Positions 1 through 32,857 of a stretch of 32,857 nucleotides of DNA are shown piece by piece. Each line of letters begins with the position of its first letter. The stretch's first letter is position 1. The notes under the pieces are model-generated. The model made no database searches. It worked only from the letters and a program-made list of their open reading frames with translations, and was not told where the DNA came from. The DNA comes from Ignavibacteriota bacterium (GTDB lineage: Bacteria; Bacteroidota; Ignavibacteria; UBA10030). The stretch is taken from assembly GCA_003142475.1 (NCBI GenBank), contig PLMK01000065.1, positions 16,875 through 49,731 on the forward strand, written 5' to 3'. The translations under genes were made by a program, and so were the position numbers.

Positions 1-2301
1 TCTACTTCTTCTATTCTCAATACTATCAATTGGAACAACTGGCAACTGTTTCACCGTATCCTTCTCCAATCCCTTAGAATTTCTTTGAAGACTATCTAGA
101 CTTAACGGTTTTTGGATTTGTCGATTATTTTTTGTCTTTAGTGAATCCTTTTCCAATCCCTTTGAATTTCTTTGAATACTATCCAGATTAAACGGTTTTT
201 GGATTTGTGGATTAATTTTTGTTTTCAGTGTATCCACTTTCACAGTATCAGATTGCTGAACCTCTACAAATCGTCTCGATGCAGCTAGCGCATACATTGT
301 GCTTTTGTAATTCTTTGCAACCCGTTTGTATTGCACCATCGCACTCTCAGGTTGTGCAAGACAATTTTCCATAATCCATCCAATTGCATATTCACTTTTA
401 GCCACAAATTGTGATTTTGGAAATAATTGAATTATAGACCGGAGTGTTCCAATTGCTTTTTCGTATTGCTTGGCGTCAACTTGTTTCTCGGATTGTGTAT
501 AGTATTCCGACGCTGTATCTGTTTTTACCGCAGAGCCTTCTTTTCGAAGGAATCGACGTGCTTCTTCCGCGTAAATCGATTCAGGAAAATCATGATCGAG
601 GCGCGTATGGTATTCTTCTGGAGCAGGAAATTTCTTTTCTGGATTAGTCCTAGAAAGTTCTGCGAGAACGTAAAGAATACGCGGACTGTAGATATGATCA
701 TAATGCCATAAAAGAGATTGATTATACCAATAGAACGCTGAATCTGGTTCCACAACTTCCGAATAAAAAACATCACCCAGCTCCTGTGCTGCAATAGACT
801 TAAGTATATGAAGCGAGTCGGCACTTGGAAGTGGTGACTGAGCAGCAACTTGTCCAGCTTTCCGCTTTGTAGTATCCAAAACAGAGTTCTTTGCTTTTAG
901 GGAATCGATATTGGAGATTATCGAGAGCGAATCCATCTTTACAGATTTTCGTTGCATAGTATCTGAAATAAAATTCTTTGCTTTAACGGTATCGCTATTG
1001 GAAGTTACAGAGAGCGAATCTCCATGTACAGTTTTTTGACGTATCGAATCGGCGGCTAAGATGTTAAGCGAATCTTGAATAGTTTTACGCATCGTATCAC
1101 TGAGAACCCATAACAAACTATCCGCTAGACTCAAGCGATGCCGAGCATCAAAATAGCGAGTGAACGCTGTATATTTTCGGCGACCTTCTGCCACAATGTT
1201 TAGTCCTGCGGCTGCGTTCACTTCTGTATAATATTTCAGCGCCCGATGGTAAAGACCAAGTTCCTTCTCGAAAATCAATCCAAGTTTATATGCGGAACGT
1301 ATGGCATACTCGGTATTGACATAAGAGGTATCTACAATAACATACTCGTCGATCGCTTCGTCTCGCCTACCGCTTACTGCATAATTATTTGCCCTTTCAT
1401 AGAGTATTGCCGCTAAATATTCTTTATTGCGGAAATTATCAATCATCGAATTGAGCAGGGTCAATCCTTTTTTCTGTTCTCCAACTTCACGATAGGCGAT
1501 TGACGCCCGCAATTTACTATAATAGTTTGAATATATATCGGAAGTGTAATCTTCAGTTCTAAGATACGCTTCTATCGCCTTTTTATACTGACCGTCTGCA
1601 AAGTAGATATCTCCCAAACTAATCTGCGCATCACCCCTAGCAGCATCATCAGTTGAAATGGAGATTACTTTTTCATATTCAGTAATCGATTTATCTGTTT
1701 GGTTCATCCGTCTATAGAGTACGCCAAGCAATTGGTGGGCTCGAGTTTCGATTTTTTTGTCATGGCTTGTTTGCGCCGCTAATACCGCCGCGTCACTTTC
1801 ACGAACACCATCATCCAATTTTCCCAATTTCTCTTCCGACCGTGCGTACCAAAGCTGTGCTTCCAATACCAGCGAACTATTGGGAAATTGTGCCAACAAT
1901 TCGGCAAATTTTCGCTCCGCCTTGAGATAGTCCATCTGATAGAAAAAAGATTTTCCGATGAGCAAGAGCGCATTATCCACAAAACTGCTGGAAGAATGGA
2001 ATGCAAGAATATTGGAACATTTATCAATAACCTGTCCAAGCTTCTGTTTTGCAGTTGTCGGAATCTGGTTAGTTTGCGAAGCAGAGACTTCTTTTCCTCG
2101 TGCTAAGATCGCTGCAGTTTGGATTTCATCTTCTGCATCGTCGAATAGGTTTTTTGCATTATAGTATCCATTAAAGTACGTGACCATGTTTTCGTACCCC
2201 TGTGATACTGTATTCCCTATAGGAGAAAAAACAGAACAGCCGTCAAAGAGAAATGCTATTACAAGAAAAAGTGCGATCAGGCACAATCGGACGTAGTGCA
2301 T
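1..2301 (-). CDS. TPR-repeat lipoprotein, 3' end cut by window edge
   Basis: One reading frame is open from the start at 2301 to base 1 (767 codons, no stop), so the C-terminus lies outside the window. The N-terminus is a lipoprotein-like signal: a hydrophobic stretch ending in FLFDGC, with Cys about residue 22. Residues 30-400 and 480-670 are rich in tetratricopeptide-type helical pairs (for example FPNSSLVLEAQLWYARSEEK and KAIEAYLRTEDY), resembling BamD/YbgF-type envelope scaffolds. Two D-S/T-rich insertions of 29-residue repeats interrupt the TPRs at about residues 421-476 and 690-747. A GGAG lies 6 nt upstream of ATG 2301. ATG 2313, in frame, sits 7 nt after the predicted -10 and is an alternative leaderless start. 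The likely role is an outer-membrane-anchored protein-interaction scaffold; the exact partner is unknown. Confidence 0.8.
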   Translation of the reverse strand, partial: MHYVRLCLIALFLVIAFLFDGCSVFSPIGNTVSQGYENMVTYFNGYYNAKNLFDDAEDEIQTAAILARGKEVSASQTNQIPTTAKQKLGQVIDKCSNILAFHSSSSFVDNALLLIGKSFFYQMDYLKAERKFAELLAQFPNSSLVLEAQLWYARSEEKLGKLDDGVRESDAAVLAAQTSHDKKIETRAHQLLGVLYRRMNQTDKSITEYEKVISISTDDAARGDAQISLGDIYFADGQYKKAIEAYLRTEDYTSDIYSNYYSKLRASIAYREVGEQKKGLTLLNSMIDNFRNKEYLAAILYERANNYAVSGRRDEAIDEYVIVDTSYVNTEYAIRSAYKLGLIFEKELGLYHRALKYYTEVNAAAGLNIVAEGRRKYTAFTRYFDARHRLSLADSLLWVLSDTMRKTIQDSLNILAADSIRQKTVHGDSLSVTSNSDTVKAKNFISDTMQRKSVKMDSLSIISNIDSLKAKNSVLDTTKRKAGQVAAQSPLPSADSLHILKSIAAQELGDVFYSEVVEPDSAFYWYNQSLLWHYDHIYSPRILYVLAELSRTNPEKKFPAPEEYHTRLDHDFPESIYAEEARRFLRKEGSAVKTDTASEYYTQSEKQVDAKQYEKAIGTLRSIIQLFPKSQFVAKSEYAIGWIMENCLAQPESAMVQYKRVAKNYKSTMYALAASRRFVEVQQSDTVKVDTLKTKINPQIQKPFNLDSIQRNSKGLEKDSLKTKNNRQIQKPLSLDSLQRNSKGLEKDTVKQLPVVPIDSIENRRSR
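59..232 (-). repeat. Tandem 87-bp repeat inside the TPR gene (cluster A)
   Basis: Two head-to-tail 87-bp units, 59-145 and 146-232, differ at only a few bases; a third partial copy begins at 233. Each unit encodes 29 residues with the shared core IQKP..LDS.QRNSKGLEKD. The period is a multiple of three, so copy-number change keeps the frame. Confidence 0.9.
871..1044 (-). repeat. Diverged 87-bp repeat inside the TPR gene (cluster B)
   Basis: Units starting at 871 and 958 are offset by exactly 87 bp. They encode 29-residue segments of the form DT.(Q)RKSV..DSLS..SN.D(S/T)(L/V)KAKN. The copies are more diverged than cluster A. A third related stretch begins near 1040 at a slightly shorter offset (82 bp). 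Confidence 0.7.
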
Positions 2302-2320
2302 ATGGTTCTCCATTGCTACT

Positions 2321-2349
2321 AATATATTAAATGGTGATCTGTGTATCAA
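2321..2349 (-). promoter_or_regulatory. Sigma-70-type promoter of the TPR lipoprotein gene
   Basis: On the minus strand TTGATA (2349-2344), a 17-bp spacer and TATATT (2326-2321). The predicted start of transcription is about 2314. This leaves a leader of about 12 nt to ATG 2301, or none to ATG 2313. The promoter lies downstream of the folE terminator, so the TPR gene is its own transcription unit. Confidence 0.6.
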
Positions 2350-2381
2350 GAAGCATCGACCCATCCTACGAATTAAAGAAA

Positions 2382-2409
2382 AGGTTTCTTAGAAAAGGCT
2401 AAGAAACCT
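2382..2409 (-). terminator. Rho-independent terminator after folE
   Basis: A perfect 11-bp stem (AGGTTTCTTAG with CTAAGAAACCT) and 6-nt loop are followed on the minus strand by a T-rich tract. It lies 66 bp past the folE stop and ends the prx-bcp-PTPS-folE transcript. Confidence 0.8.
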
Positions 2410-2475
2410 CTTCATGAAATAAAACAGGTCAAGATTGCAAAGTAGCAAGAAAGGAATATTTTGCCTCCATCAACT

Positions 2476-3048
2476 TTATGATTTACTGTTGATGAGTGTA
2501 AGGAATTCGCTCCGTGTCTTCACATCATTACGGAACGCGCCAAGCATAGCACTTGTAGTCGCAATAGAATTAAGTTTCTCGACACCACGCATAATCATAC
2601 ATAAATGCTGCGCTTCCATCACTACAGCCACTCCCATCGGTTTGAGATACTGATAAAGCGTATCGGCAATCTGTTGCGTCATTCGCTCTTGAACTTGCAG
2701 ACGCCGCGCGAACACTTCGACAATCCGCGGCATTTTGCTAAGGCCAACAATGCGGCCATTTGGGATGTATGCGATATGGCACTTACCAAAAAATGGAATA
2801 AGGTGATGCTCGCATAAAGAGAAGAAATCGATATCTTTCACGATCACCATCTCGCTGTATTTTTCTTCAAAGACAGCGCCATTCATTACTTCGTCAATAT
2901 CTTGTTGATAACCTTTCGTTAAAAATTCGTACATTTTCGCTACACGATCCGGAGTTTTCAATAGGCCTTCACGTTTTGGATCCTCACCGAGTTCGGTAAG
3001 GAATTCTTTGATAAGCGTTTCTTTCCGACCATTGTGTCCAGTCGTCAT
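2476..3048 (-). CDS. folE: GTP cyclohydrolase I
   Basis: Converts GTP to 7,8-dihydroneopterin triphosphate, the entry to folate, biopterin and deazapurine pathways; cytosolic. At 190 aa it has the usual length. Zinc ligands are visible as C79 and H82 in CEHH and C150 in [10 protein letters not shown]; the [17 protein letters not shown] N-terminal helix and the [21 protein letters not shown] core are intact. Its ATG overlaps the stop of the upstream pterin synthase (ATGA), implying translational coupling and consecutive action on the same substrate. It is the last gene of a four-gene operon ended by the hairpin at 2382-2409. Very confident. Confidence 0.97.
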
Positions 3049-3461
3049 TCTTCACCTCTATATTCTACCATATTATTTTCTGTTTCATGCAGGCGGATGG
3101 AATAAAGTTTCGCTTCACTGTTTTTCGATTCCAGTACATGCCAAAACGCACGAACGATATTCTCTGCAGTTGGAATTGTTCCCTTTAAGAAATCGACATC
3201 GTAGTTTAAATGTTTATGATCAACCTTCTCAATAATTTCTGTTCGCACAAGGTGTTTGAGTTTTTTGAAATCAACAGCAAATCCGCTCTCTCCTTTTACG
3301 TTTCCAGCGACAGTGATTTCGAGGATAAAATTATGCCCATGACCATTCGGATTTGCACACTTGTCGTACAATTCGAAATTCTGTTCATCAGACAATTCTT
3401 GATTCCAAAGGCGATGCGAGGCGCTAAAAACTTCTCTTCGAGTGAGGTACATCTTTGCCAT
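3045..3461 (-). CDS. 6-pyruvoyl-tetrahydropterin synthase family (eukaryote-like PTPS / QueD)
   Basis: A zinc enzyme using the FolE product: it makes 6-pyruvoyl-tetrahydropterin (biopterin route) or, as QueD, 6-carboxy-tetrahydropterin (queuosine route). At 138 aa it contains the zinc ligands H16 (SASHRL), H41 and H43 in NPNGHGHN and the catalytic Cys35 in the same segment ([11 protein letters not shown]); DHKHLNYDV and [10 protein letters not shown] carry the other active-site residues. The spacing and wording of [10 protein letters not shown] and ETENNMVEY recall animal PTPS more than E. coli QueD, so tetrahydrobiopterin synthesis is a serious possibility. No queC, queE or sepiapterin reductase is nearby. 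AAGGA lies 9 nt before the ATG. It overlaps folE by 4 bp and starts 17 bp after bcp. Confidence 0.9.
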
Positions 3462-3478
3462 TAATCATTGTCCTTCTC

Positions 3479-3931
3479 TTACAGTATCGCGAGCACTTCA
3501 TCGGTGTGGCCATCCACCTTCACCTTATTGAAGATCTGCCGCACAATTCCCTTTTCATCAATTACAACGGTTGTACGTTCTATGCCAAAATATTTCCTGC
3601 CGTACATAGATTTTTCTTTCCACACACCGTACGATTTAATGATTTCTTTCTTCTCATCGCTGAGTAATGGGAAGTTTAATTCATACTTCTGAGCAAACTT
3701 CATATGCGAGTCAACACTATCCGCACTCACGCCGATGACTACTGCACCTTTTTTCTTAATTACTTTAAGATTACTTTCGAACGAGCACGCTTCTTTTGTG
3801 CAGCCGGATGTGTTGTCTTTCGGATAGAAATAAAGTACGATTTTTTTGCCGGCAAAGTCTCTCAAGTTCAAAATTTTTCCGCCGCTGGACGGAAGTTTGA
3901 AATCAGGTGCCTTTTGACCAATCTTGAGCAT
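3479..3931 (-). CDS. bcp: Thioredoxin-dependent peroxiredoxin, Bcp/PrxQ type
   Basis: Thiol peroxidase reducing H2O2 and organic peroxides. At 150 aa from ATG 3931, chosen because AGGA lies 6 nt upstream and the protein then begins in the standard MLKIGQKAPDF; a 15-residue longer frame upstream has no ribosome site. The peroxidatic Cys44 in TSGCTKEAC and a resolving Cys49 five residues later mark the atypical two-Cys Bcp class. FYPKDNT and GVSADS are family signatures. It lies 64 bp after the first peroxiredoxin gene and 17 bp before PTPS, in one operon. Confident. Confidence 0.95.
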   Translation of the reverse strand: MLKIGQKAPDFKLPSSGGKILNLRDFAGKKIVLYFYPKDNTSGCTKEACSFESNLKVIKKKGAVVIGVSADSVDSHMKFAQKYELNFPLLSDEKKEIIKSYGVWKEKSMYGRKYFGIERTTVVIDEKGIVRQIFNKVKVDGHTDEVLAIL

Positions 3932-3995
3932 AATTTTTCCTAAGCATAGAATAGGGATAATCTGATTGAAATTCAAAAGAGATTTTTAAGATTTT

Positions 3996-4460
3996 TCACT
4001 TTAACGCTTGGGAGATCGCATTGTAATCCGGTTCCACACCTGGATTTTCTGAGACCCACATATATTTCACATTGCCTTTCGCGTCAATGATGAATACCGC
4101 ACGTTTAGAAACGCTGTATCCTTTCATTCCGGCAAAATCTTCATGAACGCCGCCGTACTCTTTGCTCACTTCGCGCGAGTAATCACTCAGTAATGGAAAT
4201 TGTAGATTGTTTTGTGTCGCAAATGCTTTATTCGCAAATGGCGCGTCGACGCTGATCCCAACTACCTGCGCATTAAGATTGTTGAAATTAGACATCGCGT
4301 CGCGAAACGTACAGAGTTCCTTAGTGCATACGCCTGTAAATGCACCAGGATAAAATGCAAGCACAATATTTTTGCCACGGAACTCAGAAAGTGAACGAGA
4401 TTTGTTATTTGTGTCGAATAAAGTGAAATCTGGCGCTTTACTTCCAATGTTAATTGCCAT
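3996..4460 (-). CDS. Peroxiredoxin, AhpC/TSA redoxin family (AhpE-like)
   Basis: A second, distinct peroxiredoxin of 154 aa. The motif [20 protein letters not shown] contains peroxidatic Cys45 and another Cys50; the FTGxC form is typical of AhpE/Prx5-like redoxins rather than Bcp. The start at 4460 is fixed by an ideal AAGGAGG 8 nt upstream, 24 bp inside a longer frame. It is the first gene of the prx-bcp-PTPS-folE operon. A 12-bp inverted repeat (4488-4543) lies just upstream and could be the operator of a peroxide-responsive regulator, which is inference. Confidence 0.92.
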
Positions 4461-4487
4461 ATAGATATCCTCCTTTTTAGTCATTGT

Positions 4488-4543
4488 GAATTCAAAGATA
4501 AGAACATTCTTTCGGCACGGAAGGTTTCATCATCTTTGAATTC
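4488..4543. promoter_or_regulatory. 12-bp perfect inverted repeat between prx and tRNA-Ser
   Basis: GAATTCAAAGAT (4488-4499) and its exact complement ATCTTTGAATTC (4532-4543) are separated by 32 bp. The repeat occupies the divergent promoter interval between the peroxiredoxin operon (-) and tRNA-Ser(CGA) (+); its right arm overlaps the tRNA -35 element. Possible operator or mRNA leader hairpin. Confidence 0.55.
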
Positions 4544-4563
4544 TTTGCTCTTTTCTGTATATT
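4536..4563 (+). promoter_or_regulatory. Promoter of tRNA-Ser(CGA)
   Basis: TTGAAT (4536-4541), 16-bp spacer, TATATT (4558-4563). Transcription would begin near 4570, about 15 nt before the mature tRNA. Confidence 0.5.
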
Positions 4564-4584
4564 TGATTTATAGAGACCAAACTC

Positions 4585-4671
4585 GGAGAGGTGCGAGAGT
4601 GGTTGAATCGACCGGTCTCGAAAACCGGAATAGCCGCAAGGTTATCGAGGGTTCGAATCCCTCCCTCTCCG
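4585..4671 (+). tRNA. tRNA-Ser(CGA)
   Basis: 87-nt class II tRNA. The acceptor ggagagg (4585-4591) pairs with cctctcc (4664-4670), and the discriminator is G4671. The anticodon loop CTCGAAA gives CGA (reads UCG). It has a long variable arm and a T arm gaggg-TTCGAAT-ccctc. CCA is not encoded. Confidence 0.97.
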
Positions 4672-4680
4672 CTTTTTCAA

Positions 4681-4712
4681 GCCGTTAGAGAATTGCAAAA
4701 CATAACGGTTTT
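4681..4712 (+). terminator. Weak terminator after tRNA-Ser(CGA)
   Basis: GCCGTTA (4681-4687) and TAACGGT (4703-4709) form a 7-bp stem (one G-T pair) followed by a short T run; the loop is long (15 nt), so efficiency is uncertain. Confidence 0.4.
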
Positions 4713-4742
4713 CGGTACAAACCATTTTTAGAAAGAGATACA

Positions 4743-4970
4743 ATGATTAATATAAAGTATAAATTCGACGAGAATAGTTTTGAAAAATCCATTATTGATG
4801 TAATCATGAATCAAATCCGTGATAAACTTAAGGATGTCCTGTGTCCAAATGGGCATACAGGAAATTCGACAATAACCGTTACTGGAAAAAGCATCGAAAA
4901 TCTCAGTTTTTCCGTAGAATGTTGTTGCGATAAATACAAAAAAACTATCAAATCTAAATTAAAGAGATGA
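4743..4970 (+). CDS. Small hypothetical protein with Cys cluster
   Basis: 75 aa, not recognised. The N-terminal 30 residues form a likely amphipathic helix (FEKSIIDVIMNQIRDKLKD). Then come a CPNGH turn, a beta-rich stretch (STITVTGKSIENLSFSVE), a CCC triplet and a lysine-rich tail. The single Cys-x3-His and the CCC could bind a metal, but no known zinc-ribbon spacing is visible. An AGAAAGAG purine tract lies 5 nt before the ATG. It stands alone between two tRNA-Ser loci, which fits cargo or relic of elements that use these tRNAs. The coding call rests on length, ribosome site and composition only. Confidence 0.55.
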   Translation: MINIKYKFDENSFEKSIIDVIMNQIRDKLKDVLCPNGHTGNSTITVTGKSIENLSFSVECCCDKYKKTIKSKLKR

Positions 4971-5013
4971 TTTTTCTCTCGTCTTTTTTGAAACTGAGAC
5001 ACTACCCTATTAT

Positions 5014-5042
5014 TTGGAAATGAGATAATAGATTAGGATATT
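5014..5042 (+). promoter_or_regulatory. Promoter before the truncated tRNA-Ser(GGA)
   Basis: TTGGAA (5014-5019), 17-bp spacer, GATATT (5037-5042). The expected start near 5049 is 3 nt before the tRNA sequence. This was probably the native tRNA-Ser(GGA) promoter and would now drive the truncated tRNA, the GIY-YIG ORF and the intact tRNA as one transcript. Confidence 0.5.
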
Positions 5043-5051
5043 TAATCAATC

Positions 5052-5121
5052 GGAGAGATGCAAGAGTGGTTGAATTGGCTACCCTGGAAAGGTAGTGTAT
5101 CCGTAAGGGTACCGTGGGTTC
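5052..5121 (+). pseudogene. Truncated tRNA-Ser(GGA), 5' 70 nt
   Basis: The 70 bases are identical to positions 1-70 of the intact tRNA-Ser(GGA) at 5438-5524, ending inside the T loop after TTC. A 30-nt two-hairpin insert follows. Then gaatcc (5152-5157) resumes the T-arm sequence, but the rest of the T stem and acceptor 3' strand has diverged (tatctcggg instead of cactctctcc), so the acceptor stem cannot form. Not expected to yield a functional tRNA. Confidence 0.9.
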
Positions 5122-5151
5122 TGAGCCTAAGGCTCATGCGCCTCTGGCGCA
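5122..5151 (+). repeat. Two tandem 15-nt hairpins inserted in the tRNA T loop
   Basis: TGAGCCTAAGGCTCA (5122-5136, 7-bp dyad around one base) is followed directly by TGCGCCTCTGGCGCA (5137-5151, 6-bp stem, TCT loop). Together they separate TTC from GAATCC of the T loop exactly. Their origin is unknown; they may be the recognition end of the element. Confidence 0.8.
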
Positions 5152-5176
5152 GAATCCTATCTCGGGAGGAAAAACA

Positions 5177-5428
5177 TTGTTTTATATTTATGTTCTTTGG
5201 AGTGAAAAGATACAGAAACGATATGTTGGGTGCGCTGAAAATGCAGACAAACGGCTTATCCAACATAATAATGGAAAGAATCGTTTCACAAAAGGCGGTA
5301 TACCATGGATTTTAATCTATACCGAAGAATATTCTGCACTATCTCTTGCTCGAAAAAGAGAATTGGTTTTGAAAAGTGGAATCGGGAGAGAATGGTTGGA
5401 TCAGAAATTTCCTCAGTATAGAAAGTAA
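5177..5428 (+). CDS. GIY-YIG family endonuclease (UPF0213/URI type)
   Basis: 83-aa single-domain nuclease. From TTG 5177 the protein starts FYIYVL (the GIY element, Y3 and Y5), then RYVG (the YIG element, residues 15-18), KRLIQHN with catalytic-type Arg26, and the acidic pair E50-E51 in YTEEY. KSGIGREWLD near the C-terminus is typical of free-standing UPF0213 proteins. The TTG start is supported by GGGAGGA (5164-5170) 6-7 nt upstream and by the usual family N-terminus. A longer frame from GTG 5114 would translate tRNA and hairpin sequence and is less likely. The stop lies 9 bp before the intact tRNA-Ser. Known members cut or nick DNA; the target is unknown, and the tRNA gene is the obvious candidate. 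Confidence 0.88.
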   Translation: MFYIYVLWSEKIQKRYVGCAENADKRLIQHNNGKNRFTKGGIPWILIYTEEYSALSLARKRELVLKSGIGREWLDQKFPQYRK

Positions 5429-5437
5429 TATGTTCTC

Positions 5438-5524
5438 GGAGAGATGCAAGAGTGGTTGAATTGGCTACCCTGGAAAGGTAGTGTATCCGTAAGGGTACCG
5501 TGGGTTCGAATCCCACTCTCTCCG
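5438..5524 (+). tRNA. tRNA-Ser(GGA)
   Basis: 87 nt. The acceptor ggagaga pairs with tctctcc (5517-5523), and the discriminator is G5524. The anticodon stem ctacc/ggtag has loop CTGGAAA, anticodon GGA. It has a long variable arm and a T arm gtggg-TTCGAAT-cccac. CCA is not encoded. No clear promoter of its own is seen: the best match, TTGGAT/TATAGA inside the GIY-YIG ORF, has only a 15-bp spacer. Confidence 0.96.
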
Positions 5525-5692
5525 CATAAAATAAAAAAGCCGATTCTTTACGTCCTCCTCCACAGAGATTTGATGAATCAAATCCCTACGAGGATTTTCC
5601 CTCCACAATCTTTATCTCTTCCCCAACGCATCATTTTTCATCCAGGCTCGGATTGGTTCTCCTAACTTGGATCTGTGGTGGCAGCCGTCACA
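5525..5692. other. Intergenic, one small hairpin
   Basis: No coding potential beyond frames running out of the tRNA. GATTTGAT (5567-5574) and ATCAAATC (5577-5584) form a hairpin without a T tract. It lies downstream of the GlcG/HbpS-like gene and could protect the mRNA 3' end. Confidence 0.35.
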
Positions 5693-6142
5693 TCAACATG
5701 CTTTTTCAATCTGCTCTAATGCTTTTAGAACAATCTCCAGATCGGTAACTCCTGTAAACCCACTGAATCCAATAGAAAATTTTGTTCCGTCTTTTAAAAT
5801 GATGGGTTGTCCACCCTCCCAACCAATGAAGTCTGGCTTACTTATTCCAGCAATTTCTTCGGCAATTTCATTATTATAAATTTTCTTTTCATACTCTCCT
5901 GTTTTCATTCCAGTGAGCCATACTTGGCTTGCCTTTGTCCATGCGACTCTAAATGATTCGCGTGCTCGTATTTTGTTATCGTGGATAAACACTTTTCCAA
6001 ATACTCCGCCTGCTTCATCAATGATGCAGACAGCAACATTACCATTCGACACACCTTTATCTTCATCCTTCTTCATGTAAAGAGGAATTAACTCTTCCAT
6101 CCTTTGAATAAGATGTTCAATGCGTTCCTGAGGGTTATTCAT
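5693..6142 (-). CDS. GlcG/HbpS-like (DUF336, heme-binding) protein
   Basis: 149 aa. The central and C-terminal segments (RESFRVAWTKASQVWLTGM, KPDFIGWEGGQPIILKDG, IGFSGFTGVTDLEI) match the GlcG/HbpS fold, a small cytosolic or secreted domain reported to bind heme or act as an accessory to oxidoreductases. There is no signal peptide, so it is cytosolic here. GGAG lies 8 nt before the ATG. It stands alone between the tRNA locus and REP-like repeats. The family function is poorly defined; heme binding is inferred from homologues only. Confidence 0.75.
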   Translation of the reverse strand: MNNPQERIEHLIQRMEELIPLYMKKDEDKGVSNGNVAVCIIDEAGGVFGKVFIHDNKIRARESFRVAWTKASQVWLTGMKTGEYEKKIYNNEIAEEIAGISKPDFIGWEGGQPIILKDGTKFSIGFSGFTGVTDLEIVLKALEQIEKAC

Positions 6143-6235
6143 TTTTTAAACTCCAATGTTTTTATGCAACAATCATGTATGATTATGGTACCACAGATTT
6201 CTATTGGCTCAACAATAATATTTTCAATTACACAA

Positions 6236-6308
6236 GGTCTGGATGCCCGCTTATCCGTCAAAAAGACGGCGGATGCACAAAACCGCGAATCCGACGGAAT
6301 GACAATGG
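6236..6308. repeat. REP-like intergenic repeat, degenerate
   Basis: The segment runs from ggtctggatgcccgctt to cgacggaatgacaat. This is the general form of an intergenic palindrome seen many times in related genomes (tctgGATTCCCGC ... CGGGAATGACA), here with mismatched arms and a nested GTC/GAC hairpin. It lies between the GlcG/HbpS-like gene and the type IIG gene. Confidence 0.45.
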
Positions 6309-6328
6309 GTGTAACGGTTTTTGCTTTT

Positions 6329-6356
6329 GTAGGGACGTATGGCGATACGTCCCTAC
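6329..6356. repeat. 28-nt perfect palindrome, REP-like
   Basis: A 12-bp perfect stem GTAGGGACGTAT / ATACGTCCCTAC with loop GGCG. It sits 8 bp past the stop of the type IIG gene and could serve as a 3' stabilising hairpin. The sequence resembles a widespread dispersed intergenic repeat. Confidence 0.65.
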
Positions 6357-6363
6357 GAATGCT

Positions 6364-9294
6364 TTATCTTTTTCCATCGGATGGTGAGCCTGTCGAACCA
6401 CCTTCTACAACCTTTATCTCTTCTTCCGTCAATCCATATAGCTTATACACCAACTCATCAATCTCTTTATCCGTCGCCTTGATTTGATGCTCGAATAATT
6501 CTTTTTCACTGTCTGAGTTGGCGTGCTGCTTTTTCTTGTGCAGGTCTAACATTCTCTCGACAAGCTGCACCATCCGGTCGTGCATTACTTTTTCATCTGG
6601 ATTGTTAAAGTCGATTGTACGGATGGGAAGTTGCTTTATATATTCTATTTTCATCTGGGAAAACATTTCGCCTGTTTTTCCAATTCGATTCTGAAAGTAG
6701 AAATCCAATAATCGTGAATTCAAAAGACCCAAAATGAACTTTAAATCGTATCGGTTGTCTTTCTGCAAGATACTGTGAAGAGAATTTTTTACATAGAAAT
6801 TCTGATCATCAAATGTCCCAATGATTCTCTTAGCGTTTTGCCTTGTTAATATCTTTGTTTGGTCAAATATTTTTCCTTCTCTAAGCCAAACACCTGACCG
6901 CTGCAACTTCTTTTTTTCCTTTCTTGTTTCCGCCCCTTTCGCTTTTTCTTTCTTGCGCTGCAACTCCTTCTCTATGAGGGTTTTATCGTAACAGATATAT
7001 CTACCAGTCCATTCGTAAGAATATCTTGAAACTTCGCTACCATCGAGGAATCTCTTGTATCGTTTATCTTTTTGTCTATTTGATAAGAAAAGGTCTTTTA
7101 TCGCACCGAGTATTATCCCATCTTTAACATCGCATAAACTTTCCAACAAAACGGAATTACTCTGAATCCTTCCAAGAATTGGCATTGCATCAGATCGCAA
7201 GCCAAGATTTATAACATAATTCGGATTCTTGAGACACTCGGACTGGTTCAGTTCTGATTCTATATATTTCCCTTCTTGGACATTCTCGATGTCTTTCAAT
7301 ATTCTAATTCTCTGTTCTGGATGTTCTATCAGAGGTCGATTTTGAAATACAATTACAATAGTATCAACCGCCGCATCAAAAACTGCTTTTTTGAACGAGA
7401 GTATTTGGTCAATCAAAGTTGAATTCAATATCAATCCACGTAAAGTATCAAGCTGTGTGTTTGTCAAAAGGCGATTCGATACTATAAATCCACATTGTGC
7501 ACCTTTTTTTGACAAGGAGAGAAACTGTTCAAAGAAAAGTGAAAATGAATTTACCCTGCCATGGGCAGTCTTGTACTTTTTCAAGAAGTATTCTGCAATA
7601 TCTTTGATGATGTCCTCGATTGAGATATATGGTGGATTTCCGACTATAGCATCGAATCCCCCATTTTTCATGACTTCTGGGAAACCCGTTTGCCAATCAA
7701 ACGGACGGATTTTCAATGGATCAATTGTTTCTCCAAACAAATCTTTATTTGTATCCAAAATATCCATTCCAACTAGCGAATTGCCGCACTTAATGTTGTT
7801 CGAAAGGTTAGGGAGAATCGTTTCTTTCAGCTCAAATGATAACTGCTTGCCGAATGTCTCTGCGCTTTCACCTTCAAGGAGTTTCAGGTATAAGCTCATT
7901 TGCGTTACCTCGACCGCTTGCGGATCGATATCGACGCCATAAATGTTATTCAGCAAAATTTCTTTCTTCTTGCGTGTCGAGAGATGCCAAAGTCCCTGCC
8001 CGTCCGGCAGGTGGGCTTCGGAAGTTTGGAAAGCGTCGGGAACACTGCCAACCGTTTTTATTTTATCTGGATTGCTGGAGTAGTAATCGATATGGTAATG
8101 AATCAGGTAATCGAACATCTCCAAACAAAAAGATCCGCTGCCGCACGTAATATCGATAAACTTCAACTTGGCGATCTGTTCTGGAGTCTTGCCTGCAATG
8201 AGCTTGCCAATTGTGTTCTTCACAATGCATGAGGTGATAAACTGCGGCGTATAGAACACACCGCCGGCTTTTCGCACTTCCGGCTTCACCTCTACTTTTA
8301 CCCGGTGCGTTGGTGTCAGTGTGATAATTCTGCCTAAATATTGCTCGTAGATCGTGCCGAGAATTTCAATCGGAATAACGTTGAAGCGGTAAGGCGAGCG
8401 GGGCAGGTAAAGATTGACGATGATTTCTTTCAACAGCTTATCGTCAATGGAAAGTTGTTCACTTAATCTGTGTTCGTTGAAGATTAAGCCGTTATACTTT
8501 GCGCGAAGCCGCGTGAATTCTTTTAGCAAACGACGATAAATATCATCACCTGAATTGGCATAGCTCAGCAGGATTTCACTTTCTTCTATTTGGCGATCTT
8601 CGCAGATGCGAAGAAAAATAATGCGGTCGAGAATTCGCTGGACAGCTTCGTTGATCTCGCTTACCGACAACCGGGAATTGCGAAGAGCAATATTCTTTGC
8701 AAGCTCTTCCTGCCACTTTGAAAGGTCTTTGAGAAATTCTTTATCGACCGTTGTAGAAGCTTCTTTCTTCTCCGTTGGAATTCTTTTTTCCAATTCTCCT
8801 GCAAAAACGGCATCATGAGAAAATGTATCATACAATGGATTGAACTGGTCAACATAACGGTCATAGGTCAAATCGAATTCTCTAATCAATCCATCGAGCG
8901 GCTTTTCATACTTGGGTCGCGCGAGTGTTCGGAAGGGACGGAATTCTTCAAAATCCGTAAGGATAACGATCGGCACTTTAGAACTGAATCCGTAGGACTT
9001 TGCTTGAAAAACAGGCGTCGGATCAGTAAGCTTGACGGAAGGCTTCTTTGCTTCGACAAAGAATTTTGTCTTACCATCAATGAGAAAACGATAATCGGGT
9101 CTGGTGGAATCTGAACGAGAGGTAGGGGTTTCAACACGAACTTCCTTCGGATTCAGAATATTCCAACCTAATGCTTCAAAGAAAGGATTAATGAACCGGA
9201 GGCGCGTTTCCGCTTCATTCATCTTTTCATGTTTCTCCGTGTGAAAAGTCTGAACTAAGGATTCTATTTTTTGTTTCGATTGTTTTTTATCCAT
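6364..9294 (-). CDS. Type IIG restriction-modification enzyme (nuclease-N6-adenine methylase fusion)
   Basis: 976 aa single-chain enzyme. The N-terminus (residues 1-170) is a PD-(D/E)xK nuclease: P66-D67 and E81-A-K83 in RPDY...VEAKKP. A helical linker follows. The gamma-class adenine methylase has SAM motif I DITCGSGSF near residue 380, GVDIDPQAVEVTQMSLYLKL, and the catalytic NPPY near residue 552 in FDAIVGNPPYISIED. Residues about 690-950 form a TaqI-like target-recognition domain ending in MKIEYIKQLPIR and a coiled-coil tail. Such enzymes methylate one strand and cut at a distance. No separate specificity or methylase gene is adjacent. No ribosome site is obvious before ATG 9294. The palindrome at 7995-8011 is embedded in frame. 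Confidence 0.93.
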   Translation of the reverse strand: MDKKQSKQKIESLVQTFHTEKHEKMNEAETRLRFINPFFEALGWNILNPKEVRVETPTSRSDSTRPDYRFLIDGKTKFFVEAKKPSVKLTDPTPVFQAKSYGFSSKVPIVILTDFEEFRPFRTLARPKYEKPLDGLIREFDLTYDRYVDQFNPLYDTFSHDAVFAGELEKRIPTEKKEASTTVDKEFLKDLSKWQEELAKNIALRNSRLSVSEINEAVQRILDRIIFLRICEDRQIEESEILLSYANSGDDIYRRLLKEFTRLRAKYNGLIFNEHRLSEQLSIDDKLLKEIIVNLYLPRSPYRFNVIPIEILGTIYEQYLGRIITLTPTHRVKVEVKPEVRKAGGVFYTPQFITSCIVKNTIGKLIAGKTPEQIAKLKFIDITCGSGSFCLEMFDYLIHYHIDYYSSNPDKIKTVGSVPDAFQTSEAHLPDGQGLWHLSTRKKKEILLNNIYGVDIDPQAVEVTQMSLYLKLLEGESAETFGKQLSFELKETILPNLSNNIKCGNSLVGMDILDTNKDLFGETIDPLKIRPFDWQTGFPEVMKNGGFDAIVGNPPYISIEDIIKDIAEYFLKKYKTAHGRVNSFSLFFEQFLSLSKKGAQCGFIVSNRLLTNTQLDTLRGLILNSTLIDQILSFKKAVFDAAVDTIVIVFQNRPLIEHPEQRIRILKDIENVQEGKYIESELNQSECLKNPNYVINLGLRSDAMPILGRIQSNSVLLESLCDVKDGIILGAIKDLFLSNRQKDKRYKRFLDGSEVSRYSYEWTGRYICYDKTLIEKELQRKKEKAKGAETRKEKKKLQRSGVWLREGKIFDQTKILTRQNAKRIIGTFDDQNFYVKNSLHSILQKDNRYDLKFILGLLNSRLLDFYFQNRIGKTGEMFSQMKIEYIKQLPIRTIDFNNPDEKVMHDRMVQLVERMLDLHKKKQHANSDSEKELFEHQIKATDKEIDELVYKLYGLTEEEIKVVEGGSTGSPSDGKR
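7995..8011 (-). repeat. REP-like palindrome inside the type IIG coding sequence
   Basis: CCTGCC and GGCAGG flank CGTCC. On the coding strand it is read as HLPDGQG (about residues 427-433), between motif I and the ILLNNIYGVDIDP block where relatives vary in length. It looks like an intergenic-type palindrome taken into the reading frame. Confidence 0.45.
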
Positions 9295-9343
9295 GTGTAA
9301 CGAATTTAAACAATTACCATAGTAAATGAAAGCCTTTTGCTAT

Positions 9344-9373
9344 TTGACCGCTCTTTGCTTATCTTCCTAACGA
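9344..9373 (+). promoter_or_regulatory. Candidate promoter of nfeD-slipin-polB
   Basis: TTGACC (9344-9349), 18-bp spacer, TAACGA (9368-9373). The -10 is a weak match. The leader to ATG 9484 would be about 105 nt. It is the best candidate in the 9295-9483 interval, which otherwise holds nothing recognisable. Confidence 0.35.
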
Positions 9374-9483
9374 ATAGGAGATTGAAAAAAGTCTTCTCTT
9401 ATAGTATGTTCCGGCAGCGGTATTTATCTTCTTCAAAAAAAGCAAGTCCAACAAACACAAACGCCGGATGGAGGAATATGAAA

Positions 9484-10764
9484 ATGCTCCACCGTTTATT
9501 CATTCTTTTAGTTTTTATTGCTATCCTTCCTAGCGTCATCTTTTCGCAGCAAGTTGTTCTGCTAAAAATTGATGGTGTTATCAATCCTGCGGCAGCAGCA
9601 TTTATCGAACGCGGTATCGAAAATGCCCGCGAGAAGAATGCCGAATGCCTCATCATACAGATGGATACTCCCGGCGGCTTACTTAAATCGACACGCGTGA
9701 TAGTTAGTTCATTTCTTGAATCGAAGATACCTATCGTCGTTTATGTCTCTCCCGGAGGCGCACAAGCGGGTTCTGCCGGTGTGTTTATCACTATGGCAGC
9801 GCACATTGCGGCAATGGCGCCTGGGACAAACATCGGAGCGGCGCATCCCGTGGACATGGAAGGAAAAATGGATTCGATTATGAGCGAAAAAGTCACCAAT
9901 GATGCTTCCGCTTTTATCCGCACTATCGCCGAAAAACGAAACCGCAATATGAAATGGGCGGAAGATGCTGTTCGTAGAAGTCAAGCTATTACAGAGACAG
10001 AAGCGTTAGATACAAATGTTATTGATCTCATTGCGAAGAACCTTGATGATCTGCTCTCTCAGATTGACGGTAAAAAAGTCGAAACAGTAGATGGGATTGT
10101 GACATTACATACCAAAGGTGCGCGGATTGAACCTATGGAAATGGGATGGGCGGAAAAATTATTGGATATCTTGAGCAATCCAAATATCGCCCTTATTCTT
10201 TTTCAACTCGGCACTATCGGTTTAATACTTGAGTTGTACAATCCGGGTTCTATCTTCCCCGGTATCGTCGGTGTCATCAGTTTGGTACTTGCCTTTTATT
10301 CTATGCACACTCTGCCAATCAACTATGCCGGACTTGCGCTCATCATCTTTGGCATTATTCTCTTTCTCTTGGAGATAAAAATCATGAGCCACGGCATGCT
10401 GGCAATCGGTGGGGTTGTCTCAACTTTTCTAGGATCAATTATGCTTATTCGCACATCAAGTCTGCTTGAGTTTGCAGAAATCTCTTGGGTTGTTGTTATT
10501 ACCAGTGTTGCTGTTACGACATTCTTTTTTGTTTTCCTCATCGGATTAGGATTGAAAGCACAAAGAAAAAAACCGACAACCGGAATTGAAGGATTGATCG
10601 GTGAAATTGGTGAAGCACTTACTTCGCTAAAGCCAGATGGAACCGTTCGGGTCCATGGAGAAGTCTGGCAGGCAGAATCGACAAGCGGCAAAATTGACAA
10701 AGGTGAGCATGTACGCGTCGTGCAAATTCAAGATCTAAAACTCAAAGTTGAGCAAGTTAAATAA
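9484..10764 (+). CDS. nfeD: NfeD-family membrane-bound serine protease (ClpP class)
   Basis: About 426 aa. The start was chosen at 9484 because GGAGG lies 9 nt upstream and a signal peptide ([23 protein letters not shown]) follows; ATG 9478 is an in-frame alternative. The periplasmic ClpP-like protease domain contains the nucleophile Ser in [11 protein letters not shown], the TPGG turn and [13 protein letters not shown]; the Lys of SEKVTNDAS is the probable dyad partner. Four to five membrane segments follow (around [15 protein letters not shown] to [11 protein letters not shown]). The C-terminal OB-fold NfeD domain starts near [11 protein letters not shown]. Archaeal PH1510 of this family cleaves stomatin partners. 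Slipin is the next gene, matching the conserved pair. Confidence 0.93.
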
Positions 10765-10804
10765 CCAACATTCACAAAGTGATGCCTTTGGCAAAGGAGT
10801 ATAT

Positions 10805-11572
10805 ATGGAACAAATTTCATTAACCCTTATTATTATTGGCATATTATTTGTCGTCATCGTTGCTGCGAATTCAATTAAAATTTTACGTGAATATGATCGC
10901 GGTGTTATATTCCGATTAGGACGGCTATTGGGAGTAAAAGGACCCGGAATTGTCTGGTTATGGCCCGGTATTGATAGAATGGTGAAAGTGAGTCTACGAA
11001 CAGTCGTTATGGACGTCCCTCCGCAGGATATCATAACACAGGATAACGTTTCGCTCAAAGTGAATGCTGTTGTGTACTTCCGTGTGATGCAGCCAGAAAA
11101 AGCCGTTGTATCGGTTGAGAACTATTTATTCGCCACATCCCAGCTTTCACAAACTACATTGCGAAGCGTGTTGGGACAGTCTGAATTAGATGATCTTCTT
11201 TCGCAACGCGACAAGATCAACCAAAAGCTCCAACAAATTATCGACAGCCATACCGAGCCCTGGGGCGTAAAGGTTTCTAATGTAGAAGTGAAGCAGATTG
11301 ATTTGCCGCAAGAAATGCAGCGAGCGATGGCAAAACAGGCAGAAGCAGAACGTGAACGCCGCGCGAAAGTTATCGCAGCAGAAGGAGAATTCCAGGCATC
11401 GCAACGTTTATCCGATGCAGCAAAAGTTCTAAGCGAACAACCCAGTGCACTTACATTGCGTTATCTGCAAACACTTCGTGAGATCGCCACGGAAAATAAT
11501 TCCACTACAATCTTCCCCGTGCCTATCGATTTATTGACGCCGTTTTTGAACTTAGATAAGTCCAAGAAATGA
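10805..11572 (+). CDS. Slipin (stomatin/prohibitin-like SPFH protein)
   Basis: 255 aa. The start at 10805 has AAAGGAG 5 nt upstream; a frame beginning at 10748 would overlap nfeD and lacks this site. A single N-terminal membrane helix ([20 protein letters not shown]) is followed by the SPFH domain with [20 protein letters not shown] and [22 protein letters not shown]. An Ala/Glu-rich coiled coil ([20 protein letters not shown]) drives oligomerisation. The conserved hydrophobic end [11 protein letters not shown] resembles the segment cut by NfeD-type proteases in stomatins. Together they are expected to organise membrane microdomains. Confidence 0.95.
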
Positions 11573-11575
11573 TGA

Positions 11576-13927
11576 ATGGACAAGCTGCTCTATGGATATA
11601 ATGCCGAAGAGCGTATCGTCTCTGTCCAACAGCTGAACGATCAGACAATTAGACTATACAAACGAGTTGAAGGGAAGGTTCTACATCAAGACGTAGAATT
11701 CTTCCCTTTCTTTTTTCTTTCCGATGAATCGCTTATCAAAGACTTCCCTAAAAAATTCTGGCTGAAGGAACTTGCCGGCGAAAACTTCTATCGTTATATC
11801 GCTGCCTTCACGCGGTGGAGTGAGATGTGGGAAGCAGTACATTTCATTCTGCGTCAATACAACAAAACCCATTCTCCGCGCGTGTCATCTTATCAGGAAT
11901 TTAAAGAAATTCTTGTCCGCGCAGATGCAGTGCGTCAGTTCCTTCTGCAATCCGGTATCACATTATTCAAAGGAATGAAGTTCGAAGAACTCGTGCGGCT
12001 TCATGTAGACGTCCAATTCGCACACATAATCTGGAAAAAACGCAATAGAAAAAGTTCAGAGGAGCAAATACTTGTTATCACGCTCGCTGCCAGTGACGGC
12101 AGTGAATATACTTTCAGTACTCACAAGCACGATGAGCAATCGGTATTGAAGCAATGCATCAAGCATATCAACACGATAGATCCCGATGTCATAGAAGGAT
12201 ACGATTTGTTTGGAACGATTTTGCCAGCGCTCAGCCGTGCATGCGAGCGTTCACAAATCCCACTAACGATAGGCAGAGACGGTAGTGACATGCGAACACC
12301 AACCGGATATAGCACCGCCGGTACGGGAGAAAGTGAATGGTTCACTTTTGATATTTTTGGCAGACATCTAGTTGACCTTTTAACATTGGCAGAAGCGGAA
12401 ATTGATGCTAAGAGAATTGAACAATCATTCACGCTCACTTCATTAGCAAGACATTTTGACATCCCAATCGGTGCAGAGAAATCAATTCCCACACAGCAAA
12501 TATTTGAGCAATGGAATCATCAATCGGAGAACATCATAAATCAATCTCTGCACAATGTCCGCATTGCGCGCGATCTTTATAACCTTCTCTCACCGCCACT
12601 GTTCTATCTTGCTCAGATGTGTCCATTCAATTATCGAATGCTGACTCAGCTCAGTGCAGCTTCTCGCATCGAATCTCTGATGTTAAGAGAATACGTCCAT
12701 CAACGGCATTCAGTACCCAAAGCGAACGATAATTCCCATTCAATGACAATCCCATCGGAAATATTCTATACAGGTGTTTTCTCCGATGTTATGTATGTTG
12801 AGTTAGGAGGAATCCATTCTTCCATTTTACTCCGACAGAATATCAAGCCAAAGACAGATGAATTAGGTGTTTTTCTTCTGCTTCTTAAGCACCTCTCCGA
12901 TTTGCAAAAAGATACATACAATCCGATAAACAACGAGGCGCCACAATCCCAAGATTCTGCATACAAATTGAAAGCGGTTAAACGTCTTATTGACTCATTT
13001 CATCTCTATCTCGGTTCTGCACGCGGATTATACAACGATCCTGAGCAAGCCGAAGTCGTCCTAATTGCCAGACATGAGATTCTGAATGAAATTCTGCATC
13101 AAGTTGAACTCTTCAACGCAACCATTATTCAATCTGATAGTGATGGTCTTTTTCTTCTGTCCCCAAACAATATTGTCGGCGAAGCAAATCAGGAGAATTT
13201 TGTAGAGCGGCTCTCAAATACATTGCCAGAGGGAGCCATGCTTATCTTATTGCATCGTTTCAAGCAAATGTTTAGCTATCGGAAAAACAATTATGCCTTG
13301 CTGGATCAGAACAACAATGTTCTTATCAAGGGAAATAATCTTGTCTCCCGCGGAATGGAACGTTTCCTGAAAGTATTTATTCAGCGTATGATTGAATGCT
13401 TGCTGACAAATGATTTAAAACGGATGCATCATGCGTACGCCACAGCATATACTCAGGTGACACAGCACAAATGGACTCCAGAAGATTTTTGCCGCACAGA
13501 TATCGTTCGCATGGATACTGAAACTTATCAGAAAGAATTACTTTCTGGTCAAATTACAGCATCGCCGGCAATGGAAGCTGCAGTGAGTTCAAGTCTTTTT
13601 GTGAAAGCGAATTCAAAAGTATCGTATTACTTTATCGGAACCGATGCGGGTATTACGCTCGCCCGTAATTCTCGTTTAGTTGATGAATGGAATACACAAC
13701 AACCAGACGAAAACACTGCCTATTATCTTTCTCGTTTGCACGAAGTTGTTGGCAAATTCCGAGAGTTTTTTGAACCGATGTCATTTGATCGAATTTTCAC
13801 TTTAGATGAAATGTTTGCTTTTTCCGACGAAGGCATCCACATCTTGACTCGAAAAATTGCTCCTGAGGCAGCAGAAACTAAGTCTGAAACTGAGGAATAT
13901 AGCATCTGGCTGGCAAATGAAGAGTAA
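11576..13927 (+). CDS. Family-B DNA polymerase homologue with degenerate active sites (PolB2-like)
   Basis: 783 aa, the length of PolB2-type polymerases. The fold is recognisable, but motif residues are changed. Exo I is RLHVDVQ (D145 kept, E to Q147). Exo II is DPDVIEGYDLFGT (N to D210, D to T214). Exo III has N327 where Asp is expected. Polymerase motif A reads VELGGIHSSIL (Glu409 for the metal-binding Asp, SLYPS lost). Motif B reads KRLIDSFHLYLG (N to D473, Y to H476, G to L477). Only motif C SDSDG keeps both aspartates (D521, D523). It is therefore probably an inactive or strongly altered enzyme with a structural or DNA-binding role. It starts 4 bp after slipin, so it is co-translated with it. 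Alternative: an active divergent polymerase using Glu. Confidence 0.85.
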   Translation: MDKLLYGYNAEERIVSVQQLNDQTIRLYKRVEGKVLHQDVEFFPFFFLSDESLIKDFPKKFWLKELAGENFYRYIAAFTRWSEMWEAVHFILRQYNKTHSPRVSSYQEFKEILVRADAVRQFLLQSGITLFKGMKFEELVRLHVDVQFAHIIWKKRNRKSSEEQILVITLAASDGSEYTFSTHKHDEQSVLKQCIKHINTIDPDVIEGYDLFGTILPALSRACERSQIPLTIGRDGSDMRTPTGYSTAGTGESEWFTFDIFGRHLVDLLTLAEAEIDAKRIEQSFTLTSLARHFDIPIGAEKSIPTQQIFEQWNHQSENIINQSLHNVRIARDLYNLLSPPLFYLAQMCPFNYRMLTQLSAASRIESLMLREYVHQRHSVPKANDNSHSMTIPSEIFYTGVFSDVMYVELGGIHSSILLRQNIKPKTDELGVFLLLLKHLSDLQKDTYNPINNEAPQSQDSAYKLKAVKRLIDSFHLYLGSARGLYNDPEQAEVVLIARHEILNEILHQVELFNATIIQSDSDGLFLLSPNNIVGEANQENFVERLSNTLPEGAMLILLHRFKQMFSYRKNNYALLDQNNNVLIKGNNLVSRGMERFLKVFIQRMIECLLTNDLKRMHHAYATAYTQVTQHKWTPEDFCRTDIVRMDTETYQKELLSGQITASPAMEAAVSSSLFVKANSKVSYYFIGTDAGITLARNSRLVDEWNTQQPDENTAYYLSRLHEVVGKFREFFEPMSFDRIFTLDEMFAFSDEGIHILTRKIAPEAAETKSETEEYSIWLANEE

Positions 13928-14180
13928 TGAGATAAAGTGAAAGACTAAATGCTACCACTTGCATTTTAATGCACGAAATTGTAATATTTGGTCGTAGTTC
14001 ACTGCACCGATTTTGTTTCATTGTTATTTGTTTTAGCTATTGCGTCGCCCGTTGTAAATTCGGTTGTGTGGCTCCGATGCGTGGAAGCTGAGCAAGGCAG
14101 GTGTTAATATTCGTTGCACCTTTTTCGTTAAGAGACAAAGTTGCGGTGTTATGTTCAATGCATCAGGGGGATGAACCCGT
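13928..14180 (+). other. Intergenic and cspA leader
   Basis: No ORF. TGCATTTTAATGCA (13960-13973) is a small palindrome after the PolB-like gene. AGGTG ... CACCT followed by TTTTTC (about 14100-14130) is a weak terminator-like hairpin inside the probable long cspA leader, where cold-shock genes often carry temperature-sensitive structure. No convincing promoter could be fixed. Confidence 0.3.
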
Positions 14181-14384
14181 ATGGAACAGGGTACAGTAAA
14201 ATGGTTCAATAACACAAAAGGATATGGCTTCATCAAACGGGAAAGTGGTGAAGACGTGTTCGTGCATTACAAGTCCATCAACGGAGATGGCTACAAAACG
14301 CTCAACGAAGGCGACAAAGTAGAGTTCGAAGTTGAACAGGGCCCTAAAGGATTACAGGCGATAAAAGTTTCAAAGCCTGCTTAA
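14181..14384 (+). CDS. cspA: Cold-shock protein, CspA family
   Basis: 67-aa single cold-shock domain that binds single-stranded RNA or DNA and melts mRNA structure. RNP1 KGYGFI and RNP2 VFVHY are intact, with [15 protein letters not shown] at the N-terminus. AGGGGG lies about 10 nt before the ATG. It is monocistronic: a leader of at least 100 nt precedes it and a hairpin terminator follows at 14404. Confidence 0.96.
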
Positions 14385-14403
14385 GAAAAATTCAACAATG
14401 CAC

Positions 14404-14438
14404 AAAGCCCGTTGAGTGTTTTTCAACAGGCTTTTTAT
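14404..14438 (+). terminator. Terminator after cspA
   Basis: AAAGCC-C-GTTGA pairs with TCAAC-A-GGCTTT (one mismatch) around a GTGTTTT loop, followed by TTTTTATTG. It lies 20 bp past the cspA stop and separates it from the convergent maf gene. Confidence 0.75.
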
Positions 14439-14476
14439 TGTACCAACTAAATTCTTTCACTGTTTATTTTTCCATT

Positions 14477-15076
14477 TTACAGTTTCCGCTCTGAAGAAGT
14501 TTCCAAATCAGCGGCAAATCGTTGCAAGGTCGAATAGAAGCGCGCGAGCGGGAATCCAACAACATTATAGAAACATCCATTCACCCGCTCGACAAAGACA
14601 GCTCCAAAGTCATCCTGAATTCCATAGGATCCAGCTTTATCCATTGGCGAACCGCTATCAACGTAATCATCAATTTCATTCTCGTTCAGTTTACGAAAGC
14701 GGACTTTTGTTTCTTCCACTCCTGCCATATGCTTTCCCGTTTCCACATCTTTCAAAGCAAAACCAGTATAGACAGAATGCTCACGCCCGCTTAATAATCT
14801 CAGCATACGTTTGGCATCATCTTTGGATTTCGGCTTACCGAGAACATGATGATCGAGAACGACAATTGTGTCCGCACCAATGACAACACCTTTTCGCAGA
14901 CGAGCAGCAACATCCGTTGCCTTTTCCAAAGCAATACGTTGAGCATTCTCACCCGGACTCTGGTGAGTAGAAAAAACTTCTGCGACTCGGCTTGGAATAA
15001 CACGAAATTTCATCCCAATTTGCTTTAGCAATATTTTTCTTCGTGGTGATTGTGACGCAAGAATTAGAGGTCTCAT
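14477..15076 (-). CDS. maf: Maf-like nucleoside triphosphate pyrophosphatase
   Basis: 199 aa. Hydrolyses non-canonical or dTTP/UTP-type nucleotides to monophosphates, a house-cleaning role. Signatures: ASQSPRRK at the N-terminus, GADTIVV, LGKPKSKDDAKRML, LSGREHSVYTGF, DKAGSYGIQ and NVVGFPL. The ATG at 15076 is preferred over a TTG 18 bp upstream because it begins exactly at the usual M(R)PLILASQSPRR and has AGGCGG upstream. The upstream gene's terminator lies only 20 bp before it, so a promoter must overlap that hairpin, or the gene depends on read-through. Confidence 0.95.
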   Translation of the reverse strand: MRPLILASQSPRRKILLKQIGMKFRVIPSRVAEVFSTHQSPGENAQRIALEKATDVAARLRKGVVIGADTIVVLDHHVLGKPKSKDDAKRMLRLLSGREHSVYTGFALKDVETGKHMAGVEETKVRFRKLNENEIDDYVDSGSPMDKAGSYGIQDDFGAVFVERVNGCFYNVVGFPLARFYSTLQRFAADLETSSERKL

Positions 15077-15097
15077 TAAACCGCCTAAAAACAAAAA

Positions 15098-15119
15098 AAG
15101 CGATGCAGAACGATCGCTT
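15098..15119 (-). terminator. Terminator of the FnIII protein gene
   Basis: AAGCGAT (15098-15104) and ATCGCTT (15113-15119) form a 7-bp stem with a run of T on the minus strand immediately after. Confidence 0.75.
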
Positions 15120-15148
15120 AATAAAAAAAATTATATTACATCAAACTT

Positions 15149-15562
15149 TCAGCGGAACATCGCTTTGATGCTACCCCACGTGCGTTTTGCCGCCGAACTT
15201 GTGCTATTGTATAAAATACCCATAATGTTGCTAGTCCGTGAATCATTCGAACCAACTGCTGTTACTTTATAGCAAAAATATTTACTTGTTGTTTTAAACA
15301 AATCAGTTTTATCGACAAAATAAAATGTCCCTTTGGGGGCATCACCGATAAGGCTGAAAGGTCCGTTTATGTCAGTACTTCTAACTATTTCATAATAACT
15401 AATGGTGTTTTCCGATCCGTTGATCGTCCAATTAATTAAAACAGTGCCATCACCCTGTGTAGAGACTCCAGTAATCTGTGGAGTGGATGTTTGAGCGGAT
15501 ACTAAAGTGTTAAAGAATACAAGAAGAATTATCAGAAGAGAATATTTCTGTAATGTTTTCAT
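15149..15562 (-). CDS. Secreted fibronectin type III domain protein
   Basis: 137 aa. A cleavable signal peptide (MKTLQKYSLLIILLVFFNTLVSA, cut before QTST) is followed by one FnIII-like beta-sandwich: ITGVSTQGDGTVLINWTI, YYEIVRSTDINGPFSLIGD, and KYFCYKVTAVGSNDSRTSN. After the domain a short basic tail ends in KRTWGSIKAMFR; a terminal tag of this kind suggests a surface-retention or sorting signal. The start at 15562 fits both the signal peptide and a promoter whose -10 ends 7 nt before the ATG, so translation may be leaderless; no ribosome site is seen. A longer frame upstream (to 15658) would cross the promoter. Function unknown. Confidence 0.75.
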   Translation of the reverse strand: MKTLQKYSLLIILLVFFNTLVSAQTSTPQITGVSTQGDGTVLINWTINGSENTISYYEIVRSTDINGPFSLIGDAPKGTFYFVDKTDLFKTTSKYFCYKVTAVGSNDSRTSNIMGILYNSTSSAAKRTWGSIKAMFR

Positions 15563-15569
15563 ACGTAGC

Positions 15570-15598
15570 AATATACTTTTTGATTTTGTATTACGCAA
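15570..15598 (-). promoter_or_regulatory. Promoter of the FnIII protein gene
   Basis: TTGCGT (15598-15593), 17-bp spacer, TATATT (15575-15570). The -10 is 7 nt from the ATG, so the first transcribed base should fall at or next to the start codon. Confidence 0.6.
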
Positions 15599-15693
15599 GT
15601 ACTGAATAATTAATTTTTCTAATTTATTTCTTTTTTTGCGTCTTTCGATACAGGTCAATAAGTCCTTTTATTTGCCAATTTAAGCGATGAATT

Positions 15694-16590
15694 TTATAGT
15701 AATTCTTTTCTCAAGCGCATAAAAATAATATCTGATAATTCCGATATTATCAAACCGGACAGAATTAGTATTCCTCCAACGATTCCAATCATTCCTATTT
15801 GTTCGCCAATAATAAAAAAAGCAAAAATTGCAGCAATAGGCGGTTCCATCGAATAAATAATTGCACTCCGTGTCGGTGTAGTGTAATTCTGATATTTTGT
15901 CATCATATATAGCGCAACAACGGTTGGCATCACCGTTAAATATGCGAGGTTTAGGAGAAAGTTGGTAGTCAAATTCAGGTGTGCTGTTTCTAAAAAAGGA
16001 ATCGCTATTGCGGCAAGAATTGCCGTTGAAGCAAACTGTATAAAAGTCAAATGTGCTGGATCATGGTCCTTGCCATAAACACCGAGATAAACTGTGTATA
16101 TGCTAAACAAAACAGCACAAATGAGAGTCAGCGTATCACCAATATTAAACTCTGATCCTTTGGGAGATGTCAACCAATACAAACCAAAGGCAACTAATAC
16201 AACTCCGATAATATTTCCAATCTTTGGTGCTTTACGCTCGATGATAAGCTGAAATATTGGCGTGAAGACAACCATTAGTCCAGTAATGAATGCAGATTTT
16301 GAGGCAGTCGTAAATTTCATCCCGATTGTTTGCAGCATAAATCCTAAAAACAACAGCATACCAAGAATTAAACCTTTAGCGACTCCATCCTTCGAGATTG
16401 TCCGTAGTCTTCGGAAGAAGAGCGCAGCAAACAGAACTGACGCCGCAAAAAAACGGATGGCAACATAGACAAAAGGAGAAGCGTTCTCGAGGATAAATTT
16501 AGTCAGAACAAATGTGCTGCCCCAAATAATTGTTAAGGAAAGCAAAACCGATTCTGCGCGTGTTCGTGATGTCAACTGCATTTCACTCAC
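15694..16590 (-). CDS. EamA-family (DMT) transporter
   Basis: 298 aa with about ten membrane helices in two EamA halves: LLSLTIIWGSTFVLTKFI at the N-terminus, FLGFMLQTIGMKFTTASKSAFITGL in the first half, and TPTRSAIIYSMEPPIAAIFAF in the second. All are typical of drug/metabolite exporters (RhaT/YdcZ type). The substrate is unknown. It starts with GTG 16590 (ATG 16581 is an alternative) 6 bp after the DUF362 stop, so it is the last gene of the UbiA-DUF362-EamA run. Confidence 0.9.
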   Translation of the reverse strand: MSEMQLTSRTRAESVLLSLTIIWGSTFVLTKFILENASPFVYVAIRFFAASVLFAALFFRRLRTISKDGVAKGLILGMLLFLGFMLQTIGMKFTTASKSAFITGLMVVFTPIFQLIIERKAPKIGNIIGVVLVAFGLYWLTSPKGSEFNIGDTLTLICAVLFSIYTVYLGVYGKDHDPAHLTFIQFASTAILAAIAIPFLETAHLNLTTNFLLNLAYLTVMPTVVALYMMTKYQNYTTPTRSAIIYSMEPPIAAIFAFFIIGEQIGMIGIVGGILILSGLIISELSDIIFMRLRKELL

Positions 16591-16596
16591 AAATTA

Positions 16597-17739
16597 TTAT
16601 CCAATTGGCGGGTACGATGCAAAAAGTTTTCCCCAATGCGTTTTCTCAAGCCAGTGTTTGAACACGCGTCTATCTCGAATCGGCCATCGGTAATAGTCGT
16701 GATAAAACTCAGAACCAAAAATAAACAAGTTGACAAGAGGTGTGCGGAAGAAAATACTTTGGAGTTTTTTTAAGAATCCAAACCACAGCAGATCACCTGC
16801 CCTGCTTGCTAAATTATCACCAACTGTAAATTTCCAATTTTCGTTTGAAATGTCTTCTCCCACGATTGTAATCTCTCGCGGGTCGCCGCATCCGAGATCA
16901 CTTTGGTGCGCCAGATTAATATATTTAATAGAGAGTGGGTCGAATCCCATCATCTTTGCTGCAACTGCATCAATCGCAACCTGATCAGCACTGGCGAGAA
17001 TAAGATTTTTTTCAACGGGAAACATGGTTCGAGGTCCTGGACCGTTCCCTGCCGTTGTTCCGTCCATTACTGCGAAAATACCCGTATGAATTTCTTTTTG
17101 AATGGCGAGTAAATCAACAAGTGTTTCATGAATCCATGTATGTGTATAATGCCTATTTGTAGCTAGTAAACCACCAAACGCATTTTTCATTGCTCCGGTT
17201 GTCGTTGTATAGATATGACATTTCACAGTCGGCAGATGAAGAATATTCTTTCCCAAAAAGTAATCTGGAATACGAATGCCATCAGGGAATATTTGGTCAA
17301 GCACAAGCATCGGTGATTTTGGTTTATACTCAGTCCACTTCATATCAGCGTCCTGAAAGTTGAAGAGAACTGGAATCCGATATTTCTTGAATAGCGGCGT
17401 GTACTTATTTAAGTCCTCGCCTTTGAATGCATCTGTTACCACTGTTTTATTCTGCACACATACAACATCATTAAAACCATTTTTGTGTAGACCAAGAATC
17501 GTACCCTCCAATTGCCACGGTGTTGTATTGGCACCGGGGAAAGGGAAATGCCAAGAGATATTATCTTTCAGAATTGTAGTCGCACCGAGTTTCAGCGCAT
17601 TTTTTATTCCGGCAAGTTCCATTGCATGCTGTATATCTTCCAGAACTGTTTGTGGTGTCGTTCTCACGACAGCTACTTTTGGCGTGCAAGTTGGAAGATT
17701 GGAAATTCTTTTTGGAGATTTCGGTTCCGGTAATTTCAT
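16597..17739 (-). CDS. DUF362 domain-containing protein
   Basis: 380 aa, cytosolic. It has the DUF362 core: KDNISWHFPFPGANTTPWQ, LPTVKCHIYTTTTGAMKNAFG, VMDGTTAGNGPGPRTM, and ASADQVAIDAVAAKMMGFDP. Many DUF362 proteins carry an attached 4Fe-4S ferredoxin domain; none is visible here. The C-terminal 90 residues are aromatic-rich (FFRTPLVNLFIFGSEFYHDYYRW) and may touch the membrane. The biochemical role is not established. It starts 1 bp after the UbiA-type gene ends, hinting at a shared lipid- or quinone-related pathway, which is inference. Confidence 0.88.
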   Translation of the reverse strand: MKLPEPKSPKRISNLPTCTPKVAVVRTTPQTVLEDIQHAMELAGIKNALKLGATTILKDNISWHFPFPGANTTPWQLEGTILGLHKNGFNDVVCVQNKTVVTDAFKGEDLNKYTPLFKKYRIPVLFNFQDADMKWTEYKPKSPMLVLDQIFPDGIRIPDYFLGKNILHLPTVKCHIYTTTTGAMKNAFGGLLATNRHYTHTWIHETLVDLLAIQKEIHTGIFAVMDGTTAGNGPGPRTMFPVEKNLILASADQVAIDAVAAKMMGFDPLSIKYINLAHQSDLGCGDPREITIVGEDISNENWKFTVGDNLASRAGDLLWFGFLKKLQSIFFRTPLVNLFIFGSEFYHDYYRWPIRDRRVFKHWLEKTHWGKLFASYPPIG

Positions 17740-17740
17740 A

Positions 17741-18646
17741 TTAGAATATCCATCTGATTGTATCGTGATAATATATTATAAATACACAAGCAATGAACCA
17801 TAACAGAATGTTTACCATCAATGGCGCATCACTTAGCAATAAGTGCATCGGGTTGTCATCTGTTTTTCGATCTCGCATAAGAAAGATGTATCGAAAAATA
17901 CCAAACAATACAAACACCGTAGTGAAAATAAGGTTCTCTGTTCCATAAATAGTCACAGTACGTTCAGCAACGGTATAGAGTGCGTACGAAATTGCCATTC
18001 CAGACGCTGCCACTGTCATGATTTGATCCAAGAACGTCACATCGTACTGCTTCAATACCGGACGCGAAGCATAGGAATCGGTCGCAGCACTAAGCATTAA
18101 TTCGCCGCGCCGTTTGGAAACTGCAAGAAACACCGAGACGAAGAGTGTACATAGTATCAACCACGAAGAAATCACGACTTCGATGGCGAAGACGCCGGCG
18201 AGAACGCGCAGCATAAATCCCGCCGCAATGATAAACACATCTACTATGACAATTTGCTTCAACCAGAATGAATAAGCAAGATTTAAAAACCCGTAGAGCG
18301 CAATTGCGTACCAGAATCGCAAATTTAAATATGGGGTTAAACAGATGATGAAAATAAGTAAAATCAGAATAACGCCAACGGCATCAGATAATCTAAGAAT
18401 CCCAGATGCAAGAGGACGATTTCTTTTTATAGGATGAAGTTTATCCGCTTCACTATCTGTAATGTCGTTGATAACATACATAATGCTGGAGATAAGACAG
18501 AAACCGACGAATGCAAGCGCTTCACGCCAGATGTATGTTGTTTCAAATAGATGTTTCGAAAAAACAAGCGGAGCGAACAGAAAACCGTTCTTTAGCCATT
18601 GGGCGGGGCGTAATAAATTAAACACGCCGATAATTTTCTTTTGCAC
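17741..18646 (-). CDS. UbiA-superfamily prenyltransferase, decaprenyl-phosphate phosphoribosyltransferase-like
   Basis: 301 aa with eight to nine membrane helices. The first conserved Asp motif is NDITDSEADKLHPIKRNRP, and the second, YSFWLKQIVIVDVFIIAAGF, is followed by MLRVLAGVFAIEV. RPAQWLKNGF at the N-terminus and HPIKRNRPLASG match the DPPR-synthase branch (Rv3806c-like), which attaches phosphoribose to polyprenyl phosphate for cell-surface pentoses. It starts at GTG 18646 with AAGGAG 9 nt upstream. It is followed at 1 bp by DUF362. The substrate assignment is by branch resemblance only. Confidence 0.85.
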   Translation of the reverse strand: MQKKIIGVFNLLRPAQWLKNGFLFAPLVFSKHLFETTYIWREALAFVGFCLISSIMYVINDITDSEADKLHPIKRNRPLASGILRLSDAVGVILILLIFIICLTPYLNLRFWYAIALYGFLNLAYSFWLKQIVIVDVFIIAAGFMLRVLAGVFAIEVVISSWLILCTLFVSVFLAVSKRRGELMLSAATDSYASRPVLKQYDVTFLDQIMTVAASGMAISYALYTVAERTVTIYGTENLIFTTVFVLFGIFRYIFLMRDRKTDDNPMHLLLSDAPLMVNILLWFIACVFIIYYHDTIRWIF

Positions 18647-18706
18647 TGCACCTCTCTCCTTAATCTATTGAAAGGTGATTCATATCCATCGCGAAGATTG
18701 CATCTT

Positions 18707-20569
18707 TTATGTTCTCCCAAATCGCTTGTCGAGTTCTTCCAATGAAATTCTCACAATCACCGGTCTGCCATGTGGGCAGACGTACGGCATTTTAGCAAGA
18801 AATAAATGTTCGATCAGCACGACCATCTCTGTCACGTTTAATCTATCTCCCGCTTTAATCGCCGCTTTGCATGCAAAAGATTTCGCCAGATTGTCTCTTA
18901 CATCTTTCACACCGGTGTGCTCATTGTTTTTGAATTCATCCAGCACTTCCTGCAAAATTTTTTTTTCATTCCCAATACGTACATCCGCTGGAATACCGTC
19001 TATTACAACTGTGTTTTTACCGAAGAGTCGCATGTCGAATCCAAGATGCACAAGATCCGGCAGCAATTCTTTTACTAATGAATAATCGCTTGCGCCCAGA
19101 TCAACGGTTTCTGGGAACAGAAGCTGCTGCGACGACGGCAGAGTGTTCTCGAAATTCGCCATCACGCGTTCGTAGAGAATGCGTTCGTGCGCAGCATGCT
19201 GATCAATAATCATCAATCCGTTGTGAATCTGCGAAATAATATATTTATTATGCGCCTGCCAAATCGGTTTGCTCTCCGGCATCTGCGATTGATCCAGCGC
19301 CGATCTTTGCGCAAGGACTCTATTAAGCGAGGATGAAGAAGTCTCAAACGGCAACGGAGATTCCAAATTTGATTCAGAAGGTCGAATATCATCAAGACCG
19401 ATTATATGAGGTGTTGGTGGTGTTGATTGCTCTCCAGACCGAATGTCGGGGCGAAGTGGGAACACTGGTGCACCTGTTTGATCAATAGCTCCCTGTTTCC
19501 ACGCTTGCTCACTAAATCGAAACTTGACATCAAACGGCGAGACTGCGTTTCCATCACGAAACGACATTGATGGAATCAAATCATTTGCCGCAAGCGCCTT
19601 TCTCACAACAGACAGGATAATGCGATAGACATTCGATTCGTTTTCGAACTTCACTTCCATCTTCGATGGATGGACATTGACATCAATTTTCTTAGGATCA
19701 ATCGTAAGATTCAAAATAAAGAATGGAAATGATCCTTTCTCTAACATATGTTCGTATGCTTGAAAAACTGCATGATTAATCATTCTGCTGAAAATAAATC
19801 GTCGGTTCAGAAAGACAAATTGTTCTATACGGCTTTTGCGAGCGAAATCTGGCTTACCAAGAAATCCGTTCACCGTCATCAATTCGTTAGCGTCGTCAAA
19901 TTTGAACATTGAACCAAATTGTGACTTACCAAATACTTCAGCCACTCGTCTTTCAACATTTTGCGATTTCAAGTCAAGCATGACTTCATCGTCACTCGCG
20001 TAGAACCATTCAACTTCGGGATATGCAATCGCCATTCTAACAATCACATCAGTTATGTTCTTAAGCTCTGTGTGCCGTGTTTTTAGAAAATTGCGCCGCG
20101 CTGGAGTATTATAAAACAAATTGCGAACTGTAATATTTGTGCCACGCTCCAATGCTGATTTAGATTTCTCTATGGTCTCGCTGCCCTCAATCCGGATGTG
20201 CGTTGCGAGATCATCAGAATCTGTCCGAGTTTTTAATTCCACTTGCGCAACTGCCGCTATAGAAGCGAGTGCTTCGCCACGAAATCCGAGTGTCCGAATT
20301 TCTTCCAGATCGCTCGCCGAATGAATCTTACTCGTGGCATGTCTTCGGAATGCGAGCGATGCATCTTGTTCAGACATTCCTTCGCCGTCGTCCACTACTT
20401 GGATTAACGCTTTGCCTGCATCCTTGACAATAACGCTGATGCGTGTCGCCTTAGCATCAAGTGAGTTCTCAATTAACTCTTTAACGACAGCTGCGGGACG
20501 CTGCACCACTTCACCTGCAGCAATTTTGTTAGATAACTCCGGTGATAATATGTGAATCTTGAAAGACAT
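18707..20569 (-). CDS. mutL: DNA mismatch repair protein MutL
   Basis: 620 aa. The GHKL ATPase N-terminus has KIAAGEVVQRPAAVVKELIENSLDA, DDGEGM, RHATSKI and GFRGEALASI. The low-complexity linker is at about residues 345-430. The C-terminal dimerisation domain contains the endonuclease motif DQHAAHERILYE near residue 455 and CPHGRPV near the end, so this MutL should nick DNA, as in bacteria without MutH. The ACKAAIKAG motif replaces the more usual ACHxAxxAG. It starts 74 bp after ftsY with an AT-rich hairpin between them. No mutS is in the window. Confidence 0.97.
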   Translation of the reverse strand: MSFKIHILSPELSNKIAAGEVVQRPAAVVKELIENSLDAKATRISVIVKDAGKALIQVVDDGEGMSEQDASLAFRRHATSKIHSASDLEEIRTLGFRGEALASIAAVAQVELKTRTDSDDLATHIRIEGSETIEKSKSALERGTNITVRNLFYNTPARRNFLKTRHTELKNITDVIVRMAIAYPEVEWFYASDDEVMLDLKSQNVERRVAEVFGKSQFGSMFKFDDANELMTVNGFLGKPDFARKSRIEQFVFLNRRFIFSRMINHAVFQAYEHMLEKGSFPFFILNLTIDPKKIDVNVHPSKMEVKFENESNVYRIILSVVRKALAANDLIPSMSFRDGNAVSPFDVKFRFSEQAWKQGAIDQTGAPVFPLRPDIRSGEQSTPPTPHIIGLDDIRPSESNLESPLPFETSSSSLNRVLAQRSALDQSQMPESKPIWQAHNKYIISQIHNGLMIIDQHAAHERILYERVMANFENTLPSSQQLLFPETVDLGASDYSLVKELLPDLVHLGFDMRLFGKNTVVIDGIPADVRIGNEKKILQEVLDEFKNNEHTGVKDVRDNLAKSFACKAAIKAGDRLNVTEMVVLIEHLFLAKMPYVCPHGRPVIVRISLEELDKRFGRT

Positions 20570-20596
20570 GTTTAAATAATGTATGAAAAATTAAAA

Positions 20597-20636
20597 ATGA
20601 AAATACAATTTCAATCCAATTCCTTCTAATTTTCAT
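20597..20636 (-). terminator. Weak AT-rich terminator between ftsY and mutL
   Basis: ATGAAAAT (20597-20604) and ATTTTCAT (20629-20636) form an 8-bp stem; the minus strand continues with TTTAATTTTT. The AT-rich stem and 24-nt loop make partial read-through into mutL likely. Confidence 0.45.
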
Positions 20637-20643
20637 CTTCAGT

Positions 20644-21585
20644 CTAATTTACTTCAAACAACGCATCGACAAATGCACGGCGATCAAATACTTGTAGGTC
20701 ATCAATCTTTTCCCCAACGCCAATAAACTTCACCGGCATCTTCATCTCATTGCTGATGGCAAGCACAATTCCGCCTTTTGCCGTACCATCAAGCTTTGTC
20801 AATACAAGTCCAGTTACTTCAACGGCTTCTGTAAAATGTTTCACTTGTTGCAAGCCGTTTTGTCCAGTCGTTGCATCTAGTACCAATAACACTTCGTGCG
20901 GAGCGCCAGGCAAACGTTTTGCCATCACTCGTTTAATCTTTTTCAATTCTTCCATCAAGTTTGTTTTCGTATGCAGGCGCCCAGCTGTATCTATGATTAC
21001 CACATCGGCTTGCTTCGATAGTGCTGAGTTAATTGCATCGAACGCGACTGACGCCGGATCTGCACCGTGCGATTGCTGTACAATATCTACACCGGCGCGT
21101 TGCGCCCAAATTTCGAGTTGTTCGTTTGCCGCCGCACGAAATGTATCTGCCGCTCCGATTACAACCTTATAACCTGCTTGACGGTACTGATATGCCATCT
21201 TGCCGATAGTCGTTGTTTTACCTGCTCCATTCACTCCAACAACCATCACGACAAACGGTTTTACCGATGCGGGTGGAATTTTCAAGGACGATTCTTTTCC
21301 GTCATCGATATGCAGAATCGTTTCGATTTCTTCCTTCAATAAAGAAATAAGTTGAGATGTGGATTCATACTTATCTTCTTTTACGCGACGCTTCAGGTGA
21401 GACAAGATAACACTCGCCGTCTGCACACCGACATCACCCGCTATTAAAATATCTTCCAACTGGCTTAGCAGTTCGTCGTCGATCGTACTCTTAGTTGCGG
21501 CAAGCTGCTGCACTTTGCTGACAATCGAATCCCGTGTCTTAGCAAGTCCGGCTTTGAGCTTGGAGAGTGTATTAAAAAGTCCCAT
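20644..21585 (-). CDS. ftsY: Signal recognition particle receptor FtsY
   Basis: 313 aa GTPase that docks SRP-ribosome complexes at the membrane. The NG core is complete: the N domain with DELLSQLEDILIAGDVGV, G1 GVNGAGKTTTIGK, DTFRAAANEQL, G3 DTAGRLHTK, G4 TKLDGTAKGG, and FIGVGEKIDDLQVFD. There is no acidic A domain, only a short basic N-terminus. The start was chosen at 21585 (MGLFNTLSKLK); a 62-residue longer frame would overlap pgsA and has no family support. It begins 2 bp after pgsA. Confidence 0.97.
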   Translation of the reverse strand: MGLFNTLSKLKAGLAKTRDSIVSKVQQLAATKSTIDDELLSQLEDILIAGDVGVQTASVILSHLKRRVKEDKYESTSQLISLLKEEIETILHIDDGKESSLKIPPASVKPFVVMVVGVNGAGKTTTIGKMAYQYRQAGYKVVIGAADTFRAAANEQLEIWAQRAGVDIVQQSHGADPASVAFDAINSALSKQADVVIIDTAGRLHTKTNLMEELKKIKRVMAKRLPGAPHEVLLVLDATTGQNGLQQVKHFTEAVEVTGLVLTKLDGTAKGGIVLAISNEMKMPVKFIGVGEKIDDLQVFDRRAFVDALFEVN

Positions 21586-21587
21586 CG

Positions 21588-22139
21588 TTACTTCATCACT
21601 TCTACATTCCTGCCGATAAACAATCTTTGAGCATAACTTACTAACGACAAAAGCATCATTACTATACTTGTCCATAGAGTATAAGTAAAAAGTTTGCCTA
21701 ATGCATTCACTTGAATTGTCGCTAAAAAGAAAACCAACGCAACAAGCGCGACAGCAATTTTGCCGGGCCAATTTGATTGAGGTACAATTTTTTTCTTACG
21801 TTGGATGTAAAGTCCTCCGCTAAATATGAGGAGATCTCTCAGAAGAACAAAAACAACAAACCATATAGGCACATCTCCAGTCCAAGCCATCAACACCGCA
21901 AAAATGCCGATGCCAATTTTATCTGCAAGCGGATCTATGATTTTACCGAGGTCCGTTACCTGATGTAATTTTCTTGCAAGGAATCCATCAAGAAAATCTG
22001 TCGCAACTGCGATAACAATAATTCCTGCAGTCCACAAACGATGATATGGAAAATCCAAGACAAGACAATATCCCATTGGAATCACCAAGAAGATACGACT
22101 TGCACTGAGAAGATTAGAAACTGTGAAATAGCGATTCAT
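21588..22139 (-). CDS. pgsA: CDP-alcohol phosphatidyltransferase (phosphatidylglycerophosphate synthase type)
   Basis: 183 aa integral membrane enzyme that joins a CDP-diacylglycerol to an alcohol, most likely glycerol-3-phosphate. The catalytic signature DFLDGFLARKLHQVTDLGKI and the following DPLADK supply the D-x2-DG-x2-AR-x8-G-x3-D-x3-D residues. About five membrane helices. It lies 2 bp after purF and 2 bp before ftsY. The precise alcohol substrate cannot be read from sequence. Confidence 0.9.
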   Translation of the reverse strand: MNRYFTVSNLLSASRIFLVIPMGYCLVLDFPYHRLWTAGIIVIAVATDFLDGFLARKLHQVTDLGKIIDPLADKIGIGIFAVLMAWTGDVPIWFVVFVLLRDLLIFSGGLYIQRKKKIVPQSNWPGKIAVALVALVFFLATIQVNALGKLFTYTLWTSIVMMLLSLVSYAQRLFIGRNVEVMK

Positions 22140-22141
22140 TA

Positions 22142-23635
22142 CTAATCGTTTTCGTTCTTTGCTGCATCTGGGTCAATGGGCACTGGATAATTGCCGCTGA
22201 AGCAGGCGGTGCAATAGTGTTTGCCTTCTTCTGTCGGGGCAGATGCAAGAAGTTTTTCCATCGGCAGATAGGAAAGACTGTCAACGCCCAATTCCTGTCG
22301 AATGGCTTCAATGTCACCATTCAATCTATTTGCGATCAATTCTTCGCGGCTTGGGAAATCCATTCCATAGTAACATGGAAATTTGATAGGGGGACTCGAA
22401 ATACGGAAGTGCACTTCTTTTGGTTTTGCTTCTCGAATCATCTTCACTAATAGTTTTGATGTAGTCCCTCGAACAATTGAATCATCGACAATGACAACTA
22501 TGTTGTCCTTCAATACTCCCTTTACCGTATTAAATTTCACCTTCACTTTCAACTCGCGATGATTCTGCTGCGGTTGTATAAATGTGCGCCCAACGTAGTG
22601 GTTGCGGATAAGACCAAGTTCTAATTTTACTTTTAATCCTTGTTTATTACTTTCGGAAACATATCCAAGAGTGCAAGTGTTACTGGAATCAGGAACGCTG
22701 ATAACGATCACTTTATCATCAGGTGATTCCGGTGCAATCGGATTTTCGCCCGCAAGAAGTTTTCCTAACTTACGACGTACCTTATCGACATTGACACCGA
22801 AGACCTTGCTATCCGGGCGCGCAAAATAGATATACTCAAAGATGCAGTGATGCGGTTGCGAAGATTTCTTTGAAACCCAAAAGGACTTTATATTTCCCGT
22901 CGCGACTACATCTTTATCAATCACAACAATTTCACCTGGTGCGATATCGCGGATGTATTCAGCACCGTTTATATCGAAAGCGCAGGTTTCTGAGGCAACG
23001 ACGTACGCTCCATCTACTTTACCAAGTGCCAGAGGACGAAATCCATGCGGGTCACGTGCTGCAATCAAACTATCATCCGTTAGGATAACAAGTGAATATG
23101 CACCTTCAACAACATCCAGAGCTTCTTTAATTTGGAATATTTGCTCTTTCTGTTTGCTGTGAGCGATGAGATGTAAAATGATTTCGCTGTCGGAAGTTGA
23201 TTGGAAAATCGTTCCATCTTCTTGAAGCCGATGACGAAGTGTCCGGTAATTGGTCAGATTTCCATTATGGCTAAGTGCAAGATTGCCGGTTTTATAGTTC
23301 ACTACGAAGGGTTGAATATTAGATTTGTTATCCGAAGAACCAGTTGTGGAGTACCTATTATGTCCTATGGCAGCATTTCCTTTGAGGTCTTTGCGAAGTA
23401 TGTCTTCATCTTTGAAGACATCTGCAACAAGCCCGACGCCTTTTTGAATATTGAATCGCCACTTTTTCTTTTCAACAAGCCATTCACTGGAAATGATACC
23501 GGCGGCTTCCTGTCCACGATGCTGAAGCGCGTGTAAACCATAATAGCAAAAGACAGACGCTTCCGGATGACCAAAGACACCAAAAACACCGCAATGACAA
23601 CGCGGCTTTCCTTCTACGATAGCAAATTCTTTCAT
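22142..23635 (-). CDS. purF: Amidophosphoribosyltransferase
   Basis: 497 aa; first committed step of purine synthesis (PRPP plus glutamine to phosphoribosylamine). A 14-residue propeptide precedes the N-terminal nucleophile Cys15 in CHCGVFGVFGH, as in the B. subtilis-type enzyme. The PRPP loop is VIVVDDSIVRGTTS. Cys of HHCIFEYIYF, FPCYYGMDFP and the pair CTAC provide a 4Fe-4S cluster of the Gram-positive type. The start at 23635 is preferred over a frame beginning at 23653, which lies upstream of the predicted transcription start. No ribosome site is seen. It heads the purF-pgsA-ftsY(-mutL) operon. Confidence 0.97.
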   Translation of the reverse strand: MKEFAIVEGKPRCHCGVFGVFGHPEASVFCYYGLHALQHRGQEAAGIISSEWLVEKKKWRFNIQKGVGLVADVFKDEDILRKDLKGNAAIGHNRYSTTGSSDNKSNIQPFVVNYKTGNLALSHNGNLTNYRTLRHRLQEDGTIFQSTSDSEIILHLIAHSKQKEQIFQIKEALDVVEGAYSLVILTDDSLIAARDPHGFRPLALGKVDGAYVVASETCAFDINGAEYIRDIAPGEIVVIDKDVVATGNIKSFWVSKKSSQPHHCIFEYIYFARPDSKVFGVNVDKVRRKLGKLLAGENPIAPESPDDKVIVISVPDSSNTCTLGYVSESNKQGLKVKLELGLIRNHYVGRTFIQPQQNHRELKVKVKFNTVKGVLKDNIVVIVDDSIVRGTTSKLLVKMIREAKPKEVHFRISSPPIKFPCYYGMDFPSREELIANRLNGDIEAIRQELGVDSLSYLPMEKLLASAPTEEGKHYCTACFSGNYPVPIDPDAAKNEND

Positions 23636-23644
23636 AATGAATGT

Positions 23645-23673
23645 AAGATACAAAAAAAATGGCGGGCTTCCAA
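23645..23673 (-). promoter_or_regulatory. Promoter of the purF operon
   Basis: TTGGAA (23673-23668), 17-bp spacer, TATCTT (23650-23645). The -10 ends 9 nt before the purF ATG, giving a leader of about 2-3 nt. Confidence 0.5.
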
Positions 23674-23679
23674 AACAGA

Positions 23680-23729
23680 AACCTTGTTAAAGATATTTAA
23701 GATTAACCAACCATAACCTTAACAAGGTT
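23680..23729. promoter_or_regulatory. Dyad-symmetric element upstream of purF
   Basis: AACCTTAACAAGGTT (23715-23729) is a 6-bp dyad with a 3-nt centre. AACCTTGTTAA (23680-23690) repeats its half and is the exact complement of TTAACAAGGTT (23719-23729). Both copies lie just upstream of the predicted purF -35, where a regulator could bind; alternatively they form a hairpin past the barrel gene's terminator. Confidence 0.45.
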
Positions 23730-23738
23730 ACAAAAAAA

Positions 23739-23767
23739 GGGAGAAAACCTTTTTCAGATTTTCTCCC
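23739..23767 (-). terminator. Terminator of the outer-membrane barrel gene
   Basis: A 9-bp stem GGGAGAAAA / TTTTCTCCC with an 11-nt loop and seven T on the minus strand; 30 bp past the gene. Confidence 0.85.
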
Positions 23768-23797
23768 TGTCTTCGCTTATAAAAAGGCGATTATAAA

Positions 23798-24340
23798 TTA
23801 AAACTTGTATGCAATGCCAACGTTCAAGATGCCAAGGCCATATCCTAATTCTGCTTGCACTGCCCAGTGTGGATCGAAATAGTAGCGACCGCCGACAAAG
23901 ATACCAAATTCGAGAAAACTTGCAGAAGCACTTGAACCATCCCAACCGTAATATGGAAGCGTGCCAGTTACTTTTGATGAAACAATATTGTACCCTAAAA
24001 GTATGCCACCATAAGTATCTATATTGGGATTATGCAACAGATCATAATGATATGCACCACGTGCTGCAATCAGGATATACGTATACTTCCAACCATAATC
24101 TCCCCAAACAGTTTCCGAAGATGATGAGTAACCAACCGTGCCACCTATTGAGATGTTTTCGGTAATACCAGATTCATATCCGCCTGTAATTGCAATACCG
24201 CCACTACCATACGCACCAGCAAAACCACCGAGGCCAATACCCAGATTCGCAACTTGATCTCCCTTTTTGTATGCCATCTGACCAAACGATATGCTGAGTG
24301 CGAGAACCAACAGCACAGAAATCAGTAGAATGCGTTTCAT
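23798..24340 (-). CDS. Outer-membrane beta-barrel protein
   Basis: 180 aa. A signal peptide (MKRILLISVLLVLALSISFGQ) is followed by about eight alternating amphipathic strands rich in Gly and aromatic residues (GIAITGGYESGITENISIGG, YTYILIAARGAYHYDL, FGIFVGGRYYFDPHWAVQAE). The chain ends in the aromatic YKF expected of BamA substrates. It resembles OmpW/OmpA-type small barrels found widely in Bacteroidota and Chlorobiota; the function is not identifiable. AAGGAG lies 7 nt before the ATG. It is a single-gene unit with its own terminator and a 285-bp upstream gap. Confidence 0.88.
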   Translation of the reverse strand: MKRILLISVLLVLALSISFGQMAYKKGDQVANLGIGLGGFAGAYGSGGIAITGGYESGITENISIGGTVGYSSSSETVWGDYGWKYTYILIAARGAYHYDLLHNPNIDTYGGILLGYNIVSSKVTGTLPYYGWDGSSASASFLEFGIFVGGRYYFDPHWAVQAELGYGLGILNVGIAYKF

Positions 24341-24625
24341 TATATAACTCCTTATTTGATTAGTGAAATGAGATATTGTGGTTCACCCACATGTAACATT
24401 ATCAGATAAAAACCACGAAAAATATAAACCTACAACACCTAAATGTCAAGCAGTTTCTTATATATTCCCGAAATTTATCTCTATTAGTTGAGAAAGAAAC
24501 GAGGCAGCAAGTAGAATAACAAAGACGACAATGCAAAATAAATAGTACAGTTCTACGAAACTTTTTGTTTATATAAGTATAAGTAATAATTAATGCAAAG
24601 TAGAGAAATGTATTGATATAAAAGG
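24341..24625. other. Intergenic, AT-rich
   Basis: Nothing coding is seen. It holds the promoter region of the barrel gene on the minus strand (a GTGG-GTGAA-CCAC hairpin near 24380; no convincing -35/-10) and the 3' flank of the lytic transglycosylase gene, without a clear terminator. Confidence 0.3.
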
Positions 24626-25408
24626 TTATTTCAATGCCAAACTGTAACGGTCATAGCAATTCAAAATATTATCAACATATTCAACCGTTTGCCGGGCGCT
24701 ATGTAAATATCCATTAGGTGGGTAACCATCACTCCAAACACGGCTATGCAAAGTGTAATTCTTTTTCGAAAGGAATGGAAGTGCCGCACTGATGGAAGAC
24801 CATTTATGAGGATCGTTTCCCATATACGAGGCAATTTTCTGGGCATCTTGCACGCGCCCAAGTCCGGCATTATATGCAGCAAGAGTCAGGCATACCCTAT
24901 CTTCTCTCGGTATATTTTTAAATGTTGTAAAGAGCGATTTCAAATGATAAATGCCTGCTTTGATATTGTTACGCGGTGTGGATGCATCTTCAATGCCTAT
25001 TTTTTCCGCAATTTCAATTTGTGTTAGCGGCATAATTTGCATCAATCCATATGCGCCTTTATAGCTCACTGCCTCATGGTTGAATCTTGATTCCTGCTTC
25101 ATAACCGCAAGAACCAATACCCAGTCGACTTTATACTCTTCTGAATATTTCTTCACTAATGGAATATATTGATTCAAACCTGCCGTACTCATCGATGCAA
25201 ATGGAGACGGTTGCGCAGGAAGCGTGCTTTCGGTTATGCCCTCAATTGAACTTCCGGCTTTTTGAGCGTATGTTGCACTCGTTACTTGTTGGGAACATCC
25301 GAATAGGATAAATGAACAAAGAATTAAAAACACAGCTAGTAGACTGTAAAATTTTAGCCCTTTTCCCTTTTTTCCAATACTCATCAATCTTCCAACGTTG
25401 TTTAACAT
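24626..25408 (-). CDS. Lytic transglycosylase lipoprotein (SLT domain)
   Basis: 260 aa. It cleaves the MurNAc-GlcNAc bond of peptidoglycan. The N-terminus is a lipoprotein signal (FLILCSFILFGC) with Cys near residue 38. The SLT domain carries catalytic Glu in VMKQESRFNHEAVSYKGAYG, then GLMQIMP and LTLAAYNAGLGRVQDA, as in MltC/MltF C-terminal domains; YPPNGYLHSARQTVEYVDNI closes it. A perfect TATAAT (25420-25415) ends 6 nt before ATG 25408, so the mRNA may start at this codon. ATG 25384 with GGAAG 4 nt upstream is an equally possible start. It is monocistronic. Confidence 0.9.
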   Translation of the reverse strand: MLNNVGRLMSIGKKGKGLKFYSLLAVFLILCSFILFGCSQQVTSATYAQKAGSSIEGITESTLPAQPSPFASMSTAGLNQYIPLVKKYSEEYKVDWVLVLAVMKQESRFNHEAVSYKGAYGLMQIMPLTQIEIAEKIGIEDASTPRNNIKAGIYHLKSLFTTFKNIPREDRVCLTLAAYNAGLGRVQDAQKIASYMGNDPHKWSSISAALPFLSKKNYTLHSRVWSDGYPPNGYLHSARQTVEYVDNILNCYDRYSLALK

Positions 25409-25558
25409 TAGTTAATTATAAAACACTCAAACCTCCCTTTGCGTTCCAATATGTATTAAATATAGCCAATTCTCTTGTATAAATCAATAAAAGATGAAAT
25501 GTTCAAAAACGGATATGCGTTTTTTCGCCATTTTTCGCCATATCAAATTTTATCTTCC

Positions 25559-25792
25559 TCATTCTACTTCAATAATCTTGTTCTTTCCTTTGAAACCAGA
25601 AACAATAGAAATGCATCGCTTGGGTTTGTTAAAATATTCAGATAGAACTTCTATGACTTTCTCGTTCGCTTTCCCTTCAATTGGCGGCACAGCAACGCGA
25701 ATGATGAGCGTGCCGTCATCGCCGCACGCAACTTCGTTCCTTCTTGCATTCGGTTTGACGGTGATTTTAAACTTTTTTGTAATTGTCTTCAT
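25559..25792 (-). CDS. yggU: DUF167 (YggU/UPF0235) protein
   Basis: 77 aa, the family length. The core ITVKPNARRNEV, LIIRVAVPPIEGKANEKVIEVL, and VSGFKGKNKII matches DUF167. Structures of this family exist, but its function is unknown. It begins 11 bp past the terminator of rlpA, so it needs its own promoter or read-through; none is obvious. Confidence 0.92.
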   Translation of the reverse strand: MKTITKKFKITVKPNARRNEVACGDDGTLIIRVAVPPIEGKANEKVIEVLSEYFNKPKRCISIVSGFKGKNKIIEVE

Positions 25793-25803
25793 TATAATAA
25801 AAA

Positions 25804-25831
25804 AACCGCATTTACTTACAGCTATGCGGTT
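25804..25831 (-). terminator. Terminator after rlpA
   Basis: AACCGCAT / ATGCGGTT stem (8 bp) with a 12-nt loop and a T run on the minus strand. It ends the alr-unknown-manC-rlpA transcript. Confidence 0.8.
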
Positions 25832-25846
25832 TATTAAGAATGTAAT

Positions 25847-26305
25847 TTATTGTCCATTTCCCCATTCCAGCACCTCCAAGCGCACACGTGCCGTGCCGGT
25901 ACGAATCAAATCAATCTCCTTAGCTGCACCCATCGACAAATCCATCATTCGTCCTTCCTTGAATGGTCCACGGTCATTAACGCGCACAATGACGGTTTTG
26001 TTGTTCTCTAAATTTGTCACACGAACTTTTGTTCCGAACGGAAACGTCCGATGTGCAGCAGTGAGTGCATTCATATCAAAGATCTCACCGTCCGATGTCT
26101 GCTTACCATGAAAATCATTCGCATAGTAAGAAGCAATTCCTTCGAGCGTCAGCAAAATTTTTCCTGAGTTCTGCTGAATCGGCCGTTCAGTTTGTACCGT
26201 CGATCTACGTTCGCCAGAGCCCTTTTCGCCTCGTTCTGCAAATCTTGGTGTAGAAGCACAACTGATGAGCAGAAACGTTGCCGTACAGCACAGGATACGA
26301 ATCAT
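25847..26305 (-). CDS. rlpA: RlpA-family septal ring lytic transglycosylase lipoprotein
   Basis: 152 aa from ATG 26305: MIRILCCTATFLLISC ends in a good lipobox (LISC). ATG 26326 would overlap manC by 14 bp and is less likely. A Ser/Arg/Gln-rich spacer leads to the double-psi barrel: GIASYYANDFHGKQTSDGE, MNALTAAHRTFPFGTKVRVT, VIVRVNDRGPF and GRMMDLSMGAAKEI, which carry the conserved RlpA Asp and His. No SPOR domain is present, unlike E. coli RlpA. It follows manC by 7 bp. Confidence 0.92.
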   Translation of the reverse strand: MIRILCCTATFLLISCASTPRFAERGEKGSGERRSTVQTERPIQQNSGKILLTLEGIASYYANDFHGKQTSDGEIFDMNALTAAHRTFPFGTKVRVTNLENNKTVIVRVNDRGPFKEGRMMDLSMGAAKEIDLIRTGTARVRLEVLEWGNGQ

Positions 26306-26312
26306 CCACCGC

Positions 26313-27404
26313 CTACAACAGTCCATTAATTTGTTTGCGTCGGAGGTAATCCACAACCTCCTTTACATCCTGTGATTTTCCTTTTTTGCAGATCAATACA
26401 GCATCATCTGTAGTTATCACGATGATATCGTCAATGCCAATTATCGCTACAGCTTTGTTGCCCGCGTCAATATAGTTACGATGGGAATCTTTTGCGATGA
26501 CAGTTCCGCGCAGTGCATTGCCTTCTCCATCGACTGGTGTTAAGCGAACCACTTCATCCCACGAACCAACATCGCTCCATCCGAAATCTCCTTTTGCCAC
26601 AAAAACCTTCGACGCTTTTTCCATCACGCCGTAATCAATAGAGATACTGCGAATGACACCATATACACGTTCGAGAGTCGCTTGATAAGTTTCTGTGCCA
26701 ATCGCATGTCCTAACTTTGTCAGCTGTTCGCCAAGTTCTGGAATATGTTTTTCAATTTCTCGCAGAATTATACTCGCCTTCCAGATAAACATACCGCTGT
26801 TCCAAAGAAAATCGCCGCTCTTTAAAAACTTTTCTGCTGTTTCAAGATTTGGTTTCTCGGCAAACGTCTTCACACAGTAAATGCCATCTACCGCATACGG
26901 ATTCTTTTCTGAAGAATCTTCAAATTGGATATATCCGTATCCTGTTTCTGGATGCGTTGGTTTGATACCTATTGTTACTAATGCGTCATTTTCCTGCGCT
27001 ACATGAGCTGCGCGCTGTAGCACACGCAAAAATTCTTCCGTATCACGGATTATATGATCAGCCGGAAGAATTATCATAATGGCGTTTGGATCATAGTGGC
27101 TAATCCATTTTGCGGCAAGTCCGATGCATGGTGCTGTATTTCTTCCAAGCGGTTCAGTAATTACATTTTGCAATGGTAGAGAAGGCACCTGCTTATGAAT
27201 AATATCTTTTTGAAGTTTGTTCGTCACCACCAGTATTTTATTCGATTGAACTAACGGCTGAATACGCATGATGGTGTTGGAGATCATAGAGCCAGAGCCG
27301 ACAATTTCTAAAACTTGCTTGGGTGTCCGTTCACGACTTTGAGGCCAGAAACGCGATCCGACACCACCCGCCATTATTACTGCATAGATATTAGGTTGAT
27401 TCAT
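26313..27404 (-). CDS. manC: Mannose-1-phosphate guanylyltransferase
   Basis: 363 aa. GTP plus mannose-1-phosphate gives GDP-mannose for surface glycans. The nucleotidyltransferase signature MAGGVGSRFWPQSRERTPKQ is followed by EPLGRNTAPCIGLAA, FAEKPNLETAEKF, LWNSGMFIWKA, SIDYGVMEKA, and FGWSDVGSW. It is a single-domain form without the phosphomannose isomerase fusion. It starts 5 bp after the unknown gene and ends 7 bp before rlpA. Confidence 0.95.
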   Translation of the reverse strand: MNQPNIYAVIMAGGVGSRFWPQSRERTPKQVLEIVGSGSMISNTIMRIQPLVQSNKILVVTNKLQKDIIHKQVPSLPLQNVITEPLGRNTAPCIGLAAKWISHYDPNAIMIILPADHIIRDTEEFLRVLQRAAHVAQENDALVTIGIKPTHPETGYGYIQFEDSSEKNPYAVDGIYCVKTFAEKPNLETAEKFLKSGDFLWNSGMFIWKASIILREIEKHIPELGEQLTKLGHAIGTETYQATLERVYGVIRSISIDYGVMEKASKVFVAKGDFGWSDVGSWDEVVRLTPVDGEGNALRGTVIAKDSHRNYIDAGNKAVAIIGIDDIIVITTDDAVLICKKGKSQDVKEVVDYLRRKQINGLL

Positions 27405-27409
27405 CTTCT

Positions 27410-28276
27410 TTATTCAAACATGTTTTTGAAATCACGGAAAGTATCGATCACCGCGTTTAGAGCGCCGGTTCGATTGTTTGGCTCGGTTCGTGTCCATTGA
27501 GCAAACGGATCTTGAATATTGGAAAGCATATTCATTACACGCACATCATCGAAGTAATTGTTATTTGAGATATACTGAAGAAATTCCGTAAGCAACTTGC
27601 AGAACTGTTTATAATCTTCTGCAGCGGAGTCAGTGGTAAGTACTATATTGCATTCATCTATAATGTCAGACAACAACTTTGTTCGGTCGTCATTACCGCT
27701 TTGCACGGATTCTAAAAATTGCTCCAGTAAGATTGCAAGACGGCGTTCTTGCTCACTCCCATAAGTTGAGCCACCTTTCGTCGGCTGTATCAGTTCAGAA
27801 GATTGTGCTGCATCACCAAATATTGAATCTATTGTTGGTTCCAATGTTGAAATTGATTCCAGTACCGGTGGTGATGAAAGACTGAATGCTGATTCCGGAG
27901 CTGGAGTTGATGTTGATCTAAATTCTTGCGAACCAGGAAGATTAGTTGTTGTTCCAGTAGAATCCGATTCTTCTTCTGAAGGAGATACATCTCCAATTGA
28001 CTGACGAAACTTGGAGAACACGAGCGTCTCTTCATCGATCGTTGATTCTTCTTTTGTAAGGTCTTTTTCTACCTTGTCCGCAATCCACATCAAGCTGAGC
28101 GCAAAATCAGCACAATCCTTGACTTGATATAGGTATAGAAATTCCGCATGAATATCCGAAGTGGATGAAACTCGATCGCGAATTCGATCAAGACTAGTTT
28201 GATGTTCGTACGAGCGAAGTTCATATTTCGGTAAACGCTCGAGAAGAAGGGATATGTATCTCTGAGTGCGATTCAT
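27410..28276 (-). CDS. Conserved-looking unknown protein between alr and manC
   Basis: 288 aa, not recognised. Three parts: residues 1-95 helical and charged (RTQRYISLLLERLPKYELRS, FLYLYQVKDCADFALSLMWI); residues 100-175 a Ser/Thr/Pro/Glu-rich linker of low complexity; residues 178-288 helical again (RLAILLEQFLESVQSGNDDR, DYKQFCKLLTEFLQYIS). There is no signal peptide or membrane segment. Its ATG overlaps the alr stop by 4 bp and manC starts 5 bp later, so it is co-translated with envelope genes. A scaffold or regulator role in the wall or sugar pathway is possible but unproven. Confidence 0.8.
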   Translation of the reverse strand: MNRTQRYISLLLERLPKYELRSYEHQTSLDRIRDRVSSTSDIHAEFLYLYQVKDCADFALSLMWIADKVEKDLTKEESTIDEETLVFSKFRQSIGDVSPSEEESDSTGTTTNLPGSQEFRSTSTPAPESAFSLSSPPVLESISTLEPTIDSIFGDAAQSSELIQPTKGGSTYGSEQERRLAILLEQFLESVQSGNDDRTKLLSDIIDECNIVLTTDSAAEDYKQFCKLLTEFLQYISNNNYFDDVRVMNMLSNIQDPFAQWTRTEPNNRTGALNAVIDTFRDFKNMFE

Positions 28277-29424
28277 ATTGTCCTATAGATTCGTGGAACA
28301 CGTGAACTGATACCACACAGAAACTCATAAGTGATCGTCCCAGTTTTATCGCAGAGAGATTCAAGTGGGATCGTGAAACCATCCATTTCACCAAAAAGCA
28401 AAACGTCATCTCCATTGTATGCTGTTCCACCCATACCAATATCTACCATGCATTGATCCATGCATATTGATCCTACCACTGGATATTCTTTTCCTCGAAT
28501 GATAACCTTACCTCTATTCGAAAGCAAACGAAAGTATCCATCGCCATACCCTACAGGAAGTGTGATGATGCGCGTTTGATCGCTGGTAATATAGGTGTGG
28601 TTATAACTTATTCCGGTATGTGCGGGAACTACCTTAAAAAAAGAAACTTTTGTCTTCAGCGTCATCACTGGCTTCAATTTCTTACCTTTAAACGTAATAT
28701 TCGGCAAATATCCATTCGGATTATATCCATATAACATGATACCGGGACGTACCATAGTATAATGTAAATCATTATAATTCATGATTCCAGCAGAGTTGGC
28801 AAGGTGAACGAGTTCGGGAAGAAGATTCTTTCTCTCCATCGTATTCAATACCGATTCAAAGCGACTTAGTTGCTGGGTCGTACAGTCGGCATCCGTTTCT
28901 GCTTTTGCCAGATGAGAAAATATTCCTTTTATATTGATTGATTCCAACTCGAACGATTTTTCGATGAACCGTTCAGCATTATACCAATGTACACCAATTC
29001 GCTCCATACCGGTATCGATTTTTAAATGAACCGATGCAGCTTTCCGCATTTCTTTTGCAACAGCGGCAATGGCAATCGATTTATCAATTGATGAGCTTGT
29101 AATTTCAATATCATGAGTAATAAATTCAGCAATTTGGTCCGCATTAATGGGGCCAAGCACAAGAATTGGAGCGGTAATTCCACGCTCTCGCAAATACACT
29201 CCTTCTTCAAGAACTGCAACTCCCAAATAATCAACACCTTGTTTTAAAAGCTCGCTGGATATTTCGTAAAGTCCATGTCCATACGCATTTGCCTTAACCA
29301 TCGCCATTATTTTTACATCTTTGTTTATTAATGATTTGACGATAGAAAGATTGTTACGCAGGTTTTCAAAGGATATTTCTGCACGCGTTGGTCTATTTTT
29401 ATAGGTTTCAACTCCAGCAATCAT
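28273..29424 (-). CDS. alr: Alanine racemase
   Basis: 383 aa PLP enzyme making D-alanine for peptidoglycan. PLP-binding Lys44 lies in MAMVKANAYGHG; the second catalytic Tyr lies in the GISYNHTYIT segment near residue 270; the active-site entry is VGSICMDQCMVDIG. AGGG lies 7 nt before the ATG. It heads the operon alr-unknown-manC-rlpA, and its stop overlaps the next start (ATGA). Confidence 0.96.
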   Translation of the reverse strand: MIAGVETYKNRPTRAEISFENLRNNLSIVKSLINKDVKIMAMVKANAYGHGLYEISSELLKQGVDYLGVAVLEEGVYLRERGITAPILVLGPINADQIAEFITHDIEITSSSIDKSIAIAAVAKEMRKAASVHLKIDTGMERIGVHWYNAERFIEKSFELESINIKGIFSHLAKAETDADCTTQQLSRFESVLNTMERKNLLPELVHLANSAGIMNYNDLHYTMVRPGIMLYGYNPNGYLPNITFKGKKLKPVMTLKTKVSFFKVVPAHTGISYNHTYITSDQTRIITLPVGYGDGYFRLLSNRGKVIIRGKEYPVVGSICMDQCMVDIGMGGTAYNGDDVLLFGEMDGFTIPLESLCDKTGTITYEFLCGISSRVPRIYRTI

Positions 29425-29561
29425 TTCTGATCCCTATAGTAGACTCATTGATCATTTGTAAAGGAGTGTACATCAAATCATCATTCTCGGTAATAATGCA
29501 TTCAATGTATTTAAATAGTTTTATTGTTTGGTTAAATAATATTGAATCGTTAACAAGTGAA

Positions 29562-29588
29562 AAACCCACTGATCATCTCAGTGGGTTT
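29562..29588 (-). terminator. Terminator after atpC
   Basis: AAACCCACTGA / TCAGTGGGTTT, an 11-bp perfect stem with a 5-nt loop followed by TTCACTT on the minus strand, 4 bp past atpC. Confidence 0.85.
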
Positions 29589-29592
29589 CAAA

Positions 29593-30003
29593 TTAATTTA
29601 CGCCAGCAATCTTTAACCGATTCAGCGCGCGATAGAGAGCAAGCTTTGCACGTTCAAGATCGGTTTCTGGATACTTCTCCGCTAACCGTTTCAGTGCGCG
29701 ATCGCGTGCCGCTTTCACTCGCTCAATGTCAATTTCATCGGTACGTTCAGCCGTCTCTGCCAACAAAATTGCTTTGTTCTCTCTCACCTCAATAAACCCG
29801 CCTGAAATGGCATAATGAGATTCAGTTCCGTTTGCCTCGCTAATCTTTACTTTGCCAATCTTCAAGGATGCAAGCATAGGTGCATGGCTGTGAAGCACTT
29901 GAAATCCCCCCTCAACGCCTGGCGCACTAAAGCTCGTGACTTCACCCTTGAATACAATACGTTTTGGTGTCACAATTTCCAAATGGAAGGTCTTATCTGC
30001 CAT
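29593..30003 (-). CDS. atpC: ATP synthase F1 epsilon subunit
   Basis: 136 aa, the full two-domain length. The beta-sandwich N-terminus (FHLEIVTPKRIVFKGEVTSF, APGVEGGFQVLHSHAPMLASL, YAISGGFIEVRENKAILL) is followed by the helical hairpin AAERTDEID...RALKRLAEKYPETDLERAKLA. It couples rotor motion to the beta subunit and can inhibit hydrolysis. It begins 2 bp after atpD. Confidence 0.96.
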   Translation of the reverse strand: MADKTFHLEIVTPKRIVFKGEVTSFSAPGVEGGFQVLHSHAPMLASLKIGKVKISEANGTESHYAISGGFIEVRENKAILLAETAERTDEIDIERVKAARDRALKRLAEKYPETDLERAKLALYRALNRLKIAGVN

Positions 30004-30005
30004 AA

Positions 30006-31424
<1,419 letters not shown>

Positions 31425-31451
31425 TCAAAGAAAATATATTAAAACTGCACT

Positions 31452-31480
31452 AAATTATGAAAAGATGCCACCACAATCAA
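31452..31480 (-). promoter_or_regulatory. Promoter of atpD-atpC
   Basis: TTGATT (31480-31475), 17-bp spacer, TAATTT (31457-31452). The leader to ATG 31415 is about 30 nt and includes GAAAGGA as ribosome site. Confidence 0.55.
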
Positions 31481-31519
31481 TCATTTTTTCGAGTGCGCTC
31501 TTTTAGTGAACAATATTAC

Positions 31520-32083
31520 TCAGAGAGAGAAAAGGTGGGCCAAAAGGATTCTGACGCCAATGAGAATGAGTAACACGCCTCCAACCTCTGCCGCCCTTCT
31601 ACCAAATTTACTCGAAAATCTTTGACCAAGTAAAATACCTATGAATGATGTCGCACCAGTGACAACACCGATCACAACTGAGGGATACAAGATGGAAACC
31701 CGCAGAAGTGCCAAACTTAGTCCAATTGCTAACGCATCCAAACTCGTTGCAACCGAAAGAACAACCAACATCATTCCTCGACTTGGATCTTGTTGCATGA
31801 CGCGGTCATCATCCGCTCGCGCAGATCGGATCATGTGAACAGCAACCCACACAAGCAATCCAAACACAATCCAGTGATCGAATGATTGGACATAGCGTTC
31901 AATACTGAAACCTGCCAGCCAACCAAGGATAGGCATTATAAATTGGAAAAATCCAAAATGAAAAGATAACCGCAGCATAGAGCGATGGCCGCGCGTTGCT
32001 CCTGTTGATCCTGCGACTACCGATACCGCAAATGCATCCGCAGCTAAGCCAAGCGCAATAAGAATGATCTCAAAAAAAGACAT
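31520..32083 (-). CDS. mntP: Manganese efflux pump MntP
   Basis: 187 aa, six membrane helices. The repeated DUF204 motifs are GLAADAFAVSVVAGSTG near the N-terminus and VATSLDALAIGLSLALL in the second half, each with a membrane Asp used for Mn2+ export. GWLAGFSIERYVQSFDHWIVFGLL and FIGILLGQRFSSKFGRRAEVGG-like segments complete the fold. The yybP-ykoY Mn riboswitch often seen before mntP was looked for in the upstream interval and not found. It is monocistronic. Confidence 0.94.
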   Translation of the reverse strand: MSFFEIILIALGLAADAFAVSVVAGSTGATRGHRSMLRLSFHFGFFQFIMPILGWLAGFSIERYVQSFDHWIVFGLLVWVAVHMIRSARADDDRVMQQDPSRGMMLVVLSVATSLDALAIGLSLALLRVSILYPSVVIGVVTGATSFIGILLGQRFSSKFGRRAAEVGGVLLILIGVRILLAHLFSL

Positions 32084-32111
32084 TGCTAATATTCGTTTAT
32101 TTATCAGAGAT

Positions 32112-32133
32112 AAAAAAAAACCGCCTATGGCGG
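32112..32133 (-). terminator. Terminator 3' of the tRNA-Thr remnant
   Basis: CCGCC-TAT-GGCGG (32121-32133) with nine T on the minus strand (32120-32112). It lies 22 bp past the 3' end of the tRNA-like sequence, as expected for the native tRNA terminator. Confidence 0.75.
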
Positions 32134-32154
32134 ATTGATAATAAATTCATTTTG

Positions 32155-32199
32155 AGCTGAAGGTGGGAGTTGAACCCACGACCTGCGGTTTACGAAACA
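32155..32199 (-). pseudogene. 3' half of tRNA-Thr(CGT), 5' half missing
   Basis: Minus-strand sequence TTCGTAA (anticodon loop, anticodon CGT at 32194-32192), then ACCGC stem, AGGTC variable loop, T arm GTGGG-TTCAACT-CCCAC, and acceptor strand CTTCAGC (32162-32156). Upstream of the anticodon loop there is no D arm, and only part of the 5' anticodon stem pairs. GCTGAAA at 32229-32223 could pair with six of seven acceptor bases, giving a 75-nt span. So this is either a decayed tRNA or an attachment-site fragment. CCA is not encoded. Confidence 0.65.
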
Positions 32200-32348
32200 G
32201 AAAAAGAAATAGAAATCGCACGTTTCAGCTTATATTCCACGTTCTTTCCTCATCATTAGGTAACCAATGAAGCTACCAACCACGACAGATGAAAAAAATT
32301 ATTATATGTAATGTAAGAACAATCTCCTTCTAGTGCAATAAAACCTAC

Positions 32349-32693
32349 TTAAATGCTCAACAAAATAAAATCCCTCCCGAAGCTTTGCGTAGGGAGGGAT
32401 GAGTATAAATATCTAAAGATATATATAGCTTGAAGAACATCACAAACACATGACAAACACTGATCGAAATCAATGTGCTTGCTACATAGGGTACTAAACT
32501 CTGCTACCTGCGGTACTAGACCTTTTCGTTGATCTGCAAAGTATGGAGCGTTCAAGTGCAATACATCTACCTTGGCTACACTTGTGCCATCTACATCAAC
32601 TTCATACTTCCTCAAGAATTTTATCTTCTCGCCAAACGCATACAGCTCATTCAGTAAATCACGAAGTCTGGTTTTCTGCCTTGCCTCAATCAA
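32349..32693 (-). CDS. Uncertain hypothetical ORF
   Basis: 114 codons from TTG 32693. The first 75 residues look protein-like (charged helix RLRDLLNELYAFGEKIKFL, then a beta-type stretch). However, the last 18 codons run through a terminator hairpin (32370-32400), no ribosome site precedes the TTG, and no ATG start exists in frame. It could be a decayed gene fragment or chance. No family recognised. Confidence 0.25.
   Translation of the reverse strand: MIEARQKTRLRDLLNELYAFGEKIKFLRKYEVDVDGTSVAKVDVLHLNAPYFADQRKGLVPQVAEFSTLCSKHIDFDQCLSCVCDVLQAIYIFRYLYSSLPTQSFGRDFILLSI
32370..32400 (-). terminator. Terminator-like hairpin
   Basis: ATCCCTCCC / GGGAGGGAT, a 9-bp stem with a 13-nt loop followed by TTTATTTTG on the minus strand. 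It ends the transcript coming from the right edge of the window. Confidence 0.7.
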
Positions 32694-32720
32694 TCGACAA
32701 TTGCTAATGCATTTTGTCGA
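32694..32720. promoter_or_regulatory. Inverted repeat over a stop codon
   Basis: TCGACAA (32694-32700) and TTGTCGA (32714-32720) form a 7-bp stem with a 13-nt loop that contains the stop of the edge membrane gene and immediately precedes the TTG of the uncertain ORF. Confidence 0.35.
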
Positions 32721-32857
32721 CGAATGCGTTGCTTAACATTATGCTCATGCAAACAACGCCAACAAAAAATATTAGCAAACTCCACTTATTTTCTTTCGAA
32801 GCCTTTCCTACCCTGAATAGAATATACCCGATGAATAGGTTTCCAAGCCCCCAAAGA
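32704..32857 (-). CDS. Membrane protein, C-terminal fragment at window edge
   Basis: An open frame enters from the right edge (first full codon 32856) and stops at TAG 32706-32704; at least 50 residues. Two hydrophobic segments (LWGLGNLFIGYILF and SLLIFFVGVVCMSIML) flank a basic loop GKASKENK, so it is the end of an integral membrane protein. The family cannot be recognised from this length. It may belong to an integrated element rather than the core chromosome. Confidence 0.5.
   Translation of the reverse strand, partial: LWGLGNLFIGYILFRVGKASKENKWSLLIFFVGVVCMSIMLSNAFVDKMH

Follow-up and report, generated by a model that had tools for sequence, protein, structure and literature searches.

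Known elements and nucleases at tRNA genes

The nearest published relatives that we found for the locus described here are SegB, from phages, and the mobile ORFs (mORFs) of fungal mitochondria. SegB is a free-standing GIY-YIG homing endonuclease of T-even phages (T6) that cuts within tRNA genes with a preference for the motif RAWTSGAAC, which was present at 23 of 83 sites (PMC13096335, consulted in part). According to the same partial text, SegB drives the tandem amplification of a tRNA segment through recombination, its residues Y17 and G19 have been mutated, and enzymes of the free-standing GIY-YIG kind are described as poor at cutting their own allele (PMC13096335). In our own reading, the SegB motif would correspond to the T arm of a tRNA gene on the other strand. 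The mORFs are described in atp6 of Allomyces and in atp6, atp9, cox2 and nad3 of Glomus, three of the four Glomus enzymes being LAGLIDADG and one GIY-YIG, and their mobility is attributed to the element-encoded endonuclease (PMC3630166, consulted in part). GIY-YIG proteins have also been described in rRNA gene inserts of CPR bacteria, in a paper of which the consulted main text does not contain the word tRNA (PMC11270868), and the consulted part of PMC1564403 does not name tRNA genes as neighbours. In the open-access literature, with most subscription papers and all bioRxiv preprints outside it, we found, among the papers listed, no chromosomal tRNA-coupled GIY-YIG genes with rebuilt tRNAs.

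Integrative elements of the tyrosine-recombinase type use tRNA genes, rebuild the tRNA and leave a direct repeat of part of it. The Ssn proteins of Neisseria and others are single-strand-specific GIY-YIG nucleases that accompany cognate palindromic repeats and cleave at them. We know of no link to tRNA genes for Ssn or for UPF0213 / SLX1-type proteins.

The locus studied here lies in what we call the window, the whole stretch of 32,857 nucleotides that was analysed, and consists of a 386-bp unit next to a tRNA-Ser(GGA) gene. It resembles SegB in that a gene for a GIY-YIG enzyme adjoins tRNA genes, whereas SegB is a phage gene in tRNA arrays with no favoured isotypes and, as described in the consulted part of the paper, involves no tRNA-loop insertion, rebuilt target or displaced hairpin-bearing copy (PMC13096335). 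With the mORFs it would share, in our comparison, an endonuclease ORF situated in a gene together with an inserted gene-end copy that restores that gene, the native gene end being displaced behind the ORF; the mORFs differ, in the text consulted, in occupying mitochondrial protein genes and not tRNA genes or bacterial chromosomes (PMC3630166). In contrast to tyrosine-recombinase elements, the window's 386-bp unit has no integrase and its repeat is the 5' part of the tRNA; a direct repeat of the 3' part, which is a feature of those elements, occurs only in a mirror form of the unit (for example L036 and L038). Like a homing endonuclease gene, the unit is present or absent at the orthologous target and stays with its cognate target across hosts. 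We consider it probable that this is a minimal homing-type mobile element, which inserts in the loop of a tRNA gene and brings along a tRNA piece from which that gene is rebuilt.

A 386-bp insertion in a tRNA-Ser gene

All the features of the locus lie on the forward strand, around a pair of tRNA-Ser genes. The first gene of the pair, tRNA-Ser(CGA) (4585-4672), was called by ARAGORN and Rfam and has orthologues in all six genomes of the genus. Downstream there is a direct repeat of 72 bp, which the sequence-only reading had described as exact and which direct comparison confirmed. The left copy (5050-5121) starts 2 bp before the tRNA and contains the 5' part of tRNA-Ser(GGA) as far as the T-loop TTC. 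The right copy (5436-5507) belongs, as that reading also held, to a complete tRNA-Ser(GGA), called as intact by ARAGORN and Rfam at 5438-5525 (88 nt in ARAGORN, including one trailing C) and showing 0 mismatches to the orthologue at the empty site L272.

Right behind the TTC of the left copy comes a hairpin, TGAGCC-TAA-GGCTCA (5122-5136), followed by a second one, TGCGCC-TCT-GGCGCA (5137-5151), that ends right before GAATCC. The left copy had been taken for a truncated tRNA; this holds for the 5' part up to the T loop, but the copy is not merely truncated, since the hairpins are followed by GAATCCTATCTC (5152-5163), which we read as a degenerate remainder of the tRNA 3' part. The 5' 70 nt, the two T-loop hairpins and this degenerate part would together form a displaced tRNA-like copy (5052-5163), in which ATCTC of GAATCCTATCTC can pair with GAGAT of the left copy, according to our reading and the single-stranded DNA fold. 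When 5052-5177 was folded as single-stranded DNA the acceptor stem was partly kept, the two hairpins stood on the T arm and the z value was -2.26. Neither ARAGORN nor Rfam called a tRNA in the displaced copy, and Rfam (E up to 1) gave no tRNA match in 4400-5700 beyond tRNA-Ser(CGA) and the intact tRNA-Ser(GGA).

A ribosome-binding-site-like GGGAGG (5164-5169) precedes the nuclease ORF of 83 aa (5177-5428; PF01541), which runs from a TTG at 5177 to a TAA at 5428. The ORF list and Pfam bear out the earlier description of the insert as two hairpins and a single GIY-YIG ORF without an integrase: this is the only ORF with a family match in the 386 bp, and an island with its own integrase was rejected because no other such gene lies between the repeats. 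A group I intron was also excluded, as no intron RNA family matched 4400-5700 (Rfam, E up to 1). A promoter-like site was located at 4536-4563, upstream of the tRNA-Ser pair, such sites being no commoner here than in shuffled sequence.

Comparison with congeneric genomes

The tRNA-Ser pair and its upstream flank, with an AhpC/TSA-type gene, were found in 6 of 6 genomes of the genus. In the congeneric genome G005 (L272) the flanks match the window at 85.6% over 686 bp and 88.6% over 969 bp, there is a single tRNA-Ser(GGA) and no ORF, and a Pfam search for GIY-YIG gave no match on the contig of L272. Genome G003 (L273) is also empty, with a downstream flank that differs from the window. Once 5122-5507 (or 5050-5435, with the same result) is removed, the window aligns gap-free to L272 across the entire tRNA; a 50-bp gap 3' of the tRNA in this alignment is a separate difference in the terminator region. 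Since the flanks are conserved and the alignment to the empty site is gap-free, the window holds an insertion of 386 bp that preserved the tRNA, located by comparison with L272 and L273 at 5122-5507 (equivalently 5050-5435). In the first placement, its junction is the TTC/GA of the T loop. These alignments indicate a clean insertion with the tRNA left intact, and the presence and absence at the orthologous site agree with the proposal of a 386-bp unit sparing one working tRNA, the empty tRNA-Ser(GGA) sites sought for comparison having been found in G005 and G003. The alternative given by the sequence-only reading, a tRNA duplication captured by such a unit, would be indistinguishable at one locus; insertion with rebuilding appears the better reading because break points fall in loops in many loci and the nuclease clades are isotype specific (see below).

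Some further differences were noted around the pair. Between both tRNA-Ser genes the window has another insertion of ~329 bp (4683-5011) relative to the empty-site loci L272 and L273, with a 75-aa ORF (4743-4970) that matched no Pfam, NCBIfam or PADLOC family. The terminator-like hairpin found behind tRNA-Ser(GGA) in L272 (L272:1756-1830) is incomplete in the window (5526-5570), where 50 bp are missing. An inverted repeat, TAGGGACGTAT / ATACGTCCCTA, lies at 6323-6362; the sequence TAGGGACGT...ACGTCC behind the tRNA in L272 resembles it, and both are perhaps a dispersed palindromic repeat. Close to the locus (6364-9294) there is a gene of the restriction-modification type, whose 976-aa product contains an Eco57I methylase domain and a TaqI-like specificity domain (Pfam).

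The same tRNA-Ser pair is occupied in other ways within the genus. In G001 and G002 a mirror-type unit belonging to another nuclease clade follows Ser(GGA), in G004 a unit precedes Ser(CGA), and in general the occupied tRNAs vary from genome to genome (counting L006 and L040, although both are under the score cut used below). The genome of the window has six PF01541 matches, four of which are small stand-alone genes. Three of these four adjoin a tRNA, namely Asn (L001), Ser (the window) and Pro(CGG) (L006, frameshifted), and each has a hairpin-bearing partial copy of its own tRNA across the ORF. For the fourth (L003) no tRNA was called in its 3.2 kb, and REP-like sequences are found on either side. 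The sequence-only reading had proposed to look in related genomes for UPF0213 ORFs close to a tRNA 5' end with a truncated copy of that tRNA upstream; small GIY-YIG ORFs beside a tRNA gene and its displaced copy did recur there.

The GIY-YIG protein

The 83-aa ORF matched the Pfam GIY-YIG domain (PF01541) with an E value of 3e-10 and 40.7 bits (cut-off 22.6). In a 20-row protein alignment that includes the window protein, Y5, Y16, G18, R26, H30, E62 and K66 were invariant, and we take Y5, Y16, G18, R26 and E62 to be the active-site tyrosine pair, glycine, arginine and glutamate of the GIY-YIG superfamily. The dN/dS of the ORF was 0.197 against L192, and it ranged from 0.04 to 0.284 (median 0.155) among same-isotype pairs (n=43), these values being rough because of overlap between pairs and a dS above 1 in many of them. 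Such values indicate that the protein is under purifying selection. The nearest solved sequences in a PDB sequence search were the UPF0213 proteins 1zg2 and 1ywl, and then SLX1. No NCBIfam model scored above its cut-off, the best being a group I intron endonuclease model (E 0.022). Carriage of the window protein by a phage or plasmid was rejected, with no match in phage and plasmid records at E 1e-5, and so was the label of defence system, for which PADLOC gave weak matches only (the best was PDC-S14, E 0.0016, 15.5 bits).

Linkage to tRNA genes across genomes

To put the locus in a wider frame, small GIY-YIG domains were collected from three sources into a master set, in which identical contexts were merged (306 to 278 domains). 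ORFs longer than 230 aa and domains scoring below 55 bits were left out, and with them the tRNA-linked genus loci L006 and L040. Genus and family loci had been chosen by the Pfam profile (for the family, among the matches listed and not UvrC-like). Phylum and named-genome loci had been found with profiles of tRNA-linked proteins, some of them picked as arrays, and give no estimate of the linked fraction. An intact tRNA was located within 300 bp of 171 of the 278 domains (the family part among the matches listed), with 63/123 linked among Pfam loci, 37/69 in the phylum search and 71/86 in the named scan. The 171 linked domains correspond to 164 distinct tRNA places, and the linked tRNAs cover 17 amino-acid isotypes. 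All the tRNAs within 300 bp in the master set (200/200, including clusters and hence not independent) are on the strand of the ORF, and none overlaps a domain in antisense.

Before merging into this set, the genus and family Pfam loci had 66 of 139 small domains with an intact tRNA within 250 bp (for the family, among the matches listed). In the phylum, the profile of linked proteins matched in 95 of 148 genomes (E up to 0.001). The named genomes contributed 80 loci with 83 domain rows, and 70 of these rows have an intact tRNA within 250 bp, always on the ORF strand; they carry 22 NCBI phylum names, 8 of the 70 having none. Over half of these 22 names are, we assume, CPR lineages.

Two other GIY-YIG clades, A and C, served as controls and were linked to tRNAs in 0/26 and 0/16 cases, together 0/42 (family loci among the matches listed; both clades drawn from Pfam loci only), type A having been defined by motif before tRNAs were counted and clade C delimited after its lack of tRNAs was seen. 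The regular expression that separated types A and B had misplaced two Asn-linked proteins (L053 and L097) in A and was replaced by the tree-based control. The inspected loci of the control clades adjoin other palindromes. Outside these clades, 65 of 236 domains have no intact tRNA within 300 bp; 13 of them are no more than 330 bp from the end of a sequence, for 24 there is a tRNA on the ORF strand within 1500 bp, some occupy inner positions in arrays and some are simply unlinked. Antisense tRNAs occur within 1500 bp in 8/236 and within 300 bp in 0/236.

Tandem arrays of three units, each an ORF plus a tRNA piece, were found before tRNA-Ser (L173), before tRNA-Pro (L174) and behind tRNA-Leu (L175). 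Separately, locus L171 (G083:C34:6000-10800) contains eight GIY-YIG ORFs in tandem with a spacing of ~365 bp, and no tRNA was called in its 4.8 kb.

As the genome is a draft of 81 contigs, an exact repeat of 72 bp could in principle come from a plain tandem duplication of the tRNA with a bystander ORF, or from an assembly artefact, a doubt that the sequence-only reading had itself raised. We regard this as scarcely credible: the same arrangement is found again at many tRNAs and in many genomes and phyla, examples being unrelated tRNAs of the window's own genome, the named isolates Winogradskyella (L263) and Chryseobacterium (L236) and the single-contig genome G160, and neither the 200 tRNAs out of 200 on the same strand nor the 0/42 in the control clades would be expected from artefact or chance.

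tRNA specificity and mirror forms

Across the tree built from all domains, the neighbouring tRNA changes its amino-acid isotype 38 times, compared with a mean of 103.5 and a lowest value of 97 in 200 shuffles, and the window protein clusters with units at Ser(GGA) and Ser(CGA) of other genera. The protein therefore follows the tRNA more than the host.

The units come in two orders. In form D, that of the window, a 5' part of the tRNA is followed by the ORF and then by the intact tRNA. In form U the intact tRNA comes first, followed by the ORF and a piece of its 3' part; among Arg and Ser units of this form (L021, L033, L035, L036 and L038) this piece is an exact match of 18 bp that starts with the base following TTC and runs to the 3' end. 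Of the 171 linked domains of the master set, 76 have their nearest tRNA upstream and 95 downstream, and single isotype clades, for example those of Leu(CAA), Asp and Arg, contain both forms. In L247 two pieces of tRNA-Lys (19-37 and 38-74) flank the ORF and an intact tRNA-Lys(TTT), as if the entire unit sat in the anticodon loop. Both the mirror forms and L247 fit the insertion into a loop of a unit that carries a tRNA-rebuilding piece.

A small nuclease useful to the host, for DNA repair, for uptake or restriction of single-stranded DNA or for RNA processing, might alternatively use tRNA genes as a safe transcribed harbour, the copies arising from recombination at a repeat-prone place. The relationship of the domain to UPF0213 and the structure-specific SLX1, the purifying selection on the ORF and its constant location on the tRNA strand would all suit such a gene. 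We nevertheless consider it unlikely, given that its presence varies among congeneric genomes, that its clades track the tRNA isotype, that some arrays have partial or broken members and that the break points are enriched in loops.

Break points and hairpins

The loci contain 309 displaced tRNA segments with 93% identity or more, providing 458 break points. Compared with a uniform expectation (in brackets), 82 (49) fall in the T loop, 104 (67) in the D loop, 72 (49) in the anticodon loop, 30 (66) in the variable region and 170 (227) in the rest, the loop limits being approximate and the segment ends liable to shift by chance matches. Exactly at TTC/GA there are 48 of the 458. Break positions differ among members of one clade, and some displaced copies retain just 16-24 nt of the tRNA. 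The sequence GTTCSAWTY, the reverse complement of the SegB motif, is found in 82 of 151 distinct linked tRNAs; in the window it is at 5504 in the intact tRNA, and the left copy has it in interrupted form.

At 173 of the 458 breaks there is a directly adjoining perfect hairpin (stem 5 or more, loop 3-8), compared with 503 of 9160 positions drawn at random from these loci, where hairpin starts only were scored; at the other 285/458 there is no perfect hairpin. The stems vary in sequence yet stay paired, as in TGAGCC/GGCTCA, TGCGCC/GGCGCA, TCCGCC/GGCGGA and TCAGCC/GGCTGA.

These data bear on two further explanations. The unit could be an integrase-type cassette, moved in trans by a tyrosine recombinase encoded elsewhere and with the nuclease as cargo. 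Integrases are known for crossovers at anticodon and T loops, and in the mirror form the direct repeat left behind is the tRNA 3' end, just as with an integrase. This appears improbable, as the GIY-YIG ORF is alone in the 386 bp of the window, where the repeat is the 5' end of the tRNA, breaks occur in the D loop and variable region too, and the cargo clade tracks the tRNA isotype. The other explanation is a toxin-like RNase that cleaves tRNA, with the hairpin-bearing tRNA-like copies acting as decoy or antitoxin RNAs. The isotype-specific clades and the predicted fold of the window's displaced copy, which would keep a tRNA-like shape with extra hairpins, could be accommodated in this way. Insertion at the DNA level in an empty site speaks against it, as do displaced copies with 16-24 nt of tRNA; moreover, related GIY-YIG clades accompany DNA palindromes and not tRNAs, and the PDB matches are UPF0213 proteins, of unknown function, or the DNA-structure nuclease SLX1. 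We thus find the toxin-like RNase very improbable.

Proposed mechanism

The homing-type element that we favour would have one recognised gene, for a small GIY-YIG nuclease, each lineage being bound to one kind of tRNA. It would insert into a loop of its cognate tRNA gene, in this case the T loop, where TTC/GA marks the middle of the T arm's TTCGAA palindrome. Carrying one part of the tRNA (the 5' part in the window, the 3' part in the mirror form), the inserted copy would join the undamaged part of the target and so rebuild a working tRNA, and the other part of the old gene would stay across the ORF as a displaced, hairpin-bearing relic. Insertion, rebuilding, strand and isotype specificity, enrichment of breaks in loops, selection on the protein and tandem arrays are all evident from the sequence comparisons. 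The loop break points, together with the analogy to SegB, suggest that the product of the ORF cuts or nicks the tRNA gene in the loop, and recombination repair with the donor allele may then copy the unit into empty tRNA alleles. At the DNA level a tRNA arm is nearly palindromic (GGGTTC/GAATCCC here), which would be convenient for an enzyme that acts as a dimer or reads structure. The hairpins at the break may hinder recutting of the displaced copy. Several observations weigh against the homing-type reading: in contrast to a classical homing site, the rebuilt tRNA gene keeps the presumed target, the T-loop motif being lost in the left copy only; 170 of the 458 break points are outside the loops and variable region and 285 have no perfect hairpin; the SegB-like motif is present in no more than 82 of 151 linked tRNAs; 65 of 236 domains have no intact tRNA within 300 bp and 8 have an antisense tRNA within 1500 bp; break positions vary within a clade; and the window protein had no match in phage or plasmid records (E 1e-5). 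As the ORF runs in the direction of the tRNA, transcription from the tRNA promoter could extend into it at no cost to expression of the tRNA, and we presume that it is transcribed in this way.

Whether these units make up a class, as yet unnamed, of self-mobile chromosomal elements of a few hundred bp and one gene seems to us evenly balanced; in such a class each lineage would read a tRNA arm as a palindrome, cut the loop, insert and always rebuild the tRNA, with niches in the tRNA genes of at least 17 amino acids and in many bacterial phyla. If so, the element could live in essential tRNA genes, showing how a nuclease could parasitise an essential gene harmlessly, and it would be a bacterial counterpart of the fungal mobile ORFs that restore gene ends and of phage SegB. 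Many small stand-alone GIY-YIG genes, of mostly unknown function, would then be mobile elements whose target is revealed by the next tRNA. With each gene adjoining its predicted substrate, the clades would permit working out a recognition code between protein and tRNA arm, and provide a collection of natural reagents with which tRNA genes might be addressed.

Palindromes away from tRNA genes

We dropped the idea that the hairpins are exclusive to these units, since palindromes of the same pattern are present elsewhere in the genome. Examples of the 15-bp pattern TNNGCCNNNGGCNNA away from tRNAs were found at G000:C59 (L285:623-744) and at G000:C7:36258-36287 (L283). One palindrome of this type is within a SAM riboswitch (Rfam SAM, 71 bits), and another is doubled and located shortly behind an apparent gene end. 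Genome-wide, the loose hairpin pattern was slightly commoner than in the control (32 vs 24). Hairpins of the TNNGCCNNNGGCNNA pattern may be small palindromic elements in their own right, which settle in the loops of RNAs.

Other clades of small GIY-YIG genes (L042, L044, L052, L106 and others; L073, L078 and L083) are found among different palindromes. Their repeats are of the CTGAGCGAAGTCGAAG type, or are inverted repeats, ACCCCGTGAGAT / ATCTCACGGGGT, that flank the gene, so that there is perhaps one nuclease lineage per type of palindrome.
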